Below, in pieces: positions 1 to 64,000 of a DNA stretch of 64,000 nucleotides. The stretch covers positions 1 through 64,000 of the forward strand of contig NZ_MRDE01000006.1 in NCBI RefSeq assembly GCF_001968835.1. The letters are read 5' to 3'. Both the position numbers and the translations under genes were made by a program. Origin of the DNA: Tersicoccus phoenicis. Lineage in GTDB: Bacteria; Actinomycetota; Actinomycetes; Actinomycetales; Micrococcaceae. Numbering within the stretch: the first letter of the stretch is position 1; each line of letters begins with the position of its first letter. Under the pieces are notes generated by a model. It saw only the letters and a list, made by a program, of their open reading frames with translations. It was not told the DNA's origin and did no database searches.

Positions 1-80
1 ATCGCGCGGCCATCATTCACAACCAAATCTACCGCGTTGGCCTTGTACTCGTCAGTGAAGCTACGTCTCGTCGATCCCAT
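1..80 (-). CDS. IS3-family transposase OrfA, N-terminal fragment (runs off window)
   Basis: Reading the minus strand from an ATG at 80 gives a peptide beginning MGSTRRSFTDEYKANAV and continuing open to the window edge. Basic residues followed by an aromatic-Glu-Tyr/Phe-Lys pattern and a helix leading into a Val-Leu stretch are how the helix-turn-helix OrfA proteins of IS3-family elements begin; in that family OrfA binds the terminal repeats and is fused to OrfB by frameshifting. A weak AAGG motif precedes the start. Only about 26 codons are visible, so whether the element is intact cannot be judged. It lies opposite to, and apparently inserted into, the older plus-strand IS3 transposase remnant. 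Confidence 0.6.
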   Translation of the reverse strand, partial: MGSTRRSFTDEYKANAVDLVVNDGRA

Positions 81-120
81 AGCCGGTTCCCTTCATTTCT
101 CGGGAACCCGCCCATCAAAC

Positions 121-149
121 CCTGTGTCCACCAGAGTGGGAACGGTCCA
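121..149 (-). repeat. Candidate left terminal inverted repeat of the minus-strand IS3 element
   Basis: Read on the minus strand this begins TGGACCGTTCCCACTCTGG and continues GTGGACACAGG. The TG start and the GTGGACA core are typical of IS3-family ends. It sits about 40 bases upstream of the OrfA start and exactly where homology of the plus-strand transposase remnant begins. The matching right end is outside the window. Confidence 0.45.
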
Positions 150-449
150 AAGTACGCCCCGGTCTTCCCCGTCAACTTCGGCTCCCTGGCCGACGCCCGC
201 GCGTTCGGCGAGACGTTCTTCGGCTACTACAACCACGAGCACCGCCACTCCGGGATCGGACTGCACACCCCGGCCAGCGTCCACTTCGGCACCGCGGGAC
301 AAGTCCGCGCCCAGCGGCAGGTCACCCTCGACGCTGCCTACACCGCCCATCCGGAACGCTTCGGCCACCGCCGACCCGCAGCACCCACACTGCCCGCCAC
401 AGCCTGGATCAACCAACCCTCACAGGAGGCCCTCATACAGACCGCCTGA
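150..449 (+). pseudogene. IS3-family transposase (OrfB), 3' remnant
   Basis: The frame starting at 150 reads KYAPVFPVNFGSLADARAF, then FFGYYNHEHRHSGIGLHTP, and ends at the TGA at 447-449. This is the C-terminal part of an rve-type integrase core; the conserved YNHEHRHSGIG block follows the last acidic catalytic residue in IS3-family OrfB. The N-terminal two thirds, with most of the DDE triad, is missing: homology stops abruptly at about 149, where the end of another IS3 element lies. It is non-functional. No start codon or ribosome binding site belongs to it. Confidence 0.8.
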
Positions 450-482
450 CGGAAACTGTCTCACCAGACTTGACACCTTCCG
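450..482 (+). repeat. Right terminal repeat of the plus-strand IS3 remnant
   Basis: Immediately after the transposase stop comes CGGAAACTGTCTCACCAGAC followed by TTGACACCTTCCG. The TGTCTCA...TTGACA arrangement is the usual shape of IS3-family ends. Homology to IS110 transposase begins directly after it, so this marks the insertion boundary. Confidence 0.5.
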
Positions 483-811
483 GCGTTCCGAGGCCGCGTT
501 CGCGCACCTGTGCGGCGTGGCCCCCATCCCGGCCTCCTCCGGACGCCGGGACCGACACCGTCTCAACCGCGGCGGCGACCGCGCCGCCAACCACGCCCTG
601 CACACCATCGCGCTGTCCCGCATGCGCTGGGACGCGCGCACCCGCGCCTACGTCGGAACGCCGCACCGAGCAAGGCCTCTCGAAGAAGGACATCATGCGC
701 TGCCTCAAACGCCACATCGCCCGCGAGATCTACCGGGCCCTCATCAACGACCTCAGGACCCGAGACACCCACGTCCCGACTTCAACCGCCGACCTCGCGA
801 AAGCGGCTTGA
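483..811 (+). pseudogene. IS110-family transposase, C-terminal remnant with frameshift
   Basis: The reading starts as [20 protein letters not shown], then [20 protein letters not shown], the Transposase_20 (IS116/IS110/IS902) domain. It contains the helix-hairpin-helix-like [10 protein letters not shown] block. At about 655 one extra G moves the frame; the sequence resumes as [20 protein letters not shown] and stops at 809-811. The N-terminal RuvC-like DEDD domain is absent. The 5' cut coincides with the right end of the inserted IS3 element. It is a dead fragment. Its own right boundary is probably near 830, shortly before thyA. Confidence 0.8.
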
Positions 812-886
812 CATCCATAGGAGCATCGACGGGCTCGTGACGGCCCCCGCGACGAGCCGGTACGGAGCGCGGCGACACCGCGCGCC

Positions 887-892
887 TAGACT
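887..892 (+). promoter_or_regulatory. -10 hexamer for leaderless thyA
   Basis: TAGACT lies seven bases before the thyA GTG, and no Shine-Dalgarno sequence precedes that codon. The spacing would put the transcript start at or next to the start codon. Confidence 0.45.
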
Positions 893-899
893 GGTCGTC

Positions 900-1718
900 G
901 TGAGCATCCCGACGCCGTACGAAGACCTGCTGCGCGATGTGCTCGCGCAGGGCAGCCCGAAGCCGGACCGGACGGGTACCGGCACCCGCAGTGTGTTCGG
1001 CCGGCAACTGCGCTTCGACCTGGCCGACTCCTTCCCGCTGGTCACCACCAAGCGGGTGCACTTCAAGTCCGTGGCCCTGGAGCTGTTGTGGTTCCTGCGC
1101 GGTGAATCGAACGTCCGTTGGCTGCAGGAGCGCGGCGTGCGGATCTGGAACGAGTGGGCCGACCAGGACGGCGAACTCGGCCCCGTCTACGGGGTGCAGT
1201 GGCGCTCCTGGCCGACCCCCGACGGCCGGCACATCGACCAGATCAGCCAGGTCGTCGAGTCCCTGCGCACGAAGCCGGACTCGCGACGGCACATCGTGTC
1301 CGCCTGGAACGTGGCCGAGATCGAGAACATGGCGCTGCCCCCGTGTCACGCGTTCTTCCAGTTCTACGTCCAGCCGCAGCCGGACGGCCCGGGCCGGCTC
1401 TCCTGCCAGCTCTACCAGCGCAGCGCTGACCTGTTCCTCGGCGTGCCGTTCAACATCGCGTCCTACGCCCTGCTGACCCGGATGGTCGCGCAGCAGACCG
1501 ACCTGCTGCCGGGTGAGTTCATCTGGACCGGCGGGGACTGCCACATCTACGAGGACCACCTGGAGCAGGTGGCCGAGCAGTTGACCCGGGACCCGTACCC
1601 CTACCCCCGGTTGCAGCTGACCCGCCGGCCCGAGAGCATCCTCGACTACGCGTACGAGGATTTCTCGGTCCTCGACTACCAGCACCACCCGACCATCAAG
1701 GCGCCGATCGCCGTCTGA
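900..1718 (+). CDS. thyA: Thymidylate synthase ThyA
   Basis: ThyA converts dUMP to dTMP using 5,10-methylenetetrahydrofolate and releases dihydrofolate, which FolA (encoded two genes downstream) recycles. The 272-residue length is normal. The N-terminal phosphate-binding R-T-G-T-G-T motif is at about residues 24-29, the catalytic Cys is near residue 149 in [12 protein letters not shown], and [20 protein letters not shown] follows. I chose the GTG at 900 because homology begins there and a TAGACT hexamer precedes it by seven bases; the longer in-frame ORF upstream runs into the IS110 remnant. Transcription probably continues through the acetyltransferase and folA. Confidence 0.96.
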
Positions 1719-1777
1719 CGCCGGACCTGGTCCGCCGACCCACCCCGCAACGGACCCACCCCACGGAAGGTACGACC

Positions 1778-2101
1778 ATGACGACGACGCCGGCACCGCC
1801 CCTGCACGCCGACTGGGCGGACCTGACCCTGGACGAGGACCCGGACCGCGGCCGGTTCAACCTGCTGATGGGTCCCACGTACCTCGGTTTCCTCGGCTTC
1901 ACCGAGCGGGAGGACGGGGCGATGGTGCTCCAGCACACCATCATTGCCGAGCAGTACGGGCGGCAGGGGTACGCGCGAGCGCTGGTGACGCTCGTCCTCG
2001 ACCGGCTGCGGGAGCGCGGTAAGCAGGTTGTGCCCGAGTGCAGCTACGTGCAGGACTATCTGCGCCGCTTCCCGCAGTACGGCGACCTGGTCCGCTCGTG
2101 A
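1778..2101 (+). CDS. Small GNAT-fold N-acetyltransferase-like protein
   Basis: This 107-residue protein resembles the small COG2388/YjdJ-type GNAT proteins. It has a short beta stretch (FLGFTEREDGAMVLQHTIIA), then QYGRQGYARALVTLVLDRLR, which matches the acetyl-CoA pyrophosphate-binding loop and its helix, and ends with a C-x-Y-V-x-x-Y/F-L segment typical of the family. The substrate is unknown; members are often annotated as predicted acetyltransferases. It lies between thyA and folA, and its stop overlaps the folA GTG (GTGA), so translation is probably coupled. The context is folate metabolism, but no direct link is established. AAGG precedes the ATG at suitable spacing. Confidence 0.8.
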   Translation: MTTTPAPPLHADWADLTLDEDPDRGRFNLLMGPTYLGFLGFTEREDGAMVLQHTIIAEQYGRQGYARALVTLVLDRLRERGKQVVPECSYVQDYLRRFPQYGDLVRS

Positions 2102-2706
2102 CGGGCCACGGCGCCGACGACGCCGGGCCGGACGCCGTTGCGGTGTCCGCCGCCGCGTCCTCGTCCTCCACCGCACCGAACCGCCCGTCGGTGGGCCTGA
2201 TCTGGGCGCAGGCGCGCGGTGGTGTGATCGGCAAGGACGGCACGATGCCGTGGCACGTGCCGGAGGACCTCCGGCACTTCACCGCCCGCACCACGGGCCA
2301 CCCGGTGATCATGGGCCGGACCACCTGGGAGTCCTTCCCGGACCGCTACCGGCCCCTGCCGGACCGCACCAACATCGTCCTGACCCGCAACCCCGACGTG
2401 GCCCCGGAGGGCGCCGTCGTCGCCGGCGACCTGACCGCGGCACTCGCGGACGCCGCTCGGGCCCCGGGCGCGGACCTGGTGTGGGTGCTCGGCGGGAACG
2501 CCGTGTTCACGGAGGCCGTGCCGCTGGCCGACGTCGCCGTCGTCACCGACCTGGATCTGACCGTCGACGGGGACACCTTCGCCCCGCGACTCGACCCCGC
2601 CTGGTCGGTCGACCGGCGCGAACCGGCGGACGGCTCGTGGCTGACATCGGCCGGGGGGACCCGCTACCGCTTCACCTGGTACCGGAGGGACGCAGCGTCC
2701 AGCTGA
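2098..2706 (+). CDS. folA: Dihydrofolate reductase
   Basis: The enzyme reduces dihydrofolate to tetrahydrofolate with NADPH, closing the cycle opened by ThyA. Visible motifs are the substrate/cofactor loop [19 protein letters not shown], the NADPH-binding [12 protein letters not shown], and [10 protein letters not shown], all in the usual order. The 202-residue model carries about 30 extra, Ala/Ser-rich residues at the N-terminus before the conserved VGLIWAQA strand. I kept the GTG at 2098 because it overlaps the upstream stop by four bases; a later start is possible but no better codon with a ribosome binding site is evident. The gene is the third of a thyA-GNAT-folA unit. Confidence 0.93.
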
Positions 2707-2751
2707 GCGCTCCCGTGACGCAGCGCGCAGACGCCGTCGGACGCGTTTCCC

Positions 2752-2757
2752 TACACT
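2752..2757 (+). promoter_or_regulatory. -10 hexamer before asd
   Basis: TACACT ends seven bases before the asd ATG. GGAGG lies between them but only two bases from the ATG, too close for normal use, so a leaderless transcript is likely. Confidence 0.4.
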
Positions 2758-2764
2758 GGAGGAC

Positions 2765-3955
2765 ATGACCTTCCCCGCCGTCACCGCCGCACGCCCCGCT
2801 CCCGACACCGCGACCACGACCGTCGGTTTTGTCGGTTGGCGCGGCATGGTCGGTTCGGTCCTGATGCAGCGGATGCGCGAGGAGGGCGACTTCGCCGGCA
2901 TCGACCCGGTCTTCTTCTCCACCTCCGACGCCGGCGGTCCCGCCCCGGCGTTCGCCGAGGGCGCTCCAGTCCTGCAGGACGCGCGCGACCTGCAGGCGTT
3001 GGCGAAGCTGCCGATCATCGTGACCGCCCAGGGCGGGGACTACACCGCCGACGTGCACCCGCGGCTGCGGGCCGCCGGCTGGGACGGGCTGTGGATCGAC
3101 GCGGCCTCGACGCTGCGTCAGGCGGAGGACTCCGTCATCGTCCTGGACCCGGTGAACCGGTCCGTGATCGACGCCGCGCTCGCCGGCGGGGTGAGGGACT
3201 TCATCGGCGGCAACTGCACCGTCTCCTGCATGCTGATGGGCCTGGGCGGCCTGTTCAAGGCCGGCCTGGTCGAGTGGGGCACCGCGATGACCTACCAGGC
3301 GGCGTCCGGTGGCGGCGCCCGGCACATGCGGGAGCTGCTCAACCAGTTCGGGGCCCTCCACGGGGCGGTCGCCGATCAACTCGCCGACCCCGCCTCGGCG
3401 ATCCTCGACGTCGACCGCCGCGTCCTCGCCGCCCAGCAGGATCCGGGCCTGGACTCCTCCCGCTTCGGGGTGCCGTTGGCCGGTTCGCTGATCCCCTGGA
3501 TCGACGCGGACCTGGGTGACGGGATGTCCCGGGAGGAGTGGAAGGCCGGCGCGGAGACCAACAAGATCCTCGGTTTCGGGCAGAGCGGGCCGGGGGGCGC
3601 GCCCGGGCGCAGCGCCATCCCCTTCGACAGCCTGTGCGTGCGGGTCGGCACCCTGCGCTGCCACGCGCAGGCCATCACCCTCAAGCTCACCGAGGACCTG
3701 CCGATCGAACAGATCGAACGGATCATCGAGGCGGACAATCCCTGGGCGCACGTGGTGCCCAACACCCAGGAGGACACCGTGCGCGGCCTCACCCCGGTCG
3801 CCGTGACCGGCACGATGGACATCCCCGTCGGCCGGATCCGCAAGCTCGCCATGGGCGGCGAGTACATCAGCGCGTTCACCGTCGGTGACCAGTTGCTGTG
3901 GGGCGCCGCGGAGCCGCTGCGCCGGATGCTGCAGATCGCGCTCGGCACCCTCTGA
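2765..3955 (+). CDS. asd: Aspartate-semialdehyde dehydrogenase (E. coli-type)
   Basis: Asd reduces aspartyl-4-phosphate to aspartate semialdehyde with NADPH, the branch point to lysine/diaminopimelate, threonine and methionine. The 396-residue protein has the nucleotide-binding [18 protein letters not shown] near residues 20-38, the catalytic Cys near 151 in [15 protein letters not shown], and [16 protein letters not shown]. These motifs match the Asd subfamily best known from Gram-negative bacteria ([14 protein letters not shown]), not the shorter form common in many actinobacteria. An extension of about 18 Ala/Pro/Thr-rich residues precedes the first strand. It follows folA by 58 bases with its own -10 hexamer. 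Confidence 0.94.
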
Positions 3956-4034
3956 CGTCACCGTCCGCGGCCCGGACCACCCGAGCGTCGGGGCTGACCG
4001 CAGTTCTGTCAGTGGCGGCGTCCATGCTGGCGGG

Positions 4035-4457
4035 ATGGAGTACCGCACCATCGACGACGCGCTGCACGGCTTCGTCGTCTCCTGCCTCGGCGGCCGGAGC
4101 CTGCCCGCGGCCCGGCGGATCGTGGCCGTCGACGCTGCGCTGCGCCGCTACCTCGACGACGACGGCGCCGGCGCGCTGCCGCCCGACGAACGCGTGCTCG
4201 TGGAGCTCGAACGGGATCTCGGGACCAGCGATCCACTGGCACGGCTGGTGCCGGCGGACCGGCTGCTCGGCCTGCTGCCCGGCTTCATCGCCGCTACCCC
4301 GTCCCCGACGGCGGTGCGCCGCGCCCGGCTGACCCAGGTGTGGCGGCTGGTCCAGTGGCTACGCAGCCGCGGCCTGGTCGACGCCGCCGCACACGCCGGG
4401 GACATCGCCCGGATCCGGGAGGCGCTGGCCTCCGTCCGCACCTCCCGGTACCACTGA
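4035..4457 (+). CDS. Hypothetical protein, 140 residues
   Basis: I do not recognise a family. The predicted product is helical and charged (MEYRTIDDALHGFVVSCLGG at the start; WRLVQWLRSRGLVDAAAHA near the end), with no signal peptide or membrane segment. It sits 79 bases after asd on the same strand. No clear Shine-Dalgarno precedes the ATG; a CATGCT hexamer six bases upstream could be a -10 for a leaderless transcript. Codon use is like its neighbours, which supports coding. The neighbouring murB converges on it. Confidence 0.6.
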   Translation: MEYRTIDDALHGFVVSCLGGRSLPAARRIVAVDAALRRYLDDDGAGALPPDERVLVELERDLGTSDPLARLVPADRLLGLLPGFIAATPSPTAVRRARLTQVWRLVQWLRSRGLVDAAAHAGDIARIREALASVRTSRYH

Positions 4458-4496
4458 CGGGGCCGGCAGTGAGCGGTGCCCGGGACGACAGTGAGC

Positions 4497-4526
4497 GGGG
4501 CCGGGGCCGGGGCCGGGGCCGGGGCC
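4497..4526. repeat. Five perfect GGGGCC hexanucleotide repeats
   Basis: Five uninterrupted GGGGCC units lie between the convergent hypothetical gene and murB. The plus strand has more than four G-runs of four and could fold as a G-quadruplex. A second short direct repeat (CAGTGAGCGG) occurs twice just before it. There is no coding role; it may act in 3'-end formation or be replication slippage. Confidence 0.8.
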
Positions 4527-4560
4527 GGGACGACCGTGGCGGAACGGCACGCCCTCCGCT

Positions 4561-5634
4561 CTAGAGGCTCGTGCCGATCAGCAGCGGCTCGGGGTGCAGG
4601 TCGATGCCGAACCGGTCCCGCACGCCGTCGCGCACCGCCCGGGCCACGGCAAGGACGTCGCCCGTGCTCGCCCCGCCCCGGTTGGTCACCGCGAGGGTGT
4701 GCTTGGTGGACAGGCCGGCCCGCCCGGCGGCGAGTTCCTCCCCCGCCGTGCCGGGGAGTCCGAAGCCCTTGCCGAAACCGGCCCGGTCGATCAGCCAGGC
4801 CGCGCTGAGTTTGACCATCCCGTCGGCGGCCGGGTAGCGCGGCGCGTCATCGGGCAGTGCCGCCGCCTTCTCCGCGCTCACGATCGGGTTGGTGAAGAAG
4901 GACCCGGTGCTGAACGTGTCGCGGTCCTCGCGGTCGAGCACCATGCCCTTGCCGGCCCGCAGGCGCAGCACCGCCCGCCGGACGTCGGTGGCGTACGCCT
5001 TCGCGCCGACCGCCGCGTCCAGGGTGCGGGCCAGCTCGGCGTAGCGGATCGGCACGCTCATCCGGCCGATCGCGAGCTGGAAGTCGACGGTGAGCACCAC
5101 GTAGCGGGGCGACCCGTCCACGGTGGTGCGCTTGAGCAGGGAGTCCCGGTAGCCGAAAGCGAGGTCGTGGTTGAAGAGGGTGCGGACGGCGTTCGTCTCC
5201 CGGTCCCAGCAGCGCACGCTCGCGATCGTGGCGGAGACGTCCGTGCCGTACGCGCCGACGTTCTGCACGGGGGTCGCACCGGTGGAGCCGGGGATGCCCG
5301 AGAGCGCCTCCAGCCCGGAGTAGGCGTGCAGCACGGTGAACTCCACCAGATCGTCCCACGGGTGTCCGGCGGCGACCCGGACGAACACACCGCCGCAGGT
5401 GTCCTCGGAGTCCACCCGGTGCCCGGTGCTGGCGATCCGCAGGACCGTGCCGTCGAACCCGGCGTCGTCGATCACGAGGTTCGACCCGCCGCCGACGATC
5501 AGCAGTCGCTCCCCGGCCGCATCCGCCTCCCGAACGGTCCCGATGATCTCCTCCTCGGTGCGGGCCGTGACGAGCCGCCGCGCGGGCCCACCGGTGCCCA
5601 GGGTAGTCAACTCGGCGAGCCGCGTCCCGGTCAC
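4561..5634 (-). CDS. murB: UDP-N-acetylenolpyruvoylglucosamine reductase MurB
   Basis: MurB is an FAD- and NADPH-dependent cytosolic enzyme that makes UDP-N-acetylmuramate, the second committed step of peptidoglycan synthesis. The 357-residue protein has the FAD-binding LIVGGGSNLVIDDAGFDGTV near residues 44-63, ALSGIPGSTGATPVQNVGAY in the second half of the FAD domain, the catalytic Ser in the TGSFFTNP block, and the C-terminal AWLIDRAGFGKG. The length fits the actinobacterial form. The start is a GTG overlapping the stop of the upstream dehydratase by four bases, so murB is the last gene of the hadA-hadB-murB unit. Confidence 0.96.
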   Translation of the reverse strand: MTGTRLAELTTLGTGGPARRLVTARTEEEIIGTVREADAAGERLLIVGGGSNLVIDDAGFDGTVLRIASTGHRVDSEDTCGGVFVRVAAGHPWDDLVEFTVLHAYSGLEALSGIPGSTGATPVQNVGAYGTDVSATIASVRCWDRETNAVRTLFNHDLAFGYRDSLLKRTTVDGSPRYVVLTVDFQLAIGRMSVPIRYAELARTLDAAVGAKAYATDVRRAVLRLRAGKGMVLDREDRDTFSTGSFFTNPIVSAEKAAALPDDAPRYPAADGMVKLSAAWLIDRAGFGKGFGLPGTAGEELAAGRAGLSTKHTLAVTNRGGASTGDVLAVARAVRDGVRDRFGIDLHPEPLLIGTSL

Positions 5635-6062
5635 CAGACCTTGACCTGCGCCTGGGACTTGGCGAGCACGCGGGTGCCGTCGAGACTGACCGTCAGGTCG
5701 ATCCTGGCAATCTGGTTGTCCTCGTCCAGGCTGCCGACGACGCCGCTGACCTGCAACACCGCACCCGGCCCGTCCGCCGCACCGGGCACCGGCACCGGCT
5801 TGGTGAACCGCACCTGGTAGTCGACGACGGCGGCGGGGTTGCCGATCCAGTCGACGACCAGCTGCACGGCGGTCCCCATGGTGAACATGCCGTGCGCGAT
5901 GACGCCGGGCAGCTCGACCGACCGCGCCACGTCCTCGTTCCAGTGGATGGGGTTGAAATCGCCCGAGGCGCCCGCGTACCGGACCAGGTCCGCCCGGGTG
6001 ATCTCGACGGACCGCTCCCCGATGCTCGTGCCGACCGCCAGGTCGGTCCAGGTCACGCTCAC
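5631..6062 (-). CDS. MaoC-like (R)-hydroxyacyl dehydratase, HadB-like
   Basis: This is a 143-residue hotdog-fold protein. The hydratase motif appears as YAGASGDFNPIHWNEDVARS, with Asp and His as the expected catalytic pair, followed by GVIAHGMFTMG. In mycobacteria HadB pairs with HadA or HadC as the dehydratase of fatty acid/mycolate elongation; outside mycolate makers the pair is conserved with unclear substrates. Here it overlaps hadA upstream and murB downstream by four bases each, so the three are cotranscribed and translationally coupled. The GTG start is fixed by the upstream overlap. Confidence 0.88.
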   Translation of the reverse strand: MSVTWTDLAVGTSIGERSVEITRADLVRYAGASGDFNPIHWNEDVARSVELPGVIAHGMFTMGTAVQLVVDWIGNPAAVVDYQVRFTKPVPVPGAADGPGAVLQVSGVVGSLDEDNQIARIDLTVSLDGTRVLAKSQAQVKVW

Positions 6063-6508
6063 GCGTCGTCCCCCCGCACGATCAGGGTGGAGACCGCCGT
6101 GGCGACCCGCTCCCCCTCGACGGTGGCGAGCTCGGCGCGGGTGGTGATCATCGCGCCGGCGGCCGTGGACCGCAGGGTGTCGACGTGCAGCTCGGCGGTG
6201 AGCTCGTCGCCGGCCTGGATCGGCTGGTGGTGGGTGAAGCGCTGCTCGGCGTGGACGACGCGGGAGAAGTCGATGCCCGCCTCCTCGTCCCCGACCAGCT
6301 GCGCCTCGGCGCGCTGGGAAACGATGATGGCGAACGTCGGCGGGGCGACCACGTCGCGGTAGCCGAGCTCCTGGGCGGCCTCCAGTTCGAAGTGTGCCGG
6401 GTGCGTGGCCTTGACCGCGCGGGCGAACTCGCCGATCTTCTCCCGACCGACGGCGTACGGGCGGGTGGCCGGATACACCTTCCCCTGCAGGTCCTGGTTC
6501 ACTGGCAC
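6059..6508 (-). CDS. FAS1-like dehydratase domain protein, HadA-like (UPF0336)
   Basis: This 149-residue protein belongs to the UPF0336/HadA family: an N-terminal Pro-rich start, VGREKIGEFARAVKATHPAH, then APPTFAIIVSQRAEAQL and FTHHQPIQAGDELTAELHVD. It has a hotdog fold but lacks the classical Asp-x-x-x-x-His pair, supplied by its HadB-like partner encoded next. It is expected to be the substrate-binding subunit of an (R)-3-hydroxyacyl dehydratase heterodimer. The gene is first in the hadA-hadB-murB unit, downstream of tRNA-Met and a terminator. GTG start. The rpmG gene that often precedes hadA in actinobacteria is absent. Confidence 0.88.
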   Translation of the reverse strand: MPVNQDLQGKVYPATRPYAVGREKIGEFARAVKATHPAHFELEAAQELGYRDVVAPPTFAIIVSQRAEAQLVGDEEAGIDFSRVVHAEQRFTHHQPIQAGDELTAELHVDTLRSTAAGAMITTRAELATVEGERVATAVSTLIVRGDDA

Positions 6509-6600
6509 GTCGCGGTCCTCACGTCAGTCGGTCACGGGCACCATCGAGCATAGTTCAGGGGATCCGCCGGACGAGCGATCGCGGACCCTGCTCGGAACGG

Positions 6601-6634
6601 CGACGGGCCCCCGGCTGACGCCGGGGGCCCGTCG
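6601..6634 (-). terminator. Intrinsic terminator after tRNA-Met
   Basis: A perfect 15-bp stem (6601-6615 with 6620-6634) closes a TGAC loop. It lies just downstream of tRNA-Met on the minus strand and separates the tRNAs from hadA. Confidence 0.8.
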
Positions 6635-6640
6635 AAGCAG

Positions 6641-6714
6641 TAGCGGTGCCGGGGCTCGATCCCGGGACCTCACGATTATGAGTCGTGCGCTCTGACCAAC
6701 TGAGCTACACCGCC
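6641..6714 (-). tRNA. tRNA-Met (CAT)
   Basis: The minus strand folds as a complete 74-base cloverleaf starting GGCGGTGTAGCTCAGTTGG. The acceptor stem ends CACCGCT with discriminator A, the anticodon loop is CTCATAA, and the T-loop is GATCGAGC. The first pair is G-T. CCA is not encoded. It looks like the elongator type because its position and sequence match the tRNA-Thr/tRNA-Met pair before hadA in other actinobacteria. Confidence 0.93.
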
Positions 6715-6773
6715 CTTCACGGAGATGCCCGCGCCGCGTCTGCTGACGAACATGCGCGGGCGTGAACCGTGAG

Positions 6774-6845
6774 AGCCCCGACCGGGAATCGATCCCGGGA
6801 CCTCCATCTTACCAAGATGGCGCTCTACCACTGAGCTATCGGGGC
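6774..6845 (-). tRNA. tRNA-Thr (GGT)
   Basis: A 72-base cloverleaf on the minus strand begins GCCCCGATAGCTCAGTGG, has anticodon loop TTGGTAA and ends TCGGGGC with discriminator T. CCA is not encoded. It is 59 bases upstream of tRNA-Met, and the gap can form a GCCCGCGC/GCGCGGGC hairpin that may guide processing. Confidence 0.94.
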
Positions 6846-6946
6846 AACGATCGACTACTTTACCAGCGCAGATGCACCGGACGAAATCGATGTCCGGCCC
6901 GGTCGAGCCGGGCCGTCGGGCACGTCATTCCGGGGAAGTAGGGCCT

Positions 6947-8842
6947 TCAGCCCTTGCGGTTCCAGGCCTTCTCGCGGCCTTTCCAGCCACCGCCGTCGGG
7001 GCCGCCGCCGCGTTTGCGGTCGGCACGGTCCTCGCGGCGCCGGAAGCCGTCCGCCTGCGCCGCATGACCGGCGCCGCGTGGTCCGCGCCGCGGCCCGCGG
7101 TCCAGCTCCAGCTGGATCAGCTGTCCGCCGATGCGGGTGCGGGAGAGCGCGCGCACGGTCTGGTCGGGCAGTTCCGCCGGCAGCTCCACCAGGGAGTGAT
7201 CGGAGCGGATGTCGATGCCGCCGATGTCGGAGGAGTCGATGCCGCCTTCGTTGGCGATGGCGCCGACGATCGAACCCGGCATCACCCGCTGTCGGCGTCC
7301 GACGGCGATCCGGTAGGTGGCCTTCCCGGCCCCGGGTCCGCGACCGGAGCTACGTCCCCGGTCCTTGCCGCCGCGGGGAGCCTTCGCCGGCAGCGGCGGC
7401 GGCTCCTCCATCAGCAGCGGCCGGCCCCCCTGCGCCATCACGGCGAGTGCCGCCGCGACCTCGACCGCGTCGACGTCCTGCTCGCGCACGTACTCCTCGA
7501 CCAGGTCGCGGAACACGCTCAGGTCCTCGGACTGCCGGGTCCGGGTGATCTGCTCGGCGAACCTGCCGATCCGGGTGCTGTTGACCGCCTCGACCGAGGG
7601 CAGCGTCATCTGCTCGACCGGCTGGCGAGTGGCCCGCTCGATCGCGCGCAGCAGGTACTTCTCCCGCGGGGTCATGAACAGGATCGCGTCACCCGCCCGG
7701 CCGGCACGACCGGTGCGGCCGATCCGGTGCACGTAGGACTCGGTGTCGTGCGGGATGTCGTAGTTGATCACCAGGCTGATCCGTTCGACGTCCAGGCCTC
7801 GGGCGGCGACGTCGGTGGCGACCAGGATGTCGACGGAGCCGGCGCGCAGCGCGTCGACGGTCCGCTCCCGCTGGGTCTGCGGGATGTCGCCGTTGATGGC
7901 GGCGGCGGTGAAGCCGCGGGCGGTCAGCTTGTCCGCCAGTTCCTCGGTGGCGAGCTTGGTGCGCACGAAGACGATGACGCCGTCGTACTGCTCCACCTCG
8001 AGCAGCCGGGTGATGGCGTCCAGCTTGTGCGGGTTCATCACCTGCACGTACCGCTGGCGGGTGTTGGCGCGGGTGGTGGTCTTCGCCGCGACGGTGATCT
8101 CGGCCGGGTCGTCCAAGTACTGGGCGGCGATCTTGCGGATGGCCGGCGGCATGGTGGCCGAGAAGAGGGCGACCTGCTTCTCCGCCGGGGTGGCCCCGAG
8201 AATCTTCTCGACGTCCTCCGCGAAACCCATCCGCAGCATCTCGTCGGCTTCGTCCAGGACCACGTACTGCAGTCCGGACAGGTCCAGGGAACCCTTGCTG
8301 ATGTGGTCGATCACACGACCGGGTGTGCCGACGACGACCTGGGCGCCGCGACGCAGGCCGGCCAGCTGCGGGCCGTACGGGGAGCCGCCGTAGACCGGCA
8401 GCACGGTGAAGCCGTCCAGGTGGGCGGCGTAGGTGGAGAACGCCTCCGCGACCTGCAGGGCCAGCTCGCGGGTCGGCGCGAGGACCAGGACCTGCGGGGA
8501 GGAGGCGGGCCCGTGGACGTCGGCCAGCTGGGCCAGCGTCGACAGGGCGGGAACCGCGAACGCGGCGGTCTTGCCGGTGCCGGTCTGGGCGAGCCCGACG
8601 ACGTCGCGGCCCGACAACAGCACGGGGATGGTGGCCGCCTGGATGGGCGAGGGATTCTCGTAGCCGATGTCGGTCAGCGCAGCCAGCACGCGACCGTCGA
8701 TGCCCAGGTCGGTGAACCTGACCTGATTCTCGTCGGCGCGGCTCTCGTCGGCGTGGTTCGCGTCGGTGTGCGCGGCGTCGATCTGAGCGGCGTCGGGGGT
8801 CGTGGCGGTCTCGATCGTGGTGTCCTCGGACATGGTCCTCAT
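6947..8842 (-). CDS. deaD: DEAD-box ATP-dependent RNA helicase (DeaD/CsdA-like)
   Basis: This cytosolic RNA helicase acts in ribosome assembly and mRNA turnover. The N-terminal RecA domain shows the Q motif (FTDLGID...YENPSPIQ), AQTGTGKTAAF, PTRELALQ, TPGRVIDH, DEADEMLRMGF and SATMP. The C-terminal RecA domain shows VFVRTK, ATDVAARGLDVERI and HRIGRTGRAGR. A DbpA-type RNA-binding domain follows (AVGRRQRVMPGSIVGAIANE), then a Gly/Arg-rich tail. The 631-residue model starts at the ATG at 8842; the ATG three codons later has a GAGG just upstream and may be the true start. It has a long divergent upstream region. Confidence 0.95.
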   Translation of the reverse strand: MRTMSEDTTIETATTPDAAQIDAAHTDANHADESRADENQVRFTDLGIDGRVLAALTDIGYENPSPIQAATIPVLLSGRDVVGLAQTGTGKTAAFAVPALSTLAQLADVHGPASSPQVLVLAPTRELALQVAEAFSTYAAHLDGFTVLPVYGGSPYGPQLAGLRRGAQVVVGTPGRVIDHISKGSLDLSGLQYVVLDEADEMLRMGFAEDVEKILGATPAEKQVALFSATMPPAIRKIAAQYLDDPAEITVAAKTTTRANTRQRYVQVMNPHKLDAITRLLEVEQYDGVIVFVRTKLATEELADKLTARGFTAAAINGDIPQTQRERTVDALRAGSVDILVATDVAARGLDVERISLVINYDIPHDTESYVHRIGRTGRAGRAGDAILFMTPREKYLLRAIERATRQPVEQMTLPSVEAVNSTRIGRFAEQITRTRQSEDLSVFRDLVEEYVREQDVDAVEVAAALAVMAQGGRPLLMEEPPPLPAKAPRGGKDRGRSSGRGPGAGKATYRIAVGRRQRVMPGSIVGAIANEGGIDSSDIGGIDIRSDHSLVELPAELPDQTVRALSRTRIGGQLIQLELDRGPRRGPRGAGHAAQADGFRRREDRADRKRGGGPDGGGWKGREKAWNRKG

Positions 8843-9290
8843 TCGTGTGCGCGGGAGATCACCGACCCGTCGCGGGCGGCGTCGTCATCGGTGGTGGCGT
8901 TGACCCGGCTTGGGGCTCGGGAGCCAGTGCAGAACCGGCTGCTGCCGGTGCCGATCGGCCTGCGCATGTCCGGGCCACGTCGGGCCGGACGAACGGACAT
9001 ATCCGCGATCGTGCCGGATCGCAGAACGGAACGGCACACGGGGACACGAGAAACGGGCGAACCGCCACGGGAAACATGTCCAGTCTACAGGACGTGCTCG
9101 CCTCGCGGCCGTGAGATGGCTCTCCCCCGCAAGCTCACCGACTCACGAAGACGTGTCCACGGCGGTCGCCGGATCGCGGCCGCAGCGAGGTCCGGCCCGG
9201 TGGTGCACCGGTCGTGCCCGTCCGTCGTCCGCTGACCGCCGGTCCGCGGTCGTATGCTGCCCGAGTGCACTCACCTCGGCAGGACCGCCC
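8843..9290. other. Divergent intergenic region, no convincing gene
   Basis: About 450 bases separate deaD (minus) from the permease gene (plus). ORFs here on both strands are short, Arg/Ser/Pro-rich and without ribosome binding sites, so I call none. The region must hold both promoters. The length is notable because deaD-type helicase mRNAs often carry long regulatory leaders, but I see no clear riboswitch or conserved fold. Confidence 0.5.
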
Positions 9291-10454
9291 GTGACTGCCG
9301 GCCGGGTCCTGACCGGGTCGGTGGTGCTGGCCGCCGTCCTCCTGCTGGTGACCGGGGCGCTCCCGATCCGCGCCGCCCTGCAACTGGCCGACCGCACCAT
9401 TCCCGTGCTCGTGTTCGTGGCCGCCATGACGGTGGTGACGGAACTGCTCGAGGCGGCCGGTCTGTTCCAGCGGGTGGCCCACGGTGTCGCCCGGCTCGCT
9501 CGCGGCCGCACGCTCGTCCTGTGGGGCCTGGCCGCAGCGCTCTGTGTCGTGACGACGGCCCTGTTCTCTCTCGACACCACCGCCGTGCTGCTCACCCCGG
9601 TGCTGGTGGTGGTGGCTCGCGCGTCCGGATTGCCGGTGCGGCCGTTCGCGCTGCTGTGCATCATGCTGGCGAACACGGCATCTCTCTTCCTGCCCGTCTC
9701 CAATCTGACCAACCTGCTGGCGCAGCACCGGCTCGCGTGGTCTCCCTCGGCCTTCTTCCTCGCCGCCGGCCTGCCGGCGGTGGTGGCCTGCGTGGTGCCC
9801 GTCGCGGTGCTGACCGTCCTGCACCGGCGGCAGCTGGTCGGGCGTTATCGCCCGCCCACGCTCCGACCCCTGGCCGATCCGGTGCTGCTGCGGATCAGCC
9901 AGGTCACGGTGACGGTCCTGATGGTGGCCCTGGTCAGCGGCATACCGGTGTGGATTCCTGCCGTCGTGGCCGCGGCCGTGCTGCTGGTGGCCACCTCACG
10001 CCGGACCCGGATGATCCCGTCCCCACGACTGGTGCCCTGGCGGATCCTGCTGTTCACCGGTGCGTTGTTCGTCGCGGTGGAGACGGTGCGCGCCCGTGGC
10101 CTGGACGCCGCGCTGCAGGCGGCGGCTGCGGGCGGGCGGGACACCGGATCGCTGGCGATGCTCGCCGGGGTCGGCGCGGTCTCCGCGAACGTGGCGAACA
10201 ATCTCCCGGCGTACCTGCTGCTCGAACCGGCCGCCGGCACGGACCCCGCCCGGCTGCTCGCCCTCCTCATCGGCGTGAACGTCGGCCCGCTGGTCACCCC
10301 GTGGGCCTCCCTCGCCACGATGCTGTGGCACCGACGGCTCTCGACCCTCGGCGAGCCGGTGGGCTGGGCCCGGTTCGCGGTCGTCGGAGCGCTGATCGCG
10401 GTGCTCACGGTGGCCGCCAGCACGGCCGCGCTGGTACTCGTGCGCCCGGCCTGA
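9291..10454 (+). CDS. ArsB/NhaD (SLC13-like) family membrane transporter
   Basis: This integral membrane protein of 387 residues has about ten to eleven hydrophobic segments. It has the ion transporter superfamily layout: an N-terminal half with LFSLDTTAVLLTPVLVVVAR, a central NTASLFLPVSNLTNLL and a C-terminal GAVSANVANNLPAYLLLEPA followed by NVGPLVTPWASLATMLW. The paired N-x-L-P/N-x-T motifs are what ArsB and SLC13 permeases use at the substrate/sodium site. The substrate cannot be assigned: arsenite efflux is possible, but no arsR or arsC is nearby. The GTG start is chosen because AGGA lies seven bases upstream. Confidence 0.82.
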   Translation: MTAGRVLTGSVVLAAVLLLVTGALPIRAALQLADRTIPVLVFVAAMTVVTELLEAAGLFQRVAHGVARLARGRTLVLWGLAAALCVVTTALFSLDTTAVLLTPVLVVVARASGLPVRPFALLCIMLANTASLFLPVSNLTNLLAQHRLAWSPSAFFLAAGLPAVVACVVPVAVLTVLHRRQLVGRYRPPTLRPLADPVLLRISQVTVTVLMVALVSGIPVWIPAVVAAAVLLVATSRRTRMIPSPRLVPWRILLFTGALFVAVETVRARGLDAALQAAAAGGRDTGSLAMLAGVGAVSANVANNLPAYLLLEPAAGTDPARLLALLIGVNVGPLVTPWASLATMLWHRRLSTLGEPVGWARFAVVGALIAVLTVAASTAALVLVRPA

Positions 10455-10504
10455 CGCCGACCGCGTGCGCGGTCCTGTCGGTCGCCGGTGACACAATCGG
10501 AGGC

Positions 10505-11575
10505 ATGGTCCTGGCACTTCCCACTACCCCCGGCGCCGCACCGACGCCGGACGCGGGCAACACCGGAGACCGCCTCATCACGGACCGTCTCCGCACGACC
10601 GGCCCGGACGCCGCCGCCGTCTTCCGCCTGCCCGGCGGCTACGACCTGCGGTCCAGTCTGAGCATCCTCCAGCACGGGATCCAGGATCCGAGCATGCAGT
10701 TCGATCCCGGACGCGCAGCGGGCTGCTGGATGGCCTTCACCACCGACGACGGGCCGGTGTCGCTGCGGCTCGACGCGCGCCGCCGGATCAGCGGGGAAGG
10801 GAACGACAGCGGCCCGGACGAGGGCCTGGTGCAGGTGCGAGCCTACGGTCCCGGTGCGGCGGACGCCCTGGCGGCGGTCCCCGGCCTGCTCGGGCTGCAC
10901 GACGACTGGACCGGCCTGGACGATGCCGACCTGACCGATCGTCTGCCACGGTTCATCCTCCGGGCCCGCCGGTCCCACCGCGACGTCCGCCTGCCGGCCG
11001 CGGGCCGGGTCCTCGACTTCGCCGTCATCGCCGTCCTGGGACAGAAGATCACCGGTCTGGAAGCGAAGCGGGCCTGGCACTACCTGGTGTCACGGTTCGG
11101 CACCCCCGCGCCCGGGCCGGCACCGGCGGGACTGACCGTCCCCCCGACCGGCGAGCAGTGGCGCCGGGTTCCGTCGTGGCACTGGCACCGCGCCGGTGTC
11201 GATCACAGCCGGTCCACGACCATCCTGCGCCTGGCCCAGCGCGCGAGTGCCCTACGGCGGCTGGCTGCCCTGCCCTGCGGTGACGACCTCACGTCCCGGC
11301 TGATGTCCGTGCCCGGCATCGGGCCCTGGACCGCGGCGGAGACCACACAGCGAACGCACGGCGACCCGGATGCGATCAGCGTCGGGGACTTCCACCTGGC
11401 CAAGGACGTCGGCTGGGCCTTCACCGGTGAGGCCGTCGACGACGCCGGCATGGTCCGCATCCTCGAGCCCTGGGCGGGGCACCGGCAGCGCGTGGTCCGC
11501 TTGATGTATCTGTCCGGGTTCCGGCGTCCCCGATTCGCGCCACGGCTCGCACCGGCAGACCACCGCTTCCACTGA
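10505..11575 (+). CDS. AlkA-like DNA-3-methyladenine glycosylase (HhH-GPD)
   Basis: The C-terminal domain is an HhH-GPD base-excision glycosylase: the hairpin LMSVPGIGPWTAAETTQRT (with the PGIGPWTA core) is followed by ISVGDFHL, carrying the catalytic Asp. Upstream, VLDFAVIAVLGQKITGLEAK fits the helix preceding the active site, and the N-terminal 150 residues resemble the AlkA-type TBP-like domain. It would remove alkylated bases such as 3-methyladenine. The 356 residues include a divergent N-terminus. It starts at an ATG 50 bases after the permease and may share its transcript. A bidirectional hairpin follows. Confidence 0.87.
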   Translation: MVLALPTTPGAAPTPDAGNTGDRLITDRLRTTGPDAAAVFRLPGGYDLRSSLSILQHGIQDPSMQFDPGRAAGCWMAFTTDDGPVSLRLDARRRISGEGNDSGPDEGLVQVRAYGPGAADALAAVPGLLGLHDDWTGLDDADLTDRLPRFILRARRSHRDVRLPAAGRVLDFAVIAVLGQKITGLEAKRAWHYLVSRFGTPAPGPAPAGLTVPPTGEQWRRVPSWHWHRAGVDHSRSTTILRLAQRASALRRLAALPCGDDLTSRLMSVPGIGPWTAAETTQRTHGDPDAISVGDFHLAKDVGWAFTGEAVDDAGMVRILEPWAGHRQRVVRLMYLSGFRRPRFAPRLAPADHRFH

Positions 11576-11656
11576 GCCCGCCTCCACCGATCGGTCGGGC
11601 CGAAGCCCGCCATGCTGGGGGCGCCGACGCCGAGTCGGGCGAGGTCCGGGGACGGC

Positions 11657-11691
11657 GAACGGCCCGGACGCGGGTTGCGTGCGGGCCGTTC
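11657..11691. terminator. Bidirectional terminator between glycosylase and trxA
   Basis: A 10-bp perfect stem (GAACGGCCCG at 11657-11666 with its complement at 11682-11691) sits between convergent genes. There is no long T-run, as is usual in this GC range. Confidence 0.7.
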
Positions 11692-11714
11692 TCGTGCGGA
11701 GACGACGGAGTGAG

Positions 11715-12176
11715 TCAGGCGAGCGGGCCGAGGTTATCCGGGTCCTCCGAGGTGCCGGTCCGCTGTGCGGTGCCGGACGCCGACGGGTCGGCCTGCTGCG
11801 CCTGCTGCTGAGCCTGTGCCTGCTGCTGGGCGACGGCGGCGTGGACCTCGTTCATGTCCAGGCCCTTGACGGCCGCGATCAGCTGGTCCAGGGAGTTCTT
11901 GTCCAGCGCGCCGGCCTCGTTGAAGACCATGACCTTCTCCCGGAACGCCATCAGGGTCGGGATCGAGGTGATCCCGGCTCCCGCGGCCAACTGCTGCTCC
12001 GCCTCGGTGTCGACCTTGCCGAAGACGATGTCCTCGTTCTCGGCGGAGGCGGCGTCGAAGACGGGGGCGAACTGCCGGCACGGGCCGCACCAGTCGGCCC
12101 AGAAGTCCAGCAGCACGATGTCGTTGCCCTCGATGGTCTCGGCGAGCGTGTCATTGGTGACGGTGACGGTAGCCAT
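11715..12176 (-). CDS. trxA: Thioredoxin with glutamine-rich C-terminal tail
   Basis: This is a cytosolic disulfide reductase. The active site WCGPC is at residues 29-33, preceded by VLLDFWAD; the cis-Pro loop is SIPTLMAFRE. The canonical thioredoxin fold ends at about residue 110; the 153-residue product adds about 40 residues rich in Gln and Ala (AQQQAQAQQQAQQADPSASG), probably disordered. The ATG at 12176 is preferred to the GTG three codons upstream because TAGCGT lies exactly seven bases before it, a leaderless arrangement. It faces the glycosylase gene across a shared terminator. The function of the tail is unknown. Confidence 0.93.
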   Translation of the reverse strand: MATVTVTNDTLAETIEGNDIVLLDFWADWCGPCRQFAPVFDAASAENEDIVFGKVDTEAEQQLAAGAGITSIPTLMAFREKVMVFNEAGALDKNSLDQLIAAVKGLDMNEVHAAVAQQQAQAQQQAQQADPSASGTAQRTGTSEDPDNLGPLA

Positions 12177-12183
12177 GGGTTTC

Positions 12184-12189
12184 ACGCTA
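12184..12189 (-). promoter_or_regulatory. -10 hexamer of leaderless trxA
   Basis: On the minus strand TAGCGT ends seven bases before the ATG at 12176, and there is no Shine-Dalgarno sequence. This decides the start codon. Confidence 0.45.
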
Positions 12190-12237
12190 GCCGCCGTGGC
12201 CCGGTGCGACCAAGGATGTTCGCTGACCGGAAACCGC

Positions 12238-13518
12238 TCACACGTGCTCCGGTTCGTGGCCGTTCAGCAGCCGGCGACCGCCGAGGACCACCGCCGCACT
12301 GACCAGCACCAGGACGCCGGCGCTGAGGAAAGGAACGCGCGGCCCGAACTGCTCGGCGAGTGTGGTGGCCACGAACGGAGCGAGCGCACCGCCCAGCCAA
12401 CGAACCCCGTTGTACGCGGCCGAGGCGACGGGCCGCGGGGAGTCGGAGACCTCCATGGCCAGCTCGGTGAAGAGCGTGTTGTTCACCCCGAGCAGCGCAC
12501 CGGAGAGGATGGTGAGCACCACGACAGCGGGGACGACACCGACGGCGAACACGGCCAGCAGCCCGAGCGCGACGGCCAGACCGACGAGCGACCCGACCAA
12601 CACGGTGCTCGTCCCGAACCGGTTCTGCAGCACGGGTGCGAGGAACACCGAGCACACCGCGAGCAGCACGCCCCAGCCGAAGAACACCGCCCCGATGCCG
12701 TAGGCGGTCATCCCCAGGATGAAGGGGACGTACGCCAGCACCGTGAAGAAGCCGAAGTTGTAGAAGAACGCGGCGATGGCCGTGGTCCGCAGCCCGCCGT
12801 GACCGAGGGCGATCAGCGGGTCGCGCAGCCGGGTCCTGGTGTCGGGCGCGGGAAGCTTCGGCAGCAGCACGACCAGCGCGATGAACGCCGCGGCCATCAG
12901 GACCGCCGTCCCGAAGAACGGAGCCCGCCACTGCCAGCCGCCCAACAGCGCACCGACCAGCGGCCCGAGGGAGATGCCGAGACCGAGCGCGGCCTCGTAG
13001 AGCACGATCGCGACGCCGGACCCGCCGCTGGCCACGCCGACGATGACGGCGAGCGCGGTCGCGACGAAAAGGGCGTTGCCCAGCCCCCAGCCGGCGCGGA
13101 AGCCGACGAGCTGAGCGACGCCATTGCTCAATCCGGAGAGGGAGGCGAAGACGACGATGAGCGCCAGCCCGATGAGCAGCGTCTTCTTGCCACCGATCCG
13201 GGAGGAGATGACGCCGGTGATGAGCATCGCCAGCGCCGTGATCAGGAAGTAGCTGGTGAACAGCAGCGACACCTCGGCCTGACTGGCTCGGAGGTTGGTC
13301 GCGATCGCCGGCAGGATCGGGTCGACCAGGCCGATCCCCATGAAGGCGAACACGGACGCCAGCGCCGTCGCCCACAGCGTCTTGGGCTGGTGCAGCAGGC
13401 TGGTGGTCTCGCGCTCCAGGGTGGCGACCGTGTCCCCGGCTCCGTGCTGGTCGTGGCCCAGGCTACCGGGGACCGGGACTTGTGCCTGCGGGTACTGGTC
13501 GACGTCGTGGACGCTCAC
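12238..13518 (-). CDS. MFS multidrug-type efflux transporter
   Basis: The 426-residue integral membrane protein has about twelve hydrophobic helices. Signature segments are GIGLVDPILPAIATNL in helix 1, the loop SSRIGGKKTLL between helices 2 and 3, and VLYEAALGLGISLGPLVGAL (motif C of drug:H+ antiporters). I chose the GTG at 13518 because GAGAGGAG precedes it by nine bases; an ATG ten codons upstream lacks such a site. The gene lies 59 bases behind a MarR-family regulator on the same strand, so a MarR-controlled exporter operon is likely. The substrate is unknown. Confidence 0.88.
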   Translation of the reverse strand: MSVHDVDQYPQAQVPVPGSLGHDQHGAGDTVATLERETTSLLHQPKTLWATALASVFAFMGIGLVDPILPAIATNLRASQAEVSLLFTSYFLITALAMLITGVISSRIGGKKTLLIGLALIVVFASLSGLSNGVAQLVGFRAGWGLGNALFVATALAVIVGVASGGSGVAIVLYEAALGLGISLGPLVGALLGGWQWRAPFFGTAVLMAAAFIALVVLLPKLPAPDTRTRLRDPLIALGHGGLRTTAIAAFFYNFGFFTVLAYVPFILGMTAYGIGAVFFGWGVLLAVCSVFLAPVLQNRFGTSTVLVGSLVGLAVALGLLAVFAVGVVPAVVVLTILSGALLGVNNTLFTELAMEVSDSPRPVASAAYNGVRWLGGALAPFVATTLAEQFGPRVPFLSAGVLVLVSAAVVLGGRRLLNGHEPEHV

Positions 13519-13577
13519 GTGTCCGCGCTCCTCTCGCTGGTTCATCGGACCCGGCGCACCGTGCGCCGGCCGGGGAA

Positions 13578-14072
13578 TCAGCGGGAGTCGTCCTGCAGGG
13601 CGACGAGGCGCTCCAGGACGGGGACCGCGCGTCGCAGGGCCTGCCGTTCGTCGGCGTCGAGCTGGGCCAGACGTCGCGCCAGGTAGGAGTTGCGGCGTGC
13701 GTTCACCCCGCCGAGCGTCTGCCGACCGTGCGCGGTCAACCGGACGAGCACCGCCCGGGCATCGTACGGGTCCGGGAATCGCTGCACGAGTCCGGCCTTC
13801 TCGAGCCGGTTGACCAGGTCGGTGGCGCTGGGCACTCGGATCCCGGAACGGGCGGCGATGCCGCTGATCCGCAGTGGCGATTCCGCCAGCATGTTCAGCA
13901 GACCGACCTGCGCCGTGGACCAATCACCGTCGGCGTCGAGCCCGCGCATCAGATAGACCGCGTGTCGTAGTCCCTGCCGCAGATCGTCAGCCAGTGCCAG
14001 CTGATCGGCATCCTCGTGGTCGGCGTCCGGGCATCCGCGCGCGGAACCTCTCGGCTCCCCTGATTCCACCAT
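13578..14072 (-). CDS. MarR-family transcriptional regulator
   Basis: This 164-residue winged helix-turn-helix protein has the recognition region LRISGIAARSGIRVPSATDL, then VNRLEKAGLVQRFPDPYDAR and the wing AVLVRLTAHGRQTLG, the hallmark D-x-R wing of MarR proteins. Flanking helices would form the dimer interface. The first 20 residues are acidic and divergent. It is expected to repress itself and the downstream MFS exporter until a small ligand binds. A short TTAG/CTAA palindrome lies just before its ATG. Confidence 0.9.
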   Translation of the reverse strand: MVESGEPRGSARGCPDADHEDADQLALADDLRQGLRHAVYLMRGLDADGDWSTAQVGLLNMLAESPLRISGIAARSGIRVPSATDLVNRLEKAGLVQRFPDPYDARAVLVRLTAHGRQTLGGVNARRNSYLARRLAQLDADERQALRRAVPVLERLVALQDDSR

Positions 14073-14075
14073 TGT

Positions 14076-14088
14076 TTAGCCTACCTAA
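14076..14088 (-). promoter_or_regulatory. Candidate MarR operator
   Basis: TTAGGTAGGCTAA on the minus strand, with TTAG/CTAA arms around GTAGG, ends three bases before the marR start. Position and symmetry suggest autoregulation. The TTAGG...CTAA shape also resembles half of a DtxR-type iron box. Confidence 0.4.
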
Positions 14089-14134
14089 CTATCTGGGTGA
14101 GGGCAACGCGCGGGCGGGTGATTCCGGATACACG

Positions 14135-14165
14135 ACGACCCCCGATCGTGTCGATCGGGGGTCGT
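14135..14165 (-). terminator. Intrinsic terminator after tRNA-Tyr
   Basis: A perfect 14-bp stem (14135-14148 with 14152-14165) with a TGT loop sits just downstream of tRNA-Tyr on the minus strand and ahead of the marR promoter. Confidence 0.75.
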
Positions 14166-14171
14166 GGACGC

Positions 14172-14256
14172 TGGTGGCAGGTGAGGGATTCGAACCCCCG
14201 TAGGCAATGCCAGCTGATTTACAGTCAGCCCCCTTTGGCCGCTCGGGTAACCTGCC
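14172..14256 (-). tRNA. tRNA-Tyr (GTA), CCA encoded
   Basis: The minus strand begins GGCAGGTTACCCGAGCGGCC, has the anticodon loop ACTGTAAAT, a long variable arm (class II) and ends ACCTGCCA followed by an encoded CCA. The encoded CCA contrasts with the tRNA-Met and tRNA-Thr genes in this window. Confidence 0.94.
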
Positions 14257-14349
14257 CCGCCCACCGTGGTGGGCCGCTTCCCGGGGAAGCACTAGCACCA
14301 TACTAGGCGGAGCCACCTTTGGCCGAATCGGCAGGGCCGGAAGCGGTGC

Positions 14350-14538
14350 TCAGGCCCGTGACGTCCCGAGGCGAGCGAGTTGCCGCTCGAACCGGTCGGC
14401 CTGTTCCTGCGTCACCTGCCCGAACCGGACGGCCCGGCTGAGGTCCTCGTGCACGCCGGTGCCGGTGGGAATCTGTCGTACCGGCCGCCCGTCCCGATCG
14501 TCGGGGTCGGGGTCGGGCGAGAGCAGTTCGTCGTTCAT
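14350..14538 (-). CDS. Small hypothetical protein, 62 residues
   Basis: The frame from the ATG at 14538 encodes an acidic N-terminus (MNDELLSPDPDPDDRDG) and a basic amphipathic C-terminus (QVTQEQADRFERQLARLG). GGAG lies five bases upstream of this ATG, closer to ideal than for the ATG one codon earlier. I know no family for it; the C-terminal helix resembles short SHOCT-like tails, but the match is weak. It stands alone between tRNA-Tyr and yajQ. Confidence 0.5.
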   Translation of the reverse strand: MNDELLSPDPDPDDRDGRPVRQIPTGTGVHEDLSRAVRFGQVTQEQADRFERQLARLGTSRA

Positions 14539-14674
14539 CATCACTCCATCGTGTTGATCGCGCGTGAACAGGCTATGAATCGCGGCTTGGGGAGATCTGG
14601 GAATCCAGGCACGAACCGGTAACGACGGCACTACGCTGGACTGCGGACCAGCCCCCCGATCCCAGGAGTACCTC

Positions 14675-15152
14675 ATGGCTTCCGAGTCCTCGTTCGACGT
14701 CGTCAGCAAGGTGGACAGGCAGGAGGTCGCCAACGCGCTGAACCAGGCGCAGAAGGAGATCGCCCAGCGGTACGACTTCAAGGGCGTCGGCGCGAGCGTG
14801 GACTTCTCCGGGGAGTCGGTGCTGATGAAGGCCAACTCGGAGGAGCGGGTCAAGGCGGTGCTGGACGTGTTCCAGTCCAAGCTGGTCAAGCGCGGGATCT
14901 CCTTGAAATCCCTGGACGCCGGGGACCCGTTCGCCTCCGGCAAGGAGTACCGGATCGAGGCCTCGATCAAGGAGGGCATCGCCCAGGACGCGGCGAAGAA
15001 GATCACCAAGCTGATCCGCGACGACGGGCCCAAGGGCACGAAGGCGCAGATCCAGGGTGACGAGCTGCGGGTCAGTTCCAAGTCCCGTGACGACCTGCAG
15101 GCCGTGATCACCCTGCTCAAGGGCGCCGACCTCGACGTCGACCTCCAGTTCG

Positions 15153-15166
<14 letters not shown>
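14675..15166 (+). CDS. YajQ family nucleotide-binding protein (UPF0234)
   Basis: The 163-residue protein is a full-length Yaj[21 protein letters not shown] at the start, [40 protein letters not shown] in the middle and the final [12 protein letters not shown]. The family has two RNP-like folds; members bind nucleotides or tRNA, and in Xanthomonas one binds cyclic di-GMP, but the role in actinobacteria is not established. AGGAG precedes the ATG, and TACGCT at 14632-14637 is a plausible -10 with a leader of about 30 bases. Its 3' end overlaps the convergent ABC ATPase gene by 14 bases. Confidence 0.93.
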
Positions 15167-16261
<1,095 letters not shown>

Positions 16262-16265
<4 letters not shown>

Positions 16266-17890
16266 AGTCCGAGGGCTTTCTGCGATTGGCGGTAGAGCAG
16301 GTAGGTCATGGGTAAGGAGATGACGATCATGGCCAGCGCGTACGGGGCCGCGGCGGCGTAGTCCAGCTCGGCGCTCAGCGACCAGAACCGGGTGGCCAGC
16401 GTGCGGGTGCCGGTGGGGGCGAGCAGCAGCGTGGCGGTCAGTTCGTTGACGACGCCGAGGAAGGTCAGTGCTCCGGCGGCGGCAGCGGCCGGAGCGGTCA
16501 GCCGCAGGGTGACCCGGACGAACGTGCGCACCGGTCCCCCGCCCAGGGCGGCCGCGGCCTCCTCCAACTGGTGCGGGACCTGCGCGATGCCGGCCCGCAG
16601 GTTGACCAGGGCGCGGGGCAGCAGCAGCAGCACGTAGGCGGCGATCACGACCGGCAGGGTCTGGTACAGCGGGTAGAACCAGTGCACGGTGACCGTGATG
16701 AACGCCAGGCCCACCACGATGGCGGGCATCGAACTGGCGACGTAGTCGACGCTCTCGAGCAAAGCGCTGAACCGGCCCGGGAACCGGACGGTGAGCCATG
16801 CGACCGGATACGCGAGCACCGTCGTCGCCAACGCGCCGAGGACGCCGAATCCGATCGACTGGCCCAGCGCTGCGGACAGTTCCGGAAGGTCCCAAGCGGC
16901 GACGCCGCCGGCGAACAGCCACCGGCCGATGCTGTACAGCGGCACGCCGAGCGCGAGGATCAGCAGCGCGACGACGAATGCCGTCGACGGGACCGTCCAG
17001 CCGCGCAACCGGGAGATGCCGGGACCGCCGGAGGAACCGGAGCCGACCTTCGCGTACCGTGCGTTGCCCCGCGCGGATGCCTCGATCACCAGCAACACCA
17101 GGCACAGGCCGACCAGCACGGCGGCGAGCATGTTGGCCGCGCTGCTGTTGAAGGTGGACTTGTACTGATCCATGATCGCCGTGGTGAAGGTGTCGAACCG
17201 GATCATCGAGAACGCACCGAACTCGGCCAGCAGGTGCAGCGCCACGACCAGGGAGCCGCCCAGCACCGCGATCCGCAGTTGCGGCAGGACCACGCGCAGG
17301 AACACCCGCCACGGCCCCTGACCCAGGGATGCGGCGGACTGTTCGAGCGCCGGATCCAGCCGGCGCAGCATGGCCGCGGCCGGGATGTAGACGAGCGGGA
17401 AGTAGGAGAGCACGGAGATCAGCACCCCACCGGTGAGCCCCGCCAGGCGCGGCATCGTACTGATCCAGGCGTAGCTGTTGACGAAAGCCGGGATCGCGAG
17501 CGGCGCGGCGAGCAGCAGCGACCAGACCCGCGCGCCGGGCAGGTCGGTGCGTTCCACCAGCCACGCGGCGGTGACACCGAGCACCACGCACAGCGGCACG
17601 GTCAGGGCCACCAGGGCCACCGTGTTGGTCAGCAGCAGCCCGACCCGCGGTCGGAGGACCAGCCCCGCAGCGGTCTGCGGGTCGGTCGTCACCGTGCTCA
17701 CCGCCACGAACCCCAGGGGGATCAGGGTCGCCGCCGCGACCGCGGCCGCGGCGACGACGACGAGCAGCGGCGGCCGTGCGACGGACCGGGGTGAACGACC
17801 GGCCCGCCGCGTCCGGCATCCCGGGCGCGGGGTCCTGTTCGCGGGGCCGTTCAGCGGGACGACGCCCTCCGCCGGCGGAGGTGCCGGCAC
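16262..17890 (-). CDS. Fe(3+) ABC transporter permease, fused double-domain
   Basis: The 542-residue integral membrane protein has two binding-protein-dependent transport permease domains in one chain, about twelve helices in all, as in FbpB. Each half has an EAA loop: EQSAASLGQGPWRVFLRVVL in the first half and EEAAAALGGGPVRTFVRVTL in the second, both contacting the ATPase. The first 35 residues are Pro/Arg-rich and divergent, and the GTG at 17890 has no good ribosome binding site, so the true start may be a little downstream. It lies 83 bases after the binding-protein gene and overlaps the ATPase gene. Confidence 0.88.
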
Positions 17891-17973
17891 CCCACGACCG
17901 TGTCCCGCAGCGGGGACGCCCGGTGCCGGCGTCCGCCCGGGGGCGGGGCCGGCACCGGTGGCCTGATGACTGC

Positions 17974-19020
17974 TCAGAGCAGACCGGCCTTCGTCATCAG
18001 GTTCACGACCTCACTGCCGTTGAGCTCACTGAGCTTCACATCCGGGTACTGCAGCTGGTCCAGGGGAACCAGACCCTTCCGGGCGGGTACACCGGGGTTC
18101 ACGGTGTACTCGTTCGCGTTGTCCTGCAGCACCTTCTGCCCGTCCGGGCCGGTGAGGTACTCGAGGAACTTCTGGGCGTTCGCCTGCTTCGTGCTCGACC
18201 GGAGCACACCGCCGCCGGACACCGAGACGAAGGCTCCCGGATCCTGGTTCTTGAAATAGCCCAGGGCTACCTTGTTGCTGTTCTCGCCGGTCTTCGCCTG
18301 GTCGTTGAAGAAGTAGTAGTGGAAGATGACGCCGCCGTCGATCTCCCCGGTGTTGACGGCCTTCATCACCGCGCTGTTGCTCTTGTACGCCTTCGCACCC
18401 GACTGCAGGGCGCTCAGCCATGCGCTGGTCGCGTCCTTGCCCTTCAGCTGCAGCATGGCCGAGACGATGGCCTGGAAGTCGGCGCCCGACGGCGCGGCAC
18501 CCCACCGGCCCTTCCAGCGCTGGTCCTGCAGATCCATCAAGGACTTCGGCAATCGGCCCGGGGTCAGCTTGTCCTTGTTGTAGACGAAGACGGTGGACCG
18601 GGCGGCGATGCCGGTCCAGGTGTTCGACGCGGGCCGGAACTGGGCCGGCACGTTGTCGCGAACCGCGGAGGACGTGTCAGCGAACAGTCCGGCGTTCTCC
18701 ACCTGGCTCATGGCCGGCGAGTTCTCGGTGAGGAACACGTCGGCGGGCGAGTTCGCGCCCTCCTGGATGATCTGGTTGCTCAGCTCGGTGTCCGACCCGT
18801 TGCGCAGCACGACCTTGACGCCGGTGCGTCGGGTGAAATCGTCCGCCCACTGCTGGCCCAGGGTCTCGTGCTGCGCGTTGTACACAGTGATGCCGTCCCC
18901 GGCGGCCGCGGGCGAGTTCCCGGCCGCCCCGGTGTTCACCGGCCCGGAGCCGCAGGCACTCAGGGCGAGGGAGGCGCCGACCAGCAGCGCCACCGCTGCG
19001 GTGCGGGGAGTGAATCTCAT
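17974..19020 (-). CDS. Fe(3+) ABC transporter substrate-binding lipoprotein
   Basis: A 348-residue lipoprotein with a signal peptide (MRFTPRTAAVALLVGASL) and lipobox LSAC at Cys23. The mature part begins ITVYNAQHETLGQQWADDFT, typical of the periplasmic ferric-binding (FbpA/SfuA) fold, and has HYYFFNDQAK and VSVSGGGVLRSS, consistent with iron coordination by Tyr residues. On a Gram-positive surface it would capture ferric iron or xenosiderophore iron and deliver it to the permease. It is the first gene of the unit; the region before it carries an iron-box-like sequence and a 26-bp palindrome. Confidence 0.91.
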   Translation of the reverse strand: MRFTPRTAAVALLVGASLALSACGSGPVNTGAAGNSPAAAGDGITVYNAQHETLGQQWADDFTRRTGVKVVLRNGSDTELSNQIIQEGANSPADVFLTENSPAMSQVENAGLFADTSSAVRDNVPAQFRPASNTWTGIAARSTVFVYNKDKLTPGRLPKSLMDLQDQRWKGRWGAAPSGADFQAIVSAMLQLKGKDATSAWLSALQSGAKAYKSNSAVMKAVNTGEIDGGVIFHYYFFNDQAKTGENSNKVALGYFKNQDPGAFVSVSGGGVLRSSTKQANAQKFLEYLTGPDGQKVLQDNANEYTVNPGVPARKGLVPLDQLQYPDVKLSELNGSEVVNLMTKAGLL

Positions 19021-19066
19021 CGTGGACCTTCCGTTCGGGGGATGAGCGCCGATTGCGCGCAGCGGG

Positions 19067-19085
19067 TAAGGGTTGCCTCACCACA
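19067..19085 (-). promoter_or_regulatory. Candidate DtxR/IdeR-type iron box
   Basis: TAAGGGTTGCCTCACCACA (plus strand) matches the known actinobacterial iron-box consensus TTAGGTTAGGCTCACCTAA at 13 of 19 positions. It is 46 bases upstream of the iron-binding lipoprotein start, where an iron-dependent repressor would be expected. Confidence 0.4.
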
Positions 19086-19111
19086 GGGACACCGTAGACG
19101 AACGGACGACG

Positions 19112-19137
19112 ATTAGCCAACATAAATGTTCGCTAAT
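19112..19137. promoter_or_regulatory. 26-bp near-perfect palindrome, candidate operator
   Basis: ATTAGCCAACAT, then AA, then ATGTTCGCTAAT: two 12-base arms with one mismatch around a 2-base centre. It lies in the divergent region between the Fe(3+) importer and the APC permease and could control either or both. I do not recognise the regulator. Confidence 0.6.
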
Positions 19138-19241
19138 GAATGAGCGGGCCCGGTGGACGCCGTCGACCGTTACGGTGGCGCGTCCCGGCACCGTAACGTT
19201 GGACGCAGCCACCTTCGCACCGAACCGGCACGGGAGCAGCC

Positions 19242-20744
19242 ATGAGCCTCATGCGGACCAAATCGATCGAGCAGTCGATCCGGGACTCCGACGAGCCCGG
19301 GCACGACCTCAAGCGGTCGCTCAACGCCTGGGACCTGGCCATCATGGGCGTGGCCGTCGCGGTGGGCGCGGGAATCTTCTCGGTCGGCGCGAACGCCGCA
19401 GCCAACTACGCCGGTCCGGCGGTCACCCTCTCCTTCGTGCTCGCCGCTGTCACCTGCGGACTGGCGATCATGTGCTACGCCGAGTTCGCGTCCACCATCC
19501 CGGTCGCGGGCAGCGCCTACACCTACACCTACGCGACGCTCGGCGAGCTGCTGGCCTGGATCATCGGCTGGGACCTGATCCTGGAGCTGCTGGCCGCAGG
19601 GGCGGTGATCGCCAAGTACTGGGGGGTATACCTCTCCAACGTGTTCAGCCTGTTCCAGGTCGACGTGCCGACCACCCTGCGCCTCGGGCCGGTGGCGTTC
19701 GACTGGGGCCCGTTCGTCATCGTCGCCGTCTTCACGGTGCTGCTGATCCTGGGCACCAGGCTCTCGACGATGGTCAACAACGTGTTCACCATCATCAAGG
19801 TCGGCATCGTCGTCTTCGTCATCGTCGTCGGCTTCACCTTCGTCAAGGCGGAGAACTTCACGCCGTTCGTCCCGCCCGCGCAGACACCGGCCGGTGGCGG
19901 CAGCGTGCTGACCCAGTCGCTCCTCTCGTTCCTCACCGGGTCCGCGCCGGCCCAGTACGGGATCTTCGGCATCTTCTCGGGTGCGGCCCTGGTGTTCTTC
20001 GCCTTCATCGGGTTCGACGTCGTCGCGACCTCGGCGGAGGAGGTCAAGAACCCGCAGAAGAACCTTCCCCGCGGCATCTTCGGCGGCCTGATCCTGGTCA
20101 GCGTGCTGTACATCCTCACCACCCTGGCGCTCACCGGCATGTCCTCCTACCAGGACCTGGCGAAGGCTGAGAACCCGTCGCTGGCGACGGCGTTCGTCCA
20201 GGTCGGTGCGCCGTGGGCCGCCCAGGTGATCTCCGTGGGCATCCTGATCGGCCTGACCACGGTGATCATGGTGCTGCTGATGGGTCTGGCGCGCGTGCTG
20301 CTCGCCCTCAGTCGCGACGGGCTGCTGCCCCGTTGGCTCTCCGCGACCTCCGCCAGGCACAAGACACCCGTGCGGCTACAGCTGATCTGCGGCGCCGCGG
20401 TGGCGCTGATCGCGGCGTTGACCGACGTGGCCTGGCTCGAGGAGATGATCAACATCGGCACGCTCTCGGCGTTCGTGCTGGTCAGCATCGGCGTGGTGGT
20501 GCTGCGGCGCAAGCGCCCGGACCTGCCGCGCGGCTACCGGGTGCCGCTCTCCCCCGGGTTGCCGATCCTCTCGGCCGTGCTGTGCTTCTACTTGATGCTC
20601 AACCTGGCCGTCGAGTCCTGGCTCCGGTTCGTCGTCTGGTTGGTGATCGGCTTCGTCATCTACTTCGCCTACGGCCGCCGGCACGCCCGGGTGGGCCTGA
20701 TGAACGACCCGGTGCGCACGCGCCTGGCCGACACCGGGCGCTGA
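19242..20744 (+). CDS. APC-superfamily amino acid permease
   Basis: The 500-residue membrane protein has about twelve to fourteen helices. It begins with the DLKRSLNAWDLAIMGVAVAV segment of the cationic amino acid transporter/YhdG group, followed by GAGIFSVGA (the substrate-binding G-x-G-I/F loop of helix 1), EFASTIPVAGSAYTYTYATL and FFAFIGFDVVATSAEEVKNP, then FGGLILVSVLYILTTLALTG. It probably takes up a basic or branched-chain amino acid; the exact substrate is unknown. GGGAG precedes the ATG. It shares a divergent promoter region with the iron importer and its stop is four bases from htpX, transcribed towards it. Confidence 0.9.
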   Translation: MSLMRTKSIEQSIRDSDEPGHDLKRSLNAWDLAIMGVAVAVGAGIFSVGANAAANYAGPAVTLSFVLAAVTCGLAIMCYAEFASTIPVAGSAYTYTYATLGELLAWIIGWDLILELLAAGAVIAKYWGVYLSNVFSLFQVDVPTTLRLGPVAFDWGPFVIVAVFTVLLILGTRLSTMVNNVFTIIKVGIVVFVIVVGFTFVKAENFTPFVPPAQTPAGGGSVLTQSLLSFLTGSAPAQYGIFGIFSGAALVFFAFIGFDVVATSAEEVKNPQKNLPRGIFGGLILVSVLYILTTLALTGMSSYQDLAKAENPSLATAFVQVGAPWAAQVISVGILIGLTTVIMVLLMGLARVLLALSRDGLLPRWLSATSARHKTPVRLQLICGAAVALIAALTDVAWLEEMINIGTLSAFVLVSIGVVVLRRKRPDLPRGYRVPLSPGLPILSAVLCFYLMLNLAVESWLRFVVWLVIGFVIYFAYGRRHARVGLMNDPVRTRLADTGR

Positions 20745-20748
20745 CCGG

Positions 20749-21618
20749 TCAGCGACGGCCGGCCATCCGCTCGAGCCGCTCCACCCGGGCGTCCATCGGC
20801 GGGTGCGAGGCGAAGAGGGCGGCGACGCCGCCACCCCGGCGGAAGGGGTTGGCGATCATCAGGTGCGAGGTGTTGACCAGTTTCTGATCCTGCGGCAGCG
20901 GGGCACGCTGGGTGCCCCGCTGCAGCTTGCGCAGCGCCGAGGCGAGAGCGAGTGGGTCGTTCGTCAGGGTCGAGCCGTCCTCGTCCGCGTCGAACTCCCG
21001 CGTGCGGCTGATCGCGGACTGCACCACCATCGCCGCGATCGGGGCGAGCAGCGAGGTGGCCAGGACCGCGAGAATGTTGCCGCCGTTACGGTCCCGTCCA
21101 CCGCCGAAGAAGAGCGCGAACTGTGCGAGGGACGTGATCACCCCGGCGACGGCGGCGGCCACCGACGACGTCAGGATGTCCCGGTTGTACACGTGCATCA
21201 ACTCGTGGCCGAGCACTCCGCGCAGCTCCCGCTCGTCCAGCAACGAGAGGATGCCCTCGGTGCAGCACACGGCCGCGTGCTGCGGATCCCGGCCGGTGGC
21301 GAACGCGTTGGGCGCCGCGGTCGGCGACACGTACAGCCGGGGCACCGGCTGGTTCGCGCGGGCGGACAGTTCCCGCACGATGCGGTACATTCCCGGCTGC
21401 TGCGCCTCGGTGACCGGGTACGCCTGCATCGAACGCAGCGCGATCTTGTCACTGTTCCAGTACCCGTACGCCGTCGTGCCGAGCCCGATCAGCAGGAACA
21501 GCCAGAGGAAAGCGCTGTTCCTGGTACCGACCGCCAGGGCGGCGCCCACCAGGAGCAGCAGCCCCATCATGCCGCCGAGCAGCAGGGTCGTCTTCAGGCC
21601 ATTGTGATGTCGGTGCAC
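20749..21618 (-). CDS. htpX: Zinc metalloprotease HtpX
   Basis: HtpX is a membrane-bound M48 protease for misfolded membrane proteins. The 289-residue model has two N-terminal helices ([38 protein letters not shown]), the zinc motif HELMH in [12 protein letters not shown], two further hydrophobic segments, and the third zinc ligand in [13 protein letters not shown]. The GTG at 21618 is chosen: the family starts with HRHHNGLKT, and CCAGGACG is six bases upstream. A longer ORF to 21732 exists but adds non-homologous residues. The 139 bases between it and the upstream MFS gene hold nothing recognisable. Confidence 0.94.
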
Positions 21619-21757
21619 GGTCCGTCCTGGGTCGGTGGTGGTCAACGAGGGTCTCATGGGGAACAACGCCCGGCAAGCGGGCCGTGTTCCGATTCGAAGG
21701 CGACTCCGGGGCAGCGTCCAGGCTGGCTCCACGCGGGAACGTTCTGCCCGCCGCGAC

Positions 21758-23080
21758 TCACGGCGTCGGGTGCCGCGCGTCGTACTGGCGGAAACCGGGC
21801 TGGGTCCAGGCCATCACGGCGGTCAGTGCCACGCACAGGATGCCGCCCAGGAGCAGGACGGCGCCCTCGGGGAACACCGTCGTCGTGCCCCCGGCCACCG
21901 CGTCACCGATCCGGGGACCGCCGGCCACCACGACGACGAAGACGCCGGAGAGCCGGCCGCGCAGGTGATCCGGTGCCGCGCTCTGCAGCATGGTGGACCG
22001 GAACACGGAGCTGATCGAGTCCGCCACCCCGGCCGCGGTGCAGGCCAGCAGCGCGGGCACCACCCACACCGAGACGCTGCCCGGACGATCGCGGCCCGCG
22101 GCCAGCACCGTCAGCCCCAGCGCGCCGATGCACAGGCCCCAGGCGACGACGGACCAGAGCACGGCGAGCCCCTGCCGGCGGACCGCTCCGAGCGGACCGG
22201 AGAAGAGGCCCGCGAGGAAGGATCCCAGGGCGATGGCGGCCAGCAGGGCACCGGCCGTCGCCTCTCCTCCCCCGAGGGACAACGCCGCGATGGCCGGAAT
22301 GAGCGCGCGTGGTGCCGCGGTGATCATGGCGATCAGGTCGACGACGAAGGTGCCGCGCACGTTGGGCCGGGTGGCCAGGAACGCGAAGCCCTCCAGCACC
22401 GAACGCAGTCCCGGCGACCCCGTCGCCCCCGTCGGGGTGAGCGAGGGCAGCGTCGCCAGTCCCCACCAGGCGAACGCGAACGAGAGCACGTCGAGCGTGT
22501 AGGTCCAGCCGTACCCGACGCTGGCCACCAGGAAGCCGCCGACCACGGGGCCGACCATGGCCGCCATCGTGAAAGTGATCATGCTCAGCGCGTTGGCGGC
22601 CGGGAGCAGGTCCGTGCCCACCAGCTGCGGGACGATCGCACTGCGCGTGGGCTGATTGACGGCGGTGCCCGCACTGTTGAGCGCGACCAGCAGGTAGAGC
22701 ACCCAGAGGTTCTCCGCACCGACCCAGGCCTGGATCGCCATCCCGGCACTGGAGGCCCACATGATGCCGGCCGAGAGGAGCGCGACCCGGCGCCGGTCGT
22801 GCACATCGGCGATCGAGCCGCCGTACAGGCCGAACACCACGAGCGGCACGAGGGCGAAGACGCCGAGGATGCCGACGTACAGGCTCTGCCCGGTGATGGC
22901 GAAGACCTGGAGGCTGACCGCGACGAGCGCGATGTTGCTGCCCATCGCGGAGAGGGACATCCCCGTCCACATCCGCCGGTAGGCCGGGCTGCGGCGCAAC
23001 GGGGTGAGGTCGGCGAGGAGGCGGGGCACCGGATCAGGGTACGGGGAACCGGCGGATGACGTCGCAGGTCGCGACGCCAT
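21758..23080 (-). CDS. MFS transporter (EntS/MefA-like exporter)
   Basis: The 440-residue integral membrane protein has about twelve helices. [20 protein letters not shown] at the start, the loop [20 protein letters not shown] and [20 protein letters not shown] are characteristic of the MFS_3/enterobactin exporter-like branch, which includes siderophore and macrolide exporters. The substrate is unknown; a neighbouring fur gene makes siderophore or stress-related export possible but not shown. It is divergent from fur, with less than 50 bases between them, so one operator could regulate both. Confidence 0.87.
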
Positions 23081-23093
23081 CCGCGTCGCTTTT

Positions 23094-23120
23094 GTGAATA
23101 GTTCAGAAGAAGTGGTTCAC
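23094..23120. promoter_or_regulatory. Candidate Fur operator between MFS gene and fur
   Basis: An A/T-rich stretch in GC-rich surroundings contains the palindrome TGAATAGTTCA (23095-23105) and outer arms GTGAA/TTCAC (23094-23098, 23116-23120). It lies nine bases before the fur ATG, as FurA autoregulatory sites do. Confidence 0.45.
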
Positions 23121-23128
23121 TGGGGGTG

Positions 23129-23617
23129 ATGGAGACGACAGCAGGGCCGCACGCCGAACCGGACTGGCCGACGCAGTTGCGGGCGCACGCGCTGCGAGTC
23201 ACGCGGCCCCGCACCCAGGTGCTGGGAGCGGTCCGGGAGCATCCGCACGCCAGTGCGGACGAGGTGCACCGGGCGGTGCGCGTCGGGTTGCCGGAGATCA
23301 GCCTGCAGTCGGTCTACGTCGTCCTCGCGGATCTCGAACGGCACGGTCTGATCCGACGGATCGACGTCCCCGCGTCGCCGGCCCGGTACGAGACTCGGAC
23401 CGGCGACAACCATCATCACGCGCAGTGCGTTCGATGCCACCGCATCGTCGACGTCGACTGCGTCGTCGGGTCCGCCCCCTGCCTGGCGCCGGGCAGCGCG
23501 ACCGGCATGACCGTACTTTCCGCCGATGTCCTGTTCCGGGTCATCTGTGCGGACTGCCGGGAGAACGGCCCGGACAGCACCACCCGAGCACCGTTGCACG
23601 TATCGACCAAGGAGTGA
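23129..23617 (+). CDS. Fur-family metalloregulator (FurA/CatR-like)
   Basis: The 162-residue repressor has the N-terminal winged helix [20 protein letters not shown] and [20 protein letters not shown], then the metal-sensing [17 protein letters not shown] and a C-terminal CADC. The two CxxC-type pairs suggest a structural zinc, and the histidine cluster a regulatory metal. It is two bases upstream of the catalase start, so this is a furA-kat pair in which peroxide or iron status sets catalase synthesis. A GTG one codon earlier is an alternative start. TGAATAGTTCA before it is a likely binding site. Confidence 0.92.
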
Positions 23618-23619
23618 GC

Positions 23620-25125
23620 ATGTCGACCACCCCCCGTCCGACCGGACCCTTCACCACGACCAACAGCGGCGCGCCCGTCGCCAGCGACAACGAGTCGCTG
23701 ACCGTCGGCGCCGACGGCCCGGTCGTCCTGCACGACCACTACCTCGTCGAGAAGCTCGCCCAGTTCAACCGGGAACGGGTGCCCGAGCGCGTCGTCCACG
23801 CCAAGGGTGGAGGCGCGTTCGGTGTTCTGGAGACCACTGAGGACGTCTCGCAATACACCCGGGCAGCTCTCTTCCAGCCGGGAGTCCGGACCGAGATGTT
23901 GGCGCGGTTCTCCACCGTGGCCGGTGAGCAGGGCTCGCCCGACACCTGGCGTGACCCGCGCGGCTTCGCCCTGAAGTTCTACACCACCGAGGGCAACTAC
24001 GACCTGGTGGGCAACAACACCCCGGTGTTCTTCATCAAGGACGGGATCAAGTTCCCCGACTTCATCCACTCCCAGAAGCGCCTGCCCGGCTCCTCGCTGC
24101 GGGACAACGACATGCAGTGGGACTTCTGGTCGCTGCGTCCCGAGTCCTCCCACCAGGTGACCTGGGTGATGGGCGACCGCGGCATCCCGAAGACCTGGCG
24201 CCACATGGACGGCTTCGGTTCCCACACCTACCAGTGGATCAACGCGGCCGGCGAGCGGTTCTGGGTGAAGTACCACTTCAAGACCGACCAGGGCAACGAA
24301 TACCTGACCGGGGACGAGGCCGAACGCCTGGCCGGCGTGGACGCGGACCACCACCGCCGTGACCTGTTCGACGCGATCGAGGGGGGCGATTTCCCGTCCT
24401 GGACCCTGTACGTGCAGGTGATGCCGTACGAGGACGCGAAGACCTACCGGTTCAACCCGTTCGACCTGACCAAGGTCTGGCCGCACGGCGACTACCCGCT
24501 GATCAAGGTCGGCAGGATGACCCTGAACCGGAACCCGGAGAACTTCCACGCACAGATCGAACAGGCCTCGTTCGAGCCGTCCAACTTCGTGCCCGGCATC
24601 GCGACCAGTCCGGACAAGATGCTGCTGGCCCGCATCTTCTCGTACGCGGACGCCCACCGGTACCGGATCGGCGCGAACTACCAGGACCTGCCGGTGAACT
24701 ACCCGAAGAACGCCGTGGTCAGCTCCTACTCCAAGGAGGGGCCGATGCGGTACACCTTCAACGCGCCGGACGTTCCGGTCTACGCGCCGAACAGCTTCGG
24801 CGGCCCGCACGCCGATGCGGGGAGGGCGGCCGAGTCCGCCGGCTGGGACGCCGACGGTGAGTTGGTGCGCGCCGCAGCGACCCTGCACCCGGAGGACGAC
24901 GACGTCGTCCAGCCCCGCACGATGTACCGCGAGGTGCTCGACGCGGCCGCGCGGGAACGCCTGGTGGGCAACATCGCCGGTCACATCTCCGGTGTCCGCA
25001 CCGACGACATCCGCGAACGGGCGTTCCGGTACTGGGACAACATCGACACCGAGCTCGGTTCCCGTGTCCGGGACGCGTACGCGCGGGCGCAGGCCGAGCA
25101 GGATCAGCCGGTCGCGACCGTCTGA
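23620..25125 (+). CDS. katA: Monofunctional heme catalase KatA
   Basis: A cytosolic catalase that dismutates hydrogen peroxide. The 501-residue length is that of the small-subunit, NADPH-binding clade. Motifs seen are the catalytic His near residue 60 in [12 protein letters not shown], the active Asn in [20 protein letters not shown] and the proximal heme ligand Tyr in [21 protein letters not shown] is five bases before the ATG. It is translated from the fur transcript, two bases after the fur stop; FurA-type repression relieved by peroxide is expected. Two nested hairpins follow. A second, Mn-type catalase is encoded elsewhere in the window. Confidence 0.97.
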
Positions 25126-25136
25126 CCGCTGGTTCG

Positions 25137-25191
25137 GGCAGCACGCCGAATTTCCCCCTGCAGGGGTTTGTGATCCGGTCGGCGTGCTGCC
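25137..25191 (+). terminator. Terminator after katA (nested hairpins)
   Basis: A perfect 13-bp outer stem (GGCAGCACGCCGA at 25137-25149 with 25179-25191) encloses a CCCCTGCAGGGG palindrome (25155-25166). It is just after the katA stop. Confidence 0.7.
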
Positions 25192-25313
25192 ATACTGATG
25201 GTGAGGCGGCTCGTGGAGATTTCCCCCAATCGTTCACTGAGAGCCTCCCTAGCCGGCCGGACTGGTCACCTATCCCCCCACTGGTAATCAGCCCGGCTGG
25301 CGCCTCACTTCGG

Positions 25314-25355
25314 CGAATGCCCGGTGGCGCGACGACGGTCCGCCCCGGGCATTCG
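25314..25355 (-). terminator. Hairpin downstream of the sigma factor gene
   Basis: An 11-bp stem (CGAATGCCCGG at 25314-25324 with 25345-25355) lies about 80 bases beyond the minus-strand stop of the large sigma-factor gene. The 25192-25432 stretch holds nothing else I can name. Confidence 0.5.
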
Positions 25356-25432
25356 TCGTCTCCGGCCGGCGAATCGGCCGCAGCCGTTGCGCCTGGGCTC
25401 CCGCTCCCGGACCGGAGTACCAGATCGGGGGA

Positions 25433-27738
25433 TCAGAACGGGCTGCGGAGCGACGCCGTGATCGTTGGTCCGGTCGAGATGCTGATCGTGCCCTCGGGCG
25501 CCGGGTCGGTCGAGGGTCTCGCGGTGGGCGAGTCCGACGCCGACGCCGGCTTCCACGGGGGCAGTTCGCCCTCGACGCTGGCGCCGTCGCGCGGATCGGT
25601 CAGTTTCCAGGCGATGGCCGGAACCGCCGGACCGGGCGACGGCAAGGAAGCGCGCACCGCCACGATCTTGATCGACTTCGTGCTCTGGCCCGCGGGGAGG
25701 TCGACGCGCAGGGAAACCACCACGGGGCGCGCGCCCCGAGTGGGCGTGCCCAGCAGGGTTGTCATGCCGTCGGTGGTCGGCGAGTCGCTCTCGGTGGGGA
25801 TCGTCCCCGTCGGATCGTCCACCGGCATCGTGGTCGGGGCCGCCGCGTCCGGCATCGTGGTCGGGGCCGCCGCGTCCGACGACGTGGTCGGGGCCGCCGC
25901 GTCCGATGGTGCTGCCGTACTGCTCCCTGACGTCGGTGCCGGGCTTGCCGGTCGAAGGATCCCCTGCCAGCCGCCCTCCACCTCCAGCCGCAGGGTCAGT
26001 CGACGATCCATGTCCGCCACCGGGGCGGTGACCGTGACCCGGCCCGTGTACACCGCGACGGGTCCCGGCTGCCAGAACTGACCGTTGACGCCGATCTCGA
26101 CGGTCAGCCCCAGGACGGGACCAGTGGGGGACGGATTGTCGGTCGGGGTTCCAGACGGCGAGGGGGTGGACGAGGTCGGGGTCGCACCCGGCCCCGACGT
26201 GGTGGGCACTGCGGTGGGTGACGATGTCCCGCCCCCGGTCGGATTCGGCGCGGGTGGATTCGGGCCCGGCGGGTTCGGTGCGGGCGGCGGTAGCACGGCA
26301 CCGCCCGTCGGACCTCCGGGCGCGGGAGGAACACCCGGCGGCTGGGCGGTGGCCGCGCCGGGGCCGCCCCCGCCCGGCAGCAACGATCCCGGCCCGGGCG
26401 GCAGCGGATCCGTGGCACCGGCCACCGCGCCGATACCGCCGCCCCCGGCGGCTCCGAGACCCGGACCGAGGAAGGTGGAGATGTCCGCCGCGGACCCCGG
26501 GAAGCCGGGAACACCGCCGGCCTGCGGCAGCTGACCCGGGTTCCCGAGCGCCTGACCGCCCGGGTTCCCGGGGGCCCAGACACCGCCCCCGGGAACGGAT
26601 CCGCCAGCACCGAACGCGTTCGGAGTGGCGCCCACCCCGGATCCGCCCGGGCCGACTCCGCTCGCCCCACTGGGACCCCCGGCCAGGTAGTTCGGCGCGC
26701 CGGTACTCGTGGTACCGCCCGGAAGCTGGCCGGCTCCGGTCGTGAGCGGATTCTGCACGGCACCCGCTAGGGTCTGGGCCGGTGCCGGATCGGCGGTCAC
26801 CAGTCGGGCGGTGCCGATGCCGACCGCCACTCCGATGACGACCACGGCCGACGTCACGGCCGCCGCACCGGAGGTCCCGCCGTGCCCCGCCGCCACGCCC
26901 CACCCCGCTGCCCGCGCCGAGGGCGGCGCCGAGGCGCCGAGGCCGAGCGCCGCCAGCAGACCGCCTGCCATCGGCGCCGTGGCAGCCAGTGGCAGGTACG
27001 CGGCACGCAGTCCGCGATTGACGTCACGCAGGTGCAGCACCGCCGCTGAGCAGGTCAGGCAGTTCTCGACGTGGAACCGCGTGCGGGCCAGCTCCGCTCC
27101 GCGCAGCCGGCCCGCCGCATAGGCCGCCAGGGACGGACCGGTGAGGCGGCACTCTCCGTCCTGGACGGCGCGGACATGGCACTGCAGGTACGCCTGAGCG
27201 AGCCGTTCGCGCGCACGCTTCAGGGCCGCCGAGGCGGCGTTGGGACTCAGCCCGAGCAGCCGGCCGAAGGCCGCAGGTTTGAGGTCCTCGACAGCGGCGT
27301 ACCACAGGACGGCACGCGTCCGTTCGGGCAGCGTCAGGAAGGCTCGCCGGATGGTCTCCGCATCGAAACTCTTCAGTATCGGGTCCTCGAAGGTCTGCGG
27401 CACCTCGGCGAGCTCGATCGCCTCCGTGCTGTACTGACCGCGGTGGCGCGCGCCGCGCGACCGGCCTCGTGGGTGACGACGGTCAAGAGGTAGGCGCGAA
27501 CGTTCTCTCGCGGACCCGCGCCACGCCGGACGGCGGCCAGTAGGTTGGCGAAGGACTCGGCGACGAGATCGTCCGCCTGCGCAGCCCCGTTCGCGCACCG
27601 GCGCGCGACTCTCCACGCGGCACCTCGGTGTCGCTCGTACAGGATTCCGAACGCACGCCGATCGCCGGCGCGTACCGCGTCGATGAGTTCCCGGTCGCTC
27701 GCGTCATCGTCCGCGACCGGCATCGCAGATGCGTTCAC
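25433..27738 (-). pseudogene. ECF sigma factor fused to zinc-type anti-sigma and membrane/extracellular tail; one frameshift
   Basis: Two overlapping frames make one gene. From the GTG at 27738 the product has sigma region 2 (DRELIDAVRAGDRRAFGILY, then QADDLVAESFANLLAAVRRG). At about 27445-27459, in a GCGC-rich tract, one base is missing and the reading resumes as QTFEDPILKSFDAETIRRAF with sigma region 4 (PERTRAVLWYAAVEDLKPAA, LLGLSPNAASAALKRARERL). Next come HVENCLTC, an HxxxCxxC zinc site as in anti-sigma factors, a hydrophobic segment (AAVTSAVVVIGVAVGIG) and about 450 Gly/Pro/Thr-rich residues ending in a beta-rich domain. Actinobacterial ECF groups with fused zinc and membrane domains are known. 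The frameshift could be real or a sequencing error. Confidence 0.82.
25824..25904 (-). repeat. Three tandem 27-bp units inside the sigma-factor tail
   Basis: Units at 25824-25850, 25851-25877 and 25878-25904 are identical except for a few bases at the start of the third. They encode nine-residue repeats of the form DAAAPTTMP/DAAAPTTSS, a Thr/Pro linker that would lie outside the membrane. Copy number may vary between strains. Confidence 0.85.
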
Positions 27739-28086
27739 TGCCTACCGCCCGTGCTTCGCAGGCCCCCACCGCCATGGTAGCGCCGGCGGCCGACCGGCAG
27801 AATGGTGAAGTGCCGGTGCCCGCCTCTCCCCCGAGCGCGGGCACCGGCGCCCCGTCAGTGCGTTCACCGCACTGGTCATACCGCCTCACCCCCGCGTGAC
27901 GGCACCCGGCCCCCTCCGACGACGAGCCGCAGGCCCTGCACTGCACTCACGTTCTCGTCGTTACTCACGTTCTCGTCGTTGCTCCCATCAAGAGTCGGAA
28001 GCGGCCGAGGCATGACGCGGCGATATCGAACTGTTATACGGCTGGTCTGCTTCCGGGCGGGCGAGGGCGATCGTAGGGTGGGACTT
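27739..28086. repeat. Divergent intergenic region with hairpin and tandem repeat
   Basis: Between the sigma-factor and DUF6882-like genes are a 12-bp perfect hairpin (27813-27824 with 27838-27849) and two perfect adjacent 18-bp copies of ACTCACGTTCTCGTCGTT (27945-27962, 27963-27980). Neither is explained by a gene. Tandem ACTCACGTTCTCG units upstream of a promoter may be regulator sites; the hairpin lies where a transcription attenuator would be for a longer sigma-factor leader. Confidence 0.6.
28074..28079 (+). promoter_or_regulatory. -10 hexamer of the DUF6882-like gene
   Basis: TAGGGT ends seven bases before the ATG, with no Shine-Dalgarno sequence, consistent with leaderless transcription. 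Confidence 0.4.
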
Positions 28087-29208
28087 ATGGCCACCGCTCT
28101 GCAGACGCTCGTCGACCGTGGACTGTTCCTCTCCGTCGAGCATCAGCGCGCATTCGAGGAGTATCTGGTTCCCGACGCCGCCCGGGTCGACTTCGCCGGC
28201 CCACGGATCTCCCTCCCCGGCGTCGACGCTCCCGCGACCCCGTACCTGCTCGGCAGTTCCTCTCCTCGCCGCGGCACCTGGATCTGGTCGTGGCAGGAGC
28301 CCGAGCACTTCCTTCCGGCCGTGCTCGCCGCCGCCGAGTCGACCCGACGCTACGGCGTCGAGCACGACATCCCGGAACTCGCCGACGACGAGACCCCGTT
28401 GGTTGTCGGCCTGGATGAGCGGCTGGTGATCGCCGCCAAGGCCGTCACCGGTGTCCACGCCCACTACACCGCCGGGGCCGGCGCGGGCGCCCGCGTGTGG
28501 ATGCTGGTCCGGTCCGACGCGCTCACCCTGCAGCCGCCGACGGTCCTCGCCGTCGGTCGCACCATCGCCGAGGGCCTGCACACGGGGCTCGCCGCGGATC
28601 ACCGTGTCGCCGTGGAGGGATATGCGCGGCGGCGGGGGCTGCATCTGAGTGTCGACGCCGACGGTCGGGTCGTGCTCAGCGCGGACGACGGCGGGGTCGA
28701 GTTGACGTTCGACGGGTCGACGATCAGCGGGATCGACGTCGTCGAGAGTCGTCGGCCGGCCGGTTACGCCCCGGAGCCGGTACCGGTGACGCTGATCGAA
28801 CCGCGGCCCGTCGGTGAGGTGCCTGTCGGTGATATTCCTGTCGGTGAGACTCCCGACGGTGCGGTGCCCGTCCGGGAGCGGGCCGCGGGGGAGGAAGCCG
28901 ACCGCGGACCGTCGCAGCCCTATCCGACACGCACCGAGCGGGCACCGGTCGGGTGGGTGCCCGAACGCGCGGTGCGTGACGAGGCACGGCCGCCGGCCGC
29001 GCCCGTGCGGCAGGAGGAGCCGGTCGAGCCCGTTCGCGAGCCGGCCCCGCGGCCGACCGAGCCGACACCCGAGAATGAGCCCGAAACCCCGCGCGACGAG
29101 CAGCTCGAGCCGGCGCCCGAGGCCGCCCCACAGCCGGCCGAGGAGGAATCGGCGGAGGAAGCCGAGCCACGGCGGCGTGGGCTGTTCGGCCGTTTGTTCG
29201 GTCGCTGA
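28087..29208 (+). CDS. DUF6882-like protein with long disordered acidic tail
   Basis: The first 220 residues form a compact domain (LQTLVDRGLFLSVEHQRAFE, RGTWIWSWQEPEHFLPAVLA, VHAHYTAGAGAGARVWMLVR) that resembles the uncharacterised DUF6882 family; I cannot assign a function. The remaining 150 residues are Pro/Glu/Arg-rich, start with repeated PVGE/PVGD units and end in the basic hydrophobic RRRGLFGRLFGR, which could be a membrane- or partner-binding helix. There is no signal peptide. It is 373 residues and is transcribed away from the sigma/anti-sigma fusion gene; a shared promoter region hints at co-regulation only. Confidence 0.7.
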   Translation: MATALQTLVDRGLFLSVEHQRAFEEYLVPDAARVDFAGPRISLPGVDAPATPYLLGSSSPRRGTWIWSWQEPEHFLPAVLAAAESTRRYGVEHDIPELADDETPLVVGLDERLVIAAKAVTGVHAHYTAGAGAGARVWMLVRSDALTLQPPTVLAVGRTIAEGLHTGLAADHRVAVEGYARRRGLHLSVDADGRVVLSADDGGVELTFDGSTISGIDVVESRRPAGYAPEPVPVTLIEPRPVGEVPVGDIPVGETPDGAVPVRERAAGEEADRGPSQPYPTRTERAPVGWVPERAVRDEARPPAAPVRQEEPVEPVREPAPRPTEPTPENEPETPRDEQLEPAPEAAPQPAEEESAEEAEPRRRGLFGRLFGR

Positions 29209-29267
29209 GACGCCGGCGCGCCGTCGGGGCGGAATAGTCCGCGGTGCGCGGGACTTGGAGAACGGAT

Positions 29268-30275
29268 GTGACCACCACGCGCAGCGCCACGACGCCACCC
29301 GGTTCCTCCATCGAGGTGAGGCGGGAGCCCGGAGGACGGCTGGGACGTACCGGTGTCGGGCTGCTCAACGGAGTCGCCGCCTACGGTCTGTGGGGTCTGC
29401 TCCCGTTGTACTTCGCGCTGCTGGGCGCGGCGGGACCGGTCGAGATCGTCGCGAACCGGGTGGCCTGGTCCGTGTTGTTCTGTGCCCTGCTGCTCACGGT
29501 GATGCGCGGCTGGTCCGCCCTGTGGGCCGCTCTGACCGATCGGCGGATCGTCGGCACCCTCACGGTGGCCGCCCTGCTCATTGCGGTGAACTGGCTCGCG
29601 TTCGCGTATGCCGTCACCACGCGGCAGGCCATCGAGGGCGCCCTGGGCTATTTCATCAACCCGCTCGTGTCCGTGGTGCTCGGGGTGCTGGTGCTGCACG
29701 AGTCGCTCCGTCGTACCCAGTGGGTGGCCGTCGGTGTCGGTGCGCTCGCCGTCGTCGTGCTCACCATCGCCTACGGCAGACTGCCGTGGATCGCTCTGGT
29801 GCTCGCCGGATCGTTCGGGTTCTACGGCCTGGTCAAGAACCGCGTCGGGGGCCGCGTCGACGCCCTCACCAGTCTGACCGTCGAGACCGTGGTGCTGCTT
29901 CCGCTCGGGCTGGCCGTCATGGTGTGGCTCACGCTCGCCGGTCAGGCCACCCTGACCGCGGACGGTCCCGCCCATTTCTGGCTGATGGCCGCCAGCGGTG
30001 TCATCACGGCGCTGCCGCTGCTGTGCTTCGGTGGGGCGGCCCGGCGGCTTCCGCTGTCCACGGTCGGGCTGCTCCAGTACCTCGCCCCGGTACTCCAGTT
30101 CATCCTCGCGGTACTCGTCCTGCGCGAACAGATGCCGGTCGATCGGTGGGTCGGTTTCTCCCTGGTCTGGGTCGCTCTGCTGCTGCTCATCGTCGACGCC
30201 GCACGGCAGATCCGGCGGCGGCGATCACGACCGCGGCCGACCATCGAGGCGGGGCCCCGCGTCGTCACCTCCTGA
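29268..30275 (+). CDS. rarD: RarD/EamA-family transporter
   Basis: This is a ten-helix drug/metabolite transporter. The RarD signature is clear: GVAAYGLWGLLPLYFALL in helix 1, EIVANRVAWSVLFCALLL, NWLAFAYAVTTRQAIEGALG (the conserved NW...A..LGYF segment), YFINPLVSVVLGVLVLHE and YLAPVLQFILAVLVLREQMP. RarD proteins were linked to chloramphenicol sensitivity in one species, but the substrate is not known. The 335-residue model starts at GTG 29268 because GGAG lies seven bases upstream; the first 25 residues are non-conserved. A terminator separates it from the convergent PTS gene. Confidence 0.91.
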   Translation: MTTTRSATTPPGSSIEVRREPGGRLGRTGVGLLNGVAAYGLWGLLPLYFALLGAAGPVEIVANRVAWSVLFCALLLTVMRGWSALWAALTDRRIVGTLTVAALLIAVNWLAFAYAVTTRQAIEGALGYFINPLVSVVLGVLVLHESLRRTQWVAVGVGALAVVVLTIAYGRLPWIALVLAGSFGFYGLVKNRVGGRVDALTSLTVETVVLLPLGLAVMVWLTLAGQATLTADGPAHFWLMAASGVITALPLLCFGGAARRLPLSTVGLLQYLAPVLQFILAVLVLREQMPVDRWVGFSLVWVALLLLIVDAARQIRRRRSRPRPTIEAGPRVVTS

Positions 30276-30279
30276 CGAC

Positions 30280-30315
30280 GCCGGCTCGACCCGGCCCCGC
30301 AGAGACCGAGCCGGC
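30280..30315. terminator. Bidirectional terminator, rarD / PTS IIC
   Basis: A 9-bp stem (GCCGGCTCG at 30280-30288 with 30307-30315) lies between two convergent stops. Confidence 0.6.
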
Positions 30316-30323
30316 AGCGACGC

Positions 30324-31676
<1,353 letters not shown>

Positions 31677-31839
31677 GGGTCCTCGTTTCCTCTCGCTCCC
31701 GGTCGCCGGGTGCCGGTGACCAGCTGACGATCGGCCACGCGGTGCGCGCATGACCCAGGTCACCCTGAACGCTCGTAGTATTGATCCCGGTTGTCAACGA
31801 GGCACGCTGGCGCAGGCCGGCTTGATGAAGGAGCCAGAC

Positions 31840-32070
31840 ATGGCGAAGGCGGACGACATCGTGGCGGCGCTCGGCGGAGCCGGGAACATCGTCGAGGTGG
31901 AGGGATGCATCACGCGGTTGCGGACCGAGGTGTCGGACGCTTCCGTGGTGGACGAGGCGGCGCTGCGGGCCGCCGGAGCACACGGCGTCGTGGTCTCCGG
32001 GCGCGCCGTCCAGGTCGTCGTGGGACCCGAGGCGGACACGCTGGCCGAGGATATCCAGGACCTGCTGTGA
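31840..32070 (+). CDS. PTS glucose-family IIB component
   Basis: This 76-residue cytosolic phosphocarrier has the phosphorylated Cys at residue 23 in IVEVEGCITRLRTEV, the invariant CxTRLR motif of the glucose-family IIB fold, followed by DEAALRAAGAHGVVVSGRAV. Normally this domain is fused to IIC; here it is free-standing. AAGGAG lies six bases upstream of the ATG. It overlaps the IIA gene by four bases and is divergent from IIC, with 163 bases between them that must hold both promoters. Confidence 0.94.
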   Translation: MAKADDIVAALGGAGNIVEVEGCITRLRTEVSDASVVDEAALRAAGAHGVVVSGRAVQVVVGPEADTLAEDIQDLL

Positions 32071-32522
32071 GCATTCCGGTGGGCGCCCCGGTCGCCGGCA
32101 CGGTGACGACGCTCGCCGAGGTGCCGGACGAGGTGTTCGCCGCCCAGCTGGTGGGACCGGGCGTCTCCGTCTCCCCGGCGGCCGCGGGCACGGTCCGGGT
32201 CGTCGCTCCGGTCGCCGGGACCGTCGTCAAGCTGCACCCGCACGCGTTCGTCACCACCGTGCCCGACGGGCCGAGCGTGCTGGTGCACGTGGGCATCGAC
32301 ACGGTCGAACTGAAGGGCCGGCACTTCACGCTGCACATCGAGCAGGGCGAACAGGTGGCCGCGGGCGACGCCGTGGTGACCGTCGACCTGGCCGCCGTGC
32401 AGGACGCCGGCTACAGCGCGGCCTGCCCCGTCGTCGTGCTGGGCGCGACCCCCGACAGCGTGATCAGCGACGTCGTCGGGCGCACGGTGGAGGCCGGGGA
32501 CCGGCTCTACGACCTGCCCTGA
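32067..32522 (+). CDS. crr: PTS glucose-family IIA component (Crr-like)
   Basis: This 151-residue IIA(Glc) protein receives phosphate from HPr and gives it to IIB. Conserved blocks are APVAGTVVKLHPHAF and VLVHVGIDTVELKGRHF, with the active His near residue 74 and a second His in the HPHAF segment. The GTG start overlaps the IIB stop (GTGA), so IIB and IIA are made in fixed ratio. It may also have signalling roles as Crr does in other bacteria. Its 3' end overlaps the convergent universal stress protein gene by 16 bases. Confidence 0.94.
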   Translation: MSIPVGAPVAGTVTTLAEVPDEVFAAQLVGPGVSVSPAAAGTVRVVAPVAGTVVKLHPHAFVTTVPDGPSVLVHVGIDTVELKGRHFTLHIEQGEQVAAGDAVVTVDLAAVQDAGYSAACPVVVLGATPDSVISDVVGRTVEAGDRLYDLP

Positions 32523-33424
32523 CCGGCGGCACCGGGGCCGTCGGCGTCGCCGGTGCCGCCCCGGTCACCGGCATCCACGCTCGCCGCCGTCGCGCTCTTG
32601 GGCACCACCACCATCGGCACCGGAAGCGTGCGCAGCATCTTCGACGCCGTGCTGCCCATGAACAACCGGTTGCCGTGGGCCAGCCGGCTGGAGCCGACCA
32701 GCACGACGTCCCCGGGCTCCCAGGTCATCCGGTCGATCGCGTTCTCGATCGTCTTGCCCGTGGCGATCGCGGTGTCGACGCGGGCCGTGGTGGGCAGGGT
32801 GCGGGCGGCTTCGTCGAGCATTCGCTGCGTATGCCGGCGGGCCTCCGGCCGGTCCTTGACGTTGCCGAGCGCCAGCAGGGAGATCAGGCGGAGCCGCACC
32901 CGGCGGCGGGCCGCCGCGGCGAGACCGGTGTCCAGCACGGCCTGGGCCCCGGGCCGGGAACCGATCGCGGCGCTGATCCGGGTGATCCGCGGTGCGTCGT
33001 AGCCGCGCGGCGCCAGGGCCACCGGGACGGCGGAACTGTGCAGCAGATGGTTGGCGACGGTGCCGACGCTGAACCGGGACCACAGCCCCGAGCTGGACGC
33101 GCCCACGACGATCAGTTCCGCGTTCAGCTGCTGGGCCGTCGCCATCAAGCCCTCCGCGAAGGAGCTCGCGGCGCGGATGTGTGTGCGGGCCTCCACGTCC
33201 TCGGGCACCAGCGCGCGCGCCCGGTCGAGCAGAGTTCGCGGGGAGGGCCGACCACCCCGGTCGGCGCCCGGGTCCTGCTCGGGGTAGCTGGGGTTGAACG
33301 GCTCGGACCGGCGGCGCACGTGCACGATGTCGAGTGCGGCGGACTGCGCGCGAGCGATCGCCACGGCGAGGGCGAGGGCGTCCCCGCCGGTGTCCGGAGC
33401 GCCGAATCCGACGACGTACCTCAT
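32507..33424 (-). CDS. Universal stress protein, tandem UspA domains
   Basis: The 305-residue cytosolic protein has two UspA folds. The first starts MRYVVGFGAPDTGGDALALA and has the ATP-binding type loop ELIVVGASSSGLWSRFSVGT with VANHLLHSSAVPVALAPRG; the second ends VVLVGSSRLAHGNRLFMGS with MLRTLPVPMVVVPKS. The second loop keeps the G-S-x(n)-G-S pattern. The C-terminal 25 residues are Gly/Asp-rich. Tandem Usps are common in actinobacteria and respond to hypoxia or starvation, but no specific partner is apparent here. GGAG lies a few bases before the ATG. Confidence 0.88.
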   Translation of the reverse strand: MRYVVGFGAPDTGGDALALAVAIARAQSAALDIVHVRRRSEPFNPSYPEQDPGADRGGRPSPRTLLDRARALVPEDVEARTHIRAASSFAEGLMATAQQLNAELIVVGASSSGLWSRFSVGTVANHLLHSSAVPVALAPRGYDAPRITRISAAIGSRPGAQAVLDTGLAAAARRRVRLRLISLLALGNVKDRPEARRHTQRMLDEAARTLPTTARVDTAIATGKTIENAIDRMTWEPGDVVLVGSSRLAHGNRLFMGSTASKMLRTLPVPMVVVPKSATAASVDAGDRGGTGDADGPGAAGQGRS

Positions 33425-33570
33425 GCTTCTCCGTTCCGCCGCGTCCGCGCACGCCCCCGCAGCTACGCGCTGACCCGTGCCGATGTGCGTCACCGGCGTC
33501 CGCGACTGTCGAACTCATTGTCGCAGCAGCCACCGGCGGCCGCGGTCGACCGGAGTCATGAACCCGCCGG

Positions 33571-33593
33571 GAAGCCGGGGCACCACCGGCTTC
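33571..33593 (-). terminator. Candidate terminator after gabT
   Basis: GAAGCCGG at 33571-33578 pairs with CCGGCTTC at 33586-33593, about 30 bases past the gabT stop. The rest of the 200-base gap before usp shows nothing else certain. Confidence 0.5.
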
Positions 33594-33623
33594 GTCGCCC
33601 CCGGGTGCCCGCAACCGGGCCGG

Positions 33624-34985
33624 TCAGGCCGCCAGGACGGCGGCCTCCAGCACGTCCAGCGCGTCCGCGAGCAGTTCGTCGCTGATCACCAGCGGCGGTA
33701 GCAGCCGGATCACGTTGCCGTACGTGCCGCAGGTCAGCAGGATGACGCCCTCGGCGAGGGCGGCCTGCACGATCGACTTGGCGGCTTCCGGGTTCGGCTC
33801 CTTGGTGGTACCGGCGGTGCCGGGCTTGACCAGTTCGATCGCCATCATGGCCCCACGGCCCCGGACGTCGCCGATGATGTCGGTCTTCTCCGCCAGCGCC
33901 CGCAGCCGGGGCGCGATGATGTCCCCGATGTGGCCGGCGCGGGCGGGCAGGTCCTGGTCCTTCATGGTCTGGATCGCCGCGAGGGCGGCGGCGCAGGCCA
34001 CCGGGTTGCCGCCGTAGGTGCCTCCGAGGCCGCCGCCGTGCACGGCGTCCATCAGCTCGGCGCGACCGGTGACCGCGGAGAGCGGCAGTCCCCCGGCGAT
34101 GCCTTTGGCCATGGTGACCAGGTCCGGCACGACGTGCTCGTGCTCGGAGGCGAACCAGGCGCCCGTGCGGCAGAACCCGGACTGCACCTCGTCGGCGATG
34201 AAGACGACGCCGGTCTCCTTCGCCCAGGCGGCGAGGGTCGGCAGGAATCCCTCGGCCGGGACGATGAAGCCGCCCTCGCCCTGCACGGGCTCGATCAGGA
34301 TCGCGGCGACCTGGTCTGCCCCGATCTGCTTCTCGATCATGCCGATGGCGCGCCGGGCGGCCTCCTCACCTGTCATCTTCCCGGCGATGCCGGCTTCCTC
34401 GCGGTACGGGTAGCTCATCGGCACCCGGTAGACCTCCGGGGCGAACGGGCCGAACCCGTGCTTGTAGGGCATGGACTTGGCGGTCAGCGCCATCGTCAGG
34501 TTGGTGCGGCCGTGGTAGGCGTGGTCGAAGACGACGACGGCGTTCCGCCCGGTAGCAAGGCGCGCGACCTTGACCGCGTTCTCCACGGCTTCGGCGCCGG
34601 AGTTGAACAGCACGGTGCGCTTCTCGTGGTCACCCGGGGTGAGCTCGTTCAACTGCTCGGCGACGGCCACGTAGCCCTCGTACGGGGTGACCATGAAGCA
34701 GGTGTGCGTGAAGTGCTCCACGGCGTCCCGCACGGCCGCGACGACCGCCCGGTCGGAAGCGCCGACCGAGGTGACCGCGATGCCGGAGCCGAGGTCGATG
34801 AACTGGTTGCCGTCGACATCGCGGACGATGGCGCCGTCGGCGTCGGCGGCGTAGACGGGCACGCTGGAGGCCACGCCGGCGGCGACGACGGCGGACCGCC
34901 GCCGCGCCAGTTCCTGCGACCGTGGCCCCGGGAACGACCCGGTGATGCGGCGTGCCTGTTCCAGTCGGGTGGCGATGGCGGTCAT
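33624..34985 (-). CDS. gabT: 4-aminobutyrate aminotransferase
   Basis: A PLP-dependent class III aminotransferase that converts GABA and 2-oxoglutarate to succinate semialdehyde and glutamate. The 453-residue protein has FNSGAEAVENAVKVARLATG (PLP phosphate loop), FDHAYHGRTNLTMALTAKSM, IEPVQGEGGFIVP, FIADEVQSGFCRTG (PLP-ring Asp) and TMAKGIAGGLPLSAVTGRAE with the Schiff-base Lys. GAGAGGAT lies before the ATG. A PucR-family activator is divergently encoded 164 bases away and probably controls it. No succinate-semialdehyde dehydrogenase is adjacent. Confidence 0.95.
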   Translation of the reverse strand: MTAIATRLEQARRITGSFPGPRSQELARRRSAVVAAGVASSVPVYAADADGAIVRDVDGNQFIDLGSGIAVTSVGASDRAVVAAVRDAVEHFTHTCFMVTPYEGYVAVAEQLNELTPGDHEKRTVLFNSGAEAVENAVKVARLATGRNAVVVFDHAYHGRTNLTMALTAKSMPYKHGFGPFAPEVYRVPMSYPYREEAGIAGKMTGEEAARRAIGMIEKQIGADQVAAILIEPVQGEGGFIVPAEGFLPTLAAWAKETGVVFIADEVQSGFCRTGAWFASEHEHVVPDLVTMAKGIAGGLPLSAVTGRAELMDAVHGGGLGGTYGGNPVACAAALAAIQTMKDQDLPARAGHIGDIIAPRLRALAEKTDIIGDVRGRGAMMAIELVKPGTAGTTKEPNPEAAKSIVQAALAEGVILLTCGTYGNVIRLLPPLVISDELLADALDVLEAAVLAA

Positions 34986-35137
34986 CGGAGATCCTCTCGA
35001 TCGCGGCACGGCCCCTGCCGTGTCGGTGCCGTCGGTGGCGTTGTCCGCGCTCAGCGTAGCCAGCGTGGGCCAGGTCTCTCCATGGCCAGACGCACAGTCG
35101 GGCAGGGGATCGCTGCGACATCCGACAGGTCCGGCGG

Positions 35138-35143
35138 TAGCGT
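35138..35143 (+). promoter_or_regulatory. -10 hexamer of the leaderless PucR-family gene
   Basis: TAGCGT is followed six bases later by the ATG at 35150; no Shine-Dalgarno sequence is present. Confidence 0.45.
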
Positions 35144-35149
35144 GAACAC

Positions 35150-36595
35150 ATGCCGATCACCGTCCGCGACCTGCTCGCCGATCCGGGCCTCGGGTTGCGT
35201 GCCGTCACCGACGGGGTTGACCTGGACGCCCCGATCTCCTGGACCGCGTCCACGGAGCTGGAGGACCCGTCGCCGTTCCTCTCCGGCGCCGAGGTGGTGC
35301 TGACCGTGGGGTTGCGCCAGCGGACGACGGCGGCGCAACGCCGGTTCGTGGCGAGTCTGGCGTCAGCCGGGGCGGTCGGGCTCGGCTTCGGCACGGGTCT
35401 GGGCCACGACGCCGTGCCGGCTGCGACCCGGGCCGAGGCGGAGCGGACCGGGCTGACCGTGTTCGAGGTGCCGTACGCGGTCCCGTTCCTGGCGATCACC
35501 CGCCGGGTGGCGCAGGCCCACGCGGACCAGGCCTCCGCCCGGCTCGAAGGGCTGCTGCGCGACCACCAGGTGCTCGCACACGCGCTGCTGACCGGCCGCG
35601 GCCTGCCGGGACTGCTGACGGCCCTGGCCGGGATGCTCGGCACCGACGTCGCCCTGACCCAGTACGGCTCCGTCCTGCACACCGCCCCCAGGTCCCGGCT
35701 GCCCGACGAGTCCTGGACGCCGGTGGCGATCTCGACCGGCAGCGCCGACGCGTCGACTCTGGCGGTGCGGGCCCTGCCCGCCGACGCGGACATCCTCGCG
35801 TACGCCCAGGGCCTGGTGAGCCTGGAGTTGAGCAGCCAGTCCCGGCACCGGGCCTCGTTGCGGCAGGTCCGCGGCCAGGTCCTGGGCGACATCGTGCGCG
35901 GCACCGTCACCGGCGCCGAGGCGGCGTCCCGGATCGAGTCCGTCGGACTGCAGCCGCGGCGGCGGCACCGGGTGCTGGCGCTGAGCCTGCCCCAGGGGCG
36001 CGGCCACGGCCACGACCGGCTGTTGGCGGCGCTACCCCTCCCGGGTCCGGCGGCGGACCTGGTCACCGCCGTGCTGCAGGAGACGCTGCTGATCATCGTG
36101 CCGGAAGGGGGGGCGCGATCCGGGCGGGACGTGGCGGAACTGATCGCCGCGCACGTCGAGGCGGCGGGTCTATCCGGCCGGATCGGCGTCGGCGGCGCCT
36201 ACCCGCACCCGGAGGGGTTGCGGTGGAGCTGGTTCGAGGCGCGGCAGGCCCTGTCCCGCGGCGGCCGGATCAACGACGTGGAGAAACTCAGCCTCACCGG
36301 ACTGCTGCTGGCCAGTGACGACGTTCCGCTCGGGGCGATGAGCGACGAGGTGCTGGCGCCGGTGCGAGCCAGTGACGCGGAGCACGGCACCCAGTTGATG
36401 ATCACCCTCGCCCGGTACCTCGACCTGAACGGGTCGACGTCGGCAGTCGCCGCGGACCTGGTCCTGCACCGGAACACGGTCCGTTACCGGCTGGCGCAGA
36501 TCGAGACGCTCACCGGTCTGGACCCGGGGGTGACGGCGGACCGGGTGCAGTTGTGGCTGGCGTTGACCGTCGATCGGCTCCGGCGCGGGGAGTGA
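35150..36595 (+). CDS. PucR-family transcriptional regulator
   Basis: The 481-residue protein has the PucR architecture: an N-terminal purine-catabolism regulatory domain (MPITVRDLLADPGLGLRAVT, then SGAEVVLTVGLRQRTTAAQR), a central GGDEF-like/CdaR region (RIGVGGAYPHPEGLRWSWFE) and a C-terminal PucR-type HTH (LARYLDLNGSTSAVAADLVL and HRNTVRYRLAQIETLTGLD). Such regulators sense small metabolites. Its divergence from gabT makes it the probable activator of GABA catabolism, as in other actinobacteria with GabR-like PucR proteins. The specific ligand is unknown. Confidence 0.91.
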   Translation: MPITVRDLLADPGLGLRAVTDGVDLDAPISWTASTELEDPSPFLSGAEVVLTVGLRQRTTAAQRRFVASLASAGAVGLGFGTGLGHDAVPAATRAEAERTGLTVFEVPYAVPFLAITRRVAQAHADQASARLEGLLRDHQVLAHALLTGRGLPGLLTALAGMLGTDVALTQYGSVLHTAPRSRLPDESWTPVAISTGSADASTLAVRALPADADILAYAQGLVSLELSSQSRHRASLRQVRGQVLGDIVRGTVTGAEAASRIESVGLQPRRRHRVLALSLPQGRGHGHDRLLAALPLPGPAADLVTAVLQETLLIIVPEGGARSGRDVAELIAAHVEAAGLSGRIGVGGAYPHPEGLRWSWFEARQALSRGGRINDVEKLSLTGLLLASDDVPLGAMSDEVLAPVRASDAEHGTQLMITLARYLDLNGSTSAVAADLVLHRNTVRYRLAQIETLTGLDPGVTADRVQLWLALTVDRLRRGE

Positions 36596-36634
36596 AGTGC
36601 TCAGTGCCGGCGACTTCGGCGTCCCGCCTCAGCC

Positions 36635-36665
36635 GCCGAATGTACGGACAACGCACCCATTCGGC
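36635..36665 (+). terminator. Hairpin after the PucR gene
   Basis: GCCGAATG at 36635-36642 pairs with CATTCGGC at 36658-36665, about 40 bases after the stop. It may terminate the regulator transcript. Confidence 0.45.
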
Positions 36666-36666
36666 A

Positions 36667-36685
36667 CGTTTGACGACGTCAAACG
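36667..36685. promoter_or_regulatory. Perfect 9+1+9 palindrome, candidate operator
   Basis: CGTTTGACGACGTCAAACG is fully symmetric. It sits between the convergent pucR and fprA stops, an odd place for an operator; no regulator is recognised. Confidence 0.5.
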
Positions 36686-36691
36686 CACACT

Positions 36692-36760
36692 CGGCGCGAA
36701 GGAGAGGCGACCGCCGGCGCGAAGGAGAGGCGACCGCCGGCGCGAAGGAGAGGCGACCGA
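36692..36760. repeat. Three tandem 23-bp repeats
   Basis: The units CGGCGCGAAGGAGAGGCGAC plus CGC at 36692-36714, 36715-36737 and 36738-36760 differ only in the last base of the third. Each contains AAGGAGAGG, a ribosome-binding-like core, but no start codon of a real gene follows. They lie immediately before the 3' end of fprA. There is no CRISPR-like spacing. Confidence 0.85.
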
Positions 36761-36779
36761 CACCGATACCGGGCGAGCG

Positions 36780-38288
36780 TCAGGCGCCGGTGAGATCCCG
36801 GATCGCCCGGCTGATGTCGACCATGTCGCCGCGCGGGACGACCTTGACTCGCTCCCGCTCGACGGGGCCGGCGGTGGTGGCGGTGTTACCGAGTTCCCGC
36901 TCGTGGGCGTCCAGGGCGAGCCAGCCCTCCCACGAGGTCCACTCGATGCCGCGGGCGTCCAGCAATTCGACGATGGCCGACTCGTCCGGGTGCTCGGGCG
37001 CCGGCAACTGGTCGCGGTCCGCCAGCAGCATGCCGATGGTCTCTAGGGCGTCACCCTTCGTGTGGCCGATCAGTCCGACCGGGCCGCGCTTGATCCACCC
37101 GGTGGCGTAGACGCCCGGCACCGGCTCGCCTTCGGCGTCGAGCACGTGACCGCCGTCGTTGGGCAGCACCCCCCGGCGGTGGTCGAAGTCCAGATCCGGC
37201 AGCGCCGACCCGAAGTAGCCGATCGCCCGGTACACGGCCTGCACCGGGTACTCGAGCATCTCCCCGGTGCCGCGGACCCCGCCCGTGCCGTCGAGCTCGT
37301 TGCGCTCGAACCGGATGGCGGCGACGTGGCCCGGGGTGTCCGCCGAGTCGAGGATCTCCACCGGGTTGTGCAGGAAGTGCAGGTGCAGCCGGCGCTTGCC
37401 GGTCAACTCCGACAGGTCGTCCGGCTGGGCGGCGATCCAGTTCGTCAGCGTGCCCATCATGGTCTTGGTCTGGTTGTTCGTCTGCATCTGCCGCTCGGAT
37501 TCCTCGTCGAACTCGAAGTCCTCCGGGTAGAGCACGATGTCCACGTCCGGCGACTGGGACAGCTCGCGCAGCTCCAGTGGGGTGAACTTGATCTGCGCGG
37601 GGCCGCGGCGGCCGAAGATGTGCACGTCCGTGGCGGGCGAACGCTTGAGCGCCCGGTACACGTTGTCCGGGATCTCGGTGCTGAGCAGGTCATCGGCCTG
37701 CTTGGCGAGGATGCGCGCGACGTCGAGCGCGACGTTGCCGTTGCCGATGACGGCGATCTCCTTCGCGTCCAGCGGCCAGTCCCGGTCCACGTCGGGGTGC
37801 CCGTCGTACCAGGAGACGAAGTCGGCAGCGCCGCAGGAGCCCTCCAGCTCGACGCCGGGGATGTTCAGGTCGGCGTCCTTGATCGCGCCCGTGGCGAAGA
37901 TGACGGCGTCGTAGTGAGCCTGCAGGTCGGCCAGGCTGAGATCGGCGCCGATGGCGACGTTGCCGAAGAAGCGGATGTCGCCGCGGTCGAGCACCTTGTG
38001 CAGGGCGGCGATGATGCCCTTGATCCGCGGGTGGTCGGGCGCGACGCCGTACCGGATCAGGCCGAACGGCGCCGGGTATCGGTCGAAGAGGTCGATGCTC
38101 AGGGTCAGCGCGCCGCTCTTCGCCGCCTCGGACTTGGTCAGCAGGTCGGAGGCGTAGACCCCGGCCGGGCCGGCACCGACGACGGCGACGCGGAGGGCAC
38201 GGGCGTCATGGGTGTCTGCAGCGTTCGTGGTGTCGGCGACGCCGGTCTTCTCGGCCGCGGCGGTGGCGTTGGGGCTGTGGTCGGGCAC
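36780..38288 (-). CDS. fprA: NADPH-ferredoxin reductase FprA
   Basis: This FAD/NADPH flavoprotein passes electrons between NADPH and ferredoxin. It has the FAD dinucleotide fold VAVVGAGPAGVYASDLLTKS, FDRYPAPFGLIRYGVAPDHP, the NADP-binding EIAVIGNGNVALDVARIL and the late VYATGWIKRGPVGLIGHTKG, all diagnostic of the adrenodoxin-reductase-like FprA family. The GTG at 38288 is preferred to an earlier GTG because GAAGGAG lies in the leader after a TAGAAT -10; this gives 502 residues. Two redox genes (fprA, thioredoxin) and catalases elsewhere in the window fit a redox theme but are not linked. Confidence 0.94.
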   Translation of the reverse strand: MPDHSPNATAAAEKTGVADTTNAADTHDARALRVAVVGAGPAGVYASDLLTKSEAAKSGALTLSIDLFDRYPAPFGLIRYGVAPDHPRIKGIIAALHKVLDRGDIRFFGNVAIGADLSLADLQAHYDAVIFATGAIKDADLNIPGVELEGSCGAADFVSWYDGHPDVDRDWPLDAKEIAVIGNGNVALDVARILAKQADDLLSTEIPDNVYRALKRSPATDVHIFGRRGPAQIKFTPLELRELSQSPDVDIVLYPEDFEFDEESERQMQTNNQTKTMMGTLTNWIAAQPDDLSELTGKRRLHLHFLHNPVEILDSADTPGHVAAIRFERNELDGTGGVRGTGEMLEYPVQAVYRAIGYFGSALPDLDFDHRRGVLPNDGGHVLDAEGEPVPGVYATGWIKRGPVGLIGHTKGDALETIGMLLADRDQLPAPEHPDESAIVELLDARGIEWTSWEGWLALDAHERELGNTATTAGPVERERVKVVPRGDMVDISRAIRDLTGA

Positions 38289-38397
38289 GATCGAATCAGT
38301 CTCCTTCAAATCCACACCATTCTAGTTTCATATTCGGAGCGGACCGCGGTGACGTGGGCAAGCACACAAACACCGCGGCCGTGGGCGGGGGTACGGG

Positions 38398-38849
38398 TCA
38401 GTCTGCCGTGGCCGGACCGGTTCCCGGCAGGAAGTGGACGACCTCCCACAGGTGGCCGTCCAGGTCGCGGAAGTAGCCGGAGTAGACGCCCCAGGGACGT
38501 TCGTGCGCGACGCCGAGGACGGTGGCCCCGGCGCCGTTCGGCCTCCCGCAGCACGGCGTCGACGTCGGCCCGCTCGCGCACGACGTGACCCCGGGGCCAC
38601 GCTCGTGCCACCGATCGCGTCCGCGGACAGGCCGGCATCCTTGGCCAGCTCTCCCACCGGGTAGAGGGACAGGATGAGGCCGCCGTCGAGGTGGAACATG
38701 GCGGTCTCCCCGCCGGGGGTGTCCGGGGTCGACGGGTATTCGGTACCGATGATCCCGTCCGTGGCCAGACCGAGGCCGTCCCGGTAGAACGTCACCGCCC
38801 GTTGCAGGTCGGCGACGGCGAGCGTGACGACATGGAGTCGGCTCCTCAT
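38398..38849 (-). pseudogene. VOC/glyoxalase family protein with two frameshifts
   Basis: The start (MRSRLHVVTLAVADLQRAVT, FYRDGLGLATDGIIGTEYPS) and the end (ERPWGVYSGYFRDLDGHLWE, VVHFLPGTGP) are the two halves of a vicinal-oxygen-chelate fold, with the final Glu of the metal site present. The middle is out of frame: GHVVRERADVDAVLREAER is in a second frame and GAGATVLGVAH in a third. Shifts fall near 38590, in a CCCCGGGG tract, and near 38545. Either the gene is dead or the sequence has two indel errors. The role would have been metal-dependent lyase or resistance; no more specific call is possible. Confidence 0.8.
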
Positions 38850-38924
38850 GACCGGTGGTCCTTCCCTGCCGCGGGAACGCTGATCGGCTCATCGGGCAGG
38901 GACGTCACCGGCCCGGCCGGCGGC

Positions 38925-39068
38925 TCAGGAATCGTCGTCGTCGGCCGCACCCTCGGCCGGCTCCTCGGCGTGCTGCCGGGGCTGGGCCTGCTCCGACGTG
39001 GGCTCACCCTCCGCGGGTGACTCCCCGTGGGCGCGGTCGCGATCGTCGTCGGGTTGGTTGCTGACCAT
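38925..39068 (-). CDS. Small acidic protein, 47 residues
   Basis: The short frame from the ATG at 39068 encodes MVSNQPDDDRDRAHGESPAE then a Glu/Ala/Gln-rich stretch ending in DDDDS. The Shine-Dalgarno AGGAGG at ideal spacing makes it a likely real gene. It is very acidic and probably disordered. I know no family. It lies 42 bases after the DUF2795-like gene on the same strand and is probably cotranscribed with it. Confidence 0.6.
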   Translation of the reverse strand: MVSNQPDDDRDRAHGESPAEGEPTSEQAQPRQHAEEPAEGAADDDDS

Positions 39069-39109
39069 CGTGGTCCTCCTGCTTCCTGATCATCCCGTCG
39101 ACCGGGCGG

Positions 39110-39304
39110 TCACTTGCTGGTGGCGGCCTCGCTGACGGCGGCCGGCGAGTCGAAGGTCCGATCGGGCAGCCCCCGCAGCGCCGTCAGCACGGTGTCGTCG
39201 GCGCCGGACTTCTCCGCCTTCGCCACCAGGTCGTCCCGGCTGGCGGGGTAGTCGACGCCGGCCAGGTGCTTCTGCAGGTCGATGGGGTTCGGTTTCTCAC
39301 TCAT
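39110..39304 (-). CDS. DUF2795 domain protein
   Basis: A 64-residue protein beginning MSEKPNPIDLQKHLAGVDYP, followed by ASRDDLVAKAEKSGADDTVL and LRGLPDRTFDSPAAVSEA, which match DUF2795, a small helical domain common in actinobacteria and sometimes cyanobacteria. The function is unknown; a DNA- or membrane-associated role has been suggested only by analogy. It is adjacent to another tiny gene on the same strand. The ATG at 39304 is the only plausible start. Confidence 0.85.
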   Translation of the reverse strand: MSEKPNPIDLQKHLAGVDYPASRDDLVAKAEKSGADDTVLTALRGLPDRTFDSPAAVSEAATSK

Positions 39305-39456
39305 GGGTCTCGCCCTCTCACTCCGGTGTGCCGCTGATCGGACCGGCACACGATGTGCGCCACGGCTGCTCGAGCGCGTCGCTCCAGCCAAGCAGAGGAC
39401 CCGAGCCGGGGCAATGGGGACCGGGTGGCAGACCGACCAGCCCGGCCACCCGGCTC

Positions 39457-39462
39457 TACGCT
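39457..39462 (+). promoter_or_regulatory. -10 hexamer of the TRIC channel gene
   Basis: TACGCT ends seven bases before the GTG at 39470, which therefore is preferred to the GTG two codons upstream. Confidence 0.4.
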
Positions 39463-39469
39463 GGTGCCC

Positions 39470-40099
39470 GTGGACGCCTCGCTGACGCTGTTGATCCTGG
39501 ACCTCGTGGGGGTCTACTTCTTCGCCGTGTCCGGGTCATTGCTGGCCGCCCGGCAGCGGTTCGACCTGGTGGGTTCCCTGCTGCTCGCGTGCGTCGCGGG
39601 TCTCGGCGGTGGGGTGGTGCGGGATCTCGTGCTCGGTGCCGGGCCGCCGGTCGTGTTCACCCAACCGCTGTACCTGGTGCCGCCCGTCGTCGCCGTCGTC
39701 ACCGTGTACTTCATCTCCGCGTCGGTCCGGCGCTACAACCGGTTGCTCGTCGTGTTCGACGCCGCCGGGCTGGCCCTGTTCTGCGTTTCGGGCACGCTGA
39801 TCGGCCTGAACGCCCACCAGCACCCGGTGGCCGCCGCACTGCTCGGGGTGACGACGGCGGTGGGTGGAGGACTGCTGCGCGACGTGATCGCCAACGTCAC
39901 CCCGACCCTGTTCGACCAGCGTGAGTTCTACGCCATTCCCGCGTTCGTGGGCGCGGCGCTCACCGTCGCCGCCGAATCCGCCGGCCTGCTGCAGGGCGTG
40001 GCCGCGATCGTCATCGCCGCACTCGTCTTCGGTCTGCGGGTGGCGGGGCGCCGACTGCGCTGGAGCATCCCGCTGGCCAGCCGCAACGTCGTGGACTGA
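39470..40099 (+). CDS. TRIC-type cation channel family protein (UPF0126)
   Basis: The 209-residue membrane protein has about seven hydrophobic segments and the two glycine-rich repeats of TRIC/UPF0126: CVAGLGGGVVRDLVLGAGPP in the first half and VTTAVGGGLLRDVIANVTPT in the second. ALFCVSGTLIGL lies between the halves. Bacterial homologues form trimeric potassium-permeable channels; the physiological role in bacteria is not settled. It begins at GTG 39470, with a -10 directly upstream. A strong hairpin separates it from the convergent isoprenoid gene. Confidence 0.9.
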   Translation: MDASLTLLILDLVGVYFFAVSGSLLAARQRFDLVGSLLLACVAGLGGGVVRDLVLGAGPPVVFTQPLYLVPPVVAVVTVYFISASVRRYNRLLVVFDAAGLALFCVSGTLIGLNAHQHPVAAALLGVTTAVGGGLLRDVIANVTPTLFDQREFYAIPAFVGAALTVAAESAGLLQGVAAIVIAALVFGLRVAGRRLRWSIPLASRNVVD

Positions 40100-40103
40100 G
40101 ACA

Positions 40104-40124
40104 CCGCGGGGCCCGGCCCCGCGG
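40104..40124. terminator. Bidirectional terminator
   Basis: A perfect 9-bp GC stem (CCGCGGGGC at 40104-40112 with 40116-40124) with a 3-base loop lies between the convergent TRIC and polyprenyl synthase genes. Confidence 0.75.
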
Positions 40125-40143
40125 GCCGTCGCCGCGACCCCGG

Positions 40144-41256
40144 TCAGGCGGAGCGGTCGACGACGGCGCGGGCGAACCCGATCAGGGCGTCCTTGACCAC
40201 GCCGTCGGGCAGCGCGGCCAGGGCGTCGACTGCGTCGTCCGCCCATTGCCGGGCGACGGCCCAGGACTCCTCCGTGGCCGGGTGTTCCGCGACGGCGGCG
40301 ACGGCGCCGCGCAGCGCCTCGTCCGAGCCGAGGTCCCCGTCGACCAGTCGAAGCACCCGGACGGCGGAGGCGTCCCCGCCGGCGGCCGCACGGCGCAGCA
40401 GCAGCACCGGGAGCGTGGGCACGTGCTCACGCAGGTCCGTCCCGGGGGTCTTGCCGGAGACGGCGCGGGCACCGGTGACGTCGATGACGTCATCGGCGAG
40501 CTGGAAGGCGACGCCGATCCTCTCGCCGTACTTGACCATCGTCTGGACGTAGGTCTCCTCCGCGCCCGCGAAGATGGCGCCGAGCTGACCGCTGGCCGCC
40601 ACCAGGGAACCGGTCTTGTCCGCGATCACGGACAGGTAGTGGGCCACCGGGTCCTCGTCCTCGGCGGGGCCGACCGTCTCGTGCAACTGGCCCAGGCACA
40701 GCCGCTCAAAGGTGCTGGCCTGGATGGCGAGCGCCCGGCCACCGAGATCGGAGACCAGCCGGGACGCGCGGGCGAACAACAGGTCCCCGGCCAGGATGGC
40801 GACGGAATTCCCCCAGATCTGGTGCGCGGAGGGAGCGCCCCGGCGGAACTGCGCGGAGTCCATCACGTCGTCGTGGTAGAGCGTGGCCAGGTGGGTCAGC
40901 TCGACGACGACGGCGGCCTGCTCCACCTCGTCCCGGTCGGGCCGGCCGAGGTGGGCGGCGAGGATGGTCAGCAGGGGGCGGATCCGCTTGCCCCCGGCGT
41001 CGAACAGGTGCCGGCTGATGGTGTCGGCGAGGGGATCCGCGTGGGCGATGGACGTGCGCAGCCGCTCCTCGACGCGGCCGAGGGAGGCGACGACGGCGGG
41101 GCCCAGCTCGGCGTGCTCGGCGACGAGGGAGAACACGGCGGGCAACACCATCCCGGCGGTGGGGAGCCGACCGGTGCCAGCGCTACCGACGGACCCACCG
41201 GCCGGGCCCTCGACAGACTCGAGCGTCATCGGCTCGGCGTTCGCGGATTCCTTCAC
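40144..41256 (-). CDS. Polyprenyl diphosphate synthase (menaquinone side chain)
   Basis: A trans-isoprenyl diphosphate synthase that extends allylic diphosphates with IPP. The 370-residue protein has the first Asp-rich motif in ATLYHDDVMDSAQFRRGAPS and the second in VAFQLADDVIDVTGARAVSG, with GGKRIRPLLTIL upstream. The position next to geranylgeranyl reductase and menG indicates it makes the menaquinone tail (hepta- to nonaprenyl), as HepPS/GrcC does. The GTG at 41256 overlaps the reductase stop by four bases; a TAGGGT hexamer six bases upstream may also allow independent transcription. The first 35 residues are non-conserved. Confidence 0.91.
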   Translation of the reverse strand: MKESANAEPMTLESVEGPAGGSVGSAGTGRLPTAGMVLPAVFSLVAEHAELGPAVVASLGRVEERLRTSIAHADPLADTISRHLFDAGGKRIRPLLTILAAHLGRPDRDEVEQAAVVVELTHLATLYHDDVMDSAQFRRGAPSAHQIWGNSVAILAGDLLFARASRLVSDLGGRALAIQASTFERLCLGQLHETVGPAEDEDPVAHYLSVIADKTGSLVAASGQLGAIFAGAEETYVQTMVKYGERIGVAFQLADDVIDVTGARAVSGKTPGTDLREHVPTLPVLLLRRAAAGGDASAVRVLRLVDGDLGSDEALRGAVAAVAEHPATEESWAVARQWADDAVDALAALPDGVVKDALIGFARAVVDRSA

Positions 41257-42584
41257 GCCTCAACCCTAGCTTTCCGCGGAAGTGGGGCCGGACGCCGTCG
41301 GGCAGGTCCGTGGCCGGCCGGCTGGTTGGACGCCGGGGGCGTGAGCCGCTCCAGCAGGTGGATGGCCCGGTCCTCGACACCGCCCGGATGGTCGGTGAGA
41401 TTCGCGAGCATCCGGACGACGAGGCGCAGCAGAGGTGGCGCGCTCATCCCGGTGCGCAGGGCGGCGTTCATCACCTGCGGATGGCCGATCAGCCGAGCGA
41501 AGAGCCCGCCGAGCTGGAAGTGGGAGCCCCACTGGCCGCGGACGACGTCCGGGTAGGCGGCCAGGGCCGCATCGCGCCGGTGCGCGTCCGGGGCGGCGAG
41601 CGCGGCGACGACGCACTCGGCGGCGAACCGCGCCGATTCCATGGCGTACGAGACGCCCTCCCCGTTGAACGGGGAGACCATGCCGCCGGCGTCGCCGAGC
41701 AGCAGCATGCCCGGCACCGCGTGCGGCGTGCGGTTGAATCCCATGGGCAGGGCGGCGCCCCGGATCGGGCCCACCTGGTTCTCGGGTCGGTACCCCCACT
41801 CGGCGGGCATCGCGGCGGTCCACTCCCGCAGCACCTGCCGGTAGTCGATCTTCCCGAACTGCTTCGAGGAGTTGAGGATGCCCAAGCCCACATTGGAGGT
41901 GCCGTCCCCGACCCCGAAGATCCAGCCGTAGCCGGGCAGCGGCCGACCGGCGGCGTCGGGCAGCTGCAGCCAGCCCTCCATCCAGTCGTCGTCGTGCCGC
42001 GGGGAGGTGTAGTAGGTGCGGACGGCGACACCGAGCGGGCGGTCCTCGCGTCGTTCGAGCCCGACGGAGAGGGCGGTACGGGCGGAGTTGCCGTCCGCGG
42101 CGAGCACGACGTCGGCGTCGAAGACCCGCTCCTGCCCGGCGCGCCGGCCGTCGGCGTCGAGCACGGCGGCCCGCACCCCGGTCACCCGGCCGGCGTCGTC
42201 CCGCTCGGCCCCGAGCACGTTGTGGCCGGTCAGCACGGTGGCGCCGACGGCCTCGGCGTGCCGGGCGAGGGCCTCGTCGAAGCCGAGTCGGGTGCGCACC
42301 AACCCGTAGTCGGGGAAGTCGGTGAGCTCGGGCCAGGGCACCTCGACGGTGCGGCCCGCGGCGATCAGGCGCAGCCCCTTCATCCGGCGCCACCCGGCGT
42401 CGACCTCGTGGGGCAACCCGATGCGCTGGATCTCGCGGACCGCGCGGGGGGTGAGCCCGTCCCCGCACACTTTCTCCCGAGGGAAATGGGTCTTCTCGAG
42501 CACGACGGTCTCGATGCCGGCCTGCGCCAGGTGCCAGGCCGCGGTGGAGCCGGCCGGGCCGGCGCCGACGATGACGACGGTCAT
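41253..42584 (-). CDS. Geranylgeranyl reductase family FAD oxidoreductase (MenJ-like)
   Basis: The 443-residue flavoprotein begins with the FAD motif [20 protein letters not shown] and has [20 protein letters not shown] (the C-G-D-G-L substrate loop), [17 protein letters not shown] and [20 protein letters not shown]. Members reduce isoprenoid double bonds; in actinobacteria MenJ saturates one isoprene unit of menaquinone. Here it lies between menG and the chain synthase, overlapping both by four bases, which strongly supports a menaquinone side-chain role. The C-terminus is Pro/Arg-rich and basic. Confidence 0.9.
41263..41268 (-). promoter_or_regulatory. Internal -10 hexamer before the polyprenyl synthase
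   Basis: Minus-strand TAGGGT lies six bases before the GTG at 41256, inside the end of the reductase gene. It may give a leaderless secondary transcript. Confidence 0.3.
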
Positions 42585-43342
42585 GACGACGGGGTCGTGA
42601 CGCTACCGGTGTCAACGGCGCTGGTGTCCACGGTGCCGGCAGCGGTCACGGTGGGCCTGATCGCGCGGTGCACGGCGACGATGCCGCCGGTGAGGTTGCG
42701 GTACTGCACGTCGGTCCAGCCCGCCTCGACCAGCCAGCCGGCGAGCTGGTCCTGGTCCGGCCACGCCCGGATCGACTCGGCGAGGTAGACGTACGAGTCG
42801 GGGTTGGAGGCCACCGCGCGGGCGATCGGCGGGATGGCCCGCATCAGGTACTCCGTGTACACGGTACGGAACGGCGCGAACGTGGGCCGGGAGAACTCGG
42901 CGACGACCAGACGTCCGCCGGGCTTCGTCACGCGCAGCATCTCCCGCAGCGCCTGCCGCGGGTCGTTCACGTTGCGCAGCCCGTACGAGATGGTCGTCGC
43001 GTCGAACTCGTCGTCGCCGAACGGCAGGGCCGTCGCGTCGGCCTGGACGAAGGTGATGTCGGGGCGGCGTCGGCGGCCGACCTCCAGCATGCCGGGCGAG
43101 AAGTCGGCGGCGACCACGTCCACCCCCGCGTCGGCGTAGGGCTCGCTGGACGTGCCGGTCCCGGCGGCGAGGTCGAGCACGCGTTGGCCGCGGTGCGCGT
43201 CGACGGCAGCGACGACGATGCGGCGCCAGTACCGTACCTGGCCGGCGGACAACACGTCGTTGACCAGGTCGTAGCGGGCGGCGACGTCGTCGAACATCCG
43301 CGCGACGTCGTCGGGACGTTTCTCCAGGGACGCGCGATTCAC
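42581..43342 (-). CDS. menG: Demethylmenaquinone methyltransferase MenG
   Basis: An S-adenosylmethionine-dependent methyltransferase that completes menaquinone. The 253-residue protein starts with the UbiE/COQ5 signature ([20 protein letters not shown]) and has the SAM loop [40 protein letters not shown] and [20 protein letters not shown], then a Tyr-rich segment. The GTG at 43342 fits homology; the longer ORF to 43480 adds unrelated sequence. It overlaps the reductase gene (ATGA) and is divergent from menF, with about 120 bases between them. Confidence 0.95.
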
Positions 43343-43446
43343 CCGCTCATTCTGGCACGCCGGTGAGGGCGCGGGCCGGGCCGGGTAGGTGGCTTCGCCC
43401 GGAGCGGAAGCGGTTCCCGGCGAACCGGTGGGCCGGGGTGTCCGAG

Positions 43447-43452
43447 TAGATT
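43447..43452 (+). promoter_or_regulatory. -10 hexamer of menF
   Basis: TAGATT lies nine bases before the menF ATG without a Shine-Dalgarno sequence, implying a leader of only a few bases. Confidence 0.4.
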
Positions 43453-43461
43453 GGGTGAACC

Positions 43462-44892
43462 ATGGCCTCCGTTCCCGCACGGCTGGCCGGGGATGCGTCC
43501 CCGGCCACTGACACCGACACCGCAGCTGCGCCGCCGGCGACCATCACGGTCCCGCTGGATCCGAGCCGGTTGCCGAACGGACTGGTGGGTCTGGTCGAGG
43601 CGACACGGGGTACGGGTGTTCCGGCGGTGTGGCTGCGTCGCGGCGACGGCCTCGTCGGCATCGGCACGGCCGCGCGGTACACGGTCTCCGGCCCCGAGCG
43701 CTTCGGCCGTGCCCGGCAGTGGTGGCGCGAGGTCACCGCGACCGCCCGACGCGAGAACCGAGTCGGCGGGCCCGGCACCGGTCCGCTCGCGTTCGGTTCC
43801 TTCGCCTTCGCCGGGGACTCCGCCTTCGCCTCCCGGCTGATCGTGCCCGAACTCGTCGTCGGGACGTCGGACGACGGCCGGTGCTGGTTGACGCAACAGA
43901 CCACCGCGGACGAGGCGCCGACCGCGCGGACGGCCTTCGCGGCTCTCGATGCCCTGCTCGCCGCCGCGCCCGCCGCTGACGTTGCTGGTGGTGCGGCGGG
44001 CGGCGCCCCTGCTGGTGCTGCTTCTGCTGGTGTCGTGCGCGGCCGGGTCCGGGACGGGTCCCTGACCGGGCAACAGTGGATGGACGCCGTCGCCGCGGGC
44101 GTGCGACGGATCAACGCCGGTGAACTGCACAAGCTGGTCCTGGCGCGCGACGTCGTCGTCGAACTCGACTCCCCCAGGGAACCCGCCGTCGTCCTCGCCG
44201 ACCTCGCCGAACGGTACCGGGACTGCTGGACCTACTCGGTGGAGGGACTGGTCGGTTCCACCCCCGAGATGCTGATCAAGGTCGAGGACAACGTGGCGCG
44301 TGCCCGGGTGCTGGCGGGCACGCTTGACCGGGCGAGCGCCCCGGCCGACGATCCCGATTACGCCCAGCGGGTGCTGTGGGGGTCGGACAAGCAGCGGCAG
44401 GAGCACGACTTCGCGATCACCTCCCTACTGGACCGGCTCACCAGCTACACCGACGCCATGACCGTCTCCAGCGAACCGTTCGTGCTGGAGCTGCCCAACG
44501 TGTGGCACCTGGCCTCGGACGTGACGGCCGTGCTCAACGACGCCCCTTCCCCCACCGGCAAGCACCGCACGCCCGGGGCCCTGGCGCTGGCCGAGGCCCT
44601 GCACCCCACGGCGGCGGTGTGCGGCACCCCGACGGCGACCGCCGCCGGGGTGATCAGCGAACTCGAGCACCTGGACCGGGGCCCGTACGCGGGTCCGGTC
44701 GGCTGGGTGGACGCGACCGGCAACGGCGAGTGGGGTATCGCCCTGCGCGGCGCGGTGCTGGAGAGCCCCACGACGGCCCGGTTGTTCGCCGGCTGTGGCA
44801 TCGTCGAGGCCTCGGACCCGGCGGCCGAGCTGCGCGAGACGTGGGCGAAGTTCCGGCCGATGCTGCAGGCCCTCGGCGTCCAGGCGCCCTGA
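43462..44892 (+). CDS. menF: Isochorismate synthase MenF
   Basis: This enzyme converts chorismate to isochorismate, the entry to menaquinone synthesis. The 476-residue protein has the chorismate-utilising domain: [91 protein letters not shown] and [20 protein letters not shown]. The N-terminal 60 residues are Ala/Pro-rich. A salicylate-forming or siderophore isochorismate synthase is less likely because menG and the tail enzymes are divergent neighbours. A rearranged partial copy lies 1 kb downstream, beyond the Mn catalase. Confidence 0.94.
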
Positions 44893-44901
44893 TTGGTCGG
44901 C

Positions 44902-45783
44902 TCACTCCCGCTTCAGCTTGTCCTGCACCGTGCCCGCCATCTTCTCGGCCACGTTGAGTAGCTCCGTGGTCCCGTAGAAGCGCGCGTCGGGATGTGTGAC
45001 CGGTGGCATCGGGACGCCGGCCATGGGCTCGGGCTGATAGCCGAACTCCGCCTTGCTGTCCGGGGTGGGGCCGGAGGCCCACGCGCCCTCGGACAGGTGC
45101 TCCCCGTCCGAGAACTGGTAGGTGGTGTAGGAGAACTCCGAGGCCTCCTTGGACTGGGGGAAGTTGCTGGGCACCGGCATCTGCTCGAGGCCGTCCGCCT
45201 TCAGTTCCTCCACGGCCGCCGCCCACTGGTTCTGGTGCATGGTGTCCCGGGCGAGCAGGAAGGACAGCAGATCCCGCACGCCGGAGTCGTCGGTCATGTG
45301 GTACAGCCGGGCGACCTGGGCCCGGCCCTGCATCTCGGCGTTCAGGTTGGAGGTCATGTCGGCCAGGAGGTTGCCGCTGGCGGTCACGTAGCCGCCGGTC
45401 CACGGGTTGCCCATGCTGTCCACCGGCCGAGCTCCCGCCCCGGCCACGATGGCGTGCTGCAGGTCGGTCCCGCCGACGACGGCGGCGACCGTCGGATCGT
45501 CCTGTACGGCGTCACCGGTGATGCCGAGTGGCGCCTTCTCGAGCAACTGCGCCACCATCGTGGCGAGCATCTCGACGTGCCCGAACTCCTCGGCGGCCGT
45601 ACTGAAGAGCAGGTCGCGGTACTTGCCGGGGATGTGCGCGTTCCAGGCCTGGAAGCTGTACTGCATGGCGACGGTGATCTCGCCGTACTGGCCGCCGATC
45701 ACTTCCTGGAGCTTGCGGGCGTACACGGCGTCGGGTTCGTTGGGCTTGGCGCGGTACTGCAGGGTCTGGCGGTGGAAGAACAT
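44902..45783 (-). CDS. Manganese catalase
   Basis: The 293-residue ferritin-like four-helix protein has a di-manganese site that dismutates hydrogen peroxide without heme. MFFHRQTLQYRAKPNEPDAV at the start, LQEVIGGQYGEITVAMQYSF, STAAEEFGHVEMLATMVAQL and SFLLARDTMHQNQWAAAVEE supply the Glu/His ligands, with the EEFGH and RD-x-x-HQ motifs present. The C-terminal 50 residues are Pro-rich, as in the actinobacterial family. It is convergent with menF, nine bases apart, and followed on its 5' side by the menF remnant. It backs up KatA, perhaps under iron limitation. Confidence 0.95.
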   Translation of the reverse strand: MFFHRQTLQYRAKPNEPDAVYARKLQEVIGGQYGEITVAMQYSFQAWNAHIPGKYRDLLFSTAAEEFGHVEMLATMVAQLLEKAPLGITGDAVQDDPTVAAVVGGTDLQHAIVAGAGARPVDSMGNPWTGGYVTASGNLLADMTSNLNAEMQGRAQVARLYHMTDDSGVRDLLSFLLARDTMHQNQWAAAVEELKADGLEQMPVPSNFPQSKEASEFSYTTYQFSDGEHLSEGAWASGPTPDSKAEFGYQPEPMAGVPMPPVTHPDARFYGTTELLNVAEKMAGTVQDKLKRE

Positions 45784-45939
45784 GAGAGGCCTCGTCTTCG
45801 TCGTCCTGTGCCCGACCTCGGCCGGATGCGTCGGCCGGGCCGCACCCGGCCGGGCGCGTGGTCCTAAGCCTACTGATCAGTGCGGGATCAGCAATAGACC
45901 ACAAAGGCGCGGAACCGCTTCCGAGAGCGAGGCCGACAC

Positions 45940-46357
45940 CGTGGTGCGTGGCCGGTGCTGGCGGGCACGCTGGACCGGGCGAGGGAAGAAGGGGCGTCAT
46001 TGAGCACGGCCGTCACGTCCGAGGCCAGGTGCCACACGTTGGGCAGCTCCAGCACGAACGGTTCGCTGGAGACGGTCATGGCGTCGGTGTAGCTGGTGAG
46101 CCGGTCCAGTAGGGAGGTGATCGCGAAGTCGTGCTCCTGCCGCTGTTTGTCCGACCCCCACAGCACCCGCTGGGCGTAATCGGGATCGTCGGCCGAGGCG
46201 CTCCGCCCTGCGGGGCGCGGTGCTGGAGTGCCCCACGACGGCGCGGCTGTTCGCCGGCTGTGGCATAGTCGAGGCCTCGGGCCCGGCGGCGGAGCTGCGG
46301 GAGATGTGGGCGAAGTTCCGGCCGATGCTGCAGGCGCTGGGCGTCCAAGCGCCCTGA
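45940..46357 (+). pseudogene. Rearranged second copy of menF
   Basis: A fragment of a second menF reads AGTLDRA in the plus sense up to about 45987, is interrupted by an inverted 215-bp segment, and resumes in the plus sense at 46204 as [20 protein letters not shown] to the native GCGCCCTGA end at 46357. The final 154 bases match the intact gene (44739-44892) with only scattered substitutions. The segment corresponding to 44550-44738 is missing. It cannot make an enzyme. The copy ends exactly where a duplicated piece of the next gene begins. The 45784-45939 stretch before it shows no gene. Confidence 0.85.
45988..46202 (-). repeat. Inverted 215-bp menF segment
   Basis: The minus strand reads [40 protein letters not shown] and [18 protein letters not shown], almost identical to the intact menF at 44335-44549 but in opposite orientation. 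Both ends are sharp. It forms a long inverted repeat with the intact menF about 1.5 kb away, a substrate for recombination through the Mn catalase gene. Confidence 0.85.
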
Positions 46358-46574
46358 ACTCTTCACCCCCGACCTCGGCACGGCGCCGCCGGTCGAGCGT
46401 TCCAGTGACTCCGGTGACTCCGGTGGCACCGGACCGGAGACCGCGACGTCCACCAAGCCGGTGCCCGAACCCGCGAGTTCTGTCAGTGGCAACGGGTTGA
46501 CTCATGACATGGAGGAACTCTTCACCCTCGACCTAGGCACGGCGCCGACGGTCGAGCGTGCCGGTGACCCCGGG
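46357..46574 (+). repeat. Direct repeat duplicating the DUF222 gene 5' segment
   Basis: About 58 bases at 46357-46414 recur with about 85-90% identity at 46516-46573. Both encode ELFT(P/L)DLGTAP(P/T)VER in the same frame. The first copy is fused to the menF remnant stop; the second is the start of the DUF222 gene. The duplication probably arose with the menF rearrangement. Confidence 0.8.
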
Positions 46575-48197
46575 GACGACGCCGCGCAAGAGCCGCTCGG
46601 CCGGGTGAACGCCGTCCCGCTCACGGTCGACGACATCGTCGGCCGTGTCCGCACGGTCGGCAAGGCGGGAGGCACCGCCGGGACCGACGAGCTCATCGGG
46701 GCGCTCGAGCAGATGAGACAGGTCGAGTCATGGCTGGCCGCGCGCAAGCACGCTCTCGTCCTCACCGCCGCGCGCTCCGCCGAACGTGACCACGAGGCGT
46801 GGATCGCCGCGCAGCCGACGTGGGATGAATCGCTGCCCGAGAGCACTTCGACGGTACCGGCCCGCAGTGGACTGGCACGCGCCGAACGACTCGCGATCGC
46901 CGAGCGCAGCGCCGTGGCGGAGATCGCCTGCGCGCTGCGCATCGCGGAAGGCGCGGCGTCCACGCTCCTCACGCAAGCCGAGCTCTTCGACGCGCGCCTG
47001 CCGGGGACCGCTGCCGCGCTGGAGGCGGGAACGATCACGGCCGCGGCCGCAGGGGTGATCCTCGAGAGCGCCGAGGAGTATCTCGGCCTGTCGATCACGG
47101 ACGCGCAGACCGAAGCCCGCGTGCTGACAGCGGTCGCCCAGACCGAGCGGTTCCTCCTGGACAAGGCGCTCACCGGCACCAAGGGGGAGGTGGCCGCCCG
47201 AGCACGCCGGTTGCGGGACCGGTTCCATCCCTTCTCCCCCCGGCGACGCCAGGAGCTTGCCCGAGCGGACCGGTGCGTGCGGGTGGGACCGGGCCGCGAC
47301 GGCATGGCGCATCTGACGGCCTGGCTGCCGGCGGTGGACGCCCACGCGATCGACCGCCAATTGTCGGCTTTGGCCCGCGCCGCCCTGGGGCCCCAGCTCG
47401 AGGACGCCCACGACCCCCGCCCGCAGGCTGATCCGCACTACGGCGGTGCCCCGGACGACCGTACCGTCGGTCAAGCGCGGGCCGACGTGCTCACGGACCT
47501 GCTCACCGGGCCAGCCGCAGCAACGAGGGCTGGAGTCGATGCCGGTGCAGGCTTCGATGCCAGTACCGGAGCCCGCGTCACGAGCGGCAAGGGTACGAGC
47601 TCGACCGCGCAGGCCATCGACGCCGGCACCCCACCCGCCATCAGCGGCCCGGTGAACGCACCGCCGTCGCTGGTGCTGACCATGCCGGCGTCCGTGCTGC
47701 TCGGCGGCGACGGTCCTGCGGTCTTCGGAGCGTTCGGGTGCGTCCCGGTGGAGGATGCCCGCCGGCTCGCGACGACGGCTACGTCCTTCACCCTGGCAGT
47801 CACGGTCCAGGACGACGACTCACCGACCGGCAGTCGGCTGGTCACGGCCGGTCGGCAGTACCGGATTCCCGCGGAGCTGCGTCGCCGGCTGCAGCTACGG
47901 GACGGCACCTGCCGGTTTCCCGGCTGTCGACGCGACGTCCTGCGCTGCGATCTGGACCACCGGATCGCCTGGGCCGACGGCGGCACCACCGACGAGGCCA
48001 ACCTGGAACACCTGTGCCGACGCCACCACGTGCTCAAGCACCATTCCGCCTGGCAGGTGACCGGCCCACCCGGCGAAGACCGGGCCGACGTCGACTCCGC
48101 TCCCCCGACCTCGGCATCGTCATCTCCATCGGCGCTGCACTGGGTGTCGCCCACGGGCCGGCGCTACCGGAGCGATCCGGACGATCCACCCTTCTGA
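46509..48197 (+). CDS. DUF222 and HNH endonuclease domain protein (13E12-like)
   Basis: The 562-residue protein has the helical DUF222 domain (AERLAIAERSAVAEIACALR, LRIAEGAASTLLTQAELFDA) in its first two thirds and a C-terminal HNH motif (CRFPGCRRDVLRCDLDHRI, then LCRRHHVLKHH) with the Cys4 zinc frame. The family is present in multiple copies in actinobacterial genomes (REP13E12 in mycobacteria) and is often near mobile or repeated DNA; its biological role is unknown. The start is uncertain: the ATG at 46509 has no good ribosome binding site and a GTG at 46461 is in frame. Confidence 0.85.
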   Translation: MEELFTLDLGTAPTVERAGDPGDDAAQEPLGRVNAVPLTVDDIVGRVRTVGKAGGTAGTDELIGALEQMRQVESWLAARKHALVLTAARSAERDHEAWIAAQPTWDESLPESTSTVPARSGLARAERLAIAERSAVAEIACALRIAEGAASTLLTQAELFDARLPGTAAALEAGTITAAAAGVILESAEEYLGLSITDAQTEARVLTAVAQTERFLLDKALTGTKGEVAARARRLRDRFHPFSPRRRQELARADRCVRVGPGRDGMAHLTAWLPAVDAHAIDRQLSALARAALGPQLEDAHDPRPQADPHYGGAPDDRTVGQARADVLTDLLTGPAAATRAGVDAGAGFDASTGARVTSGKGTSSTAQAIDAGTPPAISGPVNAPPSLVLTMPASVLLGGDGPAVFGAFGCVPVEDARRLATTATSFTLAVTVQDDDSPTGSRLVTAGRQYRIPAELRRRLQLRDGTCRFPGCRRDVLRCDLDHRIAWADGGTTDEANLEHLCRRHHVLKHHSAWQVTGPPGEDRADVDSAPPTSASSSPSALHWVSPTGRRYRSDPDDPPF

Positions 48198-48218
48198 CGG
48201 CTGCCCCGGAGCCGGGAC

Positions 48219-50609
48219 TCATGCGGCGCCGGCCGCCACCAGCAAGCTGTCCCAACCACCGTGACTGTTACGTAGTGCTTCCTCCGAGCAGAACAGGTAA
48301 CGCCACGTGCCGAAGCTTCCGTCGTCGTTGACGAACCGTGCCCACTCCTGAGCGGCCTCTCGCTTCGCTTCGACGTCCCGCCGCTGCACGTCGTGGTCCG
48401 CTTTGCCCTCGATCAGCCAATGGATTCCCACGCTGTCCACAGCGACGAAGTCCGGGAAGTAGCGGCCACCGGTGTCGAGTTCGATGAAAGCCGGGTCATT
48501 GGGCTGGAGGCGCAACCACCAAGCAATGTTCGGCGAGCCGTCGAGGATCTCGGCGAGGCGGCGTTCGGTGGTCTTCGCATCGAACGAGGCCACGGGCAGC
48601 ACCGACTTGCGCCAGCCGCTGTACCAACGTCCGCGCTCGAAGTCGGCGTAGCGATCGCGGACGTCGGTGGGCATAGGGCGCGGCTCGACAGGAAGAGTGA
48701 CGGGTCTGAACGCATATTGCGGCTGCAGCCGGCGCGCGTTGTACTTCTGCCGGATCAGTACGTCGATGCCCCGAACGGCATGGTGGGCACGTTCTGCGCC
48801 CCAATGGATTTCGCTGTCCGCTTCCGCGCCAGCTCCGGCGACGAACGCACGAACGACGCGCCGAGCCGCATTGAACTCGGCCAAGGACTCCTCTACCAGC
48901 CCGAGGCCGAGGACCCGCGTCTCCAGTTCGGTCGTCACCTGATCGAGGGAGATCCACGCCTGGCGGGCTTCTCCGGGGTCCTGCGCCTCCCGGCGGATCT
49001 CGACATCGCCGCGACGCGTCCGTCTGGCGGCAAGCGCCTCGCGGATGAGCGGGATGCGGATCTCGTGCGCGAATGCGGCTCCGGCGGCTCGAGCGTCGGC
49101 GTCGTCGATCAGCGACAGGCTGAAGCGGACCGGGAGTACTTCCCGCTCACGACGCGGGAACCGGATCACCGGCGCACCACTGACACGGTGAAGTGTGCGG
49201 TACTCGACAGCGTCTCGTCGCCCTTCGGCCTCGGCCACCTCGTACTCCTTCAGGATCAAGGCGGCCGCGCCGTCGACCTGCTCGCCGTCGATCACCCGCG
49301 GAGGCGCCACCAGGCGGAGTGTCCCCTGTTCCTGCACCAGGTCGACCTGACCGGCTGCGTGCTGCCGTGCCCGCAGCTCAGCCTCGACATCGGTCGGTTC
49401 GCCCGTCGCAGCGCTTTCGCCGGGCGCCACGATCCGCTCGATGAGCGCGTCCTTCTGCTCCAGGAGTTTCCGGTAGGAGTCGTGTGCGACCAGATCCACG
49501 GTGTCAATCATGGGCACGCCGACGCGACGCCCGTAGGGAAGCCGCAAGCCACGACCGAGGATCTGCTCGGTTAAAGCTTCGGAGGCAAGCCGGCGTCGAG
49601 CGACGATGACGCCGATGTTCTTGACGTCCCAGCCCTCCTTGAGTTTGTCGACGCTGACGACAGCACGGATCGGCGAGTCCGGCGCCTCGACCGAGGCCAG
49701 AGCCTGCAGCGCCGTGTCCGAGGACTGCGAGGTGACTTCCAGCACCGCCGCCGGGTCACCGATGTACGCCTCGCCGGCCAGCAGGTCGGCCGTCTCGCGG
49801 GCATGTTGAACGGTCTGGCACACCACGAACAGCACCGGGTTGATCGCCCGTTCTCCGGTGGCGTCCGCCCACGTTCGGTAGGCGGCGGCCTTCACCGTCC
49901 GCAGATGACAAGCGTCGGCGAGCTGGGTAGCGAGGTCGTGATGCCCGTCCTGCCGGTACACAATGACGGGAATCTTCACGAGCCCGTCGGCGATCGCCTC
50001 GGCGAGACTGTATCGGTAGATCACCTTGGACTCGTCAGCTGGGTCGGGCGTCGCGGTGAGCCCGATCAGGGCGCGTGGATTCAGGTCCCGGATCGCGGAC
50101 GAGAACGCCTTCGCCTGGGAACGATAGACATGGTGCTCGTCGGCGATCACGACCAGGTCGTCCGCTGACTGGAGGTGGGAGTAGAGGTCCCCACCGATGA
50201 ACTCGTCCAGCTCGCGCACCCGGCGGGAGGTGTTCGCCGCCGGGCGGATCAACTGCTGAACCGTGAACACAAACAGCTTCAGGGTGCCCGAGTCGTGCAG
50301 GGCATCGCCGACCTGTCCCCGGGAGAAGTTCTCGGCCGTGATCAGGAGCGGTTGGTGGTCGGCACCGGGAACGTGCTTGGGGCTTCCCGGACTGAAGTTG
50401 GCGATCGTCTTGTCCTGGATCGTCCTGCCCGGAGTCACCACCAGGATGTTGCGAATGCCCTGGGCGGCCAGGTATTCGACGACGGCGGCGGCCAAGTAGG
50501 TCTTCCCGACGCCCGTTGCCAGATCGCACACGACCTCGTGGAACCCGTCGTCGTGGATCTCTCCCACGATGCGTGACAGGGCCGCCTTGTTCGGTGTGCG
50601 CAGATCCAT
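48219..50609 (-). CDS. Type III restriction endonuclease subunit Res
   Basis: The 796-residue frame carries the helicase part (LATGVGKTYLAAAVVEYLAA as Walker A; VVIADEHHVYRSQA as DExH; LIGLTATPDPADES; ILGRGLRLPYGRRVGV) and a C-terminal PD-(D/E)xK nuclease (GGRYFPDFVAV with WLIEGKADHD). Res translocates and cuts DNA only as a complex with Mod. The visible start is the ATG at 50609, but a second frame from an ATG at 50656, overlapping the mod stop as ATGA, reads MTWLQYDPGLIDEIAGW and would join this one if one base were missing near 50610. That looks like the native N-terminus. Confidence 0.9.
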   Translation of the reverse strand: MDLRTPNKAALSRIVGEIHDDGFHEVVCDLATGVGKTYLAAAVVEYLAAQGIRNILVVTPGRTIQDKTIANFSPGSPKHVPGADHQPLLITAENFSRGQVGDALHDSGTLKLFVFTVQQLIRPAANTSRRVRELDEFIGGDLYSHLQSADDLVVIADEHHVYRSQAKAFSSAIRDLNPRALIGLTATPDPADESKVIYRYSLAEAIADGLVKIPVIVYRQDGHHDLATQLADACHLRTVKAAAYRTWADATGERAINPVLFVVCQTVQHARETADLLAGEAYIGDPAAVLEVTSQSSDTALQALASVEAPDSPIRAVVSVDKLKEGWDVKNIGVIVARRRLASEALTEQILGRGLRLPYGRRVGVPMIDTVDLVAHDSYRKLLEQKDALIERIVAPGESAATGEPTDVEAELRARQHAAGQVDLVQEQGTLRLVAPPRVIDGEQVDGAAALILKEYEVAEAEGRRDAVEYRTLHRVSGAPVIRFPRREREVLPVRFSLSLIDDADARAAGAAFAHEIRIPLIREALAARRTRRGDVEIRREAQDPGEARQAWISLDQVTTELETRVLGLGLVEESLAEFNAARRVVRAFVAGAGAEADSEIHWGAERAHHAVRGIDVLIRQKYNARRLQPQYAFRPVTLPVEPRPMPTDVRDRYADFERGRWYSGWRKSVLPVASFDAKTTERRLAEILDGSPNIAWWLRLQPNDPAFIELDTGGRYFPDFVAVDSVGIHWLIEGKADHDVQRRDVEAKREAAQEWARFVNDDGSFGTWRYLFCSEEALRNSHGGWDSLLVAAGAA

Positions 50610-50652
50610 CCGGCGATCTCATCGATCAGTCCGGGATCGTACTGAAGCCAGG

Positions 50653-52317
50653 TCATCGCACGACACCACGGTGCAGCAGGTCCCGCGGCGCCTTCCGCAA
50701 CCGAGAGCCGGGGCTCAACTCCTCGAGCAACACCCCAGCCTCCGGTGTGGCGGCCTTGCCGACCACCACGGTGCGTTCTCCGTCACCCAGCCGTGCCACC
50801 ACGGCACGGACCACCGCATCGTCGACCACCCCGTCGATGACCGCCAGCCGTTCACGCCCCCTGGCGCCGGCGAAGGGCGGATCGCACTCGGTGGTGAAGC
50901 CGAGCTGCGCCGCGATAGCCCGGGAAAGGGCGCTGCCGGTGGCCCACGCGGCCAGGAAGACGTGCCCGTCCGCAATGTCATACAGCGACGGGCCCACCTC
51001 CACGTGCCGGAAGCCGCCGCCACCGCTCCAGGCCGTGGCTTCGGTGACACCGCCCGGGTCTGCACCGTTGACGACCTTCTCCAGGCGCGGCCGGGTGAAG
51101 GTTTCGACGGTTTCGGGCGACAGTTCGACCGTCACCCACCGGCGCCCCATCTTGTGCGCCACGGCAGCCGTCGTTCCGGAGCCGCCGAAGCAGTCGAGGA
51201 CGATGTCACCGGGATTGGTAGCGATATGGATCACGCGCTGGAGCAGTCGCTCGGGCTTGGGGGTGGAGAAGGGAATCATCCCTTTGAACAGAGCCTGAAT
51301 CTCGTTCTTGCCACTTTGATTGTGTCCGACTTCGGCGTAAGGCCAGAGAGTCTGAGGCACTCGCCCACGAACCTCCGACAGAAATCGCTTCAGAGCTGGG
51401 ATGTTGTCGGATCGTTCACCCCACCAGATCCGTCCGTCCTGATCCAGCTCTCGGAGACGCCCTTCGGAGACGCGCCAATATCTTCCCGGGGGCGGACCAG
51501 GGATGACTCGACCGCTTGGCGTCGTCACCGGGTAGACGCCCAATCTGTAGGACTTGTTGGCTACAAGGTCACCGGGCTTCCAGACACCACGCACGTCTTC
51601 GTCGGGATTCCGGTATGCAGCGTCCATCTCGGGTGTGCGCGGAAGTGGCTGCGGCCGCCACACCTCGGCGTCGCGCGCGTATACGAGAACGTAGTCGTGA
51701 TCCACAGACAAGTGACGCGCCGAGTTCTTTGGGCTGTAGACCTTCTCCCAGATGACCGTGGCGATGAAGTTCGCTCTTCCGAACACTTCGTCCATGAGCA
51801 CCGGGCAGTACGCCATCTCGGCGTCGTCGAGGTGGACCCACACCGAGCCGTCGGGGGCGAGGAGATCGCGGATGAGCAGCAGCCGGTCCCGCATCATCGT
51901 CAGCCACACCGAGTGCTCCAGGGCATCGTCGTAGTGGTCGAACGCCTGGCCCGTGTTGAACGGCGGGTCGATGTACACCAGCTTGACCCTGCCCCGATAC
52001 TCCGAGGCGTACTCGGGAATGCGCGTGAGCGCGTGCAGAGCGTCGTACGAGTCCCCGGTGATGAGCTGGTTGTCAGTGGTGGGAGCAGACGTATCACCGA
52101 CCTCGCCCACGCTGGACCGCTCCTGGAGGAGACGCACCTCGGTGACCCGCGGATCGTCCCGGGGCACCCAGGCATAGCCGCCGTCCGGCGTCCCGATCAG
52201 CGCCCGGTCCTTCCCAACCCAGGACAGCGTCAGACACCCCACGGTAGACCGTCCCGACGTCGCCGCCATCGCATCAGCCGTCGGTGAGGCCGACGTGGTC
52301 GTGTCCGGGGAAATCAC
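50653..52317 (-). CDS. Type III modification methyltransferase Mod
   Basis: A 554-residue DNA adenine/cytosine-N4 methyltransferase of the beta class. The catalytic DPPFNTG (in RVKLVYIDPPFNTGQAF) precedes the SAM-binding FGGSGTTAAVAHKMGRRW, with a central target-recognition region between (YSPKNSARHLSVDHDYVLVY through PQTLWPYAEVGHNQSGKNEI). It methylates one strand of an asymmetric site and supplies recognition for Res. The GTG at 52317 is the most upstream start; the first 35 residues are Ser/Thr-rich and may not be translated. The recognition sequence cannot be read from the gene. Confidence 0.9.
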   Translation of the reverse strand: MISPDTTTSASPTADAMAATSGRSTVGCLTLSWVGKDRALIGTPDGGYAWVPRDDPRVTEVRLLQERSSVGEVGDTSAPTTDNQLITGDSYDALHALTRIPEYASEYRGRVKLVYIDPPFNTGQAFDHYDDALEHSVWLTMMRDRLLLIRDLLAPDGSVWVHLDDAEMAYCPVLMDEVFGRANFIATVIWEKVYSPKNSARHLSVDHDYVLVYARDAEVWRPQPLPRTPEMDAAYRNPDEDVRGVWKPGDLVANKSYRLGVYPVTTPSGRVIPGPPPGRYWRVSEGRLRELDQDGRIWWGERSDNIPALKRFLSEVRGRVPQTLWPYAEVGHNQSGKNEIQALFKGMIPFSTPKPERLLQRVIHIATNPGDIVLDCFGGSGTTAAVAHKMGRRWVTVELSPETVETFTRPRLEKVVNGADPGGVTEATAWSGGGGFRHVEVGPSLYDIADGHVFLAAWATGSALSRAIAAQLGFTTECDPPFAGARGRERLAVIDGVVDDAVVRAVVARLGDGERTVVVGKAATPEAGVLLEELSPGSRLRKAPRDLLHRGVVR

Positions 52318-52457
52318 AGCTCCACCCTAGAGCTTCGCCCCTCCCACTCGGCGCGCGAAACAGCGCAGACACATCAGGTGGTGCATACTCGTCAGAACAT
52401 ACGCAATGGCAGTGAGCCGTTGCCTGCTTGTTGCCTGCCCGTTCACAGGAGGACGTT

Positions 52458-53381
52458 ATGCGTTCACGACTGCTCGTCTCTGCCCTGGCCCTGACGGTTC
52501 TGGGGACCGTCGCCGGCTGCGCCAACAGCGACACCCCCGCTGGGGCTCCGGCCACCGACGCCTCGGGGTCCTCCGTCGCCAGCTTCGACCCGACCACGGT
52601 CGCCAAGGACGACGCCCTGGCCGGGCAGGTGCCGGCGGCCCTGAAGTCGAAGGGGACGCTGACCGTCGGGTCGGACACGTCGTACGCCCCGGCCGAGTTC
52701 CTCAAGGCGGACGGCCAGACCGCGCAGGGCTACGACGTCGACCTCGCGAAGGCCATCGCCGCCACGCTCGGGCTGAAGGCCAGCGTGCAGACCGCCAAGT
52801 TCCCGTCGATCCTCCCGGGCCTCGGCTCCAAGTACGACGTCGGCATCTCCTCGTTCACCATCAACGCCGAACGGCTCAAGGCCGTCAACATGGTGTCCTA
52901 CTTCCAGGCCGGCACGCAGTGGGCGGTGAAGAAGGGCAACCCCAACAACGTGTCCGTCGACGACGTCTGCGGCAAGACCGTCGGCGTGCAGACCGGCACC
53001 GTCCAGGAGACTCCCGATCTGACCGACCGCAACGCCAAGTGCAAGGCGGCCGGCAAGCCGGCCATCACCGTGGTCTCCCTGGAGAACCAGACCGACGTCA
53101 CCACCCGCCTGGTCAACGGCAGCATCGACGCGATGGCCGCGGACTCCCCGATCATCAGCTACGCGATCACGCAGACCAACGGCCAGATCGACAAGCTCGG
53201 CAGTGTGTACGACGCCGCCCCGCAGGCGATCACCGTGGCGAAGAAGGACACCGCCCTCGCGAGCCTGATGCAGAAAACGGTGCAGAAGCTCATCGACGAC
53301 GGCAGCTACGGCAAGATCCTGGCGTCCTGGAACAACAGCGACGGCGCCGTCAAGACGTCAGAGTTGAACCCGCAGCCGTGA
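52458..53381 (+). CDS. Polar amino acid ABC transporter substrate-binding lipoprotein
   Basis: The 307-residue lipoprotein has signal [16 protein letters not shown] and lipobox VAGC (Cys21). The SBP_bac_3 fold is clear: [60 protein letters not shown] and [10 protein letters not shown]. The pattern fits a glutamate/glutamine/cystine-type binding protein; the exact amino acid is unknown. A very strong CAGGAGG precedes the ATG. It starts a three-gene unit with overlapping permease and ATPase genes. The 140 bases between it and mod carry a repeated TTGCCTGC and probably the promoter. Confidence 0.92.
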
Positions 53382-54400
53382 GCCACGGCGTCACCACCCG
53401 GCAGGACCCGGGCACCGGCGGCAGCGCCCGGCCCGACCTGATCCGCGCCGTTCCCGTTCGGCACCCCTGGCGCTGGGTGGGCGCTGCGGTGCTCCTCGTG
53501 CTCGTCGCCCTGCTCGCCCAGAGCCTGGTGACGAACGAGAACTACCGCTGGGACACCGTTGCCAAGTACCTGCTCGACGCGCGGGTCATCGCCGGTGTCG
53601 GTTGGACGCTGCTGCTGACCGTGCTGTCGATGGTGATCGCGATCATCCTGGCGATCACGCTGGCGTTGATGCGGCAGTCGGACAACCCGCTGTTCCGGTG
53701 GGTCAGCTGGGTGTGGGTGTGGTTCTTCCGCGGCACCCCGGTCTACACGCAGCTGGTGTTCTGGGGCCTGGTAGCCACGCTGTACCCCACGATCGCCCTG
53801 GGCGTCCCCTTCGGTCCGGACCTGTTCGCCGTCAACACCTCCGACCTGGTGGGCAACTACTTCTGGCCGGCCACGATCGGCCTCGCGCTGAACGAGTCGG
53901 CGTACCTGGCCGAGATCTTCCGGGCCGGCCTGAAATCCGTCGACTCGGGTCAGGCGGAGGCAGCCGAGGCGCTGGGCATGCGCAAGTCCGCCATCATGCG
54001 GCGCATCATCCTGCCGCAGGCCATGCGGGTGATCGTCCCCCCGACGGGCAACGAGACCATCGGCATGCTCAAGACCACGTCGCTGGTGCTGGCCGTGCCG
54101 TTCACCCTGGACCTGACGTTCTCCACGAACGCCATCGCCAACCGGATCTACCTGCCCATCCCGCTGCTGATCGTCGCCGCCCTCTGGTATCTGCTGATCA
54201 CGAGCATCCTGATGGTGGGCCAGTACTACATCGAACGGCACTACGGTCGTGGGGTCGACGCGGACTCCCCGGCTCCGGTCCGGGTGCAGCCGGCGGGCCA
54301 CCGGACGCCCGCCGACGACGCGGAGACCACCGACGCGCGCACCCTGTCGGGCGAGGGCAACCTCCCCGGCAACCGTGGCGCAGGAGGGGACGGACGATGA
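53378..54400 (+). CDS. Polar amino acid ABC transporter permease
   Basis: The 340-residue HisM-type permease has about five helices. [20 protein letters not shown] begins the conserved core; [20 protein letters not shown] and the EAA loop [20 protein letters not shown] contact the ATPase. The C-terminal 50 residues are hydrophilic and Pro/Asp-rich. The GTG start overlaps the binding-protein stop (GTGA). It works as a homodimer with the adjacent ATPase. The first 20 residues differ from relatives. Confidence 0.93.
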
Positions 54401-55206
54401 CGAGCGAGACCACGCGGGCCACCACCCCCGCCGCGGACCGCCACCCGGACCCGCTGGTGCGGATCGAGGGTCTGCACAAGTTCTTCGGCGACCACCACGT
54501 GCTGCGCGGTATCGACCTGACCGTCGGCCGCGGCGAGGTGTGCGTCGTCGTCGGGCCGTCCGGGTCCGGCAAGTCGACCGTGCTGCGGTGCGTCAACCAG
54601 CTGGAGACCATCAGCGCCGGGCGCATCCTCATCGACGACGAACTGATCGGCTACCGCGAACAGGACGGCCGGCTGCACGACCTGACCCCCCGGCAGATCG
54701 CGGCCCAGCGCCGCGAGGTGGGCATGGTGTTCCAGCGGTTCAACCTGTTCCCGCACATGACCGCCCTGCAGAACGTGATCGAGGCGCCCATGCAGGTCAA
54801 AGGCCTCAAAAGGCCGGACGCCGTCAGGCGTGCCCACGAGCTGTTGGAACGGGTCGGCCTGGCCGACCGGGCCGGGCACTACCCCTCGCAGCTCTCCGGT
54901 GGCCAGCAGCAGCGGGTGGCGATCGCCCGGGCCCTGGCCATGGACCCGGAGCTGATGCTGTTCGACGAGCCGACCTCGGCGCTGGACCCGGAACTGGTCG
55001 GCGACGTGCTCGAGGTGATGAAGGACCTGGCCCGTTCGGGCATGACGATGATGGTCGTCACCCACGAGATGGGCTTCGCCCGCGAGGTCGGCGACACGCT
55101 GATCTTCATGGACCAGGGCGCCGTCGTCGAGTCCGGTCACCCGCGCGACGTGTTGAGCAACCCGCAGAACCCACGCACCCAGGAGTTCCTCTCCAAGGTG
55201 CTGTGA
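54397..55206 (+). CDS. Polar amino acid ABC transporter ATP-binding protein
   Basis: The 269-residue GlnQ-type ATPase has Walker [22 protein letters not shown]-loop [20 protein letters not shown], signature [20 protein letters not shown], Walker [21 protein letters not shown] and the H-loop [16 protein letters not shown]. The 15-residue variant of the region after Walker A ([19 protein letters not shown]) is normal for this group. The ATG overlaps the permease stop (ATGA). Together the three genes import a polar amino acid. Confidence 0.95.
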
Positions 55207-55233
55207 GGCTGCCGCGCGTCTGGCTTGGGATCG

Positions 55234-57039
55234 TCAGCGGTCGGGTCGGCCGTTCACAATTTCGGCGGCCGCCTCCGTGAACCGCGCATGCAGGCCGGCC
55301 AGACGGGTGCGGTCCGCGACGACCTCGACGACGCTGCGACCGCGGATCGGCGCCGCGAGCGCAGCGTCGAGGGCATCGACGTCGGACACCCGCTGGTGGC
55401 GGATCCCGTAGGCGGCGGCGAGGGCGGACAGGTCGACGCGTTGCGGGGTGCCGAAAAGGCGTTCGATGGCGTTCGTCCAGCCGGGTCGCCCGGCGACCCG
55501 ACCGTGTTCGAGCAGGCCGAAAATGGCCCCGCCGGCGTCGTTGAGGACAACCGCCTGCAGATCCGGCTCCCGCTCCCCCGCCCCGAGATACCAGCCGGTG
55601 GCGTCGTGCAGGTACGTGATGTCCCCGAGGAGCACGCGGACGGGACGGCCGGTACCGAGCGCGACACCGGACGCGGTCGAGATGGTGCCGTCGATGCCGG
55701 CGACGCCGCGGTTGGCGATCACCCGGTCGGGCCCAGCGCCGTCGACGCCGGCCATCAGGTCCAGGTCCCGGATGGGGTTGGAGGACCCGGCGACGAGGAT
55801 GCCGGTGGTTGCCCGCCACAGCCGTGCGGCCAGCAGCGGACCGTTGACCCCGGTGGTCTCCCGGTTCTCGGCCTCCCGCGCGTCGGCCTCCGCCAGGTCA
55901 CGCAGCCGGGCAGCCAGGTGTGCCCCGCGTTCCTGCCAGTCAGCCGCCCAGCCGGCCGGACCGGCCCCGGCGAAGTCGGCGAGCTCGCCGGGGTCACTGA
56001 TCAGCCGTTCCCGTCGTCGGCCGGGGTCGAACCAGGCGACGGGCGTGGGGGCGTACAGCGCGGTATCGACCTCCCGCCTGGCCAGCAGCGCGGCGACCGG
56101 CCGGCTCAGGGTGGGCCGACCGAACAGCACCGCCCGCTCGACCGTCTCGAGCAGGTGCGGCAGGAGCAACCGGTAGGCGGCGACCGCCGTGGCTCCGTGC
56201 CGGGCGTTCGAGGAGGGCTCGGCCAGCAGCGGGAGGCCGAGCCCGGCGGCGAAGAGGGCTGCCTCCCGGCCCGCACCGTCCCCGGCGACGACCACGGTGC
56301 GGCGGGTCGCGGTGGCGGAGGCCGCGGAGCGGGACGACTGGCCCGCCCCGGCGTCCTCATTCGGTGGGGTCACGAGGGTGGAGACGTCCACCGGCGACGG
56401 ATCGAACGGGTCGTCCGCGGGTTCCTCCGCGGGCACGAGCGGGTCCCGAAAGGCGAGGTTGAGCTGGACCGGCCCCGGTGCGGCGACGCGGAGCAGGGCG
56501 GCATCCTGGCGTGCCGGCTCCCCGGACTCCCCCGGCGCATCGAGGCCCTTCGCCGCGGCCAGCACGCGGGCCGCGGCGTCGAGCGCGGCGGCGGGATCGT
56601 CGGCGGGTACGTCGAGCGCGGCCCGCACGTGCACCCCGAACAACCCGAACTGCCGGGTGGTCTGGTTCGCGCCGGTACCGCGCAGTTCCTCGGGCCGGTC
56701 CGCGCTGAGCACGAGCAGCGGCACGGCGCTGTGATTCGCCTCCATCACCGCGGGCATCAGGTTGCCGACGGCGGTGCCGCTGGTCGTGACCACGGCCGCG
56801 GGCAGGCCGCTACCGCGGGCGAGCCCCAGCGCCGTGAACCCGGCCGCACGCTCGTCGATCCGCACGTGCAGCCGCACCCGGCCGGGCGGGACGTCCACCG
56901 CGTCCGGCGGCACCGCCACCTCGGCCAGCGCGTACGCCAGTGGGGCGCTGCGGGAGCCGGGGCAGACCACGACGTCGCGCACCCCGCCGTCGATCAACAG
57001 CCGGACCACGGCGCGGGCCACGGTCATCGCATCAGTCAC
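55234..57039 (-). CDS. menD: SEPHCHC synthase MenD
   Basis: A ThDP- and Mg-dependent enzyme that joins 2-oxoglutarate to isochorismate in menaquinone synthesis. The 601-residue protein has VVVCPGSRSAPLAYALAEVA with RLHVRIDERAAGFTALGLAR (the MenD Glu of the ThDP site in IDERAA), TSGTAVGNLMPAVMEANHS and the Mg/ThDP-binding GDITYLHDATGWYLG and VLNDAGGAIFGLLEHG. The GTG overlaps the stop of a small upstream ORF by four bases. It lies on the minus strand beside menC, with AbiE-like debris between them. The MenF product feeds it. Confidence 0.95.
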   Translation of the reverse strand: MTDAMTVARAVVRLLIDGGVRDVVVCPGSRSAPLAYALAEVAVPPDAVDVPPGRVRLHVRIDERAAGFTALGLARGSGLPAAVVTTSGTAVGNLMPAVMEANHSAVPLLVLSADRPEELRGTGANQTTRQFGLFGVHVRAALDVPADDPAAALDAAARVLAAAKGLDAPGESGEPARQDAALLRVAAPGPVQLNLAFRDPLVPAEEPADDPFDPSPVDVSTLVTPPNEDAGAGQSSRSAASATATRRTVVVAGDGAGREAALFAAGLGLPLLAEPSSNARHGATAVAAYRLLLPHLLETVERAVLFGRPTLSRPVAALLARREVDTALYAPTPVAWFDPGRRRERLISDPGELADFAGAGPAGWAADWQERGAHLAARLRDLAEADAREAENRETTGVNGPLLAARLWRATTGILVAGSSNPIRDLDLMAGVDGAGPDRVIANRGVAGIDGTISTASGVALGTGRPVRVLLGDITYLHDATGWYLGAGEREPDLQAVVLNDAGGAIFGLLEHGRVAGRPGWTNAIERLFGTPQRVDLSALAAAYGIRHQRVSDVDALDAALAAPIRGRSVVEVVADRTRLAGLHARFTEAAAEIVNGRPDR

Positions 57040-57257
57040 CCGTCCATCATCCCGCCCGGAGCGTCAGCCTCCGCACTCGATACAACAGGCACCTGCTCCA
57101 TCGAACACGTCACTTCGTGCGCTGCCCGCGTGACCTCGTCCACCCTCGCCCGGAGCCAAGAAGTCGCACCGATGCGTTGATCGGGCTCGGTCTTCGTTCT
57201 GGGGGCGGTGGCGAACTGGAGTGCCTTCAGGCGGCTCACCGCGGAGTCCGGCTTCAT
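57036..57257 (-). CDS. Small ORF, possible truncated AbiEii-type toxin
   Basis: A 73-residue frame starts MKPDSAVSRLKALQFATAPR and ends in a Ser/Gly/Met-rich stretch. Its ATG overlaps the AbiEi-like stop and its stop overlaps the menD start, so it is embedded in a continuous transcript. Nucleotidyltransferase toxins normally follow AbiEi with this ATGA overlap and begin with a short S-V-x-x-R-L-K/R-x-L helix, and the first 15 residues fit that; the rest does not, so a truncated toxin gene is likely. I cannot rule out an unrelated small gene. Confidence 0.4.
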   Translation of the reverse strand: MKPDSAVSRLKALQFATAPRTKTEPDQRIGATSWLRARVDEVTRAAHEVTCSMEQVPVVSSAEADAPGGMMDG

Positions 57258-57835
57258 CGGTCTCCTGCAGCAGGGTGATCCGGCTTCACGAGGTTGCGTT
57301 CACGCTCGGCTACGGCATTGAGAATCTCGGCGGACTCTGCCCCGGTGAGCAGGTCGCGACGTTCACCGTCCGCGACCGCATCGCGAACGCGCCCCGGCAA
57401 CAGATGGTCGACGCTGTCGAGGAGAGCCCGGCGCACGGTGGTGGCCCGGAGCCCGTGATACGTGGCGAGGTCCGCGTCGGGCACCCTCCGTCGGGAGACG
57501 ACGACGTCGGCGGGTGGCCTGCCACGGTACCGGTGGCTGGCACCCACACGTGCTTTGGACGGGTTCACCAGTGCGAGATCGAACAGGGCAAGCACGGTGT
57601 CACCTTCGAGGTAGGTGTTTTCCCCGACAACGCCGAGAGCACCGGCCAGTGCGGTCCAGTCGTCGGCAGAGACGGCCTTGTGTCGGTAGGTGCCGTAGCC
57701 CACGCGCTCCAGCGCACCGCGCGCGGCCAACTTGCGAACCTCCACGGCCGGAACACCGACGTCCTCGGCTTGCCGGGTGGTCAGCACTCAATGATGGTCG
57801 GCGGCAACCGCCCAGAGATCCTCTCGATAGCTCAC
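57254..57835 (-). pseudogene. AbiEi-like antitoxin with in-frame stop
   Basis: The GTG at 57835, preceded by GGGAGGGAG, reads VSYREDLWAVAADHH and then hits TGA at 57788-57790. The following GTG continues in the same frame with LTTRQAEDVGVPAVEVRKLA, RGALERVGYGTYRHK, the winged-helix start of AbiEi_4-type antitoxins, and DLALVNPSKARVGASHRYRG. The family acts as DNA-binding antitoxin and autoregulator of type IV toxin-antitoxin loci. A Gly codon (GGA) changed to TGA explains the break; a 177-residue protein might still be made by reinitiation. The gene next to it looks truncated, so the locus is decayed. Confidence 0.75.
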
Positions 57836-57931
57836 GCCGCTCCCTCCCGTCACAACCGCACCTATTTCGGTACTGTTGTGCCACTGGTCTGCACTGCACG
57901 CAGCTGTTCACGCGGGCGCTCCCACGGTTCC

Positions 57932-58987
57932 TCAGGTGCGCTCGGCCAGCACCGCGTGCACCCGGGCCAGCCGGTCCCGCCACCAGCGTTCCCGGTCCGC
58001 GGGCGCGGCGAGCGCATCCAACCGGGCCGGGTCGGGGACGACGTCGCGCACGTCGAGGTGCCCGTCGACGGGTCGCAGCGGGTCGGCGACGACGTCGTCG
58101 GCCATCAGGGCCACCGTGCCGAGGCCGCAGGCGAACGGCAGGTCGGGCAGCGCGGCGGCGAGCGCGATCCCCCCGCGGATGCCGATGCTGGTGTCCAGGG
58201 CGCTGGAGACCACGGCCGGCAGGGCCGCTGCCGCGACGACGGCGAGCGCCCGGCGGACGCCGCCGAGCGGGGCCGCCTTGACCACGATCAGGTCCGCGGC
58301 CCCGGCGCGCGCGACCCGCAGCGGGTCGTCGGCGCGGCGCACACTCTCGTCCGCGGCGATCGGGGTGCCGATCCCCCGGGCACGCAGCGTGTCCCGCAGC
58401 CGGGCGAGACCGTCGATGCCGGCGACGGGCTGCTCGGCGTACTGCAGGTCGACGGGCCTGAGTGCGGTCAGCGCCTCCACGGCCTCCTCATGCGTCCACC
58501 CGGCGTTGGCGTCGACCCGCAGGGCCGCGTCCGGCAGTGCCCGGCGCACCGCGGCGACGCGGGCGACGTCGTCCTCGAGGCGCTGCCCGTGCTCGGCGAC
58601 CTTGATCTTGACCGTGCTCACCGGCCCGAAACCGGCGAGCACGTCGGGCACCCGGTCGGCGGTCACGGCCGGCACGGTGGCGTTGACGGGGATCCGGGTG
58701 CGCAGGGCTGTCGGGTAACCGGTCCAGGCGGCCTCGATGCCGGCGGCCAGCCAGGCCGCGGCCTCCGCGTCGTCGTACTCGAGGAACGGGGCGAACTCGC
58801 CCCAGCCGGCCGGGCCGTGCAGCAACAGCGCCTCCCGGGTCTCGGTGGAGCGGAACCGCACCCGCATCGGCACGCTGACCACGCGAGCGGCGTCCTGCAG
58901 GTCGGCCGACGACGGCAGGACAACGGGTCCCACGGCGGGGATCGTCCCGCCGATCGAGGGGACCGGTCCGGGTCGCGGCGCATTCAT
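57932..58987 (-). CDS. menC: o-Succinylbenzoate synthase MenC
   Basis: An enolase-superfamily enzyme that dehydrates SHCHC to o-succinylbenzoate. The 351-residue protein has the capping domain (MRVRFRSTETREALLLHGPA, EFAPFLEYDDAEAAAWL) and a barrel with VSTVKIKVAEHGQRLEDDVA (the KxK catalytic Lys), LRVDANAGWTHEEAVEALTA (metal Asp), DLQYAEQPV (metal Glu) and IAADESVRRADDPLRVA (metal Asp), and VVKAAPLGGVRRAL (the second catalytic Lys). The ATG at 58987 is preceded by GTG in frame but no ribosome binding site. It acts after MenD and MenH; menH is not in this window. Confidence 0.94.
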   Translation of the reverse strand: MNAPRPGPVPSIGGTIPAVGPVVLPSSADLQDAARVVSVPMRVRFRSTETREALLLHGPAGWGEFAPFLEYDDAEAAAWLAAGIEAAWTGYPTALRTRIPVNATVPAVTADRVPDVLAGFGPVSTVKIKVAEHGQRLEDDVARVAAVRRALPDAALRVDANAGWTHEEAVEALTALRPVDLQYAEQPVAGIDGLARLRDTLRARGIGTPIAADESVRRADDPLRVARAGAADLIVVKAAPLGGVRRALAVVAAAALPAVVSSALDTSIGIRGGIALAAALPDLPFACGLGTVALMADDVVADPLRPVDGHLDVRDVVPDPARLDALAAPADRERWWRDRLARVHAVLAERT

Positions 58988-59056
58988 CACCGGGTCAGCG
59001 TACCCACCGGGAACGCGCAGCGGCCGACGCCCGGAGGAAACAGCGCGGATGGAACA

Positions 59057-59995
59057 ATGGAGCCGATGAGCCTGCCCGACCAGACCCGCAGCCGCGGCCG
59101 CACCGGCGGTGGCCGACAGCCCGGTGCCCGGACCCTGCCGGTGGCCGCCCTGTGGACGGGGGCGGTCGTGTGTGCCACCGCCGTCTTCGCGGTGTACGCG
59201 TTCTTCGTCCGTACGGTTCTCGGCCAGCAGCTGGACGAGGCTCCGCTGACCAGTGCGCAGAGGCTGCACACCGCCGAGGCCCCGGCGGCCGTGTGGTTGC
59301 AGACCCTGCCGTGGTTTCTCATCGCGGGTGTGCTGATCGGCCTGGCCGTGCTGATAGCCCTGGTGCGGCGTCGCTGGGCGGTGCTGATCGCGGTCGGCGT
59401 GACCGTCGCGGGCGCGACCCTGAGCACCCAGTTCCTCAAGTACGCCGTGTTCTCCCGGCCGGATCTCGGGGTGGACACCCTCACCCTGAACTCGCTGCCC
59501 TCCGGGCACACGACGGCCGGTGGGGCCGCCGCGGTGGCGCTGCTGCTCGCGGTGCCCCGGCGGTGGCGGCCCGTGTTCGGTGTCGCCGGCGCCGCGTTCA
59601 CCACGCTCGTCGCGGGATCCACGCTGGTCAGCTACTGGCACCGGCCGGCGGACGTCGTCGCGGCGCTGGGCGTGGTGGGCGCCTGGGCCTTGGCGGCCGC
59701 AGCGTTGACCGACCCGCGGTCCGATCCACGGCCCCGACGACGCAGCCGCGGCGCGGGCTGGGCCGCGATGGACCGTGCGGTGGTCGACCAGGCGCGGGTG
59801 GCCGGCCTGACGCTGCTCGGGGTCGCCACCGTCGCCGTGTGCGTCGCGGCACTGCTCTACACCGGCGTCATCCCGGCGTCTCTCGCCGGCACCGGCGGCA
59901 ACCTGTGGGCGGGCCTGCTGCTCGAGGCGTCCGCGGCCTCGGCCGTGTTCGCCGGTCTGACGCTCGCCTTCGGCCGGCGGTCGGTGCTGCCCTGA
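59057..59995 (+). CDS. PAP2-family phosphatase
   Basis: The 312-residue integral membrane protein has about six helices. The three phosphatase motifs are visible: LKYAVFSRPD (motif 1), SLPSGHTTAGG (motif 2) and STLVSYWHRPADVVAALG (motif 3, catalytic His and Asp). Such enzymes hydrolyse lipid phosphates such as undecaprenyl diphosphate or phosphatidate; the substrate is unknown here. The N-terminal 20 residues are basic and the C-terminal part has two more hydrophobic segments. The start could be the ATG at 59057 or at 59066. The stop overlaps the amidohydrolase start region. Confidence 0.88.
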   Translation: MEPMSLPDQTRSRGRTGGGRQPGARTLPVAALWTGAVVCATAVFAVYAFFVRTVLGQQLDEAPLTSAQRLHTAEAPAAVWLQTLPWFLIAGVLIGLAVLIALVRRRWAVLIAVGVTVAGATLSTQFLKYAVFSRPDLGVDTLTLNSLPSGHTTAGGAAAVALLLAVPRRWRPVFGVAGAAFTTLVAGSTLVSYWHRPADVVAALGVVGAWALAAAALTDPRSDPRPRRRSRGAGWAAMDRAVVDQARVAGLTLLGVATVAVCVAALLYTGVIPASLAGTGGNLWAGLLLEASAASAVFAGLTLAFGRRSVLP

Positions 59996-60780
59996 GTGCG
60001 CCGGAGCCGGCGGGCCCGATCTTCGACGCCCACCTGCACATCGTCGATCCCCGGTTCCCGTTGATTCCCAACGACGGGTACCTGCCCGACCCGTTCCCGG
60101 TGGCGGCATACCGGCAGCGGGTTGCCGGGCTGGACGTGCGCGGCGGCGCCGTCGTGTCCGGCTCCTTCCAGGGCTTCGACCAGACGTACCTCCTCGACGC
60201 GCTGGCCCGGCTGGGACCCGGGTTCGTCGGGGTCACCCAGGTTCCGGAGACGGTCAGCGACGCGGAGATCGCCCGGCTCGACGCGGCAGGGGTGCGGGCC
60301 GTGCGGTTCAACCTCCGCCGCGGCGGGTCGGCGGCCCTGCACGCCCTGGAACCGCTCGCCCGCCGGGTGCACGACCTCGCCGGCTGGCACGCCGAGCTGT
60401 ACGTCGACGCGCGGGACCTGCCCGAACTGCTGCCCGTGCTGCGGCGCCTGCCTGCCGTCAGCATCGACCATCTCGGCCTGCACCGGGACGGGCTGACCCA
60501 CCTGCTGACCGCCGTCGAGCAGGGTGCTCGCGTTAAGGCGACCGGGTTCGGCCGGGTGGCCCTGGATCCGGCGGAAACGATCGCCGCGATCATGGCCGTC
60601 GATCCCACGGCCCTGATGGCCGGCACCGACCTGCCCTCCACCCGCGCGCGCCGGCCGTTCGCCGACGCGGACCTGGACCTGCTCGCCGATGCCGTGGACG
60701 GGCGACACCAGGCTGCGGTGCGGTGGGCCAACGCGGCCGCGTTCTACCGGATCGGGGCTCTCACGCATTGGCCGGTCTGA
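59992..60780 (+). CDS. Amidohydrolase (TIM-barrel, metal-dependent)
   Basis: The 262-residue product carries the amidohydrolase_2 metal motif DAHLHIVDPRFP at about residue 12, VRFNLRRGG, a conserved VSIDHLGLH strand end (metal His/Asp) and LMAGTDLPSTRARRPF (the terminal Asp). The substrate is unknown; relatives act on lactones or aromatic acids. No ATG, GTG or TTG lies between the PAP2 stop and the DAHLH motif; the frame begins with CTG at 59992 overlapping the PAP2 stop (CTGA), so a CTG start is inferred. The only other in-frame start is a GTG at 59905, inside PAP2. Its 3' end overlaps the convergent MFS gene by 20 bases. Confidence 0.82.
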   Translation: MSAPEPAGPIFDAHLHIVDPRFPLIPNDGYLPDPFPVAAYRQRVAGLDVRGGAVVSGSFQGFDQTYLLDALARLGPGFVGVTQVPETVSDAEIARLDAAGVRAVRFNLRRGGSAALHALEPLARRVHDLAGWHAELYVDARDLPELLPVLRRLPAVSIDHLGLHRDGLTHLLTAVEQGARVKATGFGRVALDPAETIAAIMAVDPTALMAGTDLPSTRARRPFADADLDLLADAVDGRHQAAVRWANAAAFYRIGALTHWPV

Positions 60781-61981
60781 TCCGCGGCAGCAGGATCAGG
60801 AACAGCGTCGCGGCGATCAGGCCCAGCACGCCGGTGGCGCCGACACCGGCGGCCAGGGAGACGGCGTCGGTCACGGCGGAGAGCACGAGCGGACCGGCCG
60901 TCGACCCGGCATCGGCCATGAACCGCCACACGCCCAGGAACTGGGCCCGCCCGTCGGGCGGGGAGTAGTCGGCGCCCAGGGTCATCACGAGGCCGGATCC
61001 GATGCCGTTGCCGAACCCCAGCAGCACCGCGACCAACAGGAACGGAACGGTCGCCGTCGTGAGCGGGCAGAGCAGCAGCGCCACACCCATCACCAGCATG
61101 CTCGGACCCGCCACCGCGAGCCGCCCACGGGTGTCCATCAGCCTGCCGGCCGGGTAGAAGACCAGCATGTCGACGGCACCCGAGATGCCGTAGACCACCG
61201 ATATGGTGGACGGGTCGAGACCGAGGTGATCCGCCCACAACGGGATGACGACCTGACGCGCCTGCCGCACGGCGGCGACGAACACCACGCACGTGCCGAT
61301 GGTCGCGTAGACGCGGCGGTGGCTGCGCAGCACCGAGCGAATGGTCACCGGCAGGACCGGTGACTGGTCCGCCTCCCGGTCGCCGGTGAGCACGGGCAGC
61401 GCGCGGGTGGGCAGGGGCGGGTCCGGCATGGACAGGGCGATGGCACCGGCCGCGACGAGCGCGACGATGCCGACGACGTAGGCGCCCCCGAGGCCGACCA
61501 GCTGGATGGCCGCCGCCCCGACGAACGGACCGATGAACAGGCCGATCCGCATGGAGCCGCCGAGGCTGGACAGGGCACGGGCTCGGTACCGGGGCTCGAC
61601 CATGACGGTCAGGTACAGCTGGCGAGCGAGGTTGAAGACGGCGGCGGAGACCCCGATCAGCAGCACCGCGACGGCGAGCATGGCGAGATCGGACGCGAGC
61701 AACGCCACCAGCATGGCCACCGCGCACAGCACGGCGGCCGCGACGATGGCCCACCGTTCCCCGATCCGGGCGGTGAGGATGGAGGCGGGGATGTTGCTCA
61801 GCAACGATCCGATCCCGATCAGGGTGACGATGAGCGCGGCGACCGCCACGGATCCGCCCAGGTCGCGCGCGGTGAGGGGCACGACCGGCAGGATGGCGCC
61901 CTCACCGACGGCGAAGAGCACCGAGGGGCCGAACACGGGGACGACGAATCTGCGGAGGGAGAAGTCGTCGCGGCCGGCCAT
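60761..61981 (-). CDS. MFS transporter
   Basis: The 406-residue protein has about twelve hydrophobic helices with FAVGEGAILPVVPLTARDLG in helix 1, NIPASILTARIGERWAIVAA (motif A-like loop), GLFIGPFVGAAAIQLVGLGG and GSGLVMTLGADYSPPDGRAQ in the second half. This resembles multidrug or sugar-efflux MFS proteins of unknown substrate. The ATG at 61981 is chosen since TACAGT lies seven bases before it, a leaderless fit; a GTG three codons upstream has no ribosome binding site. It converges on the amidohydrolase gene. Confidence 0.86.
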   Translation of the reverse strand: MAGRDDFSLRRFVVPVFGPSVLFAVGEGAILPVVPLTARDLGGSVAVAALIVTLIGIGSLLSNIPASILTARIGERWAIVAAAVLCAVAMLVALLASDLAMLAVAVLLIGVSAAVFNLARQLYLTVMVEPRYRARALSSLGGSMRIGLFIGPFVGAAAIQLVGLGGAYVVGIVALVAAGAIALSMPDPPLPTRALPVLTGDREADQSPVLPVTIRSVLRSHRRVYATIGTCVVFVAAVRQARQVVIPLWADHLGLDPSTISVVYGISGAVDMLVFYPAGRLMDTRGRLAVAGPSMLVMGVALLLCPLTTATVPFLLVAVLLGFGNGIGSGLVMTLGADYSPPDGRAQFLGVWRFMADAGSTAGPLVLSAVTDAVSLAAGVGATGVLGLIAATLFLILLPRIRPANA

Positions 61982-61988
61982 CGATGTC

Positions 61989-61994
61989 ACTGTA
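61989..61994 (-). promoter_or_regulatory. -10 hexamer of the leaderless MFS gene
   Basis: Minus-strand TACAGT ends seven bases before the ATG at 61981. Confidence 0.35.
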
Positions 61995-62040
61995 CGCGCG
62001 CCGCCGTCGTTCGATGGCGCCGCGTCACCGCGTCGTCAGG

Positions 62041-62130
62041 CTCGCACTCTGGCCCGGACAAGGGCCTCACTGATCGGGCCAGAGCACCCCAACCCGAACA
62101 ACGGCCTCATGGTGCGGGCCAGAGTGCGAG
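62041..62130. repeat. 90-bp element with 16-bp perfect inverted ends and internal repeats
   Basis: CTCGCACTCTGGCCCG at 62041-62056 is the exact complement of 62115-62130. Between them a shortened copy of the right end (CGGGCCAGAGCAC, 62075-62087) and two similar units (ACAAGGGCCTCA and ACAACGGCCTCA) suggest a duplicated hairpin. It lies in the gap between two minus-strand genes (61982-62174). It might be a small repeated intergenic element or a terminator of the SDR gene. Confidence 0.75.
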
Positions 62131-62174
62131 ACGCGGAGCGAAACCAGGACGCGAGGCCCGGGACGGACCCGCCG

Positions 62175-62864
62175 CTACGGGGTCATCGGGCGGACACTGA
62201 GCGACTCGATCTGGGCCTCCGGGGTGGCCGCGAGCGCGAACGCCACGGCGCGCGCCACCGACGCCGACGTCAGGTACGCCCCGGCGTCGTAGTCCCCGCC
62301 CTGGTGGTCGACGATCTGGCGTTGCATGTCGGTGTCCACCTTGCCGGGGTGGATGGAGGTGACCCGCACGCCGTGCGCTCGCTCCTCCTCGCGCAGCGTG
62401 TCGGCCAGCGCGCGGAGGGCGAACTTACTGGCGCTGTAGACGCTGTTGCCCGGACTGGTGACGAACCCGGAGCCGGAGTTGATCAGCACGATCTGGCCGC
62501 TCGTCCGGCGCAGGGCCGGCAGCAGCCGACGGGTCAAGTCCGCGACGGCGACGACGTTGACCTCGAGCACCTCGCGCCACGCCTGCCGGGTGAGATCCTC
62601 AACGGCGCCCAGCACCGTGATCCCCGCCGAGTGGACCAGCGCGTCGAGGCGGCCGACGCGCTCCGCGGCGTGCGCGACGTCGGACTCGGACGTCAGATCC
62701 GCGACGAAGGGTTCAGCGGACGGGAAACCGGCGGCGACGGCGGCGACCCGCTCGGGGTCCCGGCCCCCGATCAGCAGGTGATGGGTGGCGGCGAGTTCCT
62801 CCGCGACGGCGTAGCCGATGCCGCGGGTGCCGCCGGTGATGAGTACGTGAGGGCGGTTGTCCAT
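62175..62864 (-). CDS. Short-chain dehydrogenase/reductase
   Basis: A 229-residue Rossmann-fold SDR. The NAD(P) motif is VLITGGTRGIGYAVAEELAA near residues 7-26, followed by the HSAG turn (DALVHSAGITVLGAVEDL), the catalytic Ser in IVLINSGSGFV, and YSASKFALRALADTLREEER with the YxxxK pair. PGKVDTDMQ follows as usual. The reaction is unknown. The ATG at 62864 is followed by typical family sequence and preceded by TACGCT, a leaderless arrangement. Confidence 0.91.
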   Translation of the reverse strand: MDNRPHVLITGGTRGIGYAVAEELAATHHLLIGGRDPERVAAVAAGFPSAEPFVADLTSESDVAHAAERVGRLDALVHSAGITVLGAVEDLTRQAWREVLEVNVVAVADLTRRLLPALRRTSGQIVLINSGSGFVTSPGNSVYSASKFALRALADTLREEERAHGVRVTSIHPGKVDTDMQRQIVDHQGGDYDAGAYLTSASVARAVAFALAATPEAQIESLSVRPMTP

Positions 62865-62870
62865 CCGTTC

Positions 62871-62876
62871 AGCGTA
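62871..62876 (-). promoter_or_regulatory. -10 hexamer of the leaderless SDR gene
   Basis: Minus-strand TACGCT ends six bases before the ATG at 62864; no Shine-Dalgarno sequence is seen. Confidence 0.4.
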
Positions 62877-62925
62877 GGCCCGACGACGTCGTTTCCGTCC
62901 CGTCCGGCTACACCCCGAACACGCA

Positions 62926-62957
62926 CGAGTGCCGCGGGTCTTCACCCGCGGCACTCG
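62926..62957 (-). terminator. Intrinsic terminator after the AMIN-like gene
   Basis: A perfect 13-bp stem (CGAGTGCCGCGGG at 62926-62938 with 62945-62957) with a 6-base loop lies about 45 bases past the secreted protein's stop. Confidence 0.75.
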
Positions 62958-63001
62958 CGTTCATCCTTTCTTGCGTGCGGGCCGCTCACCTGCGGGGCGG
63001 G

Positions 63002-63535
63002 TCACCACCGGTGCGCGATGTCGACGACGAGTCGGCTGGTGGCGCCGTCGCGCAGCACGAAGGCCCGCATGGGCAGCCGGGCGCGAACGCCGACCCCCAC
63101 GGTCGACTGACCTTCGAAGCTGCCGCCCCAGGCCACCTGGCGCAGCGTCTGATAACCGGCCACCGGCACCATCTCGGACCGGTTCAGGGCGGCACTGGTG
63201 CCGGCCGCACGGATGATGACCTCCAGGGAGGCGCCGCCACGCAGGGGCAGCGGCGTGCCGACTCCCTCGCGGTACACCGTGGTCACGTACCGCACGCTGT
63301 AGCCCACGGTGGAGCCGCGCACGTCGAAGACCAGCCGGTCGTAGCACGGGTGCTGGCCGGCGCGGACGCCGGTCAGCGTGGCCACGGTCATCCGCTGGTC
63401 GGCTTTCGGCGTAGAGCCCCAGGTGATGCCGCACCAGGGTCCCGCCGTCGTGGTGGCTGCCGTCGCAGTCGACGGAGCCACGAGCAACGAACCGGCCAGC
63501 GCGAGTGTCGCGACAGCCGTTCGCAGGGTTTTCAT
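63002..63535 (-). CDS. Secreted AMIN-like domain protein
   Basis: The 177-residue product has a Sec signal peptide (MKTLRTAVATLALAGSLLVA, then PSTATAA) and a mature beta-sandwich with WCGITWGSTPKADQR, VRAGQHPCYDRLVFDVRGST and VGYSVRYVTTVYREGVGTPL. Two Cys in the mature part could form a disulfide. This pattern matches the AMIN-like domain of actinobacterial exported proteins; AMIN domains of amidases bind cell wall, but the function here is unknown. GGAGGAGG with proper spacing supports the ATG at 63535. It is divergent from gluQ. Confidence 0.8.
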   Translation of the reverse strand: MKTLRTAVATLALAGSLLVAPSTATAATTTAGPWCGITWGSTPKADQRMTVATLTGVRAGQHPCYDRLVFDVRGSTVGYSVRYVTTVYREGVGTPLPLRGGASLEVIIRAAGTSAALNRSEMVPVAGYQTLRQVAWGGSFEGQSTVGVGVRARLPMRAFVLRDGATSRLVVDIAHRW

Positions 63536-63691
63536 GACGACCTCCTCCGGCGGTCCGTCGGACCGCCGACTCCGGCGCCACACCCGGTGCGTGGCGCACT
63601 CGGTGATCCGATGGTAGGAGCGTCGCGTACCGCCCGATAGAGGGATTCTCCTGAATCGGCGCACCATCCCTCGGCCCGGTGCCGGCATCAG

Positions 63692-63697
63692 TAGGGT
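63692..63697 (+). promoter_or_regulatory. -10 hexamer of leaderless gluQ
   Basis: TAGGGT ends six bases before the GTG at 63704. Confidence 0.4.
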
Positions 63698-63703
63698 GAA
63701 CGG

Positions 63704-64000
63704 GTGAGTGCAGCCGGCCGTTACGCCCCTTCTCCCAGTGGCGACCTGCACATCGGCAATCTGCGGACCGCGCTGCTGGCGTGGATGTTCGCGCGCGGCA
63801 CCGGCCGGGACTTCCGGATGCGGGTGGAGGACCTGGACCGGGCTCGGTCCGGCTCCGCCGAGCGGCAGTTGGAGGACCTGGCCGCGATCGGGATCGACTG
63901 GGACGGCGACGTCGTCGTCCAGTCGGCTCGCCGGTCCCGCTATGCCGACGCGCTGGCGTCGTTGCGGAACCGCGGTCTGGTGTACGAGTGCTGGTGCACC
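63704..64000 (+). CDS. gluQ: Glutamyl-Q tRNA(Asp) synthetase, 5' part
   Basis: The first 99 codons are in the window; the gene continues beyond it. The catalytic HIGH-like motif appears as [20 protein letters not shown], followed by [20 protein letters not shown] and the class I fold's [20 protein letters not shown], then YECWCT, the start of a zinc-binding Cys cluster. GluQ makes glutamyl-queuosine on tRNA-Asp; a glutamyl-tRNA synthetase is less likely because of the early zinc Cys cluster and the lack of an N-terminal extension, but the missing part would decide. Confidence 0.85.

Follow-up and report, generated by a model that had tools for sequence, protein, structure and literature searches.

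Downstream of its intact menF, the isochorismate synthase gene of vitamin K biosynthesis, Tersicoccus phoenicis carries a second, rearranged piece of menF, and the two enclose a manganese catalase gene. What is this second piece, how did it come to lie there, and can it act as a switch for the gene between? We addressed these questions in the 64-kb stretch of DNA that was analysed, hereafter the window. The intact gene (copy c1) occupies 43462-44892 on the plus strand and encodes a 476-aa protein recognised by Pfam Chorismate_bind (4.7e-62) and by TIGR00543 isochor_syn (235.8 bits; cut-off 224.75). The catalase gene (44902-45783, minus strand, 293 aa; Pfam Mn_catalase 1.8e-97 and the NF052557 equivalog above its cut-off) lies 9 bp past the menF stop codon and is convergent with menF. 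Its upstream flank (45784-45934) extends to the point at which menF-derived sequence resumes.

A repeat search and whole-genome BLAST recovered three menF-derived blocks at the positions given in the original prediction. The head block (45935-45983, plus strand, equivalent to 44287-44336) is 90% identical to menF by BLAST (E 2.8e-11) and contains a 1-bp deletion in the alignment. The inverted block (45988-46202, minus strand, the reverse complement of 44335-44549) is identical at 212 of 215 positions (98.6%, E 2.1e-105), and its longest perfect run is 146 bp. The tail block (46204-46357, plus strand, equivalent to 44739-44892) is 92% identical, with homology that in both copies runs to the menF stop codon and no further. 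Because the whole 64-kb window contains no inverted 20-mer match besides the 215-bp block, the match of the remnant lies far beyond chance. The junctions are abrupt and have little homology: the left one holds a filler, GGAA, 4-5 bp long (45984-45987), which may perhaps reflect slippage of GAAG, and the right one consists of a common TCGCC and one extra C. With its 5' truncation at about 44284 of menF, its frameshifted head, its inverted middle and the loss of 189 bp (44550-44738), this piece is a rearranged menF pseudogene, unable to encode the enzyme. The prediction of a menF piece with an internal 215-bp inversion and 189 bp missing is thus borne out; what had been called a second copy of menF is indeed menF-derived in all three blocks, but its 5' truncation makes it a remnant and not a full copy.

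Could these blocks be menF reads joined chimerically by the assembler? The T. phoenicis DSM 30849T sequence is a short-read draft of 3,210,299 bp in 132 scaffolds, produced from MiSeq 2 x 300 bp reads with Platanus (PMC5374230). However, all three blocks carry substitutions of their own relative to menF, reads of this length exceed the inverted block of ~220 bp, and the flanks are collinear with those of a relative, Tersicoccus sp. Bi-70. We regard an assembly artefact as very unlikely.

To place the remnant in its genomic context, we compared three Tersicoccus species genomes, among them a single T. phoenicis genome, whose nearest relatives are T. solisilvae and Tersicoccus sp. Bi-70 (family Micrococcaceae). 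In T. solisilvae, menF is followed after ~4 bp by the leader sequence of an ABC operon, and in Bi-70 the order is menF, a DUF222-HNH gene, ABC operon. The T. phoenicis remnant is likewise followed by a DUF222-HNH (13E12-type) gene (46461-48197, plus strand; Pfam DUF222 3.5e-30, HNH 7.6e-5) with an orthologue at the equivalent place in Bi-70. The remnant tail and this gene are collinear with the Bi-70 menF tail and DUF222 gene, and the intergenic sequence between them has been deleted up to the stop codon. Therefore, the remnant stands where a native menF 3' end would be expected.

The catalase has a different distribution. We found no manganese catalase gene in the T. solisilvae or Bi-70 genomes, and within the Micrococcaceae its occurrence is patchy (72/295 genomes), the best relative having 85% amino acid identity. 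Of about 80 other menF loci examined, not one has a catalase close to menF, so that no donor with menF beside catalase emerged from this set. The catalase flanks gave no donor either: beyond the coding sequence, similarity to catalase relatives is lost, on the upstream side within ~10 bp. Cargo that has no counterpart in the relatives is thus flanked by an intact anchor gene on one side and a truncated version of it on the other, and the truncated copy is stranded in the ancestral downstream context. Read in this way, the remnant is probably a decaying leftover of a displaced menF 3' end, for which no role has been demonstrated.

The direction of the gain could also be the reverse, with the DUF222 side as the incoming one: menF and catalase would be resident, and a donor menF 3' part, together with the DUF222 and restriction genes, would have entered by homology anchored on the ABC-transporter side. 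Such an event yields the same structure, and the DUF222 and restriction-modification genes, too, vary between species. Nevertheless, the catalase is missing from both relatives and the adjacency of menF and DUF222 is present in Bi-70, and we consider this reversed direction distinctly improbable.

The two tails differ in a manner that bears on their age. We polarised the differences between the copies with two relatives, T. solisilvae and Bi-70. The tails of c1 and the remnant differ at 12 of 151 aligned sites, of which 4 changes are private to c1, 6 are private to the remnant and 2 are ambiguous; 6 further changes are common to both copies relative to both relatives. Among the 12 differences on which the test rests, 9 are synonymous, against 28% expected under neutrality (P = 0.0009); for the remnant-private changes alone, the bias gives P = 0.053. 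The divergence between the copies (8%) compares with 10.6% between the c1 tail and the T. solisilvae menF tail. Because three quarters of the differences are synonymous, divergence of the tails probably took place between functional alleles of different lineages, both of them coding, rather than within a recent duplicate pair.

The inverted block has a different history. It carries just three differences; c1 has no private change here, and each of the three is a G:C to A:T change found only in the remnant. Since its divergence is significantly lower than that of the tail (98.6% versus 92% identity; Fisher P = 0.0025), it would be either younger than the tail or refreshed by gene conversion from the intact menF after an older inversion. 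The homology had been described as high and attributed to a recent duplication plus inversion; the description fits the inverted block, which alone appears young, but not the tail, with its 8% divergence and mostly synonymous changes.

These data also bear on an alternative in which the genome duplicated its own menF 3' part, the catalase entered between the two copies, and the second of them decayed afterwards by internal inversion and deletion. The 6 changes common to the tails make them closest to each other, and head, inverted block and tail together span a contiguous stretch of menF (44287-44892) save for the 189-bp gap, as such a segmental duplication would predict. On the other hand, mostly synonymous differences are unexpected in a decaying duplicate, and the lower divergence of the inverted block does not fit a single event unless gene conversion acted. 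We therefore view segmental duplication as possible but doubtful. Tandem duplication of the whole unit of menF and catalase was rejected, as no further catalase follows the second copy.

The model that we consider best, and that we judge somewhat better than even, is gain of the catalase with displacement of the menF 3' end by recombination, followed by a local inverted repair. In the first step, incoming DNA carrying a menF 3' part and then the manganese catalase gene would have recombined with the resident menF. The menF side would have joined by homologous recombination and the other end by an illegitimate join, or by a single crossover of a circularised fragment. This would have left one intact menF with the catalase behind it, and would have stranded the previous menF 3' part (from about 44284) before the DUF222 gene. 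In the second step, the stranded copy would have been free to decay: a break or stalled fork within it may have been repaired from the intact menF 1.4 kb away, in inverted orientation and through joins with little or no homology, such that 402 bp (44337-44738) were swapped for a 215-bp inverted copy. What exists today is an intact menF, a catalase gene and a single menF scar. If this model holds, then the scar shows that a stress gene can enter the genome at the 3' end of a housekeeping gene, and the younger inverted block allows the two events to be separated.

Comparable events are known. Homology-facilitated illegitimate recombination, or single crossover of circularised linear DNA, is known to join incoming DNA by homology on one side and non-homologously on the other, adding new DNA and possibly leaving part of the anchor gene in duplicate (PMC3240628). 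The T. phoenicis locus would share these features; unlike those cases, the event is deduced from one genome, with donor and original junction unseen. Displaced 3' gene ends are also left behind in the type VI effector-immunity arrays of Vibrio (PMC5361080), where, as proposed here, a new module anchored in a common region displaces the old 3' part downstream, where it is left as an orphan. In T. phoenicis, by contrast, a catalase forms the cargo and a housekeeping gene the anchor; the remnant is single rather than part of an array, and no toxin-immunity logic is involved. The local inverted copy and its joins with little homology resemble short-range template-switch or inverted-duplication events, with the difference that 215 bp would have been copied from 1.4 kb away into an existing remnant. 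At prophage e14 of E. coli, the intact icd gene has a replaced 3' end, and its old 3' end persists as the pseudogene icdC beyond the insertion. Similarly, T. phoenicis would have an intact menF with a replaced 3' end and the old one stranded past the insertion; unlike icd/icdC, its island has no identified integrase or short attachment core, and its remnant is internally inverted. The scar at the variable site downstream of menF belongs to a known kind of rearranged pseudogene.

We also considered site-specific insertion of an island at the menF 3' end. No integrase was found among the tested island genes, and the island ends share no short direct repeat or att core other than the menF tail; this candidate was rejected.

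The orientation of the repeats raises the question of whether the catalase can be flipped, as the original prediction had proposed. The arms (44335-44549 and 45988-46202) flank the catalase in inverted orientation 1.4 kb apart, and with 98.6% identity and a 146-bp perfect run they form a possible RecA substrate; in this respect the proposal stands. When we performed the flip in silico, however, MenF was cut to 395 aa, comprising 363 of its 476 native residues and 32 junk residues. We found no second isochorismate synthase in the genome, in which just one further full chorismate-binding gene occurs, TrpE-like by its sequence. As the pathway is generally understood, menF would be required here, and the flip is expected to cost menaquinone synthesis. 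Because the only menF would be truncated, a flip of the catalase is unlikely to be tolerated. An invertible switch that turns the catalase on and off would, moreover, carry the gene's own upstream flank inside the flipped part, and Pfam identified no recombinase among the main genes of 44902-52317 (catalase, DUF222-HNH, ResIII and methylase). A phase switch of the catalase was rejected, since inversion would disrupt the sole menF; no benign switch is plausible, and we give this reading almost no weight. Most likely, the scar is a product of ordinary gene gain by recombination and not a genetic switch.

A crossover between the directly repeated tails has a different outcome in silico: a 1,465-bp deletion removes the catalase and leaves the full 476-aa MenF. 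Perfect runs reach 146 bp in the inverted arms but 30 bp in the direct tails, and thus physical recombination may favour inversion while selection favours deletion. The locus therefore carries a prediction, namely that the catalase can be lost through a 1,465-bp deletion, which would bring back a normal menF. Apart from the scar and this prediction, what we see is ordinary genome wear.

The inverted block might also act in regulation. A rightward transcript through 45988-46202 would contain a 215-nt menF antisense (98.6% complementary) that could lower menaquinone synthesis and tie it to the catalase locus; we deem such a role extremely improbable. A promoter and terminator scan, which covers sigma-70-like sites only, detected nothing. 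On the minus strand, a 205-aa open frame (45888-46505) spans the inverted block and reads it in the frame used by menF (Chorismate_bind 8e-9). This frame looks fortuitous, though gene callers may annotate it.

The scar lies in an interval, from menF to the amino-acid ABC transporter operon (from 52428), whose content (44893-52345, right edge approximate) differs in each Tersicoccus genome. T. solisilvae lacks the interval, Bi-70 has DUF222-HNH, and T. phoenicis has the catalase, the remnant, DUF222-HNH and restriction-modification genes. Insertions seem to have occurred repeatedly at the spot directly behind the menF stop codon. The restriction-modification genes, identified by Pfam, are a ResIII helicase gene (48219-50609) and an N6/N4 DNA methylase gene (50653-52317), both on the minus strand. 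Their region (48219-52317) has a GC content of ~0.63-0.68, compared with 0.72-0.74 around it, and the pair probably constitutes a restriction-modification system acquired by horizontal transfer.

The 5' end of the DUF222 gene has a structure of its own. The repeat search identified a 63-bp direct repeat (46356-46577, plus strand) with units at 46356-46418 and 46515-46577 that are 89% identical, and the first unit is fused straight to the menF stop codon. The DUF222 frame of Tersicoccus sp. Bi-70 contains a similar repeated MEELF motif near its N-terminus. Each Tersicoccus genome has about ten DUF222 genes, several of them at contig ends, which suggests that near-identical copies break the assembly and could act as recombination sites.
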